A DNA stretch of 64,000 nt from Spirochaeta cellobiosiphila DSM 17781. Lineage in GTDB: Bacteria; Spirochaetota; Spirochaetia; DSM-17781. Each line of letters starts with the position of its first letter. The stretch's first letter is position 1. A program made the translations under genes and the position numbers. The notes under the pieces are model-generated. The model was given only the letters and a program-made list of their open reading frames with translations. It did not search any database and had not been told where the DNA came from. Of this stretch, positions 1 through 64,000 are shown in pieces. The stretch covers positions 574,714 through 638,713 of the forward strand of contig NZ_KE384554.1 of the NCBI RefSeq assembly GCF_000426705.1, written 5' to 3'.

Positions 1-985
1 CTAAAGAGGCATCGTTTAATTTTAATTTATCCAGAGCCTTAAATAACTCTTCATACTGATCAGCCTCAATCGGATAAATACTGGAAAAGACAACGGGCTT
101 TACTTCCCGGAATCCCGGTAAGGCCTCATTACAGGGATTCTGAACACCTGTAATAGTATCTCCGACTCTGATATCACTGATATTTTTGATTCCTGTGACG
201 ATATAACCTACATCACCTGCAGCTAGAAGATCTTGTTTAATTAAAGCAAGGCGGAATATACCCACTTCTTCAATCTTGTGTTTAACATCGTTTGAAAAAA
301 GTTTAATCTCCTGTCCCGGTTTCAACTGTCCTTCAAAGACACGTATGTGAATAATGACCCCTCGATAAGAATCGAAATGAGAATCGAATATTAATGCTTT
401 GATAGGAGCTTTAGGATCACCAGATGGGGCAGGAATAAAATTAACGATTCCTTCCAGTAAGTCCTCTATTCCTTGTCCCGTCTTGGCAGAAACTGGAACC
501 GTTGAATCTATATCCAGTCCAAGATCATTATCTATTTGATGCTGGACTCTATCCAAATCAGCGCTAGGTAAATCCATCTTATTTACTACAGGAATGATTT
601 CTAAATCATGTTCCATAGCGATGAACATATTAGAAAGAGTTTGAGCTTCAACTCCTTGAGTAGCATCAATGAGCAACAAGGCCCCTTCACAGGAACTGAT
701 AGCTCGACTGACTTCATAGGTAAAGTCCACATGTCCAGGAGTATCTACAAGATTTAATGTGTAAGTATTACCGTCCTTGGAATTAAAGGGAATGGTAACA
801 GCCTGGCTCTTAATGGTGATGCCACGTTCACGCTCTATGTCCATACTATCCAGCATCTGATCCTGATAATCTCTATTCGATATTATCTGAGCCCGTTCTA
901 TAAAACGGTCTGCTAATGTAGACTTACCATGGTCAATATGGGCAATTATACAGAAATTTCTGGTTAGACTTTGCTTATCTTTCAT
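1..985 (-). CDS. lepA: Elongation factor 4 (LepA), 3' end cut by window edge
   Basis: This is the N-terminal 328 residues of a translational GTPase that acts on the ribosome as a back-translocase; the rest lies beyond base 1. The G1 loop AHIDHGKST is at residues 15-23, the G3 motif DTPGH at 81-85 and the G4 motif NKMD at 135-138. The start region (short N-terminus, then NFCIIAHIDHGKST) and the text between motifs are typical of LepA rather than EF-G or TypA. The start is the ATG at 985-983, 44 bases downstream of the stop of the histidine kinase gene on the same strand, so the two may be co-transcribed. Confidence 0.95.
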   Translation of the reverse strand, partial: MKDKQSLTRNFCIIAHIDHGKSTLADRFIERAQIISNRDYQDQMLDSMDIERERGITIKSQAVTIPFNSKDGNTYTLNLVDTPGHVDFTYEVSRAISSCEGALLLIDATQGVEAQTLSNMFIAMEHDLEIIPVVNKMDLPSADLDRVQHQIDNDLGLDIDSTVPVSAKTGQGIEDLLEGIVNFIPAPSGDPKAPIKALIFDSHFDSYRGVIIHIRVFEGQLKPGQEIKLFSNDVKHKIEEVGIFRLALIKQDLLAAGDVGYIVTGIKNISDIRVGDTITGVQNPCNEALPGFREVKPVVFSSIYPIEADQYEELFKALDKLKLNDASL

Positions 986-1029
986 TGGCCACACTATATA
1001 CCAATTAATAGGAGTGAATCAACAAGTAC

Positions 1030-2856
1030 TTAATTGATTAATTTTTTTACCAAGTCATTAAGCTGAAAAGGTTTATGTATTACTAATCCTTCTGGTACTG
1101 TAATACCCTTATCTTCTAAAGTCTTGTCAGGATAACCGGTCATGAGATAGATTTTTAGCTCTGAATGATGTTGCTTGATATACTCATATAATTCATAGCC
1201 ATTTATGACGGGCATGACTAAATCAGTGAGAACAATATCAAAGGTAGAAGTATTTTCCTTTAATATGTTCAGAGCTTCTTGTCCATTGGAACAGATGACG
1301 ACATTATATCCTATGTTGGTCAAAGCTTTCTGTAAGAGATTAACAAGGATTTCATCATCTTCTACAATGAGTATTTTTTTATTATCTACTTTTAGAACTT
1401 CCTCAGAGGATTCTACATAAGTTGGTTTCACTGGTATTTCTTCATTTACCGGCCAGTAGATAATAAAACGGGATCCCATCCCCAGGTGGCTTTCTACATC
1501 AATATAACCATCATGTTCTTCCATGATCCCAAAGACAGTAGATAACCCTAGCCCGGTCCCTTTGCCCTCTTCTTTTGTTGTAAAAAAAGGTTCGAATATT
1601 TTGGCCATGTTTTCATCAGTGATCCCTGTACCATTATCAGTAATTTCCAAAATCATATAACGGCCAACAGGGACGACACCTGTTTTAGTCGTTTTAGGTA
1701 TAGATATATTCTTGACGTAGGTTTTTATATGTATCAATCCGCCTGAGGGTAAGGCATCTCGTGCATTGACAACAATATTAATCAATACTTGTTCAATCTG
1801 GCCTGGATCCGCCCATATATAATAAGATCCATCATCTGCGGATATTCTAATACTTATGTCTTCTGTAATGAGACGACTTAACATTTTCTCCATACCCAAA
1901 ACCAGGGTACTTATTTTAAGAATTTCTTTTTCAGCCTTCTCTTGTCTGGAAAACAATAATAATTGTCTAGTGAGGTTAACGGCCTTCTTCGATGCACTTT
2001 GAATCCCCTTTATTTCTTCATTTACAGACTGATTATCATCACCATCTAGAAGCAGAGTACAATATCCCATAATGACAGTTAAAATGTTATTGAAATCATG
2101 GGCGACGCCACTGGCTAATCGCCCTAAGGCGTCCATCTTTTGACTTTGTCTTAATTGATCTTCCAAATCACGTCTCTCAGTAACATCATGTAAAGCCCAA
2201 ACTTGTCCTACAACATTATTCTTATCGATCAACTCACTTTCTGTTTTTATTATACGACGGGTTTGTTCCTTGTTATTTTTTATAATAATCTCATGAGAAG
2301 GATTGTCTAAAAAAGGAAAGACAATATTCGTTGCTTTACCAAGCCATGTTTCCTGAGTTACTAGATTAGCGGCGTTTTGATTTACATAGCTAACATTATG
2401 GTTCTGATCACTTACAATAACTCCATCAGCGATTGATTCCAAAGTTGTTGAGAATAATCTTTCCCTTTCAATAATAGCTTGATTCATTTCATGACGATAG
2501 AGAGCCATTTCAATAGTAGTACGAAGCTCTCTCTCATGAAAAGGTTTGATGATATAACCAAAAGGCTCGGTCTTTTTTGACCGGCTTATGGTATTCTCAT
2601 CAGCAAAAGCTGTAAGCATGATGACAGGATAATTCCATCTGTCTTTAATAATTTCTGAGGCCTCAATACCATCCATTTTTCCTTGCAAATGAATATCCAT
2701 CAACACTAAATTAACAGGATGGGTTTCAAGAAAACTGATGGCTTCTTCAGCACGGGAAAAGCTGTCTGCGACATTATAGCCAAGTCTTTTTAGATGATTT
2801 TTGATATCTAAGGCAACTATTTTCTCGTCTTCAACAATTAAAATTTCTTTTTCCAC
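1030..2856 (-). CDS. Hybrid sensor kinase, REC-PAS-HisKA-HATPase-REC
   Basis: A soluble 608-residue two-component protein with no membrane segment, so it probably integrates intracellular or relayed signals. It starts with a receiver domain (phosphoryl Asp54 in VLMDIHL, conserved Lys in the IIKPF block). A PAS-like segment follows at about 130-230. The dimerisation box has phospho-His253 in GVAHDFNN, and the ATPase domain (about 345-470) has an N box around NARDALP and a GTGLGLS G box. A second receiver at the C-terminus carries Asp545 in VLTDLVMP. The H-box type resembles NtrB-like kinases. The start codon is GTG. No dedicated response regulator with an output domain lies nearby, so its target is unknown. 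Confidence 0.9.
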   Translation of the reverse strand: MEKEILIVEDEKIVALDIKNHLKRLGYNVADSFSRAEEAISFLETHPVNLVLMDIHLQGKMDGIEASEIIKDRWNYPVIMLTAFADENTISRSKKTEPFGYIIKPFHERELRTTIEMALYRHEMNQAIIERERLFSTTLESIADGVIVSDQNHNVSYVNQNAANLVTQETWLGKATNIVFPFLDNPSHEIIIKNNKEQTRRIIKTESELIDKNNVVGQVWALHDVTERRDLEDQLRQSQKMDALGRLASGVAHDFNNILTVIMGYCTLLLDGDDNQSVNEEIKGIQSASKKAVNLTRQLLLFSRQEKAEKEILKISTLVLGMEKMLSRLITEDISIRISADDGSYYIWADPGQIEQVLINIVVNARDALPSGGLIHIKTYVKNISIPKTTKTGVVPVGRYMILEITDNGTGITDENMAKIFEPFFTTKEEGKGTGLGLSTVFGIMEEHDGYIDVESHLGMGSRFIIYWPVNEEIPVKPTYVESSEEVLKVDNKKILIVEDDEILVNLLQKALTNIGYNVVICSNGQEALNILKENTSTFDIVLTDLVMPVINGYELYEYIKQHHSELKIYLMTGYPDKTLEDKGITVPEGLVIHKPFQLNDLVKKLIN

Positions 2857-2908
2857 TTTACTACCTAGACTTAATGTAAAGCTTAATTTATGTACTATTT
2901 AAAATCAA

Positions 2909-4609
2909 TTAAATCAAATTCGTCAGGTCTAAACCGGCTGCCAATTGAATTGCTGATTGTACAAATCCAGCTTTCCTTTTTTTGAGAACTAATGAGACTA
3001 CTAGTACATCCTGATCTTCAATAACTTCCCATCCTTTGATTCTAATGGGATCATTGGCTGATAAACCCAATTCATCCCCAACAGAACCGGTGAAGACATG
3101 TTGTACCAAATATTCTTTTTTCAGCCAGGTATCCGAAGTTTGTGTGGCTTGAATACCAAAGAAGGGGCTTAACAAATTCCCTTCTGTATCTTTCTTGATG
3201 GCCTCTTTGGATGGTTGCTCACCCCGTTCTCCCGTTACAACAGGGACAACATAGCTCACATCATCTCGCTCGTATTCAATATTAACAAGACTTCCTGGTT
3301 TTAAATCGAGTAAAATATTCTGAGCGTCACTTACACTATCTACGGGAAAACCATTAAGACTCTTAATAACATCCCTCTGTTTTAGAGAACTTTGGGAGAC
3401 AGGACTTCCAGGAAATACATAACTGACAGACAATCCGGAATTAACCTCTTCAAGACTCACGCCTAGCCAGGGATGACTGACCTTACCCCCCTCATATAAC
3501 TTTGGTAGATTTTGTGCTACCCAGTGATAAGGTATAGAGAAGTTAATTCCTTCAAAAGATTCTATACCGGCAAAAACAACACCAACAAGCTTTCCTTCCT
3601 TATCAATAACAGGACCACCACTATTTCCAGGATTAATAGGAACATCTACTTGTAAGGCATCACCTATAGGCATAAATCTTCTATTGGCTGCTGAGACTAT
3701 TCCTTTGGTAAGGGTACTCTCTAATCCACCAGGAGAACCCAGGGCATAGATCTCATCACCTGGTAGGTACTCTGTTCCGTAATGTGGTTTAAAAACGGCA
3801 TCAGGGGTTATTTCAGCTTTTAACAAGGCAATATCCATATCAGAGTCATAACCAATCACTTTAGCAGGAATTTTTTCTCCTTTAGAATTAGGAAGTCTTA
3901 TGTACAATCGACTATATCCTTCATAACCAGGATCCACTTCACTACTAATTACATGATGATTCGTGATTAAATAGCCTTGTTCATCTATAAAAAATCCACT
4001 ACCAATAACTCTGTCAGCGAGACCAACTCCATTCTCTATTCTGATTCCCCTGTTAACCCATATAGTGACAACCCCCTTAAGCAGAGAAGCAGGAGTTTGT
4101 TTATATTCTTCCAGATCATTATCCATATCCTCTAATTTGGTACGAACAGCTTCTACGTCGCTTTGAGAACGATTTCTGTATTTATCCAGGAATTTTCTTA
4201 ATTCGTAGATGACATCTGCCCTGTTACCCTTTTCAGATATTTTAAGAGCATCATTATATTCCATTTGAAAGAGCTTATCTCTCGTAGTCTGAGTTGCTAA
4301 ATCAAGAACAATTAAGGCATTAAGAGCATTGTATATTTTATCATGATTAACATCTGTTACCTCTTCCTGGCTCAAAGTGGTAAGTCCGCTTAAAGCATCC
4401 TCATACAAATCATGATTCACATTTGTACCGATGGAGGTTAGGTATTCATAAATCTGAATGGAATGTAAATAATCACCTTCCTGATTATAGGCTACAATTT
4501 TATCATTCCAATCTATATCAGAATAAACTTCTACTTCAGAATTAGTCTGACAGGATAAAAATAAGCTACTTATAATGAACGCTAGTAATATTCTATTCAA
4601 GATGTTCAA
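2909..4609 (-). CDS. HtrA/DegP-like serine protease lipoprotein with PDZ region
   Basis: A predicted envelope protease of 566 residues. The N-terminus is a lipoprotein-type signal with Cys20 in LFLSC. A helical region, possibly TPR-like, spans about 30-170, followed by a trypsin-like S1C domain. The catalytic triad is visible: His219 (TNHHV), Asp259 (DMDIALL) and Ser330 (NPGNSGGP). A PDZ-like domain follows at about 380-460. It probably degrades or chaperones misfolded exported proteins. The gene overlaps its upstream neighbour by 17 bases. The likely start is TTG, either at 4609 or three codons in at 4600, where the AAAGG stretch is better spaced. The helical N-terminal insertion makes it longer than common DegP proteins. 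Confidence 0.85.
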   Translation of the reverse strand: MNILNRILLAFIISSLFLSCQTNSEVEVYSDIDWNDKIVAYNQEGDYLHSIQIYEYLTSIGTNVNHDLYEDALSGLTTLSQEEVTDVNHDKIYNALNALIVLDLATQTTRDKLFQMEYNDALKISEKGNRADVIYELRKFLDKYRNRSQSDVEAVRTKLEDMDNDLEEYKQTPASLLKGVVTIWVNRGIRIENGVGLADRVIGSGFFIDEQGYLITNHHVISSEVDPGYEGYSRLYIRLPNSKGEKIPAKVIGYDSDMDIALLKAEITPDAVFKPHYGTEYLPGDEIYALGSPGGLESTLTKGIVSAANRRFMPIGDALQVDVPINPGNSGGPVIDKEGKLVGVVFAGIESFEGINFSIPYHWVAQNLPKLYEGGKVSHPWLGVSLEEVNSGLSVSYVFPGSPVSQSSLKQRDVIKSLNGFPVDSVSDAQNILLDLKPGSLVNIEYERDDVSYVVPVVTGERGEQPSKEAIKKDTEGNLLSPFFGIQATQTSDTWLKKEYLVQHVFTGSVGDELGLSANDPIRIKGWEVIEDQDVLVVSLVLKKRKAGFVQSAIQLAAGLDLTNLI

Positions 4610-6140
4610 CCTTTATTTTGTCTATGTTTGTAGTTCCATTAGGATACCAGCTTTTAAGAACTCTTACATCCCAATTTTCCATATAATCAACTAGACCATC
4701 CTCATCAGCATCAAAGTATATTTCGGACAGTTTGTCATCCTTATATAATGACACCAAATCAGGATTATCTAAACCTGTAAATTTTGTTTCAGCCACTAAG
4801 ACTTTCCCATTTTTATAGTAAAAAATCTTATTCAGTTCATTCCCATTCTCATGAAGCCATAAATATTGATTATGAAATACTTTCCAATGATAACGCTCAT
4901 TATTCGTATCATCAAACTGTCTGATATCGTTCACACTATCATAAAGCCAATCATCATCTGGAGATTCTATGGCTACAGCTTTATTAAAATAGACAGGCCC
5001 CGAAGAAATCCAGGTTTGGTAATAAAACTTATCACCTTTGTTATAATAAAAGTTACGATTCCCCATAGAGGTTACGATGTAGGCTTCATTAACAAAAGGA
5101 TATTCATAATAATGAATATATGACTTATTTATAGAATTCTTAATCTCTCTGGGATATCCATTCTCCCAAAGCACTTCGATATCAGTGATCCCATCTTGAT
5201 CCTTATCCACCCTCTGAATCCACTGATCATTTTCCTTTGTCCAGCTTGTTTCATTCCATCCATCATTGTTCCAATCAAGATACAATACGTCTTTACTGTC
5301 TAAATATTGTTCAATAAGATCTTTTTGTGAGGCACTACTATTATTGTAATAGGGAATTAGCCAACTCAACTGAATATCATCACTAAGACTTAAGAAAGTG
5401 TCCCAGTTAATAACACCTTGATATAACAACTGACTACTTTTTTTATCATAGTCATTATCACTAAGATGATCATTGATCACATTGGCTATGCGTTTATTAG
5501 TATTAGAATAGAGTATTTCCTTAAGGATAGGATCCTTATCAATATTTAGTAGTTTGCTACGTTTTAGGACCATTTCTACTAAATTCCTGTCACCATGTCC
5601 TAGAAAAAATATTTTCTTGATGAAATCAAAATCATCGGGATATAAATTGTCTCCCTCATTCGCCCAATAAAGAGCTTTATTGCGTCTATCCTGGCCAATG
5701 TAAATATCAATTATCCACTTGATCCATTTCGAATCCTTATAAATAATGCTTTCTACATCTTCATAATAACCTAGAGCTTCATCATATTTCTTATGTTTTA
5801 TAAGAAGAGGGATTAGGCTATCGTACAGAACATCATCTGTATAATAGTCTCTATCTTTTAATTTTAAACTTTCTTTGAGATTTTCCTCTGCTGATATTTC
5901 ATCATTACCACTGAGGTCTAGTTGAGCTTGTAAAGCTATAGAATCCCCTGAGCTCCCAAAATCCAATGATTTATCTAATAGATTTTGGGATTCTAGGAGA
6001 TTCCCTTCTTGATACATTCTGTAGCTTTGTTCAAAGTACGTTTGACTAATCTCTTGATCAATTCCAAAAACTGAACAAGAGATTAACAACAAAAGTACAA
6101 TATTAAGATTCTTCCTTGTTTGAAGACACTTCTTTATCAA
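4593..6140 (-). CDS. Exported protein with TPR-like helices and Asp-rich DxDxDG-type loops; function unknown
   Basis: I do not recognise a named family. The 515 residues start with a basic stretch and a hydrophobic signal sequence (about 12-26, ending SVFG), so the product is probably periplasmic or surface-exposed. Residues 30-230 look like degenerate TPR helices. The C-terminal half carries repeated short beta units with Asp-rich loops (DWNNDGW, DKDQDGITD, DADEDGLVD) that resemble calcium-binding or dockerin/thrombospondin-3-type loops. The start is a TTG at 6140 inside the end of ftsH (38-base overlap), and the end overlaps the HtrA-like gene, so ftsH, this gene and the protease form one transcription unit. 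That suggests, but does not prove, a role in envelope protein quality control. Confidence 0.7.
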   Translation of the reverse strand: MIKKCLQTRKNLNIVLLLLISCSVFGIDQEISQTYFEQSYRMYQEGNLLESQNLLDKSLDFGSSGDSIALQAQLDLSGNDEISAEENLKESLKLKDRDYYTDDVLYDSLIPLLIKHKKYDEALGYYEDVESIIYKDSKWIKWIIDIYIGQDRRNKALYWANEGDNLYPDDFDFIKKIFFLGHGDRNLVEMVLKRSKLLNIDKDPILKEILYSNTNKRIANVINDHLSDNDYDKKSSQLLYQGVINWDTFLSLSDDIQLSWLIPYYNNSSASQKDLIEQYLDSKDVLYLDWNNDGWNETSWTKENDQWIQRVDKDQDGITDIEVLWENGYPREIKNSINKSYIHYYEYPFVNEAYIVTSMGNRNFYYNKGDKFYYQTWISSGPVYFNKAVAIESPDDDWLYDSVNDIRQFDDTNNERYHWKVFHNQYLWLHENGNELNKIFYYKNGKVLVAETKFTGLDNPDLVSLYKDDKLSEIYFDADEDGLVDYMENWDVRVLKSWYPNGTTNIDKIKVEHLE

Positions 6141-8013
6141 CTCTACTCTCCGAAAAAGGTTCTATTTGGAGAAGTTCTCGTACTTCTTTATCATCTAGAG
6201 TCTCTCGATGAACCAAAGCATCCGCTAATTTATCCAACTTATCCCTATTCTCAGTTAATAACGTCATAACTTCATTTAGACAATTAGATAAAATACTCTT
6301 TATCTCTCCATCTATTTTATCGGCAGTTACATCGGAATAATCTTTATGTTGTGCTATTTCTTTTCCAATAAAAATGGGTTCTTCTTTCTGACCATAGGCA
6401 ACAGGACCGAGATTTTCACTCATACCCCATTCACACACCATACGGCGAGCCATACCTGTAGCCTGTTCCAGATCATTTTGAACACCTGTACTTGTTCGAC
6501 CGTATACAATCTTTTCTGCAGCATAACCACCATAAGCGATTTTTATCCTGTCTAATAGCCATCCAGAATCTCGACTATATTTATCCTCTTCAGGTAATGA
6601 CATAGCAACACCTAAAGCTCTACCCCTTGGGACAACTGTTACTTTATGTAAAGGATCAGCAAATTCTAAGTAGTAGTGAAGCAAAGCATGACCTGCTTCG
6701 TGGTAGGAAGTAGCCAGCTTATCCTTAGGATTGATGACTCGCGAAGTTCGGGCTACACCCATTAATAGTTTGTCTCTAGCTTCTTCAAAGTCATCCATTT
6801 CAACGGCAACCTTGCCTTTTCTGGCAGCAAATAGGGCAGCCTCATTAACTAAGTTGGCAATATCAGCACCACTAGAACCAGGAGTCGCTCTGGCAATACG
6901 TTCTAGATCTATATCAGTACCCATTTTTATCTTATTGCTATGAATGGTTAATATAGCTTGTCTTTCTTTTACATCAGGCATGTCGACTACAACTTGTCTA
7001 TCAAAACGTCCTGGACGTAATAGGGCAGGATCGAGAACATCAGGTCTATTAGTGGCGGCTATTATTATTACACCGTCCTTAGACTCAAAGCCATCCATTT
7101 CAACTAACATCTGATTAAGGGTCTGTTCACGTTCATCATGACCCCCCCCATATCCAGCACCACGAGTTCTACCAACGGCATCTAATTCATCGATGAATAT
7201 GATACAGGGAGAATTTTTGCGTCCTTGTTCAAACAAGTCTCTCACACGACTGGCCCCAACTCCGACAAACATTTCTACAAAATCAGATCCTGACATGTGG
7301 AAATAGTTAACTCCGGCTTCTCCCGCTATTGCTCTAGCAAGAAGCGTCTTCCCTGTTCCAGGCATACCGACAAGAAGAACTCCTTTGGGTATTTTGGCAC
7401 CAATGTTTGTAAATCGTAAGGGATTTTTCAAAAACTCAACCACTTCTGATAATTCTTCCTTGGCCTCGTTTTGTCCAGCTACATCGGCAAATGTTATCTT
7501 CTTTGTTGTTTCAGTATACTTCTTTGCTTTGCTCTTACCGAAACTAAAGGCTTTATTACCACCCCCCTGTACTTGTCTGTACATAAAGAAGATGATTACA
7601 ACAGCAAATATCCAAGGAAAAGATTGAATCAAAATACTGAAGAAAGAGACATTAGGGCGTTTTCCACTAACCCTGACATCATGATCTTCCAACTTTTGTA
7701 GTAGTGTTGAATCCGGGTATGGTAATATAGTTTTAAAATCAACTGCCGTACCAGATTCTGAAATGATTGATCCTGATAACTCATAAACAATGGAATCATT
7801 CACAATACGTACTTCTTTTACTTTGCCCTGATCCAAATATTCCAAAAATGCAGAGTATTCCAATTCTCTTACAGGCGAAGGATTACCAAATAAAAATAAA
7901 GCAAGGAAGGACAAACTTATTATCATCAATAAAACAAAAGCAAAGCGATTATTTTTAAAATTAAAACTAATTGGGCCTTTGTCCTTGTTTTTGTCCTCAT
8001 TGTTCTCAGACAT
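6103..8013 (-). CDS. ftsH: ATP-dependent zinc metalloprotease FtsH
   Basis: Membrane-anchored AAA+ protease that removes damaged membrane proteins and regulatory proteins. It has 636 residues with two N-terminal membrane segments (about 24-43 and 124-145) around a periplasmic loop. Walker A GMPGTGKT is at 216-223, Walker B IIFIDE at 271-276, and the second region of homology holds RPGRFDR. The zinc site HEAGH is at 438-442. The start ATG at 8013 is preceded by AGAGGAT. It follows tilS by 2 bases, the same order as in Borrelia and many other bacteria. Confidence 0.98.
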
Positions 8014-8015
8014 AC

Positions 8016-9323
8016 TTATCCTCTTTTAATACCAATATAAATCCTACTCCCAAGCTGGTTATCTGTTGTTAATAGTTCACCAGAAGGAAGTAATACAGCT
8101 TTAATACCCAGATAATCACCTAAGATCAGACAATCATTGGTATTAAAGCCTTTTTTTCGAACAATTTTTTTGATTGAAATCAAACTTCCTTCGTTGATAA
8201 AAGAATCTGAAGGTAAATATGTTCGTATATAGGAAGTGTTTATATCTAAAAAGACAGGACCATGGGCCCCCTCTTCCCGGGTTATTTTTATTACAAATTC
8301 TCCGCAGATATACCACTTATCCAGTTCAGTTTGTATAAGATACTCATTTTTTTTTAGATTTACAACATTAGTAATCCAAAAAAGTCTATCCCCATTATTC
8401 ACACATTGGTAGTTATCTGTTTTCAGAATGATACCTCTAGGTAACTTTTTACTATAGGATAATTTACTCATTTGCCTACGACTAATAAAAGCATCAGAAC
8501 CAATTTGAGTTTTGTCAAAAATCTGATAGAGGGAAGCTCTTCTCATATAAGGAGTCATAGATTCAAAATCCTTCGTCATCACATAATACCCGTGATCAGT
8601 CTTTGTCCATGAAAGTAAAGTTAATTGCGACAAAGTATAAAGGGCGTCTTGTATATCTTGTACTGTCGATAATAAATGGGATTCAAATTGGGGAAAACTA
8701 TTCTTAATTACAGGCAAAATTAAATTACGAATCTTGTTGCGTGAATAATCATTTTCTTTATTAGTATAATCTGTTATATAACTAATACCGTTTTTTTTCA
8801 GGTAATCTATGATATCGAATGTTGAGGTATTCAAAAGAGGCCTGTAATAGGGATGTCTTTCCTCTGGTATTCCATGAAAACCATTGAGACCTGATCCACT
8901 AATAAACCTCATCATATAGAGCTCAATTAGATCGTCTTTATGATGAGCCGTAAATATTACATCATTCTTAGCCAGTGTCTCTTCAAAATAGGTATATCTT
9001 ATTTTTCTTGCTGCCATTTCAATACTAAGATTACGTTCAGAAGCATAATCTTCTATGTAACCGGGTTCACATACGAGCTTCTTAAGAACAAGACCATATT
9101 GACCGGAAAAGGACTCTACAAAAGCTTCTTCTTTATCACTCTCAGAGCTATCTCGTAGATTATGTTTTATATAAATAAGTCCTTTCAAATTATCCTTCAA
9201 AGAAGAATTATAGACAGCCAAAGCCAGGTAAACACTATCCTTGCCACCAGAAAAGGCGATCCAGATACCTTTATCAAAAAGATCATGATGCCTACAGAAC
9301 AAAACTAGATCATCATTTAACAT
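8016..9323 (-). CDS. tilS: tRNA(Ile)-lysidine synthetase
   Basis: Converts the wobble C of the CAU-anticodon isoleucine tRNA to lysidine, using ATP and lysine, so that it reads AUA. The 435-residue protein has the PP-loop FSGGKDS near residue 25 and the HHKDD segment of the catalytic core around residue 127. A PDYTNKEND-type region (ITDYTN...NKIRNLILP) of the catalytic domain follows, then a C-terminal domain. Its first 11 bases overlap the end of pth, indicating coupled translation. Confidence 0.93.
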   Translation of the reverse strand: MLNDDLVLFCRHHDLFDKGIWIAFSGGKDSVYLALAVYNSSLKDNLKGLIYIKHNLRDSSESDKEEAFVESFSGQYGLVLKKLVCEPGYIEDYASERNLSIEMAARKIRYTYFEETLAKNDVIFTAHHKDDLIELYMMRFISGSGLNGFHGIPEERHPYYRPLLNTSTFDIIDYLKKNGISYITDYTNKENDYSRNKIRNLILPVIKNSFPQFESHLLSTVQDIQDALYTLSQLTLLSWTKTDHGYYVMTKDFESMTPYMRRASLYQIFDKTQIGSDAFISRRQMSKLSYSKKLPRGIILKTDNYQCVNNGDRLFWITNVVNLKKNEYLIQTELDKWYICGEFVIKITREEGAHGPVFLDINTSYIRTYLPSDSFINEGSLISIKKIVRKKGFNTNDCLILGDYLGIKAVLLPSGELLTTDNQLGSRIYIGIKRG

Positions 9324-9894
9324 TGATACGGTTAATACCTTCTAATACCTGAGTTATATTTTGTTCACCTAAGCTTAATATAGGATTTTCGAGAGCTTCG
9401 AAGGTTTTCTCTATAATACTGAGACTAGAGTCATCAAATTGACCTAAGACATGATCTACAACGGAAACACCCTGAGTGGGCCTACCAACACCGATATAAA
9501 TACGGTTAAAATGCTCATCCTCTACAGAGGCCAAAATAGATTTCAAACCATTATGACCGGCATTCCCACCACTGCGTTTCAATTTACAACGTCCTACAGG
9601 GAGATCCATATTATCTATAAAAACAAAAGTGTTTTTCAAAGAAATATCATATCTATTCAATAAATAAGGCAGGACCTCTCCACTCTTGTTCATGTAGGTT
9701 AGAGGTTTTACTAGAATATATTCACTATTATTTAAATACAAATGACTAATGAGATAAGATCTGAACATTGGCTTTTTAAACAAAAGACCGTATTTACTTG
9801 AAATACGGTCTAACATCATAAATCCAACATTATGTCGAGTTTGATCATATTGCGAACCAGGATTACCTAATCCAACAAATAAGAACTTATTATT
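9313..9894 (-). CDS. pth: Peptidyl-tRNA hydrolase
   Basis: Recycles peptidyl-tRNA released from stalled ribosomes. Conserved residues are visible: GLGNPG near the start, catalytic His in TRHNVGF, Asn in TYMNKSG, Asp in FIDNMDLPVG and Asn in GGNAGHNGLKS. The frame is open further upstream, with ATGs at 9966 and 9939, but those extensions lie inside rplY and do not look like Pth. I choose the TTG at 9894-9892, which overlaps the rplY stop and gives 193 residues, the usual length. Tight overlap on both sides implies translational coupling in the spoVG-rplY-pth-tilS-ftsH unit. Confidence 0.93.
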   Translation of the reverse strand, partial: NNKFLFVGLGNPGSQYDQTRHNVGFMMLDRISSKYGLLFKKPMFRSYLISHLYLNNSEYILVKPLTYMNKSGEVLPYLLNRYDISLKNTFVFIDNMDLPVGRCKLKRSGGNAGHNGLKSILASVEDEHFNRIYIGVGRPTQGVSVVDHVLGQFDDSSLSIIEKTFEALENPILSLGEQNITQVLEGINRINVK

Positions 9895-10486
9895 CAACTT
9901 CCGTTTCTTCAGCCACTTCTGGTTGATCAACAGCAGCATCAGCAACCTTACCTGTAATTGAAGCAACTACAGAATCACTGTTTGTAAGAATCTTAACACC
10001 TTCAGGAATTGCTATATCAGAAACATGCACTGCATCTCCAATATTTAAACCTTCTATGTTAATACTTATTTGCTCAGGTAAGTCTTTTGGTAAACACTCG
10101 ATTTCAATCTCATGTAAAGCATGGTCTAATAAACCACCTTCTCTTACACCTACAGGATTACCAGTCACGTGAATACTAACGTGAGTATTTAATTTCTTAC
10201 CTTTCTGAATTTCATAAAAATCAAGGTGAGTGATGACTCCCTTAAGAACATCTTCCTGATAGTCTTTTACTAATACAGTTTTCTCTTCTTTTCCTTGGAG
10301 AGTAATAATAGTTGACTCAGATATAGTCGCAAAGTTTTTATCAAATTCCTTAGCATTGACAGCTATACTTGAAGGTGTACCAACACCATATACGACAGCA
10401 GGGATTTGACCAGCAGCTCTTAATCTTCGGGCAGCCCCCTTTGTCAACTCTTCTCTAATTTCGTAAGCAAGGGTTTTCTGCTCCAT
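9890..10486 (-). CDS. rplY: 50S ribosomal protein L25, long Ctc form
   Basis: Binds 5S rRNA on the large subunit. The 198 residues comprise the L25 domain at the N-terminus (GAARRLRAAGQIPAVVYG) and the beta-rich TL5/Ctc C-terminal domain (GLLDHALHEIEIECLPKDLP), typical of the stress-linked Ctc version. It sits directly upstream of pth, the usual arrangement. The acidic C-terminal tail (EVAEETEVE) is common for this form. Confidence 0.95.
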   Translation of the reverse strand: MEQKTLAYEIREELTKGAARRLRAAGQIPAVVYGVGTPSSIAVNAKEFDKNFATISESTIITLQGKEEKTVLVKDYQEDVLKGVITHLDFYEIQKGKKLNTHVSIHVTGNPVGVREGGLLDHALHEIEIECLPKDLPEQISINIEGLNIGDAVHVSDIAIPEGVKILTNSDSVVASITGKVADAAVDQPEVAEETEVE

Positions 10487-10525
10487 CCAAAACTCCTTAA
10501 GTTATACCATCTATATTTAAAATGA

Positions 10526-10597
10526 CTGGGGTAGCAGGATTCGAACCTACGAATGCCGGTACCAAAAACCGGTGCCTTACCACTTGGCCATACCCCA
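10526..10597 (-). tRNA. tRNA-Gln (anticodon TTG)
   Basis: The minus strand folds into a 72-base cloverleaf. The acceptor stem TGGGGTA pairs with TACCCCA, followed by discriminator G. The anticodon stem is CCGGT/ACCGG around the loop TTTTGGT, giving anticodon TTG. The T-arm contains GGTTCGAATCC. CCA is not encoded. It lies between spoVG and rplY with no promoter of its own that I can place, since a TATAAT word overlaps its 5' end and is too close. It is probably processed from the spoVG transcript. Confidence 0.97.
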
Positions 10598-10605
10598 TTA
10601 TATTA

Positions 10606-10621
10606 AGACTGTAAACAGTCT
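10606..10621. other. Short perfect hairpin between spoVG and tRNA-Gln
   Basis: AGACTG and CAGTCT pair across a 4-base loop just after the spoVG stop codon. There is no T-run after it, so it is not a convincing terminator. It could be a processing or stability element between the mRNA and the tRNA. Confidence 0.4.
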
Positions 10622-10626
10622 ACTAT

Positions 10627-10908
10627 TCAGTCGACAGCTTCATAAGAATCCTCCCCCTCTCCTTTTTCATAAGCAGAAAGAATTGCTTCCTGAAGCAATG
10701 TACGGAAATCTGTATTAATAGGATGGGCAACATCCTTATACTCTCCGCTTTTTGTTCTTCTTGAAGGCATAGCAATGAAAGTACCACTTTCACCTTCAAT
10801 AATTTTAACGTTGTGAACAACAAACGATTCATCAAAAGTTACTGTTACATAAGCTTTCAACTTACCTTCAGCCGTAACTCTTCGAATTCTGATGTCAGTG
10901 ATCTGCAT
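10627..10908 (-). CDS. spoVG: SpoVG family nucleic-acid-binding regulator
   Basis: A small regulator that in Borrelia, staphylococci and Listeria binds DNA and/or RNA. The 93 residues contain the family core (ITDIRIRRV at the N-terminus, then FIAMPSRR and the KDVAHPI segment). An ATG 8 codons further upstream overlaps the ribosome site. I choose the ATG at 10908 because GGAGGGAG lies just 5' of it. The gene heads a leftward unit with tRNA-Gln, rplY, pth, tilS and ftsH. Confidence 0.95.
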
Positions 10909-10949
10909 GGTAAACTCCCTCCATAGATGCAAAAAGACGTACAGTCTCT

Positions 10950-10978
10950 ATACTACAACACCCAATGGCAGGTTGCAA
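10950..10978 (-). promoter_or_regulatory. Candidate proximal spoVG promoter
   Basis: On the minus strand, TTGCAA (10978-10973) and TAGTAT (10955-10950) are 17 bases apart. They lie about 40 bases upstream of the spoVG start, which leaves a short leader that includes the GGAGGGAG ribosome site. Confidence 0.5.
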
Positions 10979-11030
10979 GTTTTTAACCAGTAGGGAAAGC
11001 TTTTTTTTGCTCTCACTCACATCGAGGGCT

Positions 11031-11058
11031 ATTATACTAATATTTGTTTTCATGTCAA
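11031..11058 (-). promoter_or_regulatory. Candidate distal spoVG promoter
   Basis: Minus strand TTGACA (11058-11053), 16-base gap, TATAAT (11036-11031): both hexamers match the housekeeping consensus exactly. It would give a leader of about 115 bases before spoVG. It lies back to back with the promoter of the divergent CheX-like gene. Confidence 0.6.
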
Positions 11059-11091
11059 ATGGTATTCTCATTTTTTTTGCTAAACTTTTAT

Positions 11092-11121
11092 TTGACATTA
11101 ATATTTTACAAAAACTATACT
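11092..11121 (+). promoter_or_regulatory. Promoter of CheX-like gene, predicted leaderless start
   Basis: TTGACA (11092-11097), 18-base gap, TATACT (11116-11121). Transcription starting about 7 bases after the -10 box would begin at the ATG at 11128. No ribosome binding site is visible between them. Confidence 0.6.
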
Positions 11122-11127
11122 TCACTT

Positions 11128-11598
11128 ATGAACAAACTAATCAACAAATTGCTTAAACAGTCACTTAATAATTTATTCTCAGAAGCGGGAATTGACCACA
11201 AACTGCGGAGTTTTCAACTTTTTACAAAACCTGTATACAACCTTGTTTGTACCATAGGAGTGACTGGAGATCATCACGGCTTTTTATATCTATACCTATC
11301 AGTAGAGGATGCGAAAAAATTAGTTATCATGTTTTCTGAAGCTTTTAATGTGCCTGTGGAAAGCGGAGATGGCTTTACTGACTTTCATAAAGGTACTTTG
11401 GGCGAAATCATTAATCAGCTTTCGGGACAATGGTGTACCTTATTAAGCAAACACAACATTGATTGCAACATTTCTCCTCCAACCATCATCAAAGGTAGCG
11501 ATGTAAGTATTAACACAAGTGGGAATAAAGCCTTTAAACCTATTTACATCAAAGGAGATTTTGGTACAGCACGAATTCAGGTTAATCTTAAAAACTAA
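11128..11598 (+). CDS. CheX-like chemotaxis phosphatase-family protein
   Basis: The 156-residue protein has one CheX/CheC-type domain. The signature E-x-x-N-x-x-x-G is intact at Glu93, Asn96 and Gly100 (GEIINQLSG); in CheX these residues remove phosphate from CheY-P. Spirochaetes use CheX as their main CheY phosphatase, but this copy stands alone, away from the che operon. It may therefore act on another receiver protein or be a spirochaetal paralogue. The reading frame is open back to 11044, but that part is an improbable Phe-rich extension lying upstream of a good promoter. I chose the ATG at 11128. Confidence 0.75.
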   Translation: MNKLINKLLKQSLNNLFSEAGIDHKLRSFQLFTKPVYNLVCTIGVTGDHHGFLYLYLSVEDAKKLVIMFSEAFNVPVESGDGFTDFHKGTLGEIINQLSGQWCTLLSKHNIDCNISPPTIIKGSDVSINTSGNKAFKPIYIKGDFGTARIQVNLKN

Positions 11599-11613
11599 AC
11601 CGTATATTTTCTG

Positions 11614-11642
11614 TTGACAGGACGTTTTCTTCTGAATAGATT
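11614..11642 (+). promoter_or_regulatory. Candidate promoter of the acidic small protein gene
   Basis: TTGACA (11614-11619), 17-base gap, TAGATT (11637-11642), located 34 bases upstream of the TTG start of the next gene. Confidence 0.45.
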
Positions 11643-11675
11643 GTGATTATCTATATATAGCAAGAGGATAGGAAG

Positions 11676-11891
11676 TTGGAAAGAGATGATGACTTCTTCG
11701 ATGACGGCTTTGACGATTACGACAATGAATTGAATGATTTTGATGACGCAATCAGTGAAGCTGATTATGATGATGAGTATCAAGATGATTTTGACGAAGA
11801 TCTTGATTCTGACTACGATGAAGATGATGACGAAGACTTTTCAGGTGTAGAGTTCGATGATGAGATTGATTATGATGATTTCGACGAGTAG
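11676..11891 (+). CDS. Very acidic 71-residue protein, function unknown
   Basis: I recognise no family. By count the product has 31 Asp and 10 Glu (58 percent acidic), 13 Phe/Tyr and a single basic residue (Arg3), spread evenly as D-D-F and D-Y-D type words. The start is a TTG with AGAGG 7 bases upstream. A promoter precedes it and a hairpin terminator follows, so it looks like a real monocistronic gene rather than low-complexity noise. Possible roles are a nucleic-acid mimic, a charged tail protein comparable to the acidic part of RNA polymerase delta, or metal buffering. None is shown by the sequence. Confidence 0.6.
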   Translation: MERDDDFFDDGFDDYDNELNDFDDAISEADYDDEYQDDFDEDLDSDYDEDDDEDFSGVEFDDEIDYDDFDE

Positions 11892-11909
11892 GTAAGTCTT
11901 CAATAAAGA

Positions 11910-11934
11910 AGGCTTTAATCAAAGATTAAAGCCT
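11910..11934. terminator. Convergent intrinsic terminator
   Basis: A perfect 11-bp stem (AGGCTTTAATC / GATTAAAGCCT) with an AAA loop lies between the acidic-protein gene (plus) and rsfS (minus) and includes the rsfS stop codon. Short T-rich stretches follow on both strands, so it may serve both directions. Confidence 0.7.
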
Positions 11935-12285
11935 TTCTGCCTCAAACCATAGGTTTTCTATTTCATAAAATTGACGAGTTTTCTTTTCCATTAAATGAAT
12001 GATAATGGGATCACAATCTAGTAATACCCAATCTGTAATATCAAGCTTTCTTAGGGCTGTATTTGTCTTAATGTTATTCTTTTTAAAATACTGATTAAGT
12101 AAATCAACTAACCCTCTTAACTGTCCCTGACTATTAACAGAAGCAACTATAAAAATATCTGCCCAGCTACATTTACCTGAAACATCAAGTGTCACGATGT
12201 CTTCGGCTTTGTTATCATCTAAAAATAAGGCAATCCCCTTACTTATCTCCAGTACTTCAGTTTTATTTAACATATCTTCCATCAA
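11926..12285 (-). CDS. rsfS: Ribosomal silencing factor RsfS
   Basis: Binds L14 and blocks subunit joining during starvation. The 119 residues contain the RsfS/Iojap core (VTLDVSGKCSWADIFIVAS, later DWVLLDCDPIIIHLM). Three possible Met starts exist at residues 1, 2 and 5. It overlaps the upstream LCP gene by 23 bases and is the last gene of the rplU operon. Confidence 0.93.
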   Translation of the reverse strand: MMEDMLNKTEVLEISKGIALFLDDNKAEDIVTLDVSGKCSWADIFIVASVNSQGQLRGLVDLLNQYFKKNNIKTNTALRKLDITDWVLLDCDPIIIHLMEKKTRQFYEIENLWFEAERL

Positions 12286-13432
12286 AATCCCTTCCTAATA
12301 TTATTGTAATATCTGCAGTAGTCCCATCATCGTCTGGTGTGGTTTGAATACGATCACACTGAATAATCTTAGCCACTCTTTCTGCTGCAGCAGAATTTCC
12401 TCTATGGTCAAGTATAACAGTATTTTCATAATTATTCTGATCAGCATTTTTCACACCATTTACTTCAATACCAAAACTTTGAAATATTTGAGCTGTTCTA
12501 CTTGCTAAGCCGTTTCGACTAGTACCATTCAGGATTTCAACACTGACCTTAAAATCTTCATTCATTACAGCTTGAATGTTAGACAAGGTGTCACTTAGCT
12601 TTTCAACAGTTTCCTTAATTAACCTGGAATCATAGTGAGGAAATAATAGTTCCTGCCCATCCACTACTTTAGTTACCCCCAGAACCCGCTGTTGAACAAC
12701 TCTATCAACATCCATTCGAGTAGCAACCTTTAACCACTCCATAAAGGATTTCTTATCAAGTTTAGTGTCCCATAATTTGTAGAAAACGCTGAACACTTCA
12801 GGCTGCAACAAAAATTCACTTTTCACGTTCATTTTTTTGTAATAGGACTCTAAAAATTTCTGCCGTCTTCCTACCCTGTCTACTTCAGGCTCCCCTTCTT
12901 CATGATATGATAAATAATCAACACTCTTACTACCATCCAACAAAACACTTCCAGAAGGCAACAGTAATATTTTGTCTTCATTAATTTTTTCGACAGGATT
13001 GGCAATAAAGAGATCAACACCATCTATCAAATTAACAGCTGTAGATAAATCATCAATATTTATAGAAAAGACAAAATCAATTTTGTCACCAATTAAGTCT
13101 TCTACATATTTTTTATATTTATCAGGAGATTTAACATTGAATACAGAATCAATCCGGTCTACTTTATTCGTTTCTTTAATAATGGTACCTGTATTACCTG
13201 GTATATCCAAGAATCCCATCTTGTCCGTATTTGTATCCATTAGAACATATTCTGTTTCTATCTGTTTATCACCATCATGAACTACAACGAGAAAAGATAA
13301 CTTACCTTTCTTATTAATAAGATCGGTTATCTTATCACTTCGTAGTTGCAAATAGAAAAATACTCCTGCTACAAGTATAACAATTAGCATCAATCCAAAC
13401 AAAACAAGGGTTTTACTTGTATCTCTATTCAT
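12263..13432 (-). CDS. LytR-CpsA-Psr (LCP) family protein with LytR_C domain
   Basis: The 389-residue protein has one N-terminal membrane segment (about 8-28), an LCP domain (about 45-230; Arg-rich VDRVGRRQKFL segment of the phosphate-binding core) and a C-terminal LytR_C domain (VSVEILNGTSRNGLASRTA). LCP proteins transfer lipid-linked glycopolymers to cell wall or surface acceptors; in a spirochaete the acceptor is unknown. It lies between yqeK and rsfS, as in many bacteria, and overlaps both. Confidence 0.85.
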   Translation of the reverse strand: MNRDTSKTLVLFGLMLIVILVAGVFFYLQLRSDKITDLINKKGKLSFLVVVHDGDKQIETEYVLMDTNTDKMGFLDIPGNTGTIIKETNKVDRIDSVFNVKSPDKYKKYVEDLIGDKIDFVFSINIDDLSTAVNLIDGVDLFIANPVEKINEDKILLLPSGSVLLDGSKSVDYLSYHEEGEPEVDRVGRRQKFLESYYKKMNVKSEFLLQPEVFSVFYKLWDTKLDKKSFMEWLKVATRMDVDRVVQQRVLGVTKVVDGQELLFPHYDSRLIKETVEKLSDTLSNIQAVMNEDFKVSVEILNGTSRNGLASRTAQIFQSFGIEVNGVKNADQNNYENTVILDHRGNSAAAERVAKIIQCDRIQTTPDDDGTTADITIILGRDFDGRYVK

Positions 13433-14015
13433 TATATTGCTTCAACTCCCTAATCCACTCATCAATTTCTTCGTCTATCTCTTTGATTCTATCAGGAAAC
13501 AACAAGCGAGATTGCTCTATAACAGTCAAAACCGCCTCATTCAAAGTTTTTTCCAGGACCATATCTCTAAAGCCATCATCAATATATTGTCGTCCAGGCT
13601 CAATAAAATCTGCTATAAATAGTATTTTACCAACATCTGACATACCTGATCGTCCTAGGGTATGCCATCTGACAGCATTAAGAATAATAGAGTTTTTAAT
13701 TTTGAATCTCTTCTCAAGAATGACGGCACCAGCTCTACCATGAAGTAAAACAGGATTATTTCTCTCATAACCATGCAGAGGAAGGCCATCCTTTCGAACT
13801 AGTGAAAATAACTCATCATCATCCAGCTCACGTGCAATATCATGGGCTAATCCGGCCATATATGATTTCTTTTTACTGATTCCATAGTGAATAGCCAAGT
13901 TCTTCGCACATTTTGCAGTTCTCTTGCTATGCTTCCTTCTTTTTTTACTCAAATTCTCTTTTAAATAAGTCTTAATTTGCTTCTTTGTCTTCATGAATCT
14001 GATAGAGTCCTTCAT
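13425..14015 (-). CDS. yqeK: YqeK-like HD-domain phosphohydrolase
   Basis: The 196-residue HD-domain protein has His29 in the helix following a basic N-terminus, HD at 57-58 (LAHDIAR), His in LLHGRAGA and Asp in FIADFIEPGR. YqeK proteins split diadenosine tetraphosphate into two ADP. The gene follows nadD directly with a 44-base overlap from its first Met; an internal Met at residue 8 (13994) is an equally possible start. The pairing with nadD and rsfS is classic. Confidence 0.88.
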   Translation of the reverse strand: MKDSIRFMKTKKQIKTYLKENLSKKRRKHSKRTAKCAKNLAIHYGISKKKSYMAGLAHDIARELDDDELFSLVRKDGLPLHGYERNNPVLLHGRAGAVILEKRFKIKNSIILNAVRWHTLGRSGMSDVGKILFIADFIEPGRQYIDDGFRDMVLEKTLNEAVLTVIEQSRLLFPDRIKEIDEEIDEWIRELKQYNE

Positions 14016-14565
14016 TATGGATAAAGGTTAAAACACTAGTAGGAACTAAAGATGTAATATCTTCTCCCCTTCTATACTTATCACGTATTTCTGAGGATGA
14101 CACTTTCCATATAGAATTATCCAAATAGGTATGAGGGTAATCAAGAGGCAATTGCTCCGTAGTAGAACGATGTGCAATTACTAGATCCACACGGCTACTC
14201 AATTCTTCAGCATCCTTCCACTTAGAAAAACCAGGGACTAGATCATCCCCGATAATCAACCCCGCCTTACCAGTACAACTATATTTCCCATAAACGCAAT
14301 CCACCGTATCAATTGAATAACTTACACCTGTCCGCAAGATTTCACATCTATCTGCAAAAAAGTTTGTATAAGGCTCAATTGCTACTTCTACCATTTCAAA
14401 ACGCTTATTGGGAGATATATCTTCTTTAATAGTTTTATGTGCAGGAGTATGGCTGGGTACAAAGATAACTCTCTCGTACCCTAGCTGATTTATAGCATCA
14501 ATAGCTAAATTTATATGTCCATTATGAATGGGGTTAAAAGTTCCACCTAAAATAACAGTTCTCAT
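13972..14565 (-). CDS. nadD: Nicotinate-nucleotide adenylyltransferase
   Basis: Makes deamido-NAD from nicotinate mononucleotide and ATP. The 197-residue protein has the nucleotidyltransferase loop GGTFNPIHNGH at residues 7-17 (HxGH type) and the late motif VSSSEIR. Its start and the obgE stop share one base. The product feeds NAD synthetase, whose gene lies elsewhere in this window at 57 kb. Confidence 0.96.
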   Translation of the reverse strand: MRTVILGGTFNPIHNGHINLAIDAINQLGYERVIFVPSHTPAHKTIKEDISPNKRFEMVEVAIEPYTNFFADRCEILRTGVSYSIDTVDCVYGKYSCTGKAGLIIGDDLVPGFSKWKDAEELSSRVDLVIAHRSTTEQLPLDYPHTYLDNSIWKVSSSEIRDKYRRGEDITSLVPTSVLTFIHNEGLYQIHEDKEAN

Positions 14566-15548
14566 TAAGCCTCCGACAAATCATAAAAGGCTTGTTTAAC
14601 CTGTTCGATACCTTCCTTGGAATAATTCGACATGCCTATAATTTGTTCTTCAGGATATTTGTCCTTTAAATCAACAAGACGATCTTTAAAACCTTCAAGC
14701 TCAATCTTATTCGCCAATATAATTCTGGGCTTTTCTATCAGTTCAGGGGCATATTTCTTTAACTCACTTAACAGTGTATCAAAAACAGTCAGATAATTTT
14801 CATCACTTATATCCAACATAAAAGCCAAACCCCTTGTCCTTGCTATATGCTTCAGAAATCTGAAACCTAAACCGACTCCGGAAGAAGCTCCTTCAATAAT
14901 ACCGGGAATATCTGCTAAAACAACATCCTTTCCATGAACATAGAGCATACCTAAATTAGGAATCTTCGTTGTAAAAGCATAAGCAGCCACTTGAGGGTGA
15001 GCATTTGTTAAGTTTTTCAACAAGCTTGACTTCCCTGCATTCGGGAAACCAACAAATCCAATATCAGCTATTAAGTTCAACTCAATTACGATAGTCTTTT
15101 CTATACCATCAACACCTGGTTGTGCAAATCGAGGAACCTGTCTCTTCGAACTTCGGAAATGCCAATTTCCTTGACCGCCGCGACCACCTGATAGCAGAAC
15201 AAAATGACTACCGACCTCTTTCAGGTCAGCTAATACTTCCTTTGTCTCATAATCGCGTATAATAGTACCAGGGGGCACATCGATGACCATGTCATTCCCA
15301 TCGCGACCATGCATACGTCTTCCCATTCCGGGCTGACCATTTTCAGCTTGATGTTTTCTCTTAATTTTAAGATGTGACAATGTATTAAGATTTTCTTTAA
15401 CGTGAAAGACAACATCGCCTCCTTTACCACCGTCTCCGCCATCTGGACCACCTTTCGCAACATATTTCTCTCTACGAAAGGATACAGCACCGGAGCCGCC
15501 GTTACCGGAGGCGACTTCAATCACAGTTTCATCTACGAAACCTTGCAG
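14565..15548 (-). CDS. obgE: Obg/CgtA GTPase, apparent CTG start
   Basis: Ribosome-associated GTPase for 50S assembly and stress control. The N-terminal Obg fold is Gly-rich (GGPDGGDGGKGGD), and the GTPase domain has G1 GFPNAGKSS at about 167-175 and G4 LANKIE. The C-terminal extension found in some Obg proteins is absent (327 residues in all). Homologues start M-x-F-V-D-E. Here the matching F-V-D-E codons are preceded by CAA-GGT and CTG, with AGGAGG (15559-15554) exactly 5 bases before that CTG (15548-15546). The first conventional start is a GTG at 15524 that would remove part of the Obg fold, so I propose CTG. Confidence 0.9.
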   Translation of the reverse strand: MQGFVDETVIEVASGNGGSGAVSFRREKYVAKGGPDGGDGGKGGDVVFHVKENLNTLSHLKIKRKHQAENGQPGMGRRMHGRDGNDMVIDVPPGTIIRDYETKEVLADLKEVGSHFVLLSGGRGGQGNWHFRSSKRQVPRFAQPGVDGIEKTIVIELNLIADIGFVGFPNAGKSSLLKNLTNAHPQVAAYAFTTKIPNLGMLYVHGKDVVLADIPGIIEGASSGVGLGFRFLKHIARTRGLAFMLDISDENYLTVFDTLLSELKKYAPELIEKPRIILANKIELEGFKDRLVDLKDKYPEEQIIGMSNYSKEGIEQVKQAFYDLSEA

Positions 15549-15557
15549 AACAGCCTC

Positions 15558-15815
15558 CTAATTCTGGGCAGGCTGAACATGTACTTTCTTCTTGCCTCTT
15601 TGAGGTTTAAAAACAACAGTGCCCTCAGCAAGAGCAAATAAAGTGTCATCTTTTCCACGACCAACATTTTCACCAGCGTGAATTCTAGTACCCCTTTGAC
15701 GGATAATGATTTCACCAGCTTTTACAAATTGACCACCGAATCTTTTAACACCAAGTCGTTTACTTTCGGAATCTCGGCCGTTCTTAGTAGAACCACCACC
15801 TTTTTTATGAGCCAT
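15558..15815 (-). CDS. rpmA: 50S ribosomal protein L27
   Basis: An 85-residue large-subunit protein near the peptidyl transferase centre. It starts directly with [16 protein letters not shown], the processed-type N-terminus without the cleavable extension found in many Firmicutes. Its TAG stop lies inside the AGGAGG ribosome site of obgE. Confidence 0.98.
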
Positions 15816-15829
15816 TTATTTCCTCCAAA

Positions 15830-16156
15830 TTAATAGACCACTAAACTCAAGTGATCAGGAAATTCTACAGAGAGACTATGCAAACCAAATAATAATTGAT
15901 CCGTTACACCTTTAAGCCAATCTGATAGGTCAGGTTGGAAAGCAGTGATAATAAATTCAAGCTCTCCTTCCCTAACCGCTTCGCCATCCATTTTAATTTT
16001 CGGATGGGCTTCTAACAATTGCGCAGTCGTCCGGATAAGAAAAGTAGCTGAAGCACATACTATGTCTTCACCAACCGGTGCTGAGCCAGCGTGTCCGGAA
16101 GCTTTTAAAGCTTTTAACCGTTGAGTCTCGCTCAGCCTCACACTTATCCTTAGCAA
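15830..16156 (-). CDS. prp: Prp-like cysteine protease (ribosomal-processing family)
   Basis: The 108-residue protein has both active-site signatures of Prp: His in SGHAG and Cys in EDIVCASAT. It lies between rplU and rpmA as usual. In Firmicutes and related bacteria Prp removes the N-terminal extension of L27, but the L27 encoded here has none, so its substrate is unclear. The start is a TTG at 16156, four bases after the rplU stop; it preserves the first beta strand before SGHAG. A GTG five codons later has a better spaced AAGG but would delete that strand. Confidence 0.85.
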   Translation of the reverse strand: MLRISVRLSETQRLKALKASGHAGSAPVGEDIVCASATFLIRTTAQLLEAHPKIKMDGEAVREGELEFIITAFQPDLSDWLKGVTDQLLFGLHSLSVEFPDHLSLVVY

Positions 16157-16160
16157 AACT

Positions 16161-16472
16161 TTACGCGCCTACGATATCCAGTACTTTAAGTATGGAAAAT
16201 TGCTGTCTGTGACCTTGTTTCTTCTTGTAGCCTTTTCGTCTTTTGTATTTGTAGACGATGACTTTCTTGTCTTTACCGTGGTCTGCTACTTCCGCTTTAA
16301 CAGTAACACCAGCAACAAAGGGGTTACCTACTTTAGTATCATCTCCACCGACTAGAAGAACAGAATCAAAAACAAGCTCTTTTCCAGGTTCAGCATCAAA
16401 TTTGTCAACCTTTATCAGGCCGCCTTTCTCAGCTTTGTACTGTTTACCTTTAATTTCAACTAGAGCGTACAT
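16161..16472 (-). CDS. rplU: 50S ribosomal protein L21
   Basis: A 103-residue large-subunit protein starting MYALVEIKGKQYKAEKG, with the typical basic VYKYKRRKGYKKKQGHRQ segment near the C-terminus. It is the first gene of the leftward rplU-prp-rpmA-obgE-nadD-yqeK-lcp-rsfS unit and has GAGGA about 11 bases before the ATG. Confidence 0.98.
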   Translation of the reverse strand: MYALVEIKGKQYKAEKGGLIKVDKFDAEPGKELVFDSVLLVGGDDTKVGNPFVAGVTVKAEVADHGKDKKVIVYKYKRRKGYKKKQGHRQQFSILKVLDIVGA

Positions 16473-16511
16473 TGCTTCACATCCTCAATATGTCGTATTT
16501 TTCAGCACACT

Positions 16512-16541
16512 TGTATACCATATTAATCATAATAGGGTCAA
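16512..16541 (-). promoter_or_regulatory. Promoter of the rplU operon
   Basis: Minus strand TTGACC (16541-16536), 18-base gap, TATACA (16517-16512), about 40 bases upstream of rplU in the gap after gltD. Confidence 0.6.
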
Positions 16542-16554
16542 GCCGTCTAATTCT

Positions 16555-18018
16555 TTAAGGGAGAAGAGTTTTCCCCATAAGATCATTATCAATAATCTTT
16601 GCGGCTCCTCGACCCTCATTGATCGCCCATACTACCAAAGATTGCCCTCTGCGCATATCCCCACAGGCGTATATTTTGTCTTTTGAAGTATGAAAATCAC
16701 CATATTCTGCCTTAACATTGCTTCTCTGATCTTGGTCAATACCCAAATCTTTAACAATGCTTTCCTCAGGGCCGACAAAACCGAGAGCAAGAAAAACGTA
16801 ATCCGCTTCCCAATACTCTTCAGAATTTTCTACTTCTGTCATATTCCAACGACCATCAGAAGCCTTTTCCCAGGCGACACGGACAGTCTTCAATCCGACT
16901 AATTCCCCTTTGTCATTCCCAACAAATTCTTTAGTCAGAATACAATACTCTCTAGGATCCCTTCCATAGGCCTCTGTTGATTCTGCATGACCATAATCGA
17001 CTTTAAATAGACGGGGATATGTGGGCCAGGGAAACTCCTCTGTTCGTTCATTAGCAGGTTTAGGCATCAATTCAAAGTTAATGACCTGTTCCGCCCCTTG
17101 TCTTACAGAGGTTCCGATACAGTCATTTCCTGTATCACCACCACCAATAACGATAACCTTCTTCCCTTTTACATTAATACATTGATTATCTGTAAGTTTT
17201 GAGTCTAACAAACTCTTTGTGACACCAGACAGAAAATCCATTGCATAATGAACACCACTAAAATCTCTTCCCGGAACAGCTAGATCTCTTGGCTTTGTGG
17301 CACCACAAGCTAATAGTACAGCATCATTTTCCTTAGCTAATTCATTAGCATCCTTATCTTTACCGACACATACATTAGTCTGGAAAACAACACCTTCCTG
17401 AGCCATCACATCTATACGTCGCTGTACCACATCCTTGTCCAGCTTCATATTAGGAATTCCGTACATGAGAAGTCCACCAATCCTATCAGAACGTTCATAT
17501 ACGGTAACTTCATGACCGGCTTGGTTTAACTGATCAGCTGCTGCCAAACCAGAAGGACCAGATCCTACAACAGCCACTTTCTTACCTGTTCTTACTTGAG
17601 GTAAGCGAGGACTAACCCAGCCTTCCCTCCAAGCGTGATCTATAATGGTTACTTCATTATCTTTTATAGTTACAGCAGGTTTATTGATACCTAATACGCA
17701 GGCACTTTCACAAGGAGCTGGACACACACGGCCTGTAAACTCAGGAAAGTTATTCGTCTTTTTTAACCGTATATACGCTTCCTTCCATTGGCCTTTAAAG
17801 ATCATGTCGTTCCATTCAGGAATTAAATTATGAACGGGACAACCATAGGAAGAATGACAAAAAGGAACTCCACAGTCCATACATCTGGCCCCCTGCTTCT
17901 GCCGTTCGGCTTCAGACAAGGACAAATGAAATTCTTTAAAATCTTTAATTCTTTCAACAGGATTACGATCAATAACCCCCTGTCTTTCAAACTCTAAGAA
18001 ACCAGTTGGCTTACCCAT
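16555..18018 (-). CDS. gltD: Glutamate synthase small subunit
   Basis: NADPH-oxidising, FAD-containing subunit that passes electrons to GltB. The 487 residues include an N-terminal cysteine cluster (CMDCGVPFC, then CPVHN and CPAPCESAC) that binds iron-sulphur clusters. Two Rossmann motifs follow (VVGSGPSGLAAA and VIGGGDTGNDC), and the FAD-end motif is YACGDMRRGQSLVVWA. An ATG two codons upstream is possible, but the ATG at 18018 has GGAGG well placed inside the end of gltB, so translation is coupled. Confidence 0.96.
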   Translation of the reverse strand: MGKPTGFLEFERQGVIDRNPVERIKDFKEFHLSLSEAERQKQGARCMDCGVPFCHSSYGCPVHNLIPEWNDMIFKGQWKEAYIRLKKTNNFPEFTGRVCPAPCESACVLGINKPAVTIKDNEVTIIDHAWREGWVSPRLPQVRTGKKVAVVGSGPSGLAAADQLNQAGHEVTVYERSDRIGGLLMYGIPNMKLDKDVVQRRIDVMAQEGVVFQTNVCVGKDKDANELAKENDAVLLACGATKPRDLAVPGRDFSGVHYAMDFLSGVTKSLLDSKLTDNQCINVKGKKVIVIGGGDTGNDCIGTSVRQGAEQVINFELMPKPANERTEEFPWPTYPRLFKVDYGHAESTEAYGRDPREYCILTKEFVGNDKGELVGLKTVRVAWEKASDGRWNMTEVENSEEYWEADYVFLALGFVGPEESIVKDLGIDQDQRSNVKAEYGDFHTSKDKIYACGDMRRGQSLVVWAINEGRGAAKIIDNDLMGKTLLP

Positions 18019-21000
18019 TAACAACCTCCTTTTGTCTAGAGGCCATCAAGACCTTCTTGTATTCCATTGGCATAACCTTAACAAAATCCTTTTTTCTAAA
18101 TTCCCAGTTAGCCAAAATATCATCAGCCAGAGAAGAATTCGTATATTTGAAATGATCACTAATCAATTGTTTTAATAAAATAAAATCTTCAGAATCAGGT
18201 TCTTCAAGACCGATCATTTCTTTATTGCAATGGTGATCTAACTGATTATCCGTATCCAGGACAAAAGCAACACCACCAGACATACCAGCACCAAAATTCC
18301 TTCCTGTCTTACCAAGGATAACAGCGACCCCTCCGGTCATATACTCACAACCATGATCGCCAACACCTTCAACGACAACCTTGGCACCAGAATTCCTTAC
18401 ACAGAAACGTTCTGCAGCTTGCCCTCTAATAAAAGCCTCACCTTCAACGGCACCATAAAAAGCAACATTTCCAATAATGACATTATCCTCGGCAGCGAAA
18501 GTTGATTCTTTTGGAGGATAAATAGCTAAACGACCGCCGGATAAACCTTTACCCACATAGTCATTAGCATCACCTTCCAATCTGAATGTAACCCCATGAG
18601 ACAACCAAGCTCCAAAGGATTGACCAGCTGATCCGTTAAAGTTCCCTTTTATGGTACTATCCTTCAAACCAGACATACCGTATTTTTGAGCAATTACGGA
18701 TGATAGCATCGTACCAACAGAACGGTTAATATTAACAATTTGCTCTTCCCACTCTACAGACTCACCTTGATCAATGGCTTTTTGGCTCTTTTTAATGAGT
18801 GTTCTATCCAGAACATCTTCAAGGCCATGATCCTGACTAATACAGCAAAAATGACCAACATTTGGAGCGTTTTTAATAGGTTCTGACAGTAAAGGCGATA
18901 AATCAACCCCACCTGACTTCCAATTTCTTACAGCCTCATCGGCCTCTAACAAATCAACTCTCCCAATAAGCTCACGCATAGATTTAACACCAAGCTCAGC
19001 CATGAGGGAACGTACATCTTCTGCTATAAAAGTAAACAAATTGGTAACATGTTCAGGCTTTCCCTTAAAGAGAGCTCTTAGATCCTTATTTTGTGTAGCT
19101 ACTCCAACAGGACAAGTATTAAGCTGACACTTTCTCATCATAATACAACCAAGAGATATTAAAGCTATTGTAGCAAAACCAACCTCTTCCGCTCCCAGAA
19201 TGGAAGCAATAACGACATCCCTTCCGGTTTTACATTGTCCATCAGTTTGTAACACGACACGACTTCTTAAGTCATTCATAACTAAGGTTTGATGAGTCTC
19301 GGCTATTCCTAACTCCCATGGTAATCCAGCATTCTTTATACCGGTTAATGCAGCAGCGCCTGTACCTCCATCATGACCAGATACCAGAATATGATCTGCA
19401 TGACCCTTAGCTACCCCGGCAGCAATGGTACCAACACCTACTTCAGAAACGAGCTTAACAGAGATTCTAGCCTTTGGATTCGCATTCTTTAGGTCAAATA
19501 TTAATTGAGCCAAATCTTCGATAGAATAAATATCATGGTGCGGTGGAGGAGAGATCAAGCCCACACCGGGAGTGGAATGACGAGTCTGAGCAATAACATC
19601 ATTTACCTTATGACCGGGAAGCTCTCCTCCCTCACCGGGCTTAGCCCCTTGGGCCATCTTAATTTGAATTTCGTCAGCATTATTAAGATACTCAATCGTT
19701 ACTCCAAATCGTCCAGAGGCGACTTGTTTTATAGCGGATCGTTTTGAATCACCATTATCCAGTGGTTTGAAGCGCTTAGGATCTTCTCCCCCCTCTCCTG
19801 TGTTGGATTTTCCCCCTAAACGATTCATAGCGACAGCCAAAGCCTCATGAGCTTCTTTACTAATAGAGCCAAAACTCATAGCTCCTGTAGCAAAACGTTT
19901 TACTATTTCAGTAGCAGGTTCCACCTCATCGAGAGGAATAGATTGAGAAGGATCCTTTTTGAATTTCAACAATCCTCTTAAAGTGGCCTGCTGATGAGAT
20001 CTTTGATTCTGACGATCCCTAAAACGCTCCCAAGCTTTACTATCATTCTGTCTGACAGCCTGTTGTAAGCTGGCAATGGATTCAGCATCCCACATATGTT
20101 TTTCTTCATCATGGCGCCATTGAAAGTCACCAGGATTCAAATCTTCATAACCAATAACAGGATTTCGATCAGGATAAGCTAGAGCATGACGCCGTTCTGC
20201 TTCCTGGGCAATGATATCAAATCCAGCTCCTTTGATACGGCTGGGCGTTCCGACAAAAGAACGTGCTATAACATCAGAATTAAGGCCCACAGCTTCAAAA
20301 ATCTGGGCACCTTTATAAGAATCGAGAGTGCTAATCCCCATTTTACCAAAGACTTTACGCATACCCTTAGCGATAGCTTTGCTATAGCGATAGACAAGAT
20401 CCTCTTCTGTTAAGGTCTCATCAAAGAGATGATCTCTATTCATCTGAAACATAGCTTCATAGGCCAGATAAGGATTAACAGCATCAGCACCATAGCCGGA
20501 TAACATACAAAAGTGATGCACTTCTCTCGCTTCTCCACTTTCAATAACCAAGCCGATCTGATTTCTATTAGACTTTTTAACCAAATAATGGTGCACTGTA
20601 CCCACAGCCAACAAAGAACTAAGGGGAATACTATCTTTGCCAGAATTGCGATCCGATAGTATAACAAGACTGTACCCATCCCCAATGGCGGCATCCGATT
20701 CTTTACAAATCCGATCTAAAGCTTCTAAAAGTCCCTTCTCACCACTTTGGGCTGAATAAGTAATATCAACTATTTTCGTCTTCCATCCTCTGTAATCCAT
20801 TTGCTTAAGGGAAGCTAATTGTTGATTAGTTAATAAAGGATGAGGAATTCTTAGACGATGAGCATGAGCTTCTGTTGATTCTAGTAAATTAAGTTCAGGA
20901 CCAATGAAACACTCTAAACTCATAATAATTTCTTCACGAATGGAATCAATAGGTGGATTGGTTACTTGGGCAAAAAGCTGTTTAAAATAATCATACAGCA

Positions 21001-22549
21001 TTCTTGGCTTATCTGATAAGACAGCCAAGGGAGCATCGTTACCCATGGACCCAAGAGGTTCTTTGTTATTAACAATGGTGGGGTGCAGTATGGTTTTAAT
21101 AGTTTCTGTCGTGTAACCAAAGGTTTTCAGCTGAGCTTTCAAATTGGAATTCTCGAACTCTGGAATAGCCGTTTTATCACAAGGTAAATCACTTAATTCG
21201 ATTTTTTGTGCATCTAACCAGGCCTGATAAGGTCTTGCTTTAGACACCTTATCTTTGATTTCTTCGTCTGCGATAATACGCCCTTCTTCAAAGTCAACTA
21301 AGAACATTCGCCCGGGCTGTAAGCGTCCTTTCTGTTTCACCCTGTCTGGTGCTACATCTAAAACCCCCACTTCAGAAGCCATAATAACAATGTCATCATG
21401 GGTAATATAGAAGCGGCTTGGTCTTAAACCATTCCGATCTAAAGTTGCTCCTATAAAATGTCCGTCCGTAAAGGCTATAGAAGCGGGACCATCCCAAGGT
21501 TCCATCAAAGCCGAATGATACTGATAAAAAGCCTTTTTCTCCTCACTCATTTCCTGGTGATTCTGCCATGCTTCAGGAATCATCATCATGACGGCTTCAG
21601 GAAGGGTTCGACCAGATAGCAATAACAGCTCAAGTACATTGTCAAAATATCCAGAGTCAGACAAATCAGGTTCATGAACCGGTTTGATATCTTCTATATA
21701 CGATCCCAGTAAATCAGAAGCTAACATCCCCTCACGGGACTTCATTTTATTGGCATTACCCTTAAGAGTATTGATTTCACCATTATGGGCCATGTAACGT
21801 AGAGGCTGAGCCCGATCCCAGCTAGGGAAGGTATTTGTACTGAAGCGAGAATGAACAAGGGCCAAATGAGAAGTGAATAAAGGATCTTCCAGATCGGGAT
21901 AATAGGAAAAAACCTGCTCAGGAGTAAACATCCCTTTATAAACTAAAACTTTTGTAGACAGAGAACAGATATAAAAGAAATGATGAGGATCATTTTCTAA
22001 TCCCCTAATAGACCTGGCGGCTACTTTTCGTAAGACGAATAACTGTCTCTCAAGAGCATCCTCTTTCAAACCGTCTTTTGAACTGACAAAGACTTGATAA
22101 ATAGCAGGTTCAGACTCTAAAGCACTAGGACCGATCATACTATTGTCTGTAGGAACTAAACGCCATCCTAATACGTCCAAATCATATTTTTTAGCTATCT
22201 CTTCAAATTTTGATTTTACTTTCTCTAAATTGTCCTTTTCGGTAGGCAAAAAGACAATACCAGCGGCATAAGCCCCCCTTTCAGGGAGAGTAACATCAAT
22301 ATCAGCTTTGGCTTTCGCCTCCAAAAAATCGTATGGTAAAGCTGTTAAAATACCAGCTCCATCTCCTGTGTTTTTCTCACTACCAACAGCTCCTCTATGA
22401 GTCATATTAATAGCAATAGTGTTGGCATCTGCAACAATTTGATGACTTCTCTGTCCCTTAATATGAGCAACAAACCCAACACCACAACTATCCTTTTCAA
22501 ACTCAGGTAGATATAGTCCCTGTTGCTCAGGACGTCTCTTTAACGCCAT
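18011..22549 (-). CDS. gltB: Glutamate synthase large subunit
   Basis: Moves the amide of glutamine to 2-oxoglutarate. The domains appear in standard order. A class II glutamine amidotransferase comes first, with catalytic Cys22 in CGVGF, exposed after propeptide removal. Then come a central domain, an FMN-binding synthase domain with the 3Fe-4S cysteines (CIMMRKCQLNTCP), and a C-terminal GXGXG beta-helix (GRLAIYPP...GNVAFYGAVEG). It is full length at 1512 residues. I start at the ATG at 22549 behind GGGGGTG rather than at an upstream start inside a Cys/Trp-rich extension. Confidence 0.96.
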   Translation of the reverse strand: MALKRRPEQQGLYLPEFEKDSCGVGFVAHIKGQRSHQIVADANTIAINMTHRGAVGSEKNTGDGAGILTALPYDFLEAKAKADIDVTLPERGAYAAGIVFLPTEKDNLEKVKSKFEEIAKKYDLDVLGWRLVPTDNSMIGPSALESEPAIYQVFVSSKDGLKEDALERQLFVLRKVAARSIRGLENDPHHFFYICSLSTKVLVYKGMFTPEQVFSYYPDLEDPLFTSHLALVHSRFSTNTFPSWDRAQPLRYMAHNGEINTLKGNANKMKSREGMLASDLLGSYIEDIKPVHEPDLSDSGYFDNVLELLLLSGRTLPEAVMMMIPEAWQNHQEMSEEKKAFYQYHSALMEPWDGPASIAFTDGHFIGATLDRNGLRPSRFYITHDDIVIMASEVGVLDVAPDRVKQKGRLQPGRMFLVDFEEGRIIADEEIKDKVSKARPYQAWLDAQKIELSDLPCDKTAIPEFENSNLKAQLKTFGYTTETIKTILHPTIVNNKEPLGSMGNDAPLAVLSDKPRMLYDYFKQLFAQVTNPPIDSIREEIIMSLECFIGPELNLLESTEAHAHRLRIPHPLLTNQQLASLKQMDYRGWKTKIVDITYSAQSGEKGLLEALDRICKESDAAIGDGYSLVILSDRNSGKDSIPLSSLLAVGTVHHYLVKKSNRNQIGLVIESGEAREVHHFCMLSGYGADAVNPYLAYEAMFQMNRDHLFDETLTEEDLVYRYSKAIAKGMRKVFGKMGISTLDSYKGAQIFEAVGLNSDVIARSFVGTPSRIKGAGFDIIAQEAERRHALAYPDRNPVIGYEDLNPGDFQWRHDEEKHMWDAESIASLQQAVRQNDSKAWERFRDRQNQRSHQQATLRGLLKFKKDPSQSIPLDEVEPATEIVKRFATGAMSFGSISKEAHEALAVAMNRLGGKSNTGEGGEDPKRFKPLDNGDSKRSAIKQVASGRFGVTIEYLNNADEIQIKMAQGAKPGEGGELPGHKVNDVIAQTRHSTPGVGLISPPPHHDIYSIEDLAQLIFDLKNANPKARISVKLVSEVGVGTIAAGVAKGHADHILVSGHDGGTGAAALTGIKNAGLPWELGIAETHQTLVMNDLRSRVVLQTDGQCKTGRDVVIASILGAEEVGFATIALISLGCIMMRKCQLNTCPVGVATQNKDLRALFKGKPEHVTNLFTFIAEDVRSLMAELGVKSMRELIGRVDLLEADEAVRNWKSGGVDLSPLLSEPIKNAPNVGHFCCISQDHGLEDVLDRTLIKKSQKAIDQGESVEWEEQIVNINRSVGTMLSSVIAQKYGMSGLKDSTIKGNFNGSAGQSFGAWLSHGVTFRLEGDANDYVGKGLSGGRLAIYPPKESTFAAEDNVIIGNVAFYGAVEGEAFIRGQAAERFCVRNSGAKVVVEGVGDHGCEYMTGGVAVILGKTGRNFGAGMSGGVAFVLDTDNQLDHHCNKEMIGLEEPDSEDFILLKQLISDHFKYTNSSLADDILANWEFRKKDFVKVMPMEYKKVLMASRQKEVVNG

Positions 22550-22893
22550 AACACACCCCCAAATAAATATACATACATCCCCACCAACCATTAGACAGGG
22601 CTTACTTTAATGCAATTTTCGTACCAATTATCATCATATTCACCTAACAATCTATATGATAATAAGTTATAGAATATTCATAAAAGAAAACTCGATTCAA
22701 ATTACAACATAAATGTTCCTACATTATTAATTATCAACACATAATTGTAGGATGTTAAGTATATATAAATACTCTTAATCAAAAACATTTATGCCAAATG
22801 CCAGTAGAGTGTTAGAATAATAGCATATTAATGCACACAGATCCAATATGATGTATTTTCATTCGTATTATGTATAAAAATGCGTATTTATTT
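22550..22893. other. AT-rich 344-base gap upstream of gltB
   Basis: No coding sequence is evident. The stretch must hold the gltB promoter and leader, but it is so AT-rich that several weak -35/-10 pairs can be drawn and I cannot choose. A loose inverted repeat (CCTACA ... TGTAGG, 22710-22752 region) is visible. I see no recognisable riboswitch. Confidence 0.4.
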
Positions 22894-24600
22894 TTAGGAT
22901 TGCGCCGATTCTGTATCATATAGTGCGGCTAAATGCTTCAAGCCCACTTCAAGCTTACGCAAATAACCATCAATCACCTGACGAAAATTCCCTTTACCAC
23001 CAAAATTGATATGACTAATATTGGATAAGGTGTCATACTTCCCACCAAGCTCACCATAGACAATGCCTTTGAGGACTTTAACCATCACATTTTGAGCATC
23101 CAGAGCTTTTTTGATGATATTTTCTGCCTGAAGATCAACCTCCATAACAAGAGAACTAACCTCTTTTTTCATATCCTCTGCTTTCAAGTTTTGGTTAACT
23201 AAACCCATTAACTGCTGATGAAAGGGATATTCTGGCTCAAGGGATGTGGAAAAATCAGTAATAAGGCTTCCTAATAGCAAAAGATTATTATAACTATCTG
23301 TAAACTCGGCCCTATTATCTTTTTTATAGAAATCACCATCGACTAATATCTTCTTCAATAAGGGATTGAGCTCTTCCACCATGATAGTACTGTACCACTC
23401 CTTAAGATAGGCCATGGTCATACAGTAACGACCGCTTATCCCCTGATTAGCAAAATCTTTGTTATAATTTTCCAGAACGGAGATCTTGTCCTTGCCCAAA
23501 AAATTAGCAGCTTCTTTTATGATTTTTTGACGATTCTCTGCTTTGATAAAGGCCTGGATCTGAAGACGGCTCCTTGATTCCCAGAACTTACGATAAGTCT
23601 GAAACCAATCTTCTCCTCCAGACACCTCTTCAGGATTATAATTAACATTATTTGAGAGGAACTGTATTATATCTCTTAGAGGGACTTGTTTATTAAAAGT
23701 TCGCAAGACACCTAAAGCCTTTTCTGCGTAATTGATCTTTAGCTTTAGATATTCCCCTATTTTGGAATCATCCGCTTGTAGATTCTCACGACTATTGAAT
23801 AAGAATAATACCTCCAAAAGCTCTAGCGTCGGAGGTATAGTCAAGCTCTGTATAATATCAGCTATTTGCTCCAGCCCCTCTCTTAATTCACTCACCGGAC
23901 AGGGACTAACATAATCAGGATGCCCCAGTAAAAAGGGAGCTGTCAAAAGCTTCCAATTAAAAGAGCTGAGTTTATGTAATAGGTATAGTACACGGGCATG
24001 AACATATAGGTCCGTCTTTTGGTTATTGGTAATACTCATCATAGCTGATTCCAGTGCATTCTCACAAAGGGCCTTTATATCCCTTGAATCTTTATCAGGG
24101 TGGTTTTTCCGAACCGTCCAAGGGTTGGTATCATTTAAGAGCTTGACAGAAATATCCGGAATAAAATGATTCCCAAGGAAGGCATAAAACTCGCCTTTAT
24201 TAACCTCAAAAGCATATCTAAGTGGATCTTTAAAGACCCCTAAACTCTCCTCGAGTTGAGTGATCTGTGTAAACATTGGGGTATCAAATTGATTTGTTCT
24301 GAAATCTATTAATGAAGAATTGACTTTGGTGATCTTATCAATTTGTTTTGCTACAAGATGATCCTCCATCAAATCAACAATGGCTTTGCCAGTGAACAAA
24401 GATTTAATAAACAAAAAAAACCTATGTATTACATTCAAGCTCTGAAAGCTCTTTTCTAAATCAACGGCAGTGAAACCATCCGTATCCAGAGACAAAGGTT
24501 CGTCACTTAAATCTACTTCGGTTGATAAAGCATCAAGAAGATTCTGTCGTTCTTCAGGAGTGATAGTCTGTACTAATTCTTCAAAGATTGTATTATCCAT
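22894..24600 (-). CDS. Spirochaetal protein of unknown function (DUF5312-like)
   Basis: A 568-residue, largely alpha-helical soluble protein with no signal peptide, starting MDNTIFEELVQTITPEERQN. From recall this resembles a family found mainly in spirochaetes (DUF5312), but I could not test that. A short hydrophobic patch (RFFLFIKSLF, about 60-70) is the only membrane-like segment. It has no obvious catalytic motif. It is a single gene, transcribed away from the ilv operon, with a promoter close to its start. Confidence 0.6.
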   Translation of the reverse strand: MDNTIFEELVQTITPEERQNLLDALSTEVDLSDEPLSLDTDGFTAVDLEKSFQSLNVIHRFFLFIKSLFTGKAIVDLMEDHLVAKQIDKITKVNSSLIDFRTNQFDTPMFTQITQLEESLGVFKDPLRYAFEVNKGEFYAFLGNHFIPDISVKLLNDTNPWTVRKNHPDKDSRDIKALCENALESAMMSITNNQKTDLYVHARVLYLLHKLSSFNWKLLTAPFLLGHPDYVSPCPVSELREGLEQIADIIQSLTIPPTLELLEVLFLFNSRENLQADDSKIGEYLKLKINYAEKALGVLRTFNKQVPLRDIIQFLSNNVNYNPEEVSGGEDWFQTYRKFWESRSRLQIQAFIKAENRQKIIKEAANFLGKDKISVLENYNKDFANQGISGRYCMTMAYLKEWYSTIMVEELNPLLKKILVDGDFYKKDNRAEFTDSYNNLLLLGSLITDFSTSLEPEYPFHQQLMGLVNQNLKAEDMKKEVSSLVMEVDLQAENIIKKALDAQNVMVKVLKGIVYGELGGKYDTLSNISHINFGGKGNFRQVIDGYLRKLEVGLKHLAALYDTESAQS

Positions 24601-24608
24601 TAACCCTC

Positions 24609-24638
24609 ATTCTAGGAACTCATTCATCATATCGTCAA
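24609..24638 (-). promoter_or_regulatory. Candidate promoter for the DUF5312-like gene
   Basis: Minus strand TTGACG (24638-24633), 18-base gap, TAGAAT (24614-24609). Only 8 bases separate the -10 box from the ATG at 24600, so the message would begin next to the start codon. A GAGGG word lies between, mostly upstream of the predicted start point. Confidence 0.5.
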
Positions 24639-24644
24639 GAAGAG

Positions 24645-24673
24645 TTGACAAATTCAGTATATTCGTTTAAATA
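24645..24673 (+). promoter_or_regulatory. Candidate ilv operon promoter
   Basis: TTGACA (24645-24650), 17-base gap, TAAATA (24668-24673); TTAAAT one base earlier is an alternative -10. The predicted start is next to the leader peptide ATG at 24681, with no ribosome site visible. Confidence 0.5.
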
Positions 24674-24680
24674 AACTGTA

Positions 24681-24770
24681 ATGACTAAAGCAAAACTTAA
24701 CGTTCTTCCTATTATTATTCTGAATATCCTCATTTCTGTCATTATTATAGAACAGGGGTTCAGAAAGTAG
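24681..24770 (+). CDS. ilvL: ilv leader peptide (attenuation control)
   Basis: A 29-codon reading frame upstream of ilvB. It encodes 8 Ile (three in a row at codons 11-13, three more at 21-23), 4 Leu and 2 Val, that is 14 of 29 branched-chain residues, and ends at TAG 24768-24770. Its position, between a promoter and a strong terminator that precedes the branched-chain amino acid genes, is that of a classic attenuation leader peptide. Ribosome stalling when charged Ile-, Leu- or Val-tRNA is scarce would switch the RNA fold downstream. No Shine-Dalgarno is seen; translation may start at the 5' end of a leaderless message. Confidence 0.75.
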   Translation: MTKAKLNVLPIIILNILISVIIIEQGFRK

Positions 24771-24829
24771 GAAGCATCGATTACCATAAAATCAGCCGTT
24801 CTTCCTACAAGGAAGACGGCTTTTTTTTT
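24765..24829 (+). terminator. ilv attenuator: terminator with competing antiterminator
   Basis: The terminator stem pairs 24794-24806 with 24810-24821 (12 bp with one bulged T at 24800, loop ACA) and is followed by a run of 9 T. GTAGGAAG at 24767-24774, overlapping the leader stop codon, is perfectly complementary to CTTCCTAC at 24801-24808 in the left arm and would form an antiterminator. An 11-base copy of the left arm (24691-24701 = 24797-24807) lies early in the leader peptide and can pair with the same segment. This gives the 1:2, 2:3, 3:4 alternation of enteric attenuators. Confidence 0.8.
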
Positions 24830-24853
24830 ACCAATATACATAAGGAGTAGATC

Positions 24854-26587
24854 ATGGAGAGAACCGGAAGTCAACTAATTGTTGAGGCCCTTAAAAAGGA
24901 AGGGGTCGATCTCATATTTGGATATCCCGGAGGTGCGGTGATTCCCATCTTTGATGTCCTCTATGATCATCCTGAAGTCGAGTTGGTTTTAAATCGGCAT
25001 GAACAGGGATCTGTTCATGCTGCCGATGGTTATGCCAGAGCAACCGGCAAGGTTGGAGTTTGTCTTGCCACCTCTGGTCCGGGAGCAACAAATACCATTA
25101 CAGGTTTGGCAACAGCTAATTTTGACTCCATTCCCATTGTCTGCATAACAGGGCAAGTTCCCCGTAATATGATAGGAAATGATGCCTTTCAGGAAGCGGA
25201 CACTCAAGGCTTAACAAGGCCTGTATCCAAACATAATTATCTTGTTACCCGCCGTGCCGACCTTGGAAGAGTATTAAAAGAGGCCTTTTACATTGCCCAG
25301 ACAGGACGTCCTGGTCCTGTCATTGTAGATATTCCCAAAGACGTCCTAAACACCATTCTAGATGATGAATATCCTGAGGAAGTTAGCCTCAGAGGTTATA
25401 ATCCTGTTTACAAAGGACATTCCCGGCAGATACATAAAGCAGCAGAGGCATTGAATAATGCCCAAAAACCCCTCTTCTACATTGGAGGAGGCATGCACTT
25501 ATCAGGTGCACAGGATATATTCCGACAAATCGTTGACAAAACTGGTATTCCTGTTACCAGTTCCCTTATGGGATTAGGCATCCTGGAACAAGAGGATCCT
25601 AACTTTTTGGGAATGATCGGTATGCATGGAACAGTGGCAGCTAATCAAGCCATAACCGATTGTGACCTACTCTTTAGTATAGGAGTACGCTTCGATGATA
25701 GAGCGACAGGGGATCTTAACCGTTTTGCTACACATGCTGATATTATTCATATAGACATTGATCCCACAACCATTAGCAGGAATGTAGCTGTAAAAATTCC
25801 TATCGTGGGAGATGCAAGAACTGTACTGGAAGAGGTAGCCCCCCTTCTGGAAGAATCTAAGGCTCATGACTGGATTGATGAAATCAAAACAAGGAAAAAG
25901 CTTAACCCTCTTGATGAATCCGTTCCCGGTCCCGGTTTATCACCTGGCCATATTATACGTCAGATTGGTCACGTATTCCCTCAAGGGATCATCTGTACAG
26001 AAGTAGGACAGAATCAAATGTGGACAGCCCTCTTCTATCCTTTTAACAGAACGAGATCCTGGCTAACTTCTGGAGGCCTTGGCACTATGGGATATGGCTT
26101 TCCTGCGGCCTTAGGAGCTCAAGCCGGTTTACCCGATAAAAGGGTTATTGATATTGCAGGAGACGGTTCGATCCAGATGAACATCCAAGAGTTAGCAACC
26201 TGTGTCGATCAAAAACTACCCGTTATTATTGCTATCCTGAATAATGGCTATCTTGGTATGGTTAGACAATGGCAAGAATTATTTCATAAAAAAAGGTATT
26301 CACATACCTGTTTAACAGCGGCGGGACAAGATAATGGCCCATGGAATACAGATGCTCAAACACCGCCCCCTTATCATCCTGACTTTGTTATGTTAGCCAA
26401 AGCCTATGGGGCAGAGGGAATACGGGTAACAAAGGAAGAAGAGATAATCCCCGCCTTGGAAAAGGCCAAATCCATTACAGATCGACCTATTGTTATCGAC
26501 TTCTTGATTGATAAAGAAGCAAATGTCTGGCCCATGGTACCTCCTGGAGCCGGTCTAGACCAATACATTACAGGACAGGAGGCCTAA
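24854..26587 (+). CDS. ilvB: Acetolactate synthase large (catalytic) subunit
   Basis: A thiamine-diphosphate enzyme that makes acetolactate and acetohydroxybutyrate for valine/leucine and isoleucine. The 577 residues include the N-terminal domain with the catalytic Glu region (FGYPGGAVIPIFDVLY), the FAD-contact region and the C-terminal ThDP/Mg motif GDGSIQMNIQEL followed by NNGYLGMVRQWQ. The start ATG at 24854 has AAGGAG 6 bases upstream. It is the first enzyme gene of the ilvB-ilvN-cimA operon behind the attenuator. Confidence 0.97.
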   Translation: MERTGSQLIVEALKKEGVDLIFGYPGGAVIPIFDVLYDHPEVELVLNRHEQGSVHAADGYARATGKVGVCLATSGPGATNTITGLATANFDSIPIVCITGQVPRNMIGNDAFQEADTQGLTRPVSKHNYLVTRRADLGRVLKEAFYIAQTGRPGPVIVDIPKDVLNTILDDEYPEEVSLRGYNPVYKGHSRQIHKAAEALNNAQKPLFYIGGGMHLSGAQDIFRQIVDKTGIPVTSSLMGLGILEQEDPNFLGMIGMHGTVAANQAITDCDLLFSIGVRFDDRATGDLNRFATHADIIHIDIDPTTISRNVAVKIPIVGDARTVLEEVAPLLEESKAHDWIDEIKTRKKLNPLDESVPGPGLSPGHIIRQIGHVFPQGIICTEVGQNQMWTALFYPFNRTRSWLTSGGLGTMGYGFPAALGAQAGLPDKRVIDIAGDGSIQMNIQELATCVDQKLPVIIAILNNGYLGMVRQWQELFHKKRYSHTCLTAAGQDNGPWNTDAQTPPPYHPDFVMLAKAYGAEGIRVTKEEEIIPALEKAKSITDRPIVIDFLIDKEANVWPMVPPGAGLDQYITGQEA

Positions 26588-27088
26588 ATGCGTCACATTA
26601 TCAGCCTATTGGTAGAAAATAAACCGGGTGTTGTATCCAGAGTATCAGGACTGTTTTCAGGAAGAGGTTATTCCCTGGAAAGCATCACTTACGGAGAGAC
26701 CATGGATCCTTCCCTCTGCCGAGTGACTTTGACAAGCACAGGGGATGAGACAGCCATAGAGCAGATCCTCAAGCAGCTTCACAGATTAATAGATACGATA
26801 AAAGTACAGAATCTGACAGACCATAAAGCGATTACCAGAGAATTAGCTATTGTAAAGGTGCGGGCAGATAAAGGATACAGAGCAGAGATTATAAAGATGG
26901 CTGAAACCTATAAGGCAACAGTGCTTGATGTGTCTACTGATTCCTTTGTTATGGAAATCACAGGTTCAACCAGAAAGATTGAAGATTTTATTGAAGTTAT
27001 GTCTGAATATACCATTCTGGACATTGCCCGAAGTGGATTAGTAGCCCTTGAAAAAGGCAGTAAAACAACAAAAGGAAAAAAATCATGA
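26588..27088 (+). CDS. ilvN: Acetolactate synthase small (regulatory) subunit
   Basis: A 166-residue regulatory partner of IlvB with an N-terminal ACT domain (HIISLLVENKPGVVSRVSGLFSGRGYSL split by function) that binds valine for feedback inhibition, and the conserved C-terminal domain (ELAIVKVRAD...). It starts immediately after the ilvB stop and overlaps cimA by 4 bases. Confidence 0.95.
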   Translation: MRHIISLLVENKPGVVSRVSGLFSGRGYSLESITYGETMDPSLCRVTLTSTGDETAIEQILKQLHRLIDTIKVQNLTDHKAITRELAIVKVRADKGYRAEIIKMAETYKATVLDVSTDSFVMEITGSTRKIEDFIEVMSEYTILDIARSGLVALEKGSKTTKGKKS

Positions 27089-28656
27089 CCCAAATTGACC
27101 TTTACGACACAACCCTCCGTGATGGAATGCAGGGGACAGGAATATCCTATACACTCAAAGACAAGATAGAAATCGCCCTCCAGTTAGATAATATAGGAAT
27201 TGATTATATAGAAGGAGGTTTTCCTTTAGCTAACGAAAAGGAACAAGCCTTCTTCGATGCTATGAAGAAACAAAATCTTCGTAATGCCAAAATGGTAGCC
27301 TTCGGATCAACGAGAAGACCAGGTCAGAAAGCATCAGAAGACATTCACATAAAAGCCCTTTTGGAAGCAGAAACACCCACAGTCATCGTGGTCGGCAAAA
27401 CTTGGCTGGCCCATGTTGATAAGGTCATTCAAACAAGTCCGGAAGAAAACCTCGAAATGGTCTTTGATTCGATCAACACTCTCCAAAAAGAGGGACGGGA
27501 AGTCTTTTTAGATTTGGAACATTTCTTTGATGGATATATGGATAACAAAGAATATGCACTTAAGGTCCTCCAGACAGCCACCCAAGCTGGTGCCGCTAAC
27601 TTAGTGCTATGTGATACTAACGGCGGGACGTTACCCTTTCAAGTAGAATCCATTATGGAGGAACTATCTACTTATGAACTAGCCCCTCTGGGAGGGCATT
27701 TTCATAATGATACAGGATGTGCTGTTGCCAATAGTTTATCCGCTATTCGTAAAGGAGCGGTTCAACTTCAGGGAACTATCAATGGATGGGGGGAACGTTG
27801 CGGAAATGCCAATCTGTGTTCTATCATTCCTAATATTACGTTAAAGCTCCCTGAATACTACACGTCTATGGATCAGAAGTTAAGCCAATTAACGAATCTG
27901 AGCCGTTTTGTTTCGGAAAAGGCCAATATATTCCCTGATAAAAGACAACCCTATGTGGGAGTAGCCGCCTTTAGTCACAAAGCCGGCCAACACGTGGACG
28001 TTATCAACAAAGCAGCTCGACTCATGGAACACATTGATAGTTCTAAAGTGGGAAATGAAAGAAAAATATTACTTAGTGAATTGGCAGGTAAATCCACCAT
28101 TGTGGATAAGCTCAGTCATTATGGTGACTATACGAAAGACAGTCCTGAAGTCAACAAACTCATCTCCCTTCTCAAAAAGAAAGAAAAAGAAGGCTATGAG
28201 TATGAAGCAGCAGAAGCAAGCTTTGAAATGCTCATTCTCAAGACTCTAGGCCAATACAACTCCCTCTTTGATCTCAATAACTATCATTTGGAAAGCTTTA
28301 AAACCGGTGAAGGAAGTTCCAAGACAGTGGGGAGAATATTTCTTCACTCCCACGGAAAACAACACATGGGTGCTGCCACAGGTATAGGACCTGTTGGAAC
28401 ATTGGATAAATGTTTGAGGGATGCCCTTGGGGAGTTCTATCCTTTCATAAAGGACATCTCCCTTATTGATTATAAGGTAAGAGTTTTAAATCCGGAAAAA
28501 GATGCAGCCCAGGGCAAGGTACGGGTCTTTGTAACGTCCAGTGATAAACATTCCAGTTGGGACACAGTAGGAGTACATCAAAACATCGTTGAAGCCAGTT
28601 GGGAAGCCCTCGTTGATAGTTTTGAGTACTACTACAACAAGAGGGCTAAGGTTTAA
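27085..28656 (+). CDS. cimA: Citramalate synthase
   Basis: Condenses pyruvate with acetyl-CoA to (R)-citramalate, the threonine-independent entry into isoleucine synthesis known from Leptospira and others. The 523 residues contain the HMGL-like barrel with DTTLRDGMQG near the N-terminus and the metal/His motif HFHNDTGCAVANS, then a LeuA-type regulatory domain (from about 390, MGAATGIGPVGT...). Length and N-terminus match the long CimA class better than LeuA. Co-transcription with ilvB-ilvN under an Ile-rich leader peptide supports a role in isoleucine synthesis. Confidence 0.9.
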   Translation: MTQIDLYDTTLRDGMQGTGISYTLKDKIEIALQLDNIGIDYIEGGFPLANEKEQAFFDAMKKQNLRNAKMVAFGSTRRPGQKASEDIHIKALLEAETPTVIVVGKTWLAHVDKVIQTSPEENLEMVFDSINTLQKEGREVFLDLEHFFDGYMDNKEYALKVLQTATQAGAANLVLCDTNGGTLPFQVESIMEELSTYELAPLGGHFHNDTGCAVANSLSAIRKGAVQLQGTINGWGERCGNANLCSIIPNITLKLPEYYTSMDQKLSQLTNLSRFVSEKANIFPDKRQPYVGVAAFSHKAGQHVDVINKAARLMEHIDSSKVGNERKILLSELAGKSTIVDKLSHYGDYTKDSPEVNKLISLLKKKEKEGYEYEAAEASFEMLILKTLGQYNSLFDLNNYHLESFKTGEGSSKTVGRIFLHSHGKQHMGAATGIGPVGTLDKCLRDALGEFYPFIKDISLIDYKVRVLNPEKDAAQGKVRVFVTSSDKHSSWDTVGVHQNIVEASWEALVDSFEYYYNKRAKV

Positions 28657-29143
28657 ATTCCTCAATAATCTTGTTCACAATTAAGTAAGCAGCTGGACAA
28701 TATTGCGTATCAATGGCCAACCTCTTTAAACGTTTATGGATATCCCTATCCTTGGTATGAGGATAATCCTTACAGGCTCTAGGTCTTACATCATATATAT
28801 GACAGAAGTTGTTCTCACCTAGATAAGGACAAGGAGGACAATCTTTAAAGACCCAATCCCCGTCTTCATCACTTACCATGGTATGAGCAATATAGGTATT
28901 CTTCTTCATATTTTGATCTTTGGCGATTCGAACAATATCAGGTTCAATAATCCTCGGTCCTACTTCTCGGCAGCAATTACCGCATTTAAGACAATCGACC
29001 TCTGCAAAGACTTCATCATGAAATTCATGAATCCTCTTTTGTAAAGTCATAGTTCGGCGTCTATCCAATTTAGTGAGCTTATCTTTGATCATCTTCTTAT
29101 CCCGTTCTGCCAGGCGAAGCAATCGTCTATATTCATCTATCAT
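28646..29143 (-). CDS. YkgJ-family cysteine-cluster protein
   Basis: A 165-residue protein with a cysteine set typical of the YkgJ family (DCLKCGNCC, then CPPCPYLGENNFC and RACKDYPHT) that is expected to bind a metal or Fe-S cluster; the biochemical role is unknown. A helical, basic N-terminus precedes it. An ATG five codons upstream overlaps the ribosome site, so I chose 29143 behind GAGGAT. Its 3' end overlaps that of cimA by 11 bases on the opposite strand. Confidence 0.75.
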   Translation of the reverse strand: MIDEYRRLLRLAERDKKMIKDKLTKLDRRRTMTLQKRIHEFHDEVFAEVDCLKCGNCCREVGPRIIEPDIVRIAKDQNMKKNTYIAHTMVSDEDGDWVFKDCPPCPYLGENNFCHIYDVRPRACKDYPHTKDRDIHKRLKRLAIDTQYCPAAYLIVNKIIEEFKP

Positions 29144-29158
29144 AGTATTTATCCTCAT

Positions 29159-29192
29159 AAAAAAAAGACCTCCCTACTTAGAAGGAGGTCTT
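29159..29192 (-). terminator. Terminator of carAB
   Basis: On the minus strand AAGACCTCC pairs with GGAGGTCTT across an 10-base loop and is followed by a run of about 8 T, 20 bases after the carB stop. Confidence 0.85.
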
Positions 29193-29212
29193 GTATACTA
29201 ACCTAGTATAGT

Positions 29213-32200
29213 CTAGAAATCAATCTCTCCGTACTTAGCAGGTAAGGGTCTAACGATGGTTTCCTTCTTTTTCAGGTATTTAATTCCTTCTACCGCTGCT
29301 TTTGCCGCAGAGGTTGTTGTTGTATAAGGGACTTTACGTCTAACGGTTTCAATTCTTAAGTAGCCATCATCCTGCTGACTAAAGCGACCCATAGGGGTAT
29401 TTATCACTAAATCAATACGGCCGGTTTTCAAATGATCCACAACATTAGGATGGCCCTCATAATTCTTTAAAACGACTTCTGTGAAAATCCCCTGTTCAAA
29501 TAAGTACTGAGCCGTTCCTCTTGTAGCTCTAATCTTAAATCCTAAATCGACCAGGTCTTTTACAAAAGGAAGAATGGTGGCTCTATCAGAGGGATGAACT
29601 GAGACAAAGACACGCCCTTCAGTAGGTAATATAGTTCCTGCTGCGGCTTGAGCCTTGGCGAAAGCTTCACCAAAAGTATCCCCTGTACCGATAACTTCAC
29701 CGGTGGACTTCATTTCAGGTCCTAAGAGAGGATCGACACCACTAAAACGGTCAAAACTAAAGACCGCTTCTTTGACAGCCCAACCTGTTAAGCAGTGCCC
29801 TTCTCCGATCTGGTTATCCTTAACTAAACCTTGTGCCCTAAGGTCTTCACCAAGCCACAACCTAACAGCTACTTCAATAAGATTAACTCCCGAAGCTTTA
29901 GATAAGAAAGGGACGGTCCGAGAAGCTCTCGGATTAACTTCCAGAATATAAAGAACATCATCCTTAACAGCGAACTGGATATTAAGAAAACCTTTAACAC
30001 CGATCTCACGAGCAATTTTGGCAGTAGCCTGACGCATTTCCTCTAAGACTTCAGGTTTTGATTTATAGGGAGGGAAGACACAGGCAGAATCTCCAGAGTG
30101 AACACCTGCGGCTTCAATGTGCTGCATGATTCCACCAATATAGACATTGGTTCCGTCAGAAAGGGCGTCCAGATCATATTCAAAAGCATCTTCCAGGAAT
30201 TGATCTACCAATACCGGTCGTTTAACAGACATTTCAATGCCCTTAGAAAGAAAGACTTCCAGCTCCTCTTCGTTAAAAGCTATGAACATGCTCTTACCAC
30301 CTAAGACAAAGCTAGGTCGTAAGAGAACAGGAAAACCGATTTCCTTTGAATATTTAACCACTTCTTCGGGAGAAGCGGCCATACGATTCTCAGGTTGTCT
30401 AAGATCGAGCTTCTTAAGAAGATCAGAAAATAGTCCTCTGTCTTCTGCATCATTAATGGCGCTTACCGGTGTACCAATAATATCAGCACCCCAGGCTTCC
30501 AGATCCTCAGCCATATTTAACGGAGTTTGTCCGCCTAACTGTACGAGAACCTTTTTGACTTTTTCTTTACGCATGATCTCTTTAACATGCTCCGGAGTGA
30601 GTGGTTCAATATACAATCTATCTGATACGTTAAAGTCCGTAGATACTGTTTCAGGATTTGAATTGATAATGATGGTTTTGTAACCCATTTTTCTATAAGC
30701 CAGAGAACTTAAGGTACAACAGGTATCAAATTCCAAACCTTGACCGATCCTATTGGGACCAGAGGCCAGAATAATGATTGTCTTTTCCTCAGAAGAGCCT
30801 CCCTCATCAACTTCACCATAGGTGGAGTAAAAGAAGGGGGTTTCCGCTTCAAACTCTCCAGCACAGGTATCAACAAAGTGAAAGACCGAGTGTATATCTA
30901 ATTTATCACGAAGATCACTGACCTCCTCAGGAGTAAGCTTCAATAAATCAGCTATCCGCTTATCACTAAGCCCCATAGTCTTAGCTTTCAGAATGGTATC
31001 TTTATCCTTTTTCCCAGCTCGTAATATTTTCTCAAATTCGATCTGTTCAGACATTATATAAAGGAACCAGGGATCATAACCTGATATCTGTGACAATTGA
31101 GGAATGGTATCAACACCTTCTTTTTCCAAGGTGGCATAGAGAGCAAAGATCCTTAAAGGATGAGCCATTTCAAGAATGGCTGGAATCTCTTCAGGAGTTT
31201 TCTTTTTGATAGGCTCTAAACCTTCATATCCAAACTCAGCAGCACGGATGGCTTTGTTTAGAGCTTCGATGGCAGTTCGCCCCAGAGCTAAAGACTCACC
31301 TACAGATTTCATCTGTGTTCCAAGCTTTGAATACCCCATTGGGAATTTTTCCATTTCGAATCGAGGAACCTTAACGGCACAATAGTCTAGTGCCGGTTCA
31401 AAACAACTGACAGTCTTGCCAGTGATCTCATTAATGACCTCATCCAGAGTATAACCAACAGCTAAACGGGCGCTGGCTTTAGCAATGGGAAATCCCGTCG
31501 CTTTTGAGGCTAAAGCCGAAGAACGGGAGACGCGGGGATTCATTTCAATAACGACCATTCTATCTGTGCCAGGTTTTACAGCGAACTGTACATTGGACCC
31601 ACCACAATCAACACCAACAGCTCTTAGTACATCAATACTGGCTGTTCGCATCTTCTGGTATTCCCTATCACTCAAGGTTTGAATAGGAGCGATAGTGATA
31701 CTGTCACCGGTATGGACACCCATAGGGTCTATGTTTTCGATGGAACAAACTATAATGGCGTTATCTGCTTTATCCCGCATTACTTCCATTTCAAACTCTT
31801 TCCAACCAATGAGAGACTCTTCTACTAAAGCTTCATGAACAGGAGATTCAGCTAAGGCACGTTCAACAATATCCCGAAGCTCTTCTTCTGTATACGCGAT
31901 AGCCCCCCCCATACCACCAAGGGTAAAGGAAGGTCGTATAACTAAGGGAAGGCCAACTTCCTTCATGAGTTCTTCTGCTCCGGCCCAATCCTTGGTTAAG
32001 ACCGACTTAGGGGACTCAAGGCCGATAGATTCGGCGATCTTCTTGAATTCCCCCCGGTCTTCAGCAACTCTGATGGATTCAATATTGGCCCCAATAACTT
32101 CTACATTATATTCCTCTAAGACACCGGCTTTGGCCAAGTCCAGAGTCAGGTTAAGAGCTGTCTGCCCCCCCATTGTAGAAAGAACGGCATCAGGCCGTTC

Positions 32201-32440
32201 TTTTTTTATGATCTCCGTCACATGCTGAACGGTTAATGGTTCTGTATAAATGGTATGGGCTATACCGGGTGTTGTCATCATGGTAGCCGGATTAGGGTTA
32301 ACCAGGACAACTTCGTAGCCCTCTTCCTTCAAGGCTTTTACCGCTTGAGATCCTGAATAATCAAACTCACAAGCCTGGCCTATAACAATCGGTCCTGAAC
32401 CGATGATTAATATCTTATTTATATCTTTTCTTGCTGGCAT
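29213..32440 (-). CDS. carB: Carbamoyl-phosphate synthase large subunit
   Basis: Makes carbamoyl phosphate for pyrimidines and arginine. The full-length 1075-residue protein shows the internal duplication of two ATP-grasp synthetase halves (first half from [22 protein letters not shown], second from [18 protein letters not shown]), an oligomerisation domain between them, and a C-terminal MGS allosteric domain (about 935-1060). It follows carA by 9 bases. Confidence 0.98.
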
Positions 32441-32449
32441 TTCCTATTT

Positions 32450-33610
32450 CTACCCCTTGATTGTGTCTAAGAAAGCTTGAAAAATCCACGTGGAATCATG
32501 TGGACCCGGTGCGGATTCTGGATGGAACTGAGCTGATAAAACAGGTAAATCCTTATGGTATAAACCTTCTACTGTTTTATCATTGGCATTACGGAACCAT
32601 ACGGCTACATTATCAGGGATCGTATCCTCTTTGACAGCAAAACCGTGGTTTTGAGAAGTAACAAAAACCTTCCCTGTTCGTTCATCTCTTACAGGCTGGT
32701 TCGTCCCATGGTGGCCAAACTTCATTTTGAAGGTTGTAGCCCCTAAAGCTTCTGCGATCATTTGATGCCCAAGGCATATCCCCCAGACAGGCATCTTGCC
32801 AATAAGGTCCTTTATCATCTTGATGGTATCTGTTAGTACTGCCGGGTCTCCAGGACCATTAGAAAAGATAACCCCATCAGGCTTGGCATCAAGAACGGCT
32901 TTGGCCCCTAATTGATGAGGGATGATGGTTACCTTACAATCGCGCTTTACAAACTCTCTAACAATATTGGCTTTAAGTCCACAATCGACGAGGGCCACAT
33001 GGTGAGTTCCCCCAGGATTTTCTACTGATACATCCTGAGATCCTACTTCTTCTATCATATTGAGCCCCTCCATTTGGGGGAACTCATCAAAATGCTTCAT
33101 TATCAGGGTTAATTCATCAGAAGTAAGTTCAGTGGCAGAAGGATCTACAGGTGCCACAATAACACCATTCTGGTTCCCTTGATCTCTTAATTTAAGAGTC
33201 AATGACCTTGTATCAATTCCACTAATACCAGGGGTTTGAGACTGTTTCAGAAACTCATCTAATGTGATACGTCCAGAAGGAATAGGTCCTCTGTACAAGC
33301 TTCGTACAATAAAACCACCAGGCTTCACCCGGGGACGCCGGTCAATCTCTTCGGGACCAGTCTCGGACCAGTCGTTAAGACAACCGTAGTTTCCTATATG
33401 AGGATAGGTCATTAGAACCATTTGTCCTGAATAGGAGGGGTCTGTCAGAATCTCATGATAACCGGTCATACCTGTATTAAATACAACTTCACCGGTACCT
33501 CTTTGAACGATGGAAGTAAAGGATAATTCCTTAGCTTTAGGTGCAGGATAACCAAAGGCTTCTCCCCTAAAGACCGTTCCATCTTTTAAAACTAAAAAGT
33601 TTGTCTGCAT
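32450..33610 (-). CDS. carA: Carbamoyl-phosphate synthase small (glutaminase) subunit
   Basis: Supplies ammonia from glutamine to CarB. The 386-residue protein has an N-terminal swivel domain and a C-terminal class I amidotransferase with nucleophile Cys in WGICLGHQM and the His-Glu pair in HPESAPGPHDS. A GTG two codons upstream is possible; the ATG at 33610 has AAGG five bases before it. Confidence 0.97.
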   Translation of the reverse strand: MQTNFLVLKDGTVFRGEAFGYPAPKAKELSFTSIVQRGTGEVVFNTGMTGYHEILTDPSYSGQMVLMTYPHIGNYGCLNDWSETGPEEIDRRPRVKPGGFIVRSLYRGPIPSGRITLDEFLKQSQTPGISGIDTRSLTLKLRDQGNQNGVIVAPVDPSATELTSDELTLIMKHFDEFPQMEGLNMIEEVGSQDVSVENPGGTHHVALVDCGLKANIVREFVKRDCKVTIIPHQLGAKAVLDAKPDGVIFSNGPGDPAVLTDTIKMIKDLIGKMPVWGICLGHQMIAEALGATTFKMKFGHHGTNQPVRDERTGKVFVTSQNHGFAVKEDTIPDNVAVWFRNANDKTVEGLYHKDLPVLSAQFHPESAPGPHDSTWIFQAFLDTIKG

Positions 33611-33616
33611 GGCCAC

Positions 33617-33685
33617 CTTCTTCTCTTAAATTGCATGAACTTGAAAATAAGATGCATAAAAATACACTTGATCCAGGTTCTGGTT
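33617..33685. other. carA upstream leader region
   Basis: This AT-rich stretch lies between carA and the tRNA terminator and must hold the carA promoter. I see no confident -35/-10 pair, no PyrR-type or pyrimidine attenuator hairpin, and no reading frame. Confidence 0.3.
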
Positions 33686-33711
33686 AAAAAAAAACCGGCC
33701 AATAGCCAGTT
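33686..33711 (-). terminator. Terminator of tRNA-Gln(CTG)
   Basis: On the minus strand AACTGGC pairs with GCCGGTT across a 5-base loop and is followed by a run of about 9 T, 19 bases downstream of the tRNA. Confidence 0.8.
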
Positions 33712-33729
33712 TTCTCTTAAAAAGATCTA

Positions 33730-33801
33730 CTTCCCGGGGAGGACTCGAACCCCCAAAGACAGAACCAGAATCTGTTGTGTTGCCAATTACACCACCAGGA
33801 A
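33730..33801 (-). tRNA. tRNA-Gln (anticodon CTG)
   Basis: The minus strand gives a 72-base cloverleaf. The acceptor TTCCTGG pairs with CCGGGAA (one T-G pair), with discriminator G. The anticodon stem ACAGA/TCTGT encloses the loop TTCTGGT, giving anticodon CTG. The T-arm contains GGTTCGAGTCC. CCA is not encoded. It complements the TTG-anticodon glutamine tRNA at 10.5 kb. Confidence 0.96.
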
Positions 33802-33857
33802 ATGCTTTCTTATCGAAGCTTGAACAAAAATACCGAAAAGCTATTCTTTTGTCAACA

Positions 33858-34388
33858 CTATTCTGAGTGGTAGTCTATTAAGGTTGTAACAGGATAATGG
33901 CCTATCACTTTGTCGTAATTAAGAAAGGGTAATCCCACAGGAGCAAAGATATTTTCCACCACACCTTCAGCGTCTTCAATAAGCTCACAAGCCGCTCTCA
34001 AAGTACCTCCCGTAGCAATCAAATCATCGATTACAAGGACTTTTCCTCCTGTAGGAACATCATCAGGATGTACTTCAATAGTGTCTTCCCCATACTCAAG
34101 GGCGAAGGATCTTGAGATCACCTTTCCCGGTAATTTACCTTTCTTTCTAATCAATACTAAAGGAAGGCCCATCTTTACGGCAAAAGGACTAGCAAAAAGA
34201 AAACCTCTGGATTCTATAGCCGCTACGGCACTTAAATTCTTATCCTTATAGAGGTCGACCATCTTATCAATAACGTAGTTGTAAGCTTCCGGTGTTTGAA
34301 GGATTCCGCTTATATCATAAAAGAGTACTCCCTTTTTGGGAAAATCAGGAACTTTACGTATAGCCCCATCCAAATCGTATTCTTGCAT
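33858..34388 (-). CDS. apt: Adenine phosphoribosyltransferase
   Basis: Salvages adenine to AMP using PRPP. The 176-residue protein has the PRPP-binding motif VLVIDDLIATGGTL and the AAIESRGFLF segment of the Apt family. A TATAAT word lies about 20 bases upstream and GGAGA precedes the ATG, suggesting its own promoter and a short leader. Confidence 0.97.
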   Translation of the reverse strand: MQEYDLDGAIRKVPDFPKKGVLFYDISGILQTPEAYNYVIDKMVDLYKDKNLSAVAAIESRGFLFASPFAVKMGLPLVLIRKKGKLPGKVISRSFALEYGEDTIEVHPDDVPTGGKVLVIDDLIATGGTLRAACELIEDAEGVVENIFAPVGLPFLNYDKVIGHYPVTTLIDYHSE

Positions 34389-34505
34389 ACTATCTCCAAC
34401 AGTTAATTATAACAACTTTTCCATTTTAAAGAGGAACTCTTATTAGGACAAGGGGTAAAGTTTTTCCTTGCATTCTTTAAAGCTGTCCTTCTATCCTTAT
34501 AATTA

Positions 34506-35489
34506 ATGATAAAAATTATTCCTGTGGCCAGCGGTAAAGGAGGAGTGGGTAAATCCTCCATAAGTTCCAATCTGGGTATATGTTTATCCAAATTAGGTAA
34601 AACGACTGTTTTAGTGGATTTAGATCTAGGAGGCAGTAATTTACACACCTTCTTAGGAGAACGTAATCCTGAAAGGGGTCTGGGGAGTTTTATCGCCCAG
34701 TGGGATAATAATAGAAGCCTGGAGAATCTAATAAGAGAAACCAGGGTTCCCCGTTTATTCCTCATACCGGGAGACAGTCTGATACCGGGAACGGCGAACC
34801 TCCCCTTCTATATAAAAAAGAAGATACTTAATGACCTAAGCCAATTAGTAGCAGACTATGTGATACTCGACCTGGGATCTGGGACAAGCTTTAATGTATT
34901 GGATTTTTTCCTGGCCTCACAAACGGGATTAGTGGTGATTGCTCCCGAGACGACTAGCATTCTTAATGCGTACAGTCTAATCAAAGGGGCCCTCTTTCGA
35001 CAGCTATATCTTAGTTTTCCCGGTAAAAGCCAGGAAAGACAGGTTCTGAAAGACTTTTTCAGTCATAAACTGGAAGGATCAGGAACAAACCTCAAATCTA
35101 TTGTAAAAGATATGGAAGGAATCAATCCTGCTTCTGCTTTGAAATTACATCACATTATGAGCCGTTTTTACCCCAGGGTGATCCTCAATCAGGGACGAAC
35201 CGATTATGACCTCAAACTGGGAATGAAGCTACGGGAAATAGTGACACGTAATCTACAAATCGATATGGAATATTTTGCCTATCTTCCCTATGATGACCGG
35301 ATCCGATTGTCCATATTAAAAAGAAACCCCCTGAGTTTATCAGTCCCGCAGGCTCCCTTTGTGGAAGTCCTGATGCAAATGGCCCAAAAGATCATCAAAA
35401 TGCCTAAGGAACCATTACAAAGATACTATGAAGATGAGGATATACAGGAATTACAGCAAATCCAGAGTTTATTAGGTCAGTCCCTCTAG
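34506..35489 (+). CDS. MinD/ParA-family ATPase (possibly FlhG-like)
   Basis: The 327-residue P-loop ATPase has the deviant Walker A KGGVGKS at residues 11-17 with signature Lys11, Walker A' DLDLGGSN and a DYVILDLGSG Walker B. Such proteins position cell division, chromosome or flagellar structures, and the flagellar genes a few kb away make an FlhG-like role possible. The middle (about 165-215) contains an insertion unlike MinD, and the C-terminal tail (YYEDEDIQELQQ) is not an obvious amphipathic membrane helix. No ribosome site precedes the ATG. Weak TTGCAT/TATCCT boxes would start transcription next to it. The end overlaps tsaD by 4 bases, convergently. Confidence 0.8.
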   Translation: MIKIIPVASGKGGVGKSSISSNLGICLSKLGKTTVLVDLDLGGSNLHTFLGERNPERGLGSFIAQWDNNRSLENLIRETRVPRLFLIPGDSLIPGTANLPFYIKKKILNDLSQLVADYVILDLGSGTSFNVLDFFLASQTGLVVIAPETTSILNAYSLIKGALFRQLYLSFPGKSQERQVLKDFFSHKLEGSGTNLKSIVKDMEGINPASALKLHHIMSRFYPRVILNQGRTDYDLKLGMKLREIVTRNLQIDMEYFAYLPYDDRIRLSILKRNPLSLSVPQAPFVEVLMQMAQKIIKMPKEPLQRYYEDEDIQELQQIQSLLGQSL

Positions 35490-36499
35490 GGATAAGTATG
35501 ACGGAAGGCTTTAACACGGCTATAAGCGGACAAATTAGCCCCATCCCTATCGCCCCGTTCCAGGTAATGGTAAGCAATCCCTCCAACCATAGCTCCATTA
35601 TCAGTACACAGAGTCAAAGAAGGATAATAAGCTTCTACCTGAGGCCAGCTTTCTAATCGCTGTCTCAAATAAGAATTGGCAGCAACACCTCCTCCAGCGA
35701 CGACAGTAGATAATCCTGTATCCTGGATTGCCTTTTTGAGACGTCCCAGGAGAATATCGACAGCAGTTCTTTGGAAGGAGGCCGCAATATTGGCAGGAGT
35801 CTTTTCATATTCCCGATTCCAGAATTGATCAATTTGATTGGTCACAGCATTCTTCAACCCAGAATAACTCACATTATAGCGATTATTCCCTTTATGCAGG
35901 GAGGGCTTAGGAAAGTTAAAGGCTTTAGGATCTCCTTCCTTACTAAGCTTATCTATAATCACGCCCCCAGGATATCCAAGGCCGTAGAATTTTGCCACCT
36001 TATCAAAGGCTTCTCCACAGGCGTCATCAATAGTCGTTCCCAGAACCTGGAAATCATCAAAACTGGTCACTTTGGCTATCATAGTATGGCCACCGGAAAC
36101 CAGTAAGCCCAGATAGGGATACGCTATCTCCGATTCCAATTGAGGAGCGTAGAGATGGGCTCTGATATGATCAATCCCAATGACAGGGATTCCCAGGGTG
36201 GCGGCTAATGATTTAGCAAACCCCACGCCTACCAGCAAAGAACCAACCAAACCAGGTCTGTTTGTAACAGCAACGGCGTCTAACTGGCTTTGATCGATAC
36301 CGGCATCCACTAATGCCTGTTTATATACACCTACTATCCATTCCGTATGTAAACGGCTGGCAATCTCAGGAACCACTCCTGAATAGGGTTTGTGAGTTTC
36401 TATTTGAGTCGCAATAACATTACTTAATATTTTTCGTCCATTTTCAACAACGGCAACTGAGCATTCATCACAGGATGTTTCAATACCAAGAACCAGCAT
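35486..36499 (-). CDS. tsaD: tRNA N6-threonylcarbamoyladenosine transferase TsaD
   Basis: Transfers the threonylcarbamoyl group to A37 of ANN-decoding tRNAs. The 337-residue ASKHA-fold protein starts MLVLGIETSCDE, with metal-binding His111 and His115 (DHIRAHLYA) and later SGGHTM and CTDNGAM. The frame is open 37 codons further, but that part overlaps the deacetylase gene. The ATG at 36499 overlaps the upstream stop as TAATG. Confidence 0.97.
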   Translation of the reverse strand: MLVLGIETSCDECSVAVVENGRKILSNVIATQIETHKPYSGVVPEIASRLHTEWIVGVYKQALVDAGIDQSQLDAVAVTNRPGLVGSLLVGVGFAKSLAATLGIPVIGIDHIRAHLYAPQLESEIAYPYLGLLVSGGHTMIAKVTSFDDFQVLGTTIDDACGEAFDKVAKFYGLGYPGGVIIDKLSKEGDPKAFNFPKPSLHKGNNRYNVSYSGLKNAVTNQIDQFWNREYEKTPANIAASFQRTAVDILLGRLKKAIQDTGLSTVVAGGGVAANSYLRQRLESWPQVEAYYPSLTLCTDNGAMVGGIAYHYLERGDRDGANLSAYSRVKAFRHTYP

Positions 36500-37362
36500 T
36501 AATATACACTCCGTCCCAGAAGAATTTCCTGTATTTCCACAAGGGAATACCCTTCTTCTATGAGCTGTGGATAGACATCCATTAGTATATCTGCCAATTC
36601 CTGAGTCCATACATGACCAATGACGACAGCATGACCGGTTTTCTTCGCTTCTGTACGGGCATCTTCAAGAGCCTCCAGAATATAATCCCGATTCTGTTCA
36701 TTATCTAAAAACACTGCTCGCTCCGCATAGGGTATATTATACTCTTGTGCTATCTGACCAATAACCGATTGACTATTAGTACGAGAATCAACAAAGAATA
36801 ACCCTTTTTCTTTTAATACCTGGGCTACTATCCTCATTGTACGAGGATCGGCACTTGCTTTGGATCCCATATGATTGTTTATACCGACAATCATAGGATA
36901 GGGCAGTAAATTATCTATTAACGTTTGACGGATCGTCTCCTCAGAGTCAGCAACATGAATGCCACCGGGTCCAAGGTCATTTCCACCTAGAGCTTCCATA
37001 GGCTGATGAAGCATGGCTGTCTTACCAGCCGCCACTATAGCTTCGTAGGAATCCTTACTATGGGTCACTCCAGGAAGAATAGCTAAAGCAATTGGCCCGG
37101 GTACCTCTAAAAATGGCTTCAACTGCCATATGTTATTACCCACATCGTCAATCACAAAGGCTATCTTCGGTTTGTTATCAGGAATGGTCCTTGGAGGAAC
37201 AGGTTCATCAATAACCGCAGGATCAGGTATTTCAGATGTTACCTTGTTTCGTCCATTAGGAAGTAATGATAATAGTATAATAAAAAAGAACAATTGACTT
37301 ATTAGGATCAGATAAGCTCTTTTCTTTCGTTTCTTTAAAGTTAATTTACCCTTAGCTGCCAC
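36499..37362 (-). CDS. Divergent polysaccharide deacetylase family protein (YibQ-like)
   Basis: About 287 residues with a basic N-terminus, one membrane segment (about 17-35) and a periplasmic NodB-like barrel of the divergent class. Motifs include FVIDDVG near its start, MLHQPMEA, NNHMGSKA and FFVDSRT, then GHAVVIGHVW. Members are thought to act on envelope polysaccharide, but activity is unproven. The frame opens at a TTG at 37401. I favour the GTG at 37362, which has AAGG just upstream and keeps the membrane anchor. It lies between the sigma factor gene and tsaD. Confidence 0.75.
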   Translation of the reverse strand: MAAKGKLTLKKRKKRAYLILISQLFFFIILLSLLPNGRNKVTSEIPDPAVIDEPVPPRTIPDNKPKIAFVIDDVGNNIWQLKPFLEVPGPIALAILPGVTHSKDSYEAIVAAGKTAMLHQPMEALGGNDLGPGGIHVADSEETIRQTLIDNLLPYPMIVGINNHMGSKASADPRTMRIVAQVLKEKGLFFVDSRTNSQSVIGQIAQEYNIPYAERAVFLDNEQNRDYILEALEDARTEAKKTGHAVVIGHVWTQELADILMDVYPQLIEEGYSLVEIQEILLGRSVY

Positions 37363-37403
37363 TACACCTTCAAGGTAATGGCAGCCCCTAGGGTTGGTCA
37401 ATA

Positions 37404-38246
37404 CTAATGTATCATATATTCACGTAAATCTTCGGCTTGAACTTTTAATTTTTTAAGAGCCCGGATTTCAATCTGACGGACGGTCTCAGGACTAATCCCC
37501 ATTTTCTCCCCTATACATTTGAGAGTAAACTTTTCCCCGCCATAAAAACTAAAGCGGTACATGAGGATTTCCTTCTCCCTGGTCCTAAGCTTATTCAAAA
37601 CAGCCTGGGTCCGTTCTTGAAGGCTCTTATGAAAGAGCTCTTCTTCTGGAGAATAGGTGTCATCTTCAAAGACGTCCATAAGGGTTCCGTTCTTCTCATT
37701 AATGGCCACATCCAGAGATATTATATTGCCAGCCAGATCCAACATCGCAGATACTTGATCTTCACTCATATCTGTGTAATCTGCTAACTCCTTTAATGTT
37801 GGTTCACGCATTAATTCCTGTGATAATTCATTAGTCACCCTCTGAATCCGCCTAATGGCTTCTTCCTTACGATGAGGGAGCCGAATAGCTCGTCGCTTAT
37901 TTGATATAGCTCTCACTATGGCTTGTTTTATCCACCATGATGCATAAGTGGAAAATCTTACTTCTTTTCTAAAATCAAACTTTTCAGCTGCTTTAATTAA
38001 ACCTAAATTGCCTTCCTGGACTAAATCGAGAAAACTCATATCCGGACCTATAAAGGCTTTCGCTATTTTAACTACTAATCTTAAATTCGCTTCGATAAGC
38101 TTATGCTTGGCCAATTCATCACCGGCCTGGATTTTTTTAGATAATTCTTGCTCATCGTCGTATGTTAATAAAGGAGTCTTTGCGATTTGTTCAAAATAAC
38201 TCTTTAATGCATCTTCCGAGTGTTCTGTTTGATTGGTCGTCTTCAT
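37404..38246 (-). CDS. rpoS: RpoS-like group 2 sigma-70 factor
   Basis: A 280-residue sigma factor with region 1.2, region 2 ([44 protein letters not shown]), region 3 ([12 protein letters not shown]) and region 4 ([13 protein letters not shown], then helix-turn-helix [16 protein letters not shown]). It lacks the long N-terminus of RpoD. Its place beside flagellar rod genes and tsaD matches Borrelia rpoS, hence the symbol. I start at the ATG at 38246, five bases after GGAGG. A consensus sigma-54 promoter lies immediately upstream, which suggests a RpoN-to-RpoS relay. Confidence 0.82.
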
Positions 38247-38270
38247 ATTGGCCTCCAATACGAATACTAA

Positions 38271-38286
38271 TGCAAATGGCGTGCCA
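38271..38286 (-). promoter_or_regulatory. Consensus sigma-54 promoter of the rpoS-like gene
   Basis: On the minus strand TGGCACG, 4 bases, TTGCA: a full match to the -24/-12 consensus (TGGCACG-N4-TTGCW). Transcription would start about 12 bases downstream, near 38261, just before the GGAGG ribosome site and 15 or so bases from the ATG at 38246. Confidence 0.8.
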
Positions 38287-38379
38287 GAAAACACAATAGG
38301 CACAAAAAAAAGTTAAACACTTAACATACAAGCATTTAACTCTCTACTATCATTTACACCATTTCTTAAAAACCATAGG

Positions 38380-38401
38380 CCTGTATACTTTTCTATACAG
38401 G
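38380..38401 (-). terminator. Candidate terminator of the flagellar rod genes
   Basis: A perfect 8-bp stem (CCTGTATA / TATACAGG, 6-base loop) lies about 20 bases after the rod-binding gene. On the minus strand a run of T begins 7 bases beyond the stem, so termination is plausible but not ideal. Confidence 0.5.
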
Positions 38402-38421
38402 TAACACTATGAATACTATTA

Positions 38422-38742
38422 TCATTTAGACAGATTCTGAATATAACTTAGTTGATTATACAAAGTATCAGCTACACCGAAGTCAGCTGTATCAGCCATC
38501 TTCTGAGCATACTTATCATAGAGCATGTCTTCAAATATATCCTCTGCCATCCCTCCTTCCATCAATCCTGACTTATTAACCGTCTTTTTCATGGAATTAA
38601 GCATCTGCTTTATAAATATAGCCTCAAACTCTTTAGAAGTCTCATATAATTTTTTATTATCCCCTTTGAGGGCATGAGAATTAATCTTGGATGTTTGAAT
38701 TTGAGAATATTGGAATTGTCCCATATCAGTGATTAAGCTCAT
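38422..38742 (-). CDS. Flagellar rod-binding protein, FlgJ N-terminal domain only
   Basis: A 106-residue protein matching the rod-binding domain of FlgJ (KLYETSKEFEAIFIKQMLNSM, then GGMAEDIFEDMLYDKYAQKMA in pieces). It has no attached muramidase domain, as in spirochaetes and alphaproteobacteria, so peptidoglycan cutting must be done elsewhere. It follows flgG by 4 bases. Confidence 0.85.
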   Translation of the reverse strand: MSLITDMGQFQYSQIQTSKINSHALKGDNKKLYETSKEFEAIFIKQMLNSMKKTVNKSGLMEGGMAEDIFEDMLYDKYAQKMADTADFGVADTLYNQLSYIQNLSK

Positions 38743-38746
38743 TTAA

Positions 38747-39541
38747 TTACCTCTTTAAGTTATTGGCGATTCCCAGCATAGAATCAGATGTCTGAATGGC
38801 CTTTGAGTTGATTTCATAAGCTCTCTGGGCAACAATCATGTTAACCATTTCTTTTACAACACTAACGTTAGACATTTCCAGGAACTTGTGCATAGTTTTA
38901 CCCATACCATCAAATCCAGGTCGACCAGTGATAGCATCACCAGAAGCATTGGTTACCTTATACAGGTTTTCCCCAATCGATGATAATCCTGATGGATTGA
39001 CAAATCGGTTTAGCTGTAACTGTCCCACAAGAAGGGGATCATCATTACCGGCGACCCTAACAGTGATACGCCCATCCTGACTAATGGACAGAGAATCCCT
39101 TTCAAAACCTTCCGGTAGAACGACTTCCGGGAGGAGGCGATATCCATTGGAGGTTACCATTTGGCCATTAGAATCAATCTTAAAAGACCCATCCCTGGTA
39201 TAGGCATAGGACCCATCCATCAATCCCACTCTAAAGAACCCCTCTCCCTGTACAGCCAAATCGGATATATTACCTGTTTGTTGCAGGGAACCCTGGTTGA
39301 ACATCTTCTGAGAAGCACCTACTTTAACCCCATGCCCTACCTGAATCCCCGTGGGAACGACAGTTAGTTCTGTGGCAGGGGTTCCTGCTATACGGGAAGT
39401 TTGATAGATCAGATCTTCAAACTCAGCTCGGGATTGCTTAAATCCTGTCGTGTTTACATTGGACAAGTTGTTACTGATTGTATCTATATTGAACTGTTGG
39501 CCTGTCATGCCACTGGCTGCAGTCCATAGGGATCTCATCAT
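38747..39541 (-). CDS. flgG: Flagellar distal rod protein FlgG
   Basis: A 264-residue axial protein forming the distal rod of the periplasmic flagellum. The N-terminal motif SLWTAASGMTGQQFNIDTISNNLSN (residues 4-28) and the C-terminal MSNVSVVKEMVNMIVAQRAYEINSKAI region are the coiled segments typical of rod and hook proteins; the middle has the FlgG-type fold (GFFRVGLMDGSYAYTRDG). Confidence 0.95.
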   Translation of the reverse strand: MMRSLWTAASGMTGQQFNIDTISNNLSNVNTTGFKQSRAEFEDLIYQTSRIAGTPATELTVVPTGIQVGHGVKVGASQKMFNQGSLQQTGNISDLAVQGEGFFRVGLMDGSYAYTRDGSFKIDSNGQMVTSNGYRLLPEVVLPEGFERDSLSISQDGRITVRVAGNDDPLLVGQLQLNRFVNPSGLSSIGENLYKVTNASGDAITGRPGFDGMGKTMHKFLEMSNVSVVKEMVNMIVAQRAYEINSKAIQTSDSMLGIANNLKR

Positions 39542-39553
39542 AATCTATCGCTC

Positions 39554-40402
39554 CTATAACCTAACGGCTTCGTTAATCAGTTTGTTTGTCATGGAATCTT
39601 CCGATTGGATTACCTTTTGGTTAGCTTCATACGCCCGGTTAACTTCAATCATCTGAACCATTTCCGTCACGGGGTTCACATTAGCCGCTTCAATAAAACC
39701 CTGTTGAACACCAGGTCTATCCTGAAAGGAAAAAGTTTCCGGTTCCCCGGAGTTTTCCGACTCTGCCCAAAGGGAACTTCCTTGTTTACGCAGGTAACGG
39801 GTCTGGGCAAAGTCTACAATCTTGAGTGTGTCCACCAATCCTGTATCATCCCAGTCATTTTCTTCCATAGAGACAAGTCTATTGGCATTATCCGCATAGG
39901 TTTTGTTTTCCCAAATCCTACCCTTCTTATCAACGACGAAGTTATTGGCTTTAATACTGATAGGACCATTTTCACCAAGAACAGGATAACCTTCCTTGGT
40001 TAGTAATAATCCTTCTTTACCTAAAACAAAAGAACCATTACGGGTATATCGCTCCCCTCTTGGGGTTTGTATGGAGAAAAAACCCTTGTCCTCTAGGGAC
40101 AGATCGAAGGGATTCTCCGTTTGTTTAAGGGACCCCTGGGAAAAGATAGTATAGGACTCATTCTGTTCGACACCAGTTCCTAGCATACCTACAACAGGGG
40201 CCGTATCAAAGCTTCCTAAAGGGAATTTGTAAAGCCCATTATCATTGACACGTCGCATCAACATCTGGGGAAAAGCTTTGTGCACAGATTCATCCATTTT
40301 GTACCCTGTAGTATCTACGTTAGCCAGGTTGTTTGATATTGTATCCATCCGGTGCATTTGAGCTACCATTCCGCTAGCTCCTGTGTATATACCTCGAACC
40401 AT
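39554..40402 (-). CDS. flgF: Flagellar proximal rod protein, FlgF/FlhO-like
   Basis: A 282-residue rod protein with the same N- and C-terminal axial motifs as FlgG (GIYTGASGMVAQMHRMDTISNN; PVTEMVQMIEVNRAYEANQ, quoted in part) but diverged in the middle. This corresponds to the first of the two rod genes in spirochaetes, often called FlhO. I start at the ATG at 40402 with GGGAGG upstream; a longer frame to 40501 is not supported. Confidence 0.85.
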   Translation of the reverse strand: MVRGIYTGASGMVAQMHRMDTISNNLANVDTTGYKMDESVHKAFPQMLMRRVNDNGLYKFPLGSFDTAPVVGMLGTGVEQNESYTIFSQGSLKQTENPFDLSLEDKGFFSIQTPRGERYTRNGSFVLGKEGLLLTKEGYPVLGENGPISIKANNFVVDKKGRIWENKTYADNANRLVSMEENDWDDTGLVDTLKIVDFAQTRYLRKQGSSLWAESENSGEPETFSFQDRPGVQQGFIEAANVNPVTEMVQMIEVNRAYEANQKVIQSEDSMTNKLINEAVRL

Positions 40403-40422
40403 AAGTCCTCCCTTATAACTGA

Positions 40423-40448
40423 TTATCGTCTCTTCAAAAAAAACCTTA
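40423..40448 (-). promoter_or_regulatory. Candidate sigma-28 (FliA) promoter for the rod genes
   Basis: On the minus strand TAAG (40448-40445), 14 bases, GACGATAA (40430-40423), close to the flagellar consensus TAAA-N15-GCCGATAA. It would leave a leader of about 14 bases that includes GGGAGG before flgF. Confidence 0.45.
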
Positions 40449-40474
40449 ACGAAAAAGGAACAAAGAATTATACT
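40446..40474 (+). promoter_or_regulatory. Promoter of the SET-domain gene, predicted leaderless start
   Basis: TTAACG (40446-40451), 17-base gap, TATACT (40469-40474). The ATG at 40481 begins 6 bases after the -10 box, exactly where transcription would start. The -35 region overlaps the divergent flagellar promoter. Confidence 0.5.
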
Positions 40475-40480
40475 CGGGGG

Positions 40481-41095
40481 ATGAAACATAAGAAGTATCA
40501 AAGCCTGGAGGAAAAAATAAGTTTTTTCTACAATCTAGGTTTAGATTATATCAATGAAGTTATTATTAATTATCCCGATTATCATTTGATGCCCTGGGAA
40601 GAGAGTCCTTATTACCAAAAGTATAAAGAGGATTTTCAGGACGCTGTCCTTCGTTATGGAGATCTTATAGACGAAGGCTATGTGGCTCCTTGCAGTATTC
40701 AGGCCAATCCTGATGGAATGGGGTATGGTCTGTTCTGTGAAAAAGACATGAGAAATGGGGATCTTTTGGGAGTTTACACAGGGGTGGTTCAAGAAGCTTT
40801 AGCAGAGGTGGCTCTCAATAAAGAGAAAAGCAAGTTCACCACAGATTACGCCTGGGATTACCCGGACCAACTGGAGGGCTATCCTGAAATGGAAATCAAC
40901 GCCCTCCATAAAGGAAATGAACTGCGCTTTGTGAATCATAGCTTTACCCCCAACTGCGATGTGGAACATACTCTCTATAAGGGAGTGTGGCAGCTACTCT
41001 TTCTAGCCAATCAGGATATTCCTAAAGGACAGGAGTTCTTTGTGGATTATGGAGATGATTATTGGTCTAGTAAATATCGAACACTCATCATCTAG
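40481..41095 (+). CDS. SET-domain protein (putative lysine methyltransferase)
   Basis: The 204-residue protein has a helical N-terminus and a SET domain from about 70. The AdoMet/active-site motifs are present: NELRFVNHSFTPNC (NHS-x-x-PNC type) and the closing FFVDYGDDYW, and the first strand is GYGLFCEKDMRNGDLLGVYTG in outline. Bacterial SET proteins are scattered and often of eukaryote-like origin; the target is unknown. The start is the ATG at 40481; a longer frame into the divergent flgF start is unlikely. It ends 5 bases before the pectinesterase-like gene. Confidence 0.8.
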   Translation: MKHKKYQSLEEKISFFYNLGLDYINEVIINYPDYHLMPWEESPYYQKYKEDFQDAVLRYGDLIDEGYVAPCSIQANPDGMGYGLFCEKDMRNGDLLGVYTGVVQEALAEVALNKEKSKFTTDYAWDYPDQLEGYPEMEINALHKGNELRFVNHSFTPNCDVEHTLYKGVWQLLFLANQDIPKGQEFFVDYGDDYWSSKYRTLII

Positions 41096-41100
41096 GAGGA

Positions 41101-42531
41101 ATGTACGTGCTGAATTTATACCCAGAGCCTCAATCAAATAATGTTAATCCCGATGCCCATCTTAAGGTAGAATCGGATAGGGAATTGGTTTTAGGCCAGA
41201 GAGGACACATTATTATAAAGGATACAGAGACGAACACCATAATAGATCGTCTTGATATATCCCTACCTCCCGGTCCCAAGGTTGGACGTAATAATCCTGA
41301 AGCTGATTACCTGAAAACATCCTATGATTATCGGCGGAAGCACCAGGCTTCTAATAAAGACACAGAACCTGGGACTTCCTCTGCCAAAAATGCCGGAGGG
41401 GATAAGGAATACCAGCTGTCCATTATAGGTGGTTTTACAGATGGCTTCCATTTCCATCCCGTGATCATTAAGGGTAAAACAGCCATTATCACTCTTCATC
41501 ATAATCTACTCGAATATAACAAAACCTATGAAGTATCTATAGAAGCCTCTATTCTTGGCTTTGAAGAGGAAGGAGATATCAGCTGGACCTTTACTACCAA
41601 AAAAGATTTCCCTGATTTGACTAAGGGTCGGTTAATCGTAGATGGATCAGGTCAAGGTGACTTTGACACCCTCCAGGGAGCCCTGGACTTCATCCCTGAT
41701 GAACACCCTCAAGAAGTTAATATCGAAATAAAAAAAGCTGAGTATGATGAGATCGTCTACTTCCGTAATAAAGCAAATATTAACATCAAGGGAGAAGAGA
41801 GGGAGAAGACCATCATCCAATACGCTAATAACGAAGTCTTCAACCCCCATCCCTGGATGGTTAAGACCAATGAAAAGAAAGGTACCTTTCCCTCCCGTAG
41901 AGCAACCTTTAGTGTAGATCATTGTCATCACATCCACATAGAAAATCTGACCATACAAACTCTACTTAAAGGACAGGCAGAAGCCCTCCTTCTTAATGGA
42001 GAACATATCACAGTCAAGAACTGTACCATCATTGGTTCAGGTGACGCCTTACAGGCTAATGGTAGTGTCTATATGGAAAATATTCACCTGGAAGGAGATG
42101 GGGATACCATCCTTACCAGAGGGGCGACTTTTATAAAAGATAGCCACATCATATCAACAGGTCCTTTTATCTGGCCCCGTAATCCCAAGGATAATCATGG
42201 GAATGTCTTTGTGAATTGCCGTTTCACGGCGAGACGAAAAGAATATGCGGTTATAGCCAGAGCTCCTTATAATAAAAAGCCTGTCTCCTATCCCTATGCA
42301 GAAGTTGTCCTCCTGAATTGTACCCTGGATCAAATTGATCCCAAGGGTTGGGGGATTTTCGATGGAGAAACCTCCCATGTCCATCTTTGGGAATACAAGA
42401 GCAAAGATCCACAGGGAAATCTAATAGATACAAGTGAACGTATGCACTACTCCCGTCAACTGGATGAAGGGAAGGATAAGGAGCTTATTGAGAAGTATAG
42501 CAATCCTGAATTTGTGTTGGGTTGGGAATAG
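41101..42531 (+). CDS. Pectinesterase-family protein without signal peptide
   Basis: The 476-residue protein has an N-terminal Big_5/Ig-like region (about 1-175, ending ISWTFTTKKD) and a right-handed beta-helix of the pectin methylesterase family from about 180 (DGSGQGDFDTLQGALDFIP). The active-site pattern is kept: Gln in GQAEALLLNG, first Asp in GSGDAL and second Asp in GDGDTI. No signal peptide or lipobox is visible, so it is either cytoplasmic or exported by another route. AGGAGGA precedes the ATG directly. It is co-transcribed with the SET-domain gene. Confidence 0.8.
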   Translation: MYVLNLYPEPQSNNVNPDAHLKVESDRELVLGQRGHIIIKDTETNTIIDRLDISLPPGPKVGRNNPEADYLKTSYDYRRKHQASNKDTEPGTSSAKNAGGDKEYQLSIIGGFTDGFHFHPVIIKGKTAIITLHHNLLEYNKTYEVSIEASILGFEEEGDISWTFTTKKDFPDLTKGRLIVDGSGQGDFDTLQGALDFIPDEHPQEVNIEIKKAEYDEIVYFRNKANINIKGEEREKTIIQYANNEVFNPHPWMVKTNEKKGTFPSRRATFSVDHCHHIHIENLTIQTLLKGQAEALLLNGEHITVKNCTIIGSGDALQANGSVYMENIHLEGDGDTILTRGATFIKDSHIISTGPFIWPRNPKDNHGNVFVNCRFTARRKEYAVIARAPYNKKPVSYPYAEVVLLNCTLDQIDPKGWGIFDGETSHVHLWEYKSKDPQGNLIDTSERMHYSRQLDEGKDKELIEKYSNPEFVLGWE

Positions 42532-42679
42532 AATTTATCATTATCAAGATTCCCAATGCAACAATAAAACATTGACCACTTATATTTTGTTCAGAATCCA
42601 GTTCTTGTTGCTTCCTAATAATAAGGGAAGATATTTGGTGAGTAAGAGTTTGTTTTAAGCACTCACAGTTGTGCCCATA

Positions 42680-42920
42680 AGAATTTGTCAATTGACAGTG
42701 GAGGAATTTGACAGTTGAAGAATTCTGTCATTGTCAATTGAGGATGGGGCCAGGTGACAGGCTAAAATTGTCCGGGTGACAGGCTAAAATTGTCCGGGTG
42801 ACAGGCTAAAATTGTCCGGGTGACAGGCTAAAATTGTCCGGGTGACAGGCTAAAATTATCCGGGTGACAGGCTGGAATTCTGTCACTGTCAATTGGGGTT
42901 GAGGGATTTAGACAGTTGCC
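42680..42920. repeat. 22-bp tandem repeat array with flanking TGACA/TGTCA words
   Basis: Five units of GGTGACAGGCTAAAATTGTCCG start at 42753, 42775, 42797, 42819 and 42841 (the last has one change), and a diverged sixth starts at 42863. A 24-base sequence beginning GAATTCTGTCA occurs on both sides of the array, at 42720-42743 and 42875-42898, with three differences. The whole stretch is dense in TGACAG and CTGTCA words. There is no gene here. It could be a protein-binding array, a remnant of repeat expansion, or part of the neighbouring mobile island. Confidence 0.9.
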
Positions 42921-42936
42921 CCTTAGGAAATTATCG

Positions 42937-43867
42937 TTATATCTTTATCATCTCCTGTGCAGTCATTTTTATGTTATAATAGGAGCGTATTTCTTCAAGC
43001 TCCTCTTCAAGGAGATTAATAATATTAAATCCTTTCGCATATACGGCAACATGTCTGCATCTCTCCTTTTCTAATAAGTCATTTATCAAATCCCATGTCT
43101 TTACAGACACATGGGATTTAACAAGCTGGAGTGAATTCTCTTTATACTCCCATGAAGCAAATGCATTATGTGTTACCTTCAAAAAATAAGGATCTTGTTT
43201 CTGAGGGTCTGGTGTGTAAAGATTGCTATATAAAGAAATAGTCGGCCAGTTGTGTTTGAAGGTGCACCAATGATATATAATTAACTCATCATTATGCATT
43301 TCAATGGCATCAATATCAGGCCATGTTTCCGGATTTTCTGTGTCAAATTGAATTATATCATAGTCTGGATCACAACTTCAGAATCAGGTTTATAGTTTAA
43401 AATATCTTTCCATAAGATATTCTGGTCATTGCCTGAAACAGTTTCAAGAATAGTTATCGGTAGAATAGACTGAAGAAAGACCGGATTTCCAAAAACAAGT
43501 TTATAGTTTGATAACAGAGCTCTTTTGTAAGTATCGGTAAAAAAATTAAGTAATTGTGCTGGTATATTTTCTCCATATGCAATGACAGCAGAGACTAACA
43601 ATGTATAGTCGATATTAAGTATCTCATCACGAGAGGCATTTTTGTACGTGCTCAAATTTGAAATAAAGTGATCAACGTCGTTTTTTATTTTATGCCTTTC
43701 TGTTACTACATTAATCCAGCTCACTCGAACCTCTCGTAATGACCCCAATGACTTATGAAGTATTACATTATTGTATATCCACATCCATCTTATTGCAAGT
43801 TCTTGGGCATGATAGATAGATTTGAAGGGATTCAACTTTAGCCAATCATAGAAGCAATATTGTTTTT
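42937..43867 (-). pseudogene. Hypothetical gene, 5' truncated by an IS end and frameshifted
   Basis: Two consecutive frames on the minus strand read as one protein. The upstream part (43867-43356) ends a few codons after DSEVV. The downstream frame resumes as DPDYDIIQFDTENPETW and runs to 42937, so a single base is missing or extra near 43368. At the 5' end the frame is open without a start codon (...YDWLKLNPFKSIYHAQ) right up to the boundary of the IS256-type element at 43868, which suggests that the insertion removed the original start. I do not recognise the family; the combined product is about 310 residues, helical first and beta-rich later. Confidence 0.65.
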
Positions 43868-44372
43868 GATAGTGTACAGACGTGTTCTCAATTTCTATTG
43901 TTCAAACCATAGAATCATTCTATCAGACAGCCTCTCGTAATTTTAATTTCTACTCAATTAGGGCTTTGTCACTTATGTATCTTTTCCCTGTAGCCTAGTC
44001 TTCAGTGCATTCAATAAAATAATAGTTTGCTAATCGAATATAGGATTCTGTGCTAGGAAATATACTAACAACACGTGTTCTAGGTCTTATCTTTCTACCT
44101 ATCTATTCCTGAGAGTTCATAAAATTGTCGAGAATCTTCTATTCCTGATTTTAGCCAGGCCAGAGCTTCAGGACACTTTCCCAATAATAACTTCGATAAA
44201 CTTTGAATGGGGTCTGGTCCTCCACTAAACTTTAGTAGTTTTTTTTTAAGCTCTCATTAATATTAATCTTGGCCATCGAAATTCCCCTTTGGTTTTAGTT
44301 GTGTATTACCATAGTGGAGAAATCGATGGCTTCTTTCAATTATTTAAATTGCGAACTTGATTGTACGTTATC
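43868..44372 (-). mobile_element. 505-bp internally deleted IS256-type element
   Basis: Its ends are imperfect inverted repeats: plus-strand GATAgtGTACA...GTTCtCAATTT from 43868 and minus-strand GATAacGTACA...GTTCgCAATTT from 44372 match at about 20 of 27 positions. Inside are pieces of a Mutator/IS256-type transposase. I found no clear target-site duplication. The left end is repeated at 45.7 kb. This is a non-autonomous, MITE-like derivative. Confidence 0.75.
43950..44276 (-). pseudogene. IS256-family (Mutator-type) transposase remnant
   Basis: The ATG at 44276 starts MAKININESLKK; a missing A in the run of nine shifts the frame. Corrected reading continues GGPDPIQSLSKLLLG, then jumps to PEALAWLKSGIEDSRQFYELSGID, a segment from the middle of such transposases. 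After a further frame change it ends RTRVVSIFPSTESYIRL...YISDKALIE, which is the usual C-terminus; an in-frame TAG stands where Trp is expected. Most of the catalytic core is deleted, so it cannot be active. Confidence 0.75.
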
Positions 44373-44564
44373 ATGGTATATCGGAAAAAATTAGTAGCAT
44401 AATGGTCCAAAAAGCAGGGAAACATTACAGTCTTAGTTCGTACTTGCAAAGTCTAATTTTAGTCCCAGTTATTAACAAACCAAACGCCTACTGGAACTTA
44501 CTTATAATCTTTTTTATATTTTCTGAAACACATCTTTTTAAACATTTAACAGTAACACTTCTTA
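44373..44564. other. Non-coding stretch inside the accessory island
   Basis: AT-rich sequence between the IS end and the small membrane protein gene. I see no supported gene, repeat or promoter in it. Confidence 0.4.
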
Positions 44565-44885
44565 TTACAACATTGATAGTACGCTAGATATAATATTCTT
44601 TATGCTAGGTATTACTAAACCTGATATAAATAAAGCCACCATAGCTAACATTGCGATAAAAAAAAATACGAATACGGAAATGAATAACGTATTATATAAT
44701 TTCCCTAATCGTCTTGATACTTCAATTCGCTCGTTATTCTCTAATACAAACTCATATTTACCATTTTGATTTGAATGATATTTGATATTTGTACCAACTT
44801 TATCCTTTATTCGATTAAGAATTTTACTAATAATAATCGCAATAATGAAACTAACTAAAAATATAAGTAATAAAATGAAGTTCAT
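44565..44885 (-). CDS. Small two-segment membrane protein, unknown
   Basis: A 106-residue protein with a hydrophobic N-terminal segment (about 2-22), a polar, charged middle (NQNGKYEFVLENNERIEV) and a second long hydrophobic segment (about 66-92). The start ATG at 44885 has AAGGAGGAGA upstream. It is the last of three closely spaced leftward genes lying between two IS-end copies. No family recognised. Confidence 0.6.
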   Translation of the reverse strand: MNFILLLIFLVSFIIAIIISKILNRIKDKVGTNIKYHSNQNGKYEFVLENNERIEVSRRLGKLYNTLFISVFVFFFIAMLAMVALFISGLVIPSIKNIISSVLSML

Positions 44886-44902
44886 TACTATTCTCCTCCT
44901 TA

Positions 44903-45136
44903 TTATTCTTTTGGACCTTCAACTTGTTTTGTATCTTTCCCATCATAACCAATATCAATTTTACCGCCAACACCGGGTACAAACTCTACTTTAAAACCAA
45001 AACCTGCTTTAGGTTCTTCTGATTGTCAAATGTCATTTTTCGATAGCTCATAAATACTCCTATTACGCTTATTATCGTGCGCTAGGGATTTCCGGCCTCC
45101 TCTTATATTTTTCAACTCTAAGTCAATTTCTTTCAT
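44903..45136 (-). pseudogene. Small gene interrupted by an in-frame TGA
   Basis: From the ATG at 45136 the frame reads MKEIDLELKNIRGG... for 36 codons and then meets TGA (45028-45026). The same frame continues for 40 codons (QSEEPKAGFGFKVEF...KQVEGPKE) to a TAA at 44905-44903, 17 bases before the next gene. The second half has no start codon of its own. The simplest reading is a nonsense mutation in a gene of about 77 residues. A real 36-residue peptide followed by decay is also possible. Confidence 0.6.
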
Positions 45137-45148
45137 TCATTGTTTAAC

Positions 45149-45535
45149 CTATTGTGTTGTATATAATATCTCTTTTTGAGAGACATTTTTGATCTCAGTT
45201 ACAACTATCTTAGAGTCATTTAATTTCCATTTAACTGCTATTTTAGTGCCATCAGAAAGAAACTTTGTTTCCCCTTCTGGATTTTTCGTAAACATATCCT
45301 TGCTGTGACTCTTCAATTTCAAATCTGTCGTTATATTAAAACCAACATCATTTAAAATACGAACTGTTTCAGTCTTAATTTGAGGGAGGTCTTCTGGTAT
45401 ATCATGAAATGTTGGAAAAAACAGTGTAAACAAACTACCTATTAAAAACATTGGAAGAAGTAAAACGAAAAACCCTCTTTTTAGCAAGCTAATTGGTCTT
45501 AATTTATTATTCTCTTGAGACAAACTTCTTTTCAT
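45149..45535 (-). CDS. Small membrane-anchored protein, unknown
   Basis: A 128-residue protein with a basic N-terminus, one membrane segment (about 20-42) and an outside-facing domain of about 85 residues rich in Lys, Thr and Asp. AAGGAGA precedes the ATG. It is the first of the three-gene cassette in the island. It shows no Cys for lipidation and no family I recognise. Confidence 0.6.
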   Translation of the reverse strand: MKRSLSQENNKLRPISLLKRGFFVLLLPMFLIGSLFTLFFPTFHDIPEDLPQIKTETVRILNDVGFNITTDLKLKSHSKDMFTKNPEGETKFLSDGTKIAVKWKLNDSKIVVTEIKNVSQKEILYTTQ

Positions 45536-45623
45536 TACTAAGGTTCTCCTTTGTTATTAACTAATATAGCTTAGTAAGCTCAACACTAACCTACCCAATG
45601 TTAAGTCTTATTTTGTAAATTTT

Positions 45624-45655
45624 CATGTTATATCTATTCTGATAGATATAACATG
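45624..45655. repeat. 14-bp perfect inverted repeat (hairpin)
   Basis: CATGTTATATCTAT and ATAGATATAACATG are exactly complementary across a 4-base loop (TCTG). There is no T-run on either side. It lies at the junction where similarity to the IS left end stops, so it may be a deletion end-point structure, an operator or a terminator lacking its U-tract. Confidence 0.6.
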
Positions 45656-45856
45656 CCTATCCCAAATAAATACTTCGATAAACTTTGATTGAGGTCTGGT
45701 TCTCCAATAAACTGTAGTAACATTTTTTCCAAGCTCTCATTATTATTACTCTTGGCCATCGTATTTTCTCCTTTGGTTTTAGTAGTGCATTACCATATTG
45801 GAGAATTCGATGGCTTCTTTCAATCATTTAAATTGCGGACTTGATTGTACGTTATC
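45634..45856 (-). mobile_element. IS256-type left-end remnant, second copy
   Basis: From 45856 leftwards the sequence matches the left end of the 505-bp element: the same terminal GATAACGTACAATCAAG, the same leader and a start MAKSNNNESLEKMLLQ (ATG at 45759). After about 34 codons it departs into unrelated sequence and stops at 45634. It lies in the same orientation as the first copy, about 1.5 kb away. The 3' end of the element is missing. Confidence 0.75.
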
Positions 45857-45933
45857 GTAGCAGTAAGTTGATTTATAAATTCATATGTAATTCTAAAACA
45901 TTATGTTTTCCTGCTTAATCATTAATATGTATT

Positions 45934-47886
45934 CTACATCATCTGTATAGGATCAATATCGATCTCCCGATACACACTGCTGGAAGGATTCACCTCTTTG
46001 ACATAAAGGGCTAATTGATGGTGGACTTGATTAAAATCCTTAGTTTTGATGAGCAATTGATAACGATAGTTCTGAGCAATCTGAAATAAAGGAGCTTCAG
46101 CAGGACCAAGAATCTCTGTTTTATCAGACTCAAGAAACATCAAATCCTGCAGACAGGCTTTGGCATCCTCCCCAGCTTTATTCTTATTTTTAGAACGAAA
46201 AGTTAGTTTTATTAATCTTGTATAAGGAGGAAAATCCAAAATCTTCCTCATATTCAATTCATCATTGTAGAATTGCGTGATTTTCATCTTGGAAGATAAC
46301 CGTATAGAAGGCGCATCAGGACGTAAGGTCTGGATATATACTTTGCCATCTGGAGTGAAGCGCCCTGCCCGGCCGGCAACTTGTGTTAAAAGGCTAAAGG
46401 TTCTCTCACTAGCACGAAAATCCGGTAATCCCAATCCCGAATCAGCCATGAGGATTCCCACCACCTGTACTCCGGGAAAGTTTAAACCTTTGGCCACCAT
46501 CTGTGTTCCAATGAGAATATGTATCCGGCCTTCCTGAAAATCTTTGATGGCCTTCTCAAGAACACCCTTCTTTTGAACCGAATCTGTATCTAAACGTTCA
46601 ACGATATGATTGGGGAATAGTTTTTGTACTTCTTCCTCCACATGCTCCGTTCCAAAACCATGATAGCCTATATCCAGGCTTCCACAGGAGGGACAGACAT
46701 TTCTAATGGGCTCCTGATAACCACAGTAATGGCAGACTAAGGCCTTTTTACTTTTGTGATAAGTTAAAGGAACAGAGCAATGCTTGCAAGTGATTTCCTC
46801 ACCACAACTATTACAATGAAAGGTATAGGTAAAACCACGGCGATTCAAGAATAGCAAAGCCTGACGCCCTTCCTTCAGGGCATTATCGATAGCAGAATAT
46901 AAATCCTTTGTGATAAGGTCTTTAGACAATCGAAGATCTACCACATTCAGCTCAGGCATATGACCGCCAGCCAAACGTTTTGTTAAATTAAGTCGCTCTA
47001 TCCTCTTATCCTGCATCAATTTATACGCTTCTACAGAGGGGGTTGCCGAGCCCATAACAAGCTTAGCATTATGATTCTTGGAACGTAAAAAAGCGACTTG
47101 CCTTGCATGATACCTGGGCGTTGAACCCGCTTTATAAGAACCTTCGTGTTCTTCATCAATGATGATCAATCCCAATTGAGGCATGGGAGCAAAGATAGCA
47201 GACCGTGCCCCTACAACAATCTTAGCTTCCCCACTGAGGATACGATTCCATTCGGTTAGCTTCTGACTGGGTGTAAGACGACTATGAAGGATAGCTAATT
47301 GCCCCTTAAAGCGCTGTCTTAGGTGTTCAGATAACTGTTGTGACAGGGCTATTTCAGGAACAAGATAAATAACGCCTTTATCATGTCCGATCATGTACTC
47401 TGCCGCCCTGAGAAAGACCTCTGTCTTCCCGGAACCAGTGATACCATAGAGGTAAAGCCAGTCCTTATCACCAGTAATGATGGCATCCAAAGCTTGTTGC
47501 TGTTCCTCACTTAAGTGGATGACTTTGGGAGGAGCGATTTCTTCCTCAAACAAAGCAGGTAGACTTTTTTCTCTTTTACCCGAAGGAAGCATCATAAATA
47601 AGGCTTCTCCCAGGGAACAATAATAAAAAGAGGATACCCATTGACCCAAACTAATAAGATCTTCCGTTAATAAGGGTTGCTTATCAATGAGTCTAATAAT
47701 TTGCTTTAATTCATACTCCCCGTGGAATTCCTGATCAACACCAATGATAATGCCAATCTTTTTTAGCTTACCAAAGGGAGCTTCAATCCTCATTCCGACA
47801 GTGATACCTTCATCCTTATCAGGAGGAAGATAGGTAAACTCATTATGTAAGGGAGTATTAAAAATGACCCTAATGTAATTAGGCAT
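45934..47886 (-). CDS. priA: Primosomal replication-restart helicase PriA
   Basis: A 3'-to-5' helicase that reloads the replisome at stalled forks. The order is an N-terminal DNA-binding domain, Walker A GITGSGKTE, DEEH box (IIDEEHEGSY), then the zinc-binding insertion with eight cysteines (CNSCGEEITCKHC ... CHYCG ... CPSC) and helicase motif VAGRAGR. At 650 residues it is slightly shorter than E. coli PriA. The ATG at 47886 and a TTG two codons earlier are both possible. It is the last gene of the folP-to-priA operon and overlaps the UDG-like gene. Confidence 0.95.
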   Translation of the reverse strand: MPNYIRVIFNTPLHNEFTYLPPDKDEGITVGMRIEAPFGKLKKIGIIIGVDQEFHGEYELKQIIRLIDKQPLLTEDLISLGQWVSSFYYCSLGEALFMMLPSGKREKSLPALFEEEIAPPKVIHLSEEQQQALDAIITGDKDWLYLYGITGSGKTEVFLRAAEYMIGHDKGVIYLVPEIALSQQLSEHLRQRFKGQLAILHSRLTPSQKLTEWNRILSGEAKIVVGARSAIFAPMPQLGLIIIDEEHEGSYKAGSTPRYHARQVAFLRSKNHNAKLVMGSATPSVEAYKLMQDKRIERLNLTKRLAGGHMPELNVVDLRLSKDLITKDLYSAIDNALKEGRQALLFLNRRGFTYTFHCNSCGEEITCKHCSVPLTYHKSKKALVCHYCGYQEPIRNVCPSCGSLDIGYHGFGTEHVEEEVQKLFPNHIVERLDTDSVQKKGVLEKAIKDFQEGRIHILIGTQMVAKGLNFPGVQVVGILMADSGLGLPDFRASERTFSLLTQVAGRAGRFTPDGKVYIQTLRPDAPSIRLSSKMKITQFYNDELNMRKILDFPPYTRLIKLTFRSKNKNKAGEDAKACLQDLMFLESDKTEILGPAEAPLFQIAQNYRYQLLIKTKDFNQVHHQLALYVKEVNPSSSVYREIDIDPIQMM

Positions 47887-48496
47887 AATCAATGAGTCCT
47901 CTTAATCTTTTTAGATCTTCCCATACAGGTCGCTTTAATTGGGGATCCTTATAGACTAGAGGAGGCGCATAGGTAGGAAGGAGAGGATAATTCTCGACTC
48001 GATACACTTGCCCACGTAACACTTCAAGAGACACCTTTGTCCCTAATAAGTAGGAAGCTGGATTCTGTCCAAAACACAATATAGCTTTAGGATTGTACTT
48101 CTTTATCTCTGTAATAACAACTTTTCGAGATTCTGGATCTGTGGGATAATTAACAGGTATCTGAATATAAGAGCAAACAGCCTGCCAGTCTAATTGTATT
48201 CCATCAAACCATTTACCCATAAAGGAACGTATATCCCCCTCATACAACCCATCTGTATTCAAACCTGAGTCTACAGTGATGAGAACAGTAGGTTGAGTCA
48301 CTCCATAGGAAGGTATATTAAGTTCAACATTGGCTTCACTAGAGATCTCTTCTTTATATTCTTCTTGTACAGCAGGAACATAAATTTCATTATCGGGAAT
48401 AAATTCACCATGGTTTCTTTTAAAACCGCCATTATATAGCAAATCCTCGAGTAGATTAATATTGTTCCAGATTTCTTCAGAGTGGGAAATACTCAT
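47879..48496 (-). CDS. Uracil-DNA glycosylase-superfamily protein, atypical
   Basis: A 205-residue protein. The C-terminal half looks like the UDG fold of families 4/5 (ILCFGQNPASYLLG; then LPTYAPPLVYKDPQLKRPVWEDL). The N-terminal catalytic motif (usually GEAPG...D) is replaced by VDSGLNTDGLYEG, and the four Fe-S cysteines of family 4 are absent (only two Cys in all). It may have changed specificity or be inactive. It overlaps truA by 20 bases and priA by 8. Confidence 0.65.
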   Translation of the reverse strand: MSISHSEEIWNNINLLEDLLYNGGFKRNHGEFIPDNEIYVPAVQEEYKEEISSEANVELNIPSYGVTQPTVLITVDSGLNTDGLYEGDIRSFMGKWFDGIQLDWQAVCSYIQIPVNYPTDPESRKVVITEIKKYNPKAILCFGQNPASYLLGTKVSLEVLRGQVYRVENYPLLPTYAPPLVYKDPQLKRPVWEDLKRLRGLIDYA

Positions 48497-49241
48497 CCTC
48501 CTTGTAATACACCTTATGTAAAAACAATCCTCTTGCGGGAGCGGTCACTCCTGTAGCGGATCTATCCTTCGCATGGAATCTATCAACAAAGCTTTGTTCA
48601 CCCCCCTGACGATAACATTCCAATAGAGTTCCTACAATACTTCTGACCATTCGCCACAAGAAGGCATTCCCTGCTATTTTGAAAACTGTATACGATCCTT
48701 CAGGAAAAAACACAGCAGAATAGATGTGGCGTGTTCTTGTTTTACTCATATCCTTTGGGTTTGTAAAGGTTGTATAATCATGAAATCCCACTAAATGACG
48801 ACACATCTTATTTAGAAGATGGATATCCAATTCATCCCTTACGGTATAACAATAACGATCATCAAAGGGACTTGAGGACCAGGAGCTTTTTATATAATAG
48901 TAATAGATCCTTTTCACAGCATCGTACCGACTATGGAAATCTGGATGAGTCAATGAGGATGATTTAATGCGAATATCTCTGGGAAGCAGGGAGTTTAGAG
49001 CTAACATGAATCGTGATGGCTCCATGTTTACAAGGTCTGTCTGAAAATTGGCAACCTGATGAGAAGCATGAACTCCCGAATCTGTTCGACCGGAGCCAAT
49101 CAACTTAATGGGATGCTTATGAATCTTTTCAAGAGCCTTTTCAAGCTCCCCCTGTACAGTTCTGCCGCCTTTTGCTTGAACTTGCCAACCTTGATAATCT
49201 GTCCCGTCGTAGGCAATATCCAGGCGAATATTATTCGCCAT
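48477..49241 (-). CDS. truA: tRNA pseudouridine synthase A
   Basis: Makes pseudouridine at positions 38-40 of tRNAs. The 254-residue protein has the catalytic Asp in GRTDSGVHASHQV, an N-terminal IAYDGTDYQGWQ and a C-terminal FLWRMVRSIVGTL, all standard for TruA. It overlaps both neighbours in the operon. Confidence 0.97.
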   Translation of the reverse strand: MANNIRLDIAYDGTDYQGWQVQAKGGRTVQGELEKALEKIHKHPIKLIGSGRTDSGVHASHQVANFQTDLVNMEPSRFMLALNSLLPRDIRIKSSSLTHPDFHSRYDAVKRIYYYYIKSSWSSSPFDDRYCYTVRDELDIHLLNKMCRHLVGFHDYTTFTNPKDMSKTRTRHIYSAVFFPEGSYTVFKIAGNAFLWRMVRSIVGTLLECYRQGGEQSFVDRFHAKDRSATGVTAPARGLFLHKVYYKEDEYFPL

Positions 49242-50088
49242 CTTCTAATTCCTTAAGAAGACTACCAATGGACTTGTGAAGATCCCTGGCCATTTCCAGA
49301 ATATCCGAAGGCTTTGACTTACTGGACTTACCTAAACCGACAATCCGACTAATAGATTGTCTGGCAGATTGAAGACTGGCCAAACGTCTCTGCCTATCCC
49401 CTTGTCCACCAAACTTGTATTCCAGTAGCCCAGATAAGTAAAGAACCCCATCATAACCAAAATTCTTATCTGAACAGGGACCAAAATTAGTTACCCCACC
49501 TAAAGATTCTGCTCCTGAGACCTCTTTCTCTAATACCAGGGAATAAAGGAAGTTAGCTTTATGATAGTAAATCTCTCTCATATAATCCCAGTTTTCTCCT
49601 GGATATTTTTTATGAAGATTCGTGCTTAACCAGGCAGCTCTCAAAACAGACATGGCCATTTTAAAGGTAGGACTAAAATCTTTCGGGAGTAACTCATAGC
49701 ACATGGAAGCCAAATGATAACTGGCGACCCCTTCTTGCAAACGTCGATTGTTTTCAAAGTTCAAGTCAGGGATCAATTTCTTCATCGTATTGGCCCGTAA
49801 AATATGATCATTCTTTATATTATCCAAACTACTTTCAGGGACGTTAGGAAAGTCCTGAGGATAGGCAGCATAGAAACAATGTGGACAAACCATTACAGAA
49901 TAAACGAGAGGAAAGACCTCTCCATACTTTTTACTTGGCTCATATTCTCTACGAAGCTCATCTGTTAAAGGGCCGGCAATCATACGCCCTCCCCCAGTCA
50001 AAAGCTCTTCCTTTTGAAAGTGTTCCAAACACACAGGACACTTTATTTTATTCTTACCTAAAAAGGTTAGTTTGTTTTTTCCAGCCAA
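49231..50088 (-). CDS. DUF2225-family protein
   Basis: A 285-residue protein with an N-terminal zinc-type pair of CxxC motifs (KCPVC and VCPHC) and a helical body with conserved patches (YHLASMCYELL, AWLSTNLH). This matches the DUF2225 family, whose function is unknown. It is the fifth gene of the folP operon, between acpS and truA. Confidence 0.75.
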   Translation of the reverse strand: MAGKNKLTFLGKNKIKCPVCLEHFQKEELLTGGGRMIAGPLTDELRREYEPSKKYGEVFPLVYSVMVCPHCFYAAYPQDFPNVPESSLDNIKNDHILRANTMKKLIPDLNFENNRRLQEGVASYHLASMCYELLPKDFSPTFKMAMSVLRAAWLSTNLHKKYPGENWDYMREIYYHKANFLYSLVLEKEVSGAESLGGVTNFGPCSDKNFGYDGVLYLSGLLEYKFGGQGDRQRRLASLQSARQSISRIVGLGKSSKSKPSDILEMARDLHKSIGSLLKELEDGE

Positions 50089-50089
50089 A

Positions 50090-50461
50090 TTATTCCTCTA
50101 TAATGACAATGGCTACAGCGTTATCCTTTTCATGTGTCAGACTTAAATGAAGAGCATTGCCTCCTGTCTTCTCATAGGCCCGCAGGGCTGTACCATATAA
50201 GTGAATTTCCGGTTTTCCATTATGGTTATTCTTAACTTTTATATCTTTTAAGGTAATACCATTTAAACCTGTACCTAGAGCTTTACCAAAGGCTTCTTTA
50301 GCCGCAAAACGGGCAGCCAGGGAGGTTTCCATACCAGACCCTCTTTTAATGGCAGCCTCCAGCTCTTCTTCATGGAAAAAGCGTTCCATCAAACCTTTGG
50401 TATTCCGCCATCTCGTCAAACGGCTAATATGAACAACATCAATGCCCACTCCTAATATCAT
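50090..50461 (-). CDS. acpS: Holo-acyl-carrier-protein synthase
   Basis: Attaches phosphopantetheine from CoA to acyl carrier protein. The 123-residue protein has the Mg-binding GVGIDVV near the N-terminus and the catalytic FAAKEAFGKALGTG motif. It overlaps the ybbR-like gene by 4 bases. Confidence 0.97.
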   Translation of the reverse strand: MILGVGIDVVHISRLTRWRNTKGLMERFFHEEELEAAIKRGSGMETSLAARFAAKEAFGKALGTGLNGITLKDIKVKNNHNGKPEIHLYGTALRAYEKTGGNALHLSLTHEKDNAVAIVIIEE

Positions 50462-51393
50462 GGTGTCTCCTTGGATTTTATTTCGAGTGTCATTACCTTA
50501 GGGGAATACTCTAACAGAAGGAGTCCTTCTGGAATATAAGTTTCAATCTTTTTCGTATAAGTTCCCGGTTCTGTTATATCTGAACAATCAATAGTCAGTC
50601 CATACTCATAGCTTTTATAAGATTCTAGCTCACGTTGCAAACCTTTAACCTGAACTCTTCCCTCAGGTAAGGAACCTACCACTTGCAGATCAGCAGCTAA
50701 GTCGTTCAGCCCTATTTGCAGATTATCTACAGTTTTAAGGATACTTGCTTGTTTAATGATTCCCTGAAACTCTACAACATTTCCTCCAGGATATTCCAGG
50801 AAGTCATTATCTTTGACCAAACGGACACGTTGGGTGAAGTCCTCCTCCCGACCTGAGATATCAACTTCTTCCGTTGTGATGGCTCTGAGAGAATTAACCA
50901 TACTCATAGGCCCTACTACATCAACAGAGGAAGGGGACATATAATAATGATCCAGCTTAAAACCCTGAGCAGGATAGCCACTGATAGAAGGAAAAACTTC
51001 TATACTTTTCCTATACTCTTTTTCTAATTTTAATGTGATCTGAGAGGGTTCCACTCGTACCTCTAACGGATCCACTCCTAAAGCAGTACCCTTTTTCTCT
51101 ATCTCAACGGATGCTTTATAACGACCGTCTTGAGTCCGATTGGATAGATCTACATAAGCTCTAATATCTTCTTCCAGGATAGAATAGACCGTATCCCCCT
51201 GTCCTTTGAGGTTTATTTTCACACGATGGGAATACTCAGAAGCGGGAATAAAACCTTCTGGTAATATTACTTCCAAAGGAACACTAAAGTATGTCTCTTC
51301 CAGGTTATCTATCTTATGAAAGAAAAATAAGACTACCGCACCAACAAAGCATAGTACTTTGGCAGGCCAATTGTTAAGAAGTTTATTCAACAT
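50458..51393 (-). CDS. YbbR-domain membrane protein (CdaR-like)
   Basis: A 311-residue protein with one N-terminal membrane segment (about 12-26) followed by repeated beta-rich YbbR domains (for example FSVPLEVILPEGF, VRVEPSQITLKLEKEYRKS). In Firmicutes such proteins bind and regulate the diadenylate cyclase encoded next door. The 11-base overlap with cdaA supports the same partnership here. Confidence 0.88.
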   Translation of the reverse strand: MLNKLLNNWPAKVLCFVGAVVLFFFHKIDNLEETYFSVPLEVILPEGFIPASEYSHRVKINLKGQGDTVYSILEEDIRAYVDLSNRTQDGRYKASVEIEKKGTALGVDPLEVRVEPSQITLKLEKEYRKSIEVFPSISGYPAQGFKLDHYYMSPSSVDVVGPMSMVNSLRAITTEEVDISGREEDFTQRVRLVKDNDFLEYPGGNVVEFQGIIKQASILKTVDNLQIGLNDLAADLQVVGSLPEGRVQVKGLQRELESYKSYEYGLTIDCSDITEPGTYTKKIETYIPEGLLLLEYSPKVMTLEIKSKETP

Positions 51394-52174
51394 CCGCCTC
51401 CTCAGCCGTCAAACGGAAGTTTAACAATTCCTTGAGCCGGGTTCGGATTTCATCAATAGATAAATCATAGTATAGATTCGAATCATAAGCTAAGGAAATA
51501 GCACCAGATTCTTCAGACACGACCAAAATAACAGCATCAGATTCTTCAGCTAAGCCCAGAGCCGCCCTATGTCTGGTTCCAAAACTTTTACGAACATCTG
51601 ATTGCTCACTCAAAGGGAAAAAGCACCCCCCGGAGAGAATCTTCTTGCCTTGAATGATAACAGCTCCGTCGTGAAGGGCTGTATCAAACTGGAAGATAGT
51701 CATAAGTAAACTGGAAGTTATATCCGCATTTAAGGGAGTCCCCCTGTCGATGATGTTTTTAAGACCCACCTTCCGGACAAAAGTAATCAAAGCTCCCCTA
51801 CGGACACCTGATAACATTTCTGCAGCAGTCAAGATGGATTCTAACTGGGATTGTTTAGGTCTGTTCTGAAACTTAAACCAATCTCCCTGTCCCAACTGAG
51901 TAAAGATTTTCCTCAGTTCCGGTTGGAAAACAATAGCTGCGGCAATGACCACACCCGGTGCGATAATCTCCAGTAACCAGCTTACAGTTTCCAATTTAAA
52001 GACATTAGCAAAACCATAGAGTAGAAGAACGAGGACCAAGCCTTTAATAAGCTGAATAGCTCTCGTTTGTACTAATAGCCGATAACCGCGGTACAACAAA
52101 AAGCTTAAGAGAGCAATATCAAGAATAGGCCGAATAATCTCTCTAAACAGGAAGGTATTCAGTAGATCTATCAC
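51383..52174 (-). CDS. cdaA: Diadenylate cyclase CdaA
   Basis: Membrane enzyme that makes cyclic di-AMP from two ATP. The 263-residue protein has three hydrophobic segments in the first 85 residues and a DAC domain with the DGA motif at 169-171 and GTRHRAAL at 199-206, both needed for catalysis. The neighbours ybbR-like and folP match Borrelia and Firmicutes arrangements. It indicates that c-di-AMP signalling is present. Confidence 0.95.
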   Translation of the reverse strand: MIDLLNTFLFREIIRPILDIALLSFLLYRGYRLLVQTRAIQLIKGLVLVLLLYGFANVFKLETVSWLLEIIAPGVVIAAAIVFQPELRKIFTQLGQGDWFKFQNRPKQSQLESILTAAEMLSGVRRGALITFVRKVGLKNIIDRGTPLNADITSSLLMTIFQFDTALHDGAVIIQGKKILSGGCFFPLSEQSDVRKSFGTRHRAALGLAEESDAVILVVSEESGAISLAYDSNLYYDLSIDEIRTRLKELLNFRLTAEEADVE

Positions 52175-53013
52175 TTAGGAGTTTCCACTCCTTTTATTTC
52201 ATCAATAATCCTTATCATTTCCGAAGTAGCTTTCACATCATGAACACGAACAATTTGTGCTCCTTGGGCTACGGACCAGGCATGAGCCCCTAGAGAACCA
52301 TACAGACGATCCTCCGGTTCGTTTTCCAATATTGTACCAATAAAGGACTTACGGGAGGCTCCTATCAGTAAAGGCAATCCTAGTTCATGGAATCTATTAA
52401 TGGATTTCAATATACTGAGGTTATCCTGTAATCTTTTGCCAAACCCGATTCCCGGATCCAGAATAATTCTATCTTTGGTAATATTATGGCTGATTGCATA
52501 TTCCACTCTACTTTGTAGGTATATGATAATATCCCCAACAGGATCAACATAAGTGGGAGCCTTTTGCATATCCTTGGGAACACCCCTTTTATGCATAAGA
52601 ATGACAGGCCAATCCCCTTTGTTTAATAAAGGAATCAAGGCTTCGTCATCTTCCAGAGCACTAATGTCATTAAGAATATCAGCACCAGCTTCAAAACAGG
52701 CTTCCGCAACACTAGCTTTACGTGTATCAACAGATAGGGGAATATCCGTGTGTTTACGAATCTCTTCAATCACAGGGACAAGGCGGTCCATCTCTTCCTG
52801 AGCCTCTACATACTCAGCACCGGGACGGGAAGATTCCCCTCCAAGGTCCAATACATCAGCCCCATCAGCAATCATCTCCATTGCCGTACCAAGGGCTGCT
52901 TCAATAGTCACCTGTCTACTTCCACTAAAAAAAGAATCAGGCGTACAGTTAATGATTCCCATGATAATTGTTTTATCGTGAATAGGGAGAGTCCTTCCCC
53001 GGGGTAAGTGCAA
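52171..53013 (-). CDS. folP: Dihydropteroate synthase
   Basis: Joins p-aminobenzoate to the pterin in folate synthesis. The 280-residue TIM-barrel has GIINCTPDSFF, DLGGESSRPGA, the DPGIGFGKR phosphate loop and LLIGASRKSF. The start is a TTG at 53013, 8 bases after AAGGAG. First gene of the eight-gene leftward operon ending with priA. Confidence 0.95.
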   Translation of the reverse strand: MHLPRGRTLPIHDKTIIMGIINCTPDSFFSGSRQVTIEAALGTAMEMIADGADVLDLGGESSRPGAEYVEAQEEMDRLVPVIEEIRKHTDIPLSVDTRKASVAEACFEAGADILNDISALEDDEALIPLLNKGDWPVILMHKRGVPKDMQKAPTYVDPVGDIIIYLQSRVEYAISHNITKDRIILDPGIGFGKRLQDNLSILKSINRFHELGLPLLIGASRKSFIGTILENEPEDRLYGSLGAHAWSVAQGAQIVRVHDVKATSEMIRIIDEIKGVETPK

Positions 53014-53033
53014 AATGTAGCTCCTTTTCCTTC

Positions 53034-53063
53034 ATTCTAATGGGAAAATCGGCCTTTTCACAA
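53034..53063 (-). promoter_or_regulatory. Candidate promoter of the folP-cdaA-priA operon
   Basis: Minus strand TTGTGA (53063-53058), 18-base gap, TAGAAT (53039-53034), about 20 bases before the folP start. Confidence 0.4.
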
Positions 53064-53109
53064 TACCTTTCTTGTGTTTAACTAAGATGAAGCTAGGAGG
53101 TAGCTGAAG

Positions 53110-53379
53110 ATGAGAGCAATGATTGCCGTTGTTGGCATGGATAGAGTTGGTATTATTGCAGGGGTGAGTACTTTCTTATCCGAAAATAGCATCAACATCC
53201 TTAATATCAATCAAACCATTCTTGATGGTTTTTTTACTATGATGATGAATGTAGACTTAGACACTATGTCCATCACTAGGGATGTACTGGATGAAGCACT
53301 GACAAAGCTTGAAGAAGAGCTTCAAGTCAAGATCACAATTATGTCAGAAGAAGTGCTAAAAGCGATGCACCGTATCTAA
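53110..53379 (+). CDS. ACT-domain protein (UPF0237 type)
   Basis: An 89-residue single ACT domain (MIAVVGMDRVGIIAGVSTFL, then the conserved ILNINQTILDGFFTMMM). Such proteins bind small ligands, often amino acids. It is paired with a PFL-family gene, an arrangement found in many bacteria, and has AGGAGG upstream of its ATG. Confidence 0.85.
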   Translation: MRAMIAVVGMDRVGIIAGVSTFLSENSINILNINQTILDGFFTMMMNVDLDTMSITRDVLDEALTKLEEELQVKITIMSEEVLKAMHRI

Positions 53380-53400
53380 AAGAATTATAAGGAATTTTTG

Positions 53401-54759
53401 ATGTATACACCCTTTGAAATACAAGAAACACTTAACATGTTCACCGTTGATAAGCTTGATATCAGAACCATTACCATGGGTATTAGTCTGATTGATTGTG
53501 TAGGGCAAACAGGAGCATCAACAGCTGAAAAGGTCTATGAAAAGATTGTAGGCCGGGCAAAACGCCTATTGTCTACTGGAAGAGAGATTGAAAGAGAGTT
53601 GGGTATTCCCATCATTAATAAGCGTATATCAGTAACTCCTATCAGTCTTATAACTGAACCCTTTAGTTTAAGTGAACGTATAGAAGTCGCCCATGCTCTC
53701 GATAGAGCAGCCAAAGAAGTGGGCGTAGATTTTCTGGGAGGTTATTCAGCCCTCATTCCCAAGGGACAAACCCCAGGGGAGACTATCTTTCTTAACAGTA
53801 TTCCTGAAGCCCTTGGTTCAACGGACAAATTATGCGGCTCTGTTAATATTGGTTCTTCCAAAGCAGGTATCAATATGGATGGTGTTGCCACTATGGGACG
53901 AATCATAAAGGAATTAGCGGCTAGAACAGCAGATACTCAGGCCTTAGGCTGTGCCAAACTTGTGGTATTTGCCAACGCAGTGGAAGACAATCCTTTTATG
54001 GCGGGTGCCTTCCATGGAGTGGGCGAACCCGACACGGTTATTCATGTTGGAGTATCTGGACCTGGTGTTGTCAAAAATGCCATTGAAAAAATGAAAGGAG
54101 CTCCCTTACAGGACCTGGCAGAGGAAATTAAAAAGATAGCCTTCAAAATCACCAGATTAGGACAATTGGTAGCTAATGAAGCAGCACGAAAATTACAAGT
54201 TAGTCCGGGGATTTTGGATTTAAGTCTGGCTCCTACTCCAGCGGTAGGAGATTCTGTAGCTCGTATTTTAGAAGAAATGGGATTAGAGCATACGGGAGCA
54301 CCGGGAACAACAGCGGCTTTGGCCATGCTTAATGATGCTGTCAAAAAAGGAGGTCTAATGGCTTCCAGTCAAGTGGGCGGCTTATCAGGAGCCTTCATTC
54401 CTGTCACAGAAGACGAAGGAATGGTACAAGCCGTTCAAAAAGGGGCACTTACCCTTGAAAAGTTGGAAGCTATGACCTGTGTCTGTTCTGTTGGCTTGGA
54501 TATGATTGCCATTCCAGGTGATGTCACAGCAGAAACCTTATCCGGGATTATTGCTGATGAAGCAGCCATAGGTGTGATCAATAACAAGACCACAGCAGTA
54601 CGTCTTCTTCCCGTACCGGGAGCTAAACCGGGAGATTGGGCCGAATATGGCGGATTATTAGGTGGTGCACCTGTTATGGATGTGAATCGTTTTAGCTGTC
54701 ATGACTTTATTAAACGAGGGGGAAGAATCCCCGCACCGGTCCATTCTTTTAAGAACTAA
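53401..54759 (+). CDS. PFL-family protein (UPF0210/DUF711)
   Basis: A 452-residue protein of the conserved family annotated as PFL-like, with characteristic text such as TMGISLIDC near the start, [17 protein letters not shown] in the middle and [11 protein letters not shown] near the C-terminus. It has a glycyl-radical-like fold but not the radical site of pyruvate formate-lyase; its reaction is not established. The ATG at 53401 has AAGGA upstream; a TTG one codon earlier is not preferred. Confidence 0.85.
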
Positions 54760-54778
54760 AGTTAACCTCACAAACAAG

Positions 54779-54815
54779 GCTGTTACAATTCTAATTTGTA
54801 ACAGCTCTTTTTTTT
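54779..54815 (+). terminator. Terminator of the ACT-PFL operon
   Basis: GCTGTTACAA pairs perfectly with TTGTAACAGC across a 7-base loop and is followed by a T-rich run, 20 bases after the stop codon. Confidence 0.9.
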
Positions 54816-54934
54816 GCTCTTAAGAATATTGTTTTGCTCATTAAAGAGGGTGGAAGGATAAAATAATTTTAGTACAGTTCACAAGTCTATTTGGTGCTAT
54901 ATTGTCAGCACTAATATAAATAAGGAGAATAAAA

Positions 54935-56980
54935 GTGGCAGCAATTCAACTAATTCTGTACATCATAGTGCTTGTTGTATCATTGATTAGTATGATTTCT
55001 TTCTATAGTGCAAAAAGTAAAAGTAAGAAAGTCTCAAAGGAAGTTATTAAAAATATTCAACCTCTTAGAAGCCTATCCCAGGAAGAAGCGGAGGCTGTAA
55101 ATAAAATATATCAGGTAAGCATACAAGCTGGTGTACCAGTCTATGCTATTCAGGGGGAATACTATTCTACCAGTTTAAGTGTTAATCACCAAAAATCTGA
55201 TGAAATACACACTATTGGTGGTGTTCATGTTCAAAAATTGAAGAACATAGAGAAAATGGTAGGAATAGATAATCATGCAGAAATTATCGAATTAGGTAAT
55301 AAAAAGGGAGCCCTTATCATTTCCTTAAATGAATCCTTTAATGTTGTAAAAGAAGAGTTACTTCAACAGGCACTCAATTCTACAGACTCCACCTATCGTG
55401 AGCAATCAACAGCATCAGATATTGAAGTTGGTCAGACTCGGGAACCTTCAGAGGAAGAAATCAAATGGCTTAACTCAGATTATCGGGTATTAGGTAATAT
55501 GTTAAGCATTGCTTTTCTATTTGCTTCTCTTCTAGTTCCAAACATTCAGATGGCTATGGGTCTTTTTGCAATAGGATTAATTTTATTTGCCCTTCTCATA
55601 ATTCCTGCGGCCTATAAATTATTCAATCATAAGAAATACTCCCAGAAATTAATCAGAGTACGAGGACCTCTTAATATTCAAGACAACTCTTATAGTATCA
55701 ATCGATTCTTACTCGAACTGCCCAAGCCCTGGAAAGAACATCTTCAAAAAGATCAAATCATCGAAGTAGAAGGCTTTCCAATGGATGTGTCTAAGGAACA
55801 ACTAAAAGTAGTGACTATAGATCAAATCCAACGAATCACAAGAAATGAAAAACTTCTCAAAAGTAATGACAAAAATAAGTATCTACTGTTTTCAATATTA
55901 GCAACTGTTATGTTATTATTGAGTATTCCCTTTACCAATGTCCCCTTTCAAGTAGAACAAATTAACAATTACCAAAGAACGAGATCACTACAAAGCAAGT
56001 TTGAAACCGTAGAAGAGTTGCAAAACTATGATATTCAAAAGGGACAAATGATTGAAATCTCTTCTTTGAAAACACTTCCTAATGTAGCTACACTTGTCAA
56101 TTTCAATTATGGGTATCCTGTTATGGATGAAAATAAAGTAAGAACCTATCCTGATTTCAATGTGATTAAAGAGGAATTAAGAAGAATAGAAGAACTTCAA
56201 GAAACATCTGACTTCTTAAATCTTTATTTGTTAACCATAACTGATGCAAGTGATTATTATTCTTTTCTTCTTACCCATTACAAAGAAAATACTGAGAACA
56301 GTATAGAGGACTATCTTCCTTACTATGAGACTAGTGAGAAATTCCAGATCATTAGAGATGTTGTACAAGTATTAAATACTTTGGATGATGATGCTACAGC
56401 CGATGATATATTAGTGTTTCCTGAAACCGGTTATCTTAAGAAATACTTTGAACACCATAGTTACTCAGATGTTCAAACAACAGTGGGAGATATGGTTGAT
56501 GAAATAACTTATCTACGCAGGGACTTTCTCGAAGAGCAAAGCGACTTAATAGACAAAGAAGTGAACGCTATCTATAATCAATATTTAGAGGATAATCAGA
56601 TTTTCTTCATTCGTAACACAACTCAAACACCCTTAAGATTTAATCTGGATTCAAGTGATTTATCTTTGTTTTATAAGTCCTCTTATTCCTTTGATTCTTC
56701 TGATACAATTCAAAAATACGATACCCTTCCTGGAATCAATAAGGTCAATAATTTTGTAGAAAAGTTGAAAACCTACCCTTCCTTAGATAATCTTGATTCT
56801 ACTATGGTTGTATCCATAGATAAAGAAAATGATCCTATCCAATGGATCAAGGTCGATCCCATAAGGAATTATGACAATATAAATGATTCAATGGTCAGAA
56901 TGTCATTGTATCTACTAATGCTTGTAGGCATCGTTTATTCCCTTGTTAAGTATGCTCTTATCAAAAAAGAAGGCATTTAG
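54935..56980 (+). CDS. IgaA-like multi-pass membrane protein
   Basis: A 681-residue protein with membrane segments at about 4-24, 186-201, 204-228, 315-332 and near 655-675. This layout and local text recall IgaA/UmoB of Enterobacteriaceae: an LSQEEAEAVNKI region after the first segment, a region rich in short strands ending ALIISLN, an IRVRGPLNI block after the paired segments, a large periplasmic loop, and a single C-terminal segment. IgaA restrains the Rcs envelope-stress relay; no Rcs genes are visible here. The match is from memory and remote. The start is a GTG behind AAGGAG. It is the only gene between two terminator-like hairpins. Confidence 0.55.
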   Translation: MAAIQLILYIIVLVVSLISMISFYSAKSKSKKVSKEVIKNIQPLRSLSQEEAEAVNKIYQVSIQAGVPVYAIQGEYYSTSLSVNHQKSDEIHTIGGVHVQKLKNIEKMVGIDNHAEIIELGNKKGALIISLNESFNVVKEELLQQALNSTDSTYREQSTASDIEVGQTREPSEEEIKWLNSDYRVLGNMLSIAFLFASLLVPNIQMAMGLFAIGLILFALLIIPAAYKLFNHKKYSQKLIRVRGPLNIQDNSYSINRFLLELPKPWKEHLQKDQIIEVEGFPMDVSKEQLKVVTIDQIQRITRNEKLLKSNDKNKYLLFSILATVMLLLSIPFTNVPFQVEQINNYQRTRSLQSKFETVEELQNYDIQKGQMIEISSLKTLPNVATLVNFNYGYPVMDENKVRTYPDFNVIKEELRRIEELQETSDFLNLYLLTITDASDYYSFLLTHYKENTENSIEDYLPYYETSEKFQIIRDVVQVLNTLDDDATADDILVFPETGYLKKYFEHHSYSDVQTTVGDMVDEITYLRRDFLEEQSDLIDKEVNAIYNQYLEDNQIFFIRNTTQTPLRFNLDSSDLSLFYKSSYSFDSSDTIQKYDTLPGINKVNNFVEKLKTYPSLDNLDSTMVVSIDKENDPIQWIKVDPIRNYDNINDSMVRMSLYLLMLVGIVYSLVKYALIKKEGI

Positions 56981-57010
56981 TCTGTCTTGTTATTACTCAA
57001 TACCCATGAT

Positions 57011-57033
57011 ACCCTCCCCATTATAGGGAGGGT
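57011..57033 (+). promoter_or_regulatory. Hairpin that encloses the nadE ribosome binding site
   Basis: ACCCTCCC (57011-57018) pairs perfectly with GGGAGGGT (57026-57033) across a 7-base loop. The right arm is the only Shine-Dalgarno of nadE, whose ATG is at 57037, and TTTT follows the stem. It may end the upstream transcript, restrain nadE translation, or both. Confidence 0.65.
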
Positions 57034-57036
57034 TTT

Positions 57037-58833
57037 ATGAAAGTCGCTTTAGCTCAGCTGGATGTAAAGGCCGGAGACCCAGAGCTCAATATTCAAAATA
57101 TGCTTAATATGATCGAAGAAGCCAAAGAAAACAATGCAGACATCATTGCTTTTCCTGAAATGTGTATTGGTGGCTACTTTGTGGGAGATAGCTGGCTAGA
57201 AGATCGCTGGTTACTGAAACTGGAAAAAGCTAATGAGATCATGGAAAAAGCTTCTTCTAATATCACCATTATCTATGGAAATATTGCAGTAGATTGGAAT
57301 AAGAGAGGTTTTGATGGTAGACCGGTCAAATACAATGCGGCCCATATTGTACACAACGGTCATAGACAATGGGAAGCTAAAACCTTATTACCAAATTACC
57401 GAATTTTTGATGATAAAAGATACTTTACTCCCCGCCCTGAAGGTGAGCGAACTCTATTTGATATAAAAGGTCAGAAAGGGGGAGTTGTCATATGTGAAGA
57501 CATGTGGTCAAATGATTATGACACCGATCCTGTTATCGAACTGTTAGAAGCAGGGGCTGACTTTATTGTAAATATTAGTGCTAGCCCCTGGACTTATGGA
57601 AAAAACAGTTCTCGAGATAAACAAATACAAATCCTTGAAAAGAAAGTAGGTAAATTAGCCCCCTTCTTCTACGTGAACAATGTGGGCGTACAGAACAATG
57701 GTAAGAACATTATTACCTTTGATGGAGACTCTTCTTTTTATCTGAATGGAAAGAAACAAGATCAATATTTATTGGAAGCATACCAAGAGGGAATCATTTA
57801 TATAGATAGTGAAGCCCCTCTTGAATATAAACAGAGTCCAACTCCTACTAAGATTGAACAAAAGTACAAAGCAATTATCAGAGGAATCCAGGGATTAGAT
57901 GAATTACTAGGGACATGGAATCCCAATTTTGTTATTGGTTTATCCGGTGGTGCTGATAGTTCCTTAGTGGCTGCTCTGATGGTACATGCTTTAGGCTCTG
58001 AACGTATCAAAGGTTATAATTTACCAAGTCGCTACAATTCAAATAAGACAAAGTCAGCCGCAGCAGAACTAGCCAGTCATTTGGGAATCAGTTGTGATAC
58101 CATTCCCATTGAAGCTATGGTGGAAGTCAATCGCCAGTTGCTTTTAACAAATACCACAGAATTAACACCACTAGTAGAGGAAAACATACAAGCAAAAATC
58201 AGGGGAACCTCCCTGCTCTCAAATTTGGCAGCCATTCATAATGGACTGATGACCAACAATGGGAATAAACTGGAAATGGCCCTAGGTTATGCCACCTTGT
58301 ATGGAGATGTAAATGGAGCAATAGCTCCTATTGGGGACTTAACGAAAGAAGAGGTTTTTGAGATGTGCCATTACATCAATAGAGATGGCATCATTATTCC
58401 GACGTCCCTACTTCCTGATGATAACTATGATTTTGTCATTCCCCCTTCTGCGGAACTTAAAGAGGATCAGAGAGATCCCATCAAGTTTGGCTATCATGAT
58501 TTGTTGATTGAAAAATTAATGGACTATAAAAAAGCCTCGCCAGAATTGATTATGACCTGGTATCAAGAGGGGAAAGACAGTTTTTGTAAACATCTTCAGA
58601 TGAATCCGAAATTTTATGAAATGTATAAATTGGGCAATCCAAATATATTTGTAAACGACCTAACCTGGTTTGTGCGAACTATGAGAACCAGTATATTCAA
58701 AAGAATACAGGCTCCTCCGATTATTCTATTATCTAAAACAGCTTTCGGTTATGATTTAAGAGAAAGTCAATTTCCTTGGAAGGAAACACAGGAGTTTAGA
58801 TCCCTTAAAAATCTGATCATAGGAGAAATCTGA
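57037..58833 (+). CDS. nadE: Glutamine-dependent NAD+ synthetase
   Basis: Amidates deamido-NAD with nitrogen from glutamine. The 598-residue fusion has an N-terminal nitrilase-type glutaminase with the Glu41-Lys115-Cys153 triad (FPEMC, AKTLLPN, VICEDMW) and a C-terminal synthetase with the pyrophosphatase P-loop SGGADSS at 303-309. It completes the NAD pathway with nadD at 14 kb. Its TGA stop overlaps the ATG of the patatin gene. Confidence 0.97.
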   Translation: MKVALAQLDVKAGDPELNIQNMLNMIEEAKENNADIIAFPEMCIGGYFVGDSWLEDRWLLKLEKANEIMEKASSNITIIYGNIAVDWNKRGFDGRPVKYNAAHIVHNGHRQWEAKTLLPNYRIFDDKRYFTPRPEGERTLFDIKGQKGGVVICEDMWSNDYDTDPVIELLEAGADFIVNISASPWTYGKNSSRDKQIQILEKKVGKLAPFFYVNNVGVQNNGKNIITFDGDSSFYLNGKKQDQYLLEAYQEGIIYIDSEAPLEYKQSPTPTKIEQKYKAIIRGIQGLDELLGTWNPNFVIGLSGGADSSLVAALMVHALGSERIKGYNLPSRYNSNKTKSAAAELASHLGISCDTIPIEAMVEVNRQLLLTNTTELTPLVEENIQAKIRGTSLLSNLAAIHNGLMTNNGNKLEMALGYATLYGDVNGAIAPIGDLTKEEVFEMCHYINRDGIIIPTSLLPDDNYDFVIPPSAELKEDQRDPIKFGYHDLLIEKLMDYKKASPELIMTWYQEGKDSFCKHLQMNPKFYEMYKLGNPNIFVNDLTWFVRTMRTSIFKRIQAPPIILLSKTAFGYDLRESQFPWKETQEFRSLKNLIIGEI

Positions 58834-60185
58834 TGGAATTATTTGGCCACAAAGAAGAACCTTACTGCCTTGTCCTCTCAGGAGGGGGGGCTAAAGGAAT
58901 TTATCATGTCGGCGCCTGGAAAGCTCTTCGGGAATTAAAGATTCCCTGTCATGCTTTTATTGGGAACTCTATTGGGGCTATTGTAGCCGCTTTTTTAGCT
59001 CAGGACCTACATGATGAAATCGACTTAGTGGGCCGAACCTTAACGATAGAGAATATCATGCAAATCCCTAGTGATCTTGTAGTGAACGGGAACCTAAAGA
59101 TTGACTCCCATAAATTAGAATCCTTTCATAACTTCACACAACACATCATGAAACGCAAAGGGGTAGACACAAGCCCTTTGCGTGAGCTCCTTACAAAATA
59201 CATAGATGAGGAAAAGGTCCGTAAGATTGGTCATGATTTTGGTGTAGTAACAGTCAACATATCAGAGTTAAAACCTCAAGAGATTTTCCTTGATGAAATG
59301 GAAAAGGGAACACTTATTGACTACATTTTGGCTAGTTCTGCCTTCCCTGGTTTTGATAGACCTCAAATACAGGGCAAGAGTTTTATTGATGGTGGTATAT
59401 TCGATAATATTCCCTATGCCCTAGCAAGGAAAAGAGGATATAAGAAGATTATTATCCTTGATATATCAGGTATTGGTGTCAATAGACGTCCTAATATACA
59501 AGGCTCTCAGACCGTTTATATTAAGAACAGTATGAACTTCCAGGGGACTTTTGACTTCAATAAGGATAGTATGAAGCGCTTTGGAGAGTTAGGTTATTTA
59601 GATACTCTTAAGGCATTCAACAAAATTCAGGGTCATAACTATTTCATTAGCCCCAATAAGGATGCAGAAAAGGAATTTATTAAAAATATAAGAACTCCTT
59701 CCGGACAGGATTTAGTGGCTAATCATCTAAAATTATATGGAAATAAAGAAGGAACACCATCTCTGGATGGTCTTAGACGCCTATTGCCATCGACTTTAAA
59801 TCGAACCAAGCAGTTCTATTATCTTATTCTTGACCAATGTGCCAATGCTTTTGGTTTAGAGAGAGTTCATTTATATTCCTATGCTGATCTCGAAGAAGCC
59901 TTAATAAACGAGCGTAAAAAACTTAATGACTCTGTTGATAGCTGGCTTAAAGGATTAGATCCTAAAGAGTTGAAAAAACTCACTACCAAATACACAAAGA
60001 AGACTATTAAGACTTTTACATCTATGGAATTCAAAGAACCTAATTACTTTTACTACCTTCTTGTGGAGAAGTTATTCAAAGGTGATATTCCCTCTTTTGT
60101 CAGACAGGGTATCATAAAACTTGCTCCGGAGATGGAGGCAGCTCACTTCTTTTTAGAGTATTCCAATACTTTTTTACAGAAATGA
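58833..60185 (+). CDS. Patatin-like phospholipase
   Basis: A 450-residue protein with an N-terminal patatin domain: oxyanion loop GGGAKG at 17-22, nucleophile Ser46 in GNSIG and catalytic Asp186 in DGG. The C-terminal 200 residues are helical with no family I recognise. No signal peptide is seen, so it probably acts on membrane lipids from inside. It is translationally coupled to nadE. Confidence 0.87.
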   Translation: MELFGHKEEPYCLVLSGGGAKGIYHVGAWKALRELKIPCHAFIGNSIGAIVAAFLAQDLHDEIDLVGRTLTIENIMQIPSDLVVNGNLKIDSHKLESFHNFTQHIMKRKGVDTSPLRELLTKYIDEEKVRKIGHDFGVVTVNISELKPQEIFLDEMEKGTLIDYILASSAFPGFDRPQIQGKSFIDGGIFDNIPYALARKRGYKKIIILDISGIGVNRRPNIQGSQTVYIKNSMNFQGTFDFNKDSMKRFGELGYLDTLKAFNKIQGHNYFISPNKDAEKEFIKNIRTPSGQDLVANHLKLYGNKEGTPSLDGLRRLLPSTLNRTKQFYYLILDQCANAFGLERVHLYSYADLEEALINERKKLNDSVDSWLKGLDPKELKKLTTKYTKKTIKTFTSMEFKEPNYFYYLLVEKLFKGDIPSFVRQGIIKLAPEMEAAHFFLEYSNTFLQK

Positions 60186-60224
60186 ATCTTGATTTAATAG
60201 CAGTCATAAATAAAGATAAATAGT

Positions 60225-60716
60225 ATGAGTGAAATAGAAACAGCCATTAATCAGTATTTAACCTTTCATTTAGATGAAGAAGTGTATGCCTTTCCTGTAA
60301 GCCAGGTACGTGAAGTACTAGGCCATCAAGCAATTCGTAAAATACCCCGTATGCCAGACTTCCTCACAGGTATAATTAATGTAAGAGACTCTGTAGTTCC
60401 TGTTGTAGATTTTCGAATCCACTTTGGATTCCCTCCTCATGAGACAACTTTGGATACTAGTATTATTGTGGTAGAACTTTATATGAATGATGCCTATACT
60501 GTACTGGGTATATTGGTAGATAGTGTAAATGAAGTTATCGAAATATTACCTAGTAATATAGAAGGATCAAAAAACTTCGGATTTAGAATGAGTGATACTT
60601 TTATAAAAGGTATTGGCAGATTGGATGATAAAGTCATTATTATAATAGATCTGATCAAATCTTTTCATTCAGAAGTGTCAATAGTACAGGAAATAACCAG
60701 TAATAATGAACAATAA
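60225..60716 (+). CDS. cheW: CheW-like chemotaxis coupling protein
   Basis: A 163-residue CheW domain (YLTFHLDEEVYAFPVSQVREV start; GIINVRDSVVPVVDFR; later GILVDSVNEVIEI, in part) that links receptors to CheA. It overlaps the next gene by 11 bases. No Shine-Dalgarno precedes the ATG. TTGATT (60189-60194) and TAAAGA (60211-60216) could start a near-leaderless message. Confidence 0.92.
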   Translation: MSEIETAINQYLTFHLDEEVYAFPVSQVREVLGHQAIRKIPRMPDFLTGIINVRDSVVPVVDFRIHFGFPPHETTLDTSIIVVELYMNDAYTVLGILVDSVNEVIEILPSNIEGSKNFGFRMSDTFIKGIGRLDDKVIIIIDLIKSFHSEVSIVQEITSNNEQ

Positions 60717-61155
60717 ATACATCATTAGTAAGTTTATCCAGAAGTCGGATGCCTACTATGAACTACATTGGACTGCACTTGAGGAAGCTGATAAATACAA
60801 GATTAATGCCCAAGTTCCTGCTATGTCAGGGATCTATGAACTTTACTACAAAGATGACGAAGGAAAACTTCAACTCTTAGATGTGGATATGGCTTATTAT
60901 GGGGGATTAAGAAATCGAATACGGGAGATCATCGATCCTGAATTAGAGATCGTAGATATTGAACGTCGTAAAATTCTTAGTGACTACCCTCTTTACTTTC
61001 GCTTCTCCTTATGTGATTATCTTGACGATATGAAAGACACACTCAGTGTCTATCTTGAAATCAGATTTCCCGATTGGGAGGGAGAAGAAGCTTCAGGTAG
61101 ATACCCTAATGTGTTTGTCAAAGAAATATCACCAGACCGAATATATGATAGCTAA
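60706..61155 (+). CDS. Unknown protein, possible degenerate GIY-YIG-like fold
   Basis: A 149-residue soluble protein. The segment [11 protein letters not shown]...[14 protein letters not shown] resembles the GIY ... YxG ... LRxR order of GIY-YIG nucleases, but I cannot identify the catalytic Glu, so nuclease activity is doubtful. It lies between cheW and a SEC-C protein, overlapping cheW by 11 bases, which suggests a shared transcript but not a shared role. Confidence 0.55.
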
Positions 61156-61166
61156 GGAGATTTTTA

Positions 61167-61652
61167 ATGGACAAATGCCCCTGTGGAAGTGGTAAAGACT
61201 ATAGTAAATGCTGTTCACCCTATTTAACTGGTGAGATGTTACCTCCTACGGCAGAGACATTAATGCGTGCTCGCTATACAGCTTATGTCAAACACAATAT
61301 TGACTTTATTGAAGATACCCATGGTTTAGATGAACGGGATCAACTGAGTGTAGAAGAAACGCGAAAGTGGGCTGAAGAATCTACCTGGCTGGGTTTGCAA
61401 ATTGTCAATGTTCAAAAAGGTTCTATTAATGATAAAGAAGGGGTTGTTGAGTTCATCGCTTCCTATGAACAGCAAGGAATCAAACATGACCACCATGAGA
61501 CAAGCCGTTTTATTAAGAAAGAAGGAAAATGGTACTTTAAAGAAGGGGAAGTAAAGCCTACAACTGTAATAAGAACAGGAGTAAAGGTAGGAAGAAATGA
61601 TCCCTGTCCCTGTGGTAGTGGAAAGAAATACAAAAAATGTTGTGGAATGTAA
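61167..61652 (+). CDS. YchJ-like protein with two SEC-C zinc motifs
   Basis: A 161-residue protein with SEC-C motifs at both ends ([13 protein letters not shown] at 4-16 and [13 protein letters not shown] at the C-terminus) enclosing a YchJ/UPF0225 NTF2-like domain ([19 protein letters not shown]...WLGLQIV). SEC-C motifs bind zinc and often dock to ribosome or Sec components; the function of YchJ is not settled. Confidence 0.88.
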
Positions 61653-61681
61653 TTATATAAGCAGATAAGGAATACAGTAGA

Positions 61682-62371
61682 TTGTTTAGGCCAGAGTATA
61701 TTATTAACATTGCCTATATACTTATGTTGGTAGCTCTGACCATAAGAACCATATTTACACTTCGTGTTATCTTGGTGACAGCTCAGAGCATTTTTATAAT
61801 CGTTGCCCTCATGACAGATAATATGATTCTACTATTCTGGAACTCCATTTTTATTATCATCAATAGTGTACAAATCATCATTATAATCATACAAAACAAA
61901 CCTGTTTCTATCCCTGAAGATGTGCAGGATATCTATGAATCAGTATTTGATTCTCTTAACAAGAGAGAATTTCTGTATTTTTGGCAAATGGGAAGTCTGG
62001 AGATAGAAAAGAAAAATACTCAACTCATCAAACAGGGGGATCATCAGCAAAAGCTTCTTCTGGTTATTGAGGGGGAAGCTTCTGTTAAGAATAACCACCG
62101 TATAGTGGCCAAACTCGGACGTGGTAATTTTGTCGCCGAGATGAGTTTTCTATCAGGGAATCCTGCTTCTGCTGATGTTATTGCTAAGACTGAATTAAGG
62201 TATGTCTATTGGGATCAGAATAACATTAACGCCCTTAAGCAATTAAATCCATCTCTTTATAATAAAATAAATAATACTTTAAGCTTGGATGTCGTTAATA
62301 AACTCAGGAAAACAAACCAGAATATGGCCTTAATTACAGAAGGGGCTCAGGAAACTCAACATAAAACGTAG
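61682..62371 (+). CDS. Membrane protein with cyclic-nucleotide-binding-like domain (Popeye-like)
   Basis: A 229-residue protein with three membrane segments in the first 75 residues followed by a CAP-like beta barrel (LLVIEGEASVKNNHRIVAKLG..., in part). The phosphate-cassette region reads NFVAEMSFLSGNPASADV: the Glu is kept, but the usual Arg that grips the cyclic phosphate is missing, so ligand binding may differ. The three-segment plus cNMP-domain layout is that of Popeye-domain proteins. The start is a TTG at 61682. Its 3' end overlaps the opposite-strand kinase gene by 38 bases. Confidence 0.65.
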   Translation: MFRPEYIINIAYILMLVALTIRTIFTLRVILVTAQSIFIIVALMTDNMILLFWNSIFIIINSVQIIIIIIQNKPVSIPEDVQDIYESVFDSLNKREFLYFWQMGSLEIEKKNTQLIKQGDHQQKLLLVIEGEASVKNNHRIVAKLGRGNFVAEMSFLSGNPASADVIAKTELRYVYWDQNNINALKQLNPSLYNKINNTLSLDVVNKLRKTNQNMALITEGAQETQHKT

Positions 62372-63773
62372 CCCCTTTGTCATCATTGTTATACGCCCCT
62401 ATCCTGCCATCATGTGCTGAAACTATCTTTTTAACAATGGCAAGTCCTAATCCAAAAGAACTTTCTCCCCCTGTAGGTTTTGCTGATAATCTTTGGAATT
62501 CCCCGAAAAGTTTTTTCATGTCCTCATCAGATAGTCCCGGACCACTATCACTAATAGATACTTTGATAGATTCAGATCGCTCTAAACTAACAGTAACCTC
62601 TCCTCCCCTGGTTGTATACTTAAGGGCATTACTGAGAAGATTATCTATTACTTGAACTATTCGTTGCCTGTCTAACTTTACAACAATATCGACACCTACA
62701 AGCTTAAGAAGAATTTCCTTCTTTTTTGCCTTCATATTAAAGAAACTAACACGTTCTTCTAGTAGCTCATATAAATTAAACTCAGATATCTTAATATCCA
62801 ATTGACCAGATTCAATCATAGACACATCAAGAAGATCATTAACTAAGGTCGTCATACTTTGACAGGCTTGATCAATATACCCTATTAATTCTTTATTGGT
62901 AGCGTCTATGCTCGTGTCCATTTTTATTATTTCCATACAGCCAGATATACTGGCAATAGGATTTCTAAGATCATGAGCCACAATACCAAGGATCTTATCC
63001 TTAAACTTACTAATATGTTGTAATTGACCATACGCCTTTATCATTTCAAGATTGGTTTTGACTCTTGCAAAAAATTCATCAGGGCTAAATGGTTTGTAGA
63101 GGAAGTCATTAGCTCCATGTTTTAAGAATCCGGCAGTAGTTATTTCTGTAGTGGATCTGGTAAAGCCAATGATGGCAATTTCATTCCTTGTAAAGTTTTC
63201 CCGAACTTTCTCTGTGAACTCAAAACCGTTCATACCGGGCATTTCATAATCAACAATGATCAATTTAATATTCTTGTTTTCTTTTAATATCTTAAGACCT
63301 TCAAAACCATCCTTAGCAGAAAAGGGAATAAAGTTAGCTCGTTTAAAGAGATCTATTGTGTACTCTCTGATACTAACAGAGTCATCTACGACGATGACAC
63401 CTATTTCTTTATTCTCATGAAGGGTAATAATTGATTCGACTAGTTTGTCCAGGGACTGGGGAGTGCGTTTGACAATATGGTCATATATTTTCATCTGGCT
63501 TATTTTATTATGTATATCTTCTGTGAAAGTAGAGCTAAAAACCAAAACAGGAATATTCTGTTCTTCAGCCATATCGAGACAGGAATCCCAATACTTATCT
63601 GGCCAATTCATGTTGGTAACAAAAGCGGTATACTGATAAGCCATTAAATACTCATAGGCCCCCTTATGGTCATGGGCGAAATGAGTATTCAAACCAACTT
63701 TCTCCATTTTTTCTTCTAACAGACCGGCAATCGATCGTGAGTCTTCAATGATTAGAACTTTTCCCTCAACCAT
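62334..63773 (-). CDS. Histidine kinase with two receiver domains, REC(degenerate)-REC-HisKA-HATPase
   Basis: The 479-residue soluble protein has a first receiver whose phosphorylation site is Asn54 (FVTNMNW) instead of Asp, so it is probably a non-phosphorylated docking domain. The second receiver is intact (Asp175 in IIVDYEMPG, Lys in YKPFS). The kinase part has His267 in VAHDLRNP and an ATPase domain with NALKYT, DSGPGLS and FGLGLAIV. The ATG at 63773 follows AGAGGA. Its output is unknown. Confidence 0.9.
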   Translation of the reverse strand: MVEGKVLIIEDSRSIAGLLEEKMEKVGLNTHFAHDHKGAYEYLMAYQYTAFVTNMNWPDKYWDSCLDMAEEQNIPVLVFSSTFTEDIHNKISQMKIYDHIVKRTPQSLDKLVESIITLHENKEIGVIVVDDSVSIREYTIDLFKRANFIPFSAKDGFEGLKILKENKNIKLIIVDYEMPGMNGFEFTEKVRENFTRNEIAIIGFTRSTTEITTAGFLKHGANDFLYKPFSPDEFFARVKTNLEMIKAYGQLQHISKFKDKILGIVAHDLRNPIASISGCMEIIKMDTSIDATNKELIGYIDQACQSMTTLVNDLLDVSMIESGQLDIKISEFNLYELLEERVSFFNMKAKKKEILLKLVGVDIVVKLDRQRIVQVIDNLLSNALKYTTRGGEVTVSLERSESIKVSISDSGPGLSDEDMKKLFGEFQRLSAKPTGGESSFGLGLAIVKKIVSAHDGRIGAYNNDDKGATFYVEFPEPLL

Positions 63774-63821
63774 TTCACATCCTCTAGGAGAAGTTTAGGA
63801 TATGAATAGTTAAAAATCAAA

Positions 63822-64000
63822 TTATAGATAACGTTTTGGTTCTTCTTCCCGAATTTGAACCCAGACTTCAATCATACTTTTGATGGGACTGCTTTGAAGT
63901 TTGGGAAACAATACTTCTTCAACTTGAAAGATACCCACAGACTCTAGCATATGAACATAGATCTTAATGGGTTTATCAAGTCCATCAGTGATGGTTAAAA
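63822..64000 (-). CDS. 3' end of an unknown gene, cut by window edge
   Basis: The last 59 codons of a leftward gene (C-terminus ...IEVWVQIREEEPKRYL) enter from the right edge. It lies 48 bases upstream of the kinase gene on the same strand. The visible part shows beta-strand-like text but no diagnostic motif. Confidence 0.6.
   Translation of the reverse strand, partial: LTITDGLDKPIKIYVHMLESVGIFQVEEVLFPKLQSSPIKSMIEVWVQIREEEPKRYL

Follow-up and report, generated by a model that had tools for sequence, protein, structure and literature searches.

A very probable leaderless leader-peptide attenuator in front of ilvB-ilvN-cimA in Spirochaeta cellobiosiphila, with similar leaders in the class Spirochaetia

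The ilvB-ilvN-cimA locus and its leader

The window analysed here is a stretch of 64,000 nucleotides from Spirochaeta cellobiosiphila DSM 17781. It contains the genes ilvB, ilvN, and cimA on the plus strand, which were all identified above the cut-offs of their NCBIfam models (Table 1). The upstream neighbour (22894-24600) lies on the strand opposite to ilvB, and the NCBIfam models gave no match for it. A short reading frame preceded by a promoter and followed by an intrinsic terminator is located directly in front of ilvB.

Table 1. Coordinates of the leader and the operon in the window, and leaders of the same type in this genome
Feature	Position	Strand	Basis or remark
-35 box TTGACA	24645-24650	+	Sequence; 30 nt between box and start codon (first base to first base 36 nt)
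Putative -10 box TAAATA	24668-24673	+	17-nt spacer; weak match, placed by spacing
Predicted start point	about 24680-24681	+	Promoter spacing
Leader peptide ORF MTKAKLNVLPIIILNILISVIIIEQGFRK	24681-24770	+	29 codons; predicted leaderless (AUG at about +1)
Segment A, copy of terminator left arm	24701-24711	+	Predicted protector; partner B
Putative regulatory Ile codons 11-13 (ATT ATT ATT)	24711-24719	+	Ile (or Leu/Val) run at the same place in relatives
Second Ile triplet, codons 21-23	24741-24749	+	
Segment B, predicted antiterminator	about 24766-24780	+	Core TAGGAAG at 24768-24774; partner A or C; overlaps leader stop codon
Segment C, terminator left arm	24795-24807	+	Partner B or D
Intrinsic terminator	24795-24829	+	Hairpin GCCGTTCTTCCTACAAGGAAGACGGC at 24795-24820; T9 at 24821-24829
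Shine-Dalgarno AAGGAG of ilvB	24842-24847	+	Sequence; the leader ORF has none
ilvB, acetolactate synthase large subunit	24854-26587	+	TIGR00118 (NCBIfam), 761.7 bits
ilvN, acetolactate synthase small subunit	26588-27088	+	TIGR00119 (NCBIfam), 181.4 bits
cimA, citramalate synthase, isoleucine-specific entry step	27085-28656	+	TIGR00977 (NCBIfam), 619.5 bits
ilvB leader	this genome		Ile run; residue-blind pattern
ileS leader MNITAHGNIIISIIIPLNPWRVHPIV	this genome		Ile run; residue-blind pattern
pheS leader MNSIMGSRIFFTGLFFFFSFTGITGFGVSHR	this genome		Phe run; N20 from promoter to first ATG, N32 to internal ATG
PRK06855-type aminotransferase leader MNINSNLQTVPLIEAVAAAAAITQASGN (L230/L302)	G000:C27:166080-166259	-	Ala run AVAAAAAI
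Aldolase-like gene leader MNANRSYFTSYFFFFYFAWYAPGPVCGRSSK (L227/L299)	G000:C25:70218-70401	-	Phe/Tyr run; attenuator anatomy

Most parts described in the initial annotation were found in the sequence as stated. These include the promoter, the 29-codon leader, the terminator with nine T, and the antiterminator GTAGGAAG at 24767-24774. In the leader, 14 of the 29 residues are Ile, Leu, or Val, and Ile triplets occupy codons 11-13 and 21-23. The -10 box is weak, and a simple promoter scan of the locus did not include it among the listed promoters. An 11-base copy of the terminator left arm had also been described, at 24691-24701; the copy (CGTTCTTCCTA) exists, but its true place is 24701-24711, a slip of 10 nt, with the terminator counterpart at 24797-24807. 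The last base of the copy is also the first of Ile codon 11, and the corrected position therefore fits the attenuator model better than the earlier one.

With D as the right terminator arm, the segments allow the pairings A:B, B:C, and C:D. Both B:C and C:D use C, so the antiterminator and the terminator exclude each other. The terminator sits between the leader ORF and the first gene, and the leader ORF contains codon runs for isoleucine, the amino acid of the operon. As A extends just as far as the first Ile codon, a ribosome stalled at the regulatory codons would be able to break the A:B protector. Folding of 24670-24845 gave -42.7 kcal/mol, compared with -25.6 ± 3.9 kcal/mol for shuffled sequences (z -4.4; 0/200 shuffles as good).

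Conservation of the pairings and of the leader type

The regions upstream of ilvB were gathered from relatives, and 330 nt upstream of ilvB were inspected. Sixteen ilvB leaders, including the Val-rich leader L004, have in common the promoter, the position of the ATG, an Ile/Val/Leu-rich ORF, segment B at the stop codon, and the terminator. The ATG follows TTGACA by 26-33 nt, and the T run begins 44-64 nt past the ORF stop. In these 16 leaders, the B:C duplex energy was better with the own C than with the C of other genomes (permutation p 0.0001), and A:B was likewise better with the own than with the swapped partner (0/20000 permutations). In L005 and L007, the pairing of the stop-codon segment B is poor. 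No leader of this type was found in the 330 nt before ilvB in L033, L045, L040, L041, and L044; in L033 and L045, ilvB is preceded by a coding sequence resembling ilvD. A possible leader was seen upstream of ilvB in L016. The initial annotation had proposed to look in relatives for conservation of the Ile-rich frame and for compensatory changes in the three segments that pair. Both were found, and this comparative evidence supports its reading of the leader as a ribosome-mediated attenuator. Since the arrangement recurs in relatives, it is not due to chance.

A covariance model was built solely from the stretch that follows the Ile run and precedes the T run, with the promoter and the ATG excluded. 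Of the 395 genomes of the class, 132 gave a match at E ≤ 0.1, and 110 of the strongest matches were retrieved for inspection. TTGACA with at most one mismatch was found 29-35 nt ahead of an ORF of suitable length in 88 of them (75 exact), and these 88 leaders fall into 27 family-level groups. The other 22 contain no leaderless ORF, and some matches are chance. An exact TTGACA 28-33 nt ahead of an ATG was present in 68 of the 110 matches, while most other 6-nt offset windows gave 1-2 and the two next windows 7-8; permuted (decoy) hexamers at the same offset gave 0-1 of 110. The promoter and the start codon lie outside the covariance model, so their recurrence is independent support.

The pairings were also compared between own and swapped partners in 58 non-redundant leaders. 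Own partners were preferred for B:C (z -9.3), A:B (z -7.2), and C:D (z -17), each with 0/5000 permutations; the negative control A:C, a pairing that plays no part in the mechanism, showed no own-partner advantage (z +0.6). The three pairings A:B, B:C, and C:D thus co-evolve. The genes downstream of the matches include ilvB, cimA, leuA, ilvD, and pheA, and the downstream cimA is 60-69% identical to the cimA of the window.

The composition of the leaders broadly follows the downstream gene. The pheA leader is MIFGISFFTFAFFSFFAFYFFGKRCVVRKA, leuA2 leaders contain Leu runs, and the ilvB leaders of family f29 contain Val runs. In the one f29 case inspected (L004), neither cimA nor leuA was found within 1 kb past ilvN; the Ile-run leader of the window, unlike L004, has cimA in the same operon. 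When the residue-blind pattern TTGACA-N28-33-ATG-N111-140-T7 was run on this genome, five loci were obtained, and 5/5 are residue-run leaders (Table 1). All five show A:B, B:C, and C:D pairings, and the order is the same in each. A:B is less clear in the aminotransferase leader than in the others; this leader is a possible alanine-responsive attenuator. The aldolase-like gene is closest to a model of the 4-hydroxy-2-oxovalerate aldolase family, below its cut-off, and its Phe/Tyr-rich leader suggests that the gene has a role connected with aromatic amino acids. Looser patterns in this genome (TTGAC without A, six T, or a shorter ORF) added only chance-looking sites. A class-wide T-run pattern gave many chance sites and served solely as a source of candidates, the His leaders among them. 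In three other genomes, hisG-hisD is preceded by a leader with HHHH (L303 in G029, L304 in G002, and L283 in G003; e.g. MNIYTEKRIHHHHLLFS) that begins 31 nt after TTGACA. This genome carries five or more leaders of the attenuator type, which occurs widely in the class Spirochaetia.

Proposed mechanism and alternative explanations

Very probably, the element controls transcription in response to the supply of isoleucine (branched-chain amino acids) by ribosome-mediated attenuation, using a leader peptide that is leaderless. From its parts we infer the start point, ribosome stalling, and read-through as follows. RNA polymerase would begin at or beside the A of the leader AUG, as the promoter geometry suggests, and a ribosome would load at the 5' end without a Shine-Dalgarno sequence. 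When Ile-tRNA is ample, the ribosome at the stop codon would mask B, the C:D terminator would form, and transcription would end at the T run. If Ile-tRNA is in short supply, the ribosome would stall at codons 11-13 and mask A, B:C would form, and ilvB-ilvN-cimA would be transcribed. With no translation, A:B would form, and then the terminator. The second Ile triplet does not readily fit this three-segment logic, as a ribosome stalled there would leave A free.

The leaderless start follows from spacing. Allowing for a 17-nt spacer and the -10 hexamer, N30 brings the A of the start codon to about +1/+2, and the natural reading of this promoter geometry is that the AUG would be set at the 5' end of the transcript. 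The apparent lack of a ribosome site in the leader, which had been pointed out at the outset, is conserved in relatives. An SD-like 4-mer occurs at 3 of 88 leader starts, compared with 64 of 69 starts of the following gene, and leaderless initiation is offered as the explanation. The 5' UTR is shorter than 10 nt in about 440 mRNAs of Leptospira interrogans (PMC5243855), which makes leaderless translation plausible in the phylum. The pattern TTGACA-N29-32-ATG outnumbers its reversed form in this genome (174 sites versus 108), but taken alone it is also frequent by chance, and single cases therefore need the other parts too.

A start point farther upstream, with a conventional 5' UTR and SD-independent initiation, would make the leader an ordinary leadered attenuator. 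The -10 box is weak and the start site is a prediction from the sequence, and the ilvB leader L243 of another class has a spacer and AAAGGA ahead of its ATG. However, the distance from TTGACA to ATG is 29-33 nt in 86 of the 88 leaders although the rest of these leaders varies, a constancy to be expected only of a promoter that places the start codon at +1. Together with the rarity of SD-like 4-mers, this makes a leadered form improbable. Control of ilvB translation by coupling or reinitiation, in place of transcription termination, would have a parallel in mycobacteria, where leaderless leader peptides at cysteine genes act via translational coupling. Here, the leader stop is separated from the ilvB start by more than 80 nt that include a strong terminator and its T9, and ilvB carries its own Shine-Dalgarno sequence; a translational switch is thus very unlikely.

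A riboswitch or T-box might instead control the terminator by binding a metabolite or tRNA, with the ORF being incidental. Some ilvB-associated motifs were initially termed weak riboswitch candidates (PMC8632094). However, Rfam cmscan of the leader region up to E=1 gave no match to any family, T-box included, although Rfam may not hold the Leptospira ilvB, ilvB-OMG, and ilvB-II motifs. At the gathering score, two tRNAs were the only matches in the whole window. Moreover, the conserved element is a frame with residue runs matched to the gene (Ile, Val, Leu, Phe, His, or Ala) and no fixed RNA core, and A and B vary freely yet co-vary. There is accordingly very little room for direct ligand or tRNA sensing. 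The simplest account would be a plain terminator next to a chance hydrophobic ORF, the likeness of B and C resulting from a terminator sequence CCGTTCTTCC shared in the class. The terminator arms are indeed similar between genomes, partly because the covariance model searches for them. But own B:C and A:B partners beat swapped ones while A:C does not, and the promoter and the ATG recur despite their absence from the model. In addition, the upstream neighbour is on the other strand, so the terminator at 24795-24829 serves no upstream gene. This account is disfavoured after the permutation tests and is hardly credible.

Relation to known attenuators

The best-known cases of ribosome-mediated attenuation come from Proteobacteria and Actinobacteria. 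The E. coli trp, his, and ilv attenuators use a four-segment logic (1:2, 2:3, and 3:4) ruled by stalling at cognate codons. The same four-segment logic is predicted here; the E. coli leader peptides have a Shine-Dalgarno sequence and a 5' UTR, whereas the AUG is the predicted 5' end in the spirochaete leader.

The leaderless form has been recorded in Actinobacteria. The Corynebacterium glutamicum ilvBNC operon has a leaderless leader peptide, IlvL, with the start site one nucleotide from the start codon (PMC11857589). Like the present locus, it combines a leaderless Ile/Val/Leu-rich leader with anti-antiterminator, antiterminator, and terminator hairpins before ilvB. The likeness is by architecture: the C. 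glutamicum leader belongs to another phylum, has 15 residues, is regulated by Val codons, and has functional support. The ilvB-II motif of Corynebacterium and the ilvB-OMG motif (PMC10272879) also have a uORF before ilvB, and a terminator/antiterminator was shown for ilvB-II; they are defined consensus motifs of other lineages. In Streptomyces lividans, several operons have attenuator peptides that are leaderless (PMC8079986). These peptides are mostly leaderless and serve several amino acids (Leu, Trp, Ala, Ile, Met, and Thr), with synthetase genes included, as in the spirochaete set. S. lividans differs in being an actinobacterium, in that several of its cases are without a clear terminator, and in that its Ala leader precedes alaS, versus an aminotransferase gene here.

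The initial annotation had regarded leader-peptide attenuation in spirochaetes as undescribed, which was slightly overstated. In 2023, the Leptospira 'ilvB motif' (WRC-14-1) was read as a likely attenuator with a Val-rich leader uORF (PMC10272879; motif also in PMC8632094). It shares with the present leader the phylum, the position upstream of ilvB, and a proposed branched-chain-rich leader ORF (with a Val triplet). Compared by description, the Leptospira motif differs in having seven representatives, all in Leptospira, and is not described as leaderless. This tentative report was the only one on attenuation in spirochaetes found in the literature covered, with subscription papers mostly outside its scope. 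The mechanism is therefore classical ribosome-mediated attenuation, and its leaderless form is already on record in Actinobacteria; what seems new is the lineage and the class-wide use, as spirochaete switches before many amino-acid genes seem not to have been described before.

Leaderless leader-peptide attenuation is likely a standard mode of amino-acid control in the class Spirochaetia, in which the promoter itself would put the start codon at the 5' end. It would cover ilvB, cimA, leuA, ilvD, ileS, pheA, pheS, and hisG-hisD, plus possibly the alanine-sensing leader of the aminotransferase and the aromatic-residue leader of the aldolase-like gene. The class-wide set and the three co-evolving pairings provide a testable amino-acid-sensing mechanism for spirochaetes. 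With this set, the spirochaetes would become a second phylum with leaderless attenuators, which agrees with the mapping of many leaderless mRNAs in Leptospira (PMC5243855). For genes of uncertain function, the residues of the leader also offer predictions of the substrate, and any genome of the class can be searched with the simple rule TTGACA-N30-ATG-short ORF-terminator.

In the other classes of the phylum, the covariance model yielded one convincing ilvB leader, L243 (G419:C129; MFIINFLNTLLVDLLVVVVLSDHHKAG), which has a Val run, an SD-like AAAGGA, and a normal spacer. This leader raises the possibility that the leaderless form is confined to Spirochaetia. The matches L247, L253, and L255 from other classes were inspected and look like chance. 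A contig labelled Lentisphaerae (L047) has TTGACA, a short Val-containing ORF, and a terminator ahead of ilvB, and may be a transferred or convergent case. Within the window, two divergent exact TTGACA-N30-ATG sites are located 33 nt apart, at 11020-11058 (minus) and 11092-11130 (plus). The plus site could begin a leaderless gene, and its frame lies inside the ORF 11044-11598.
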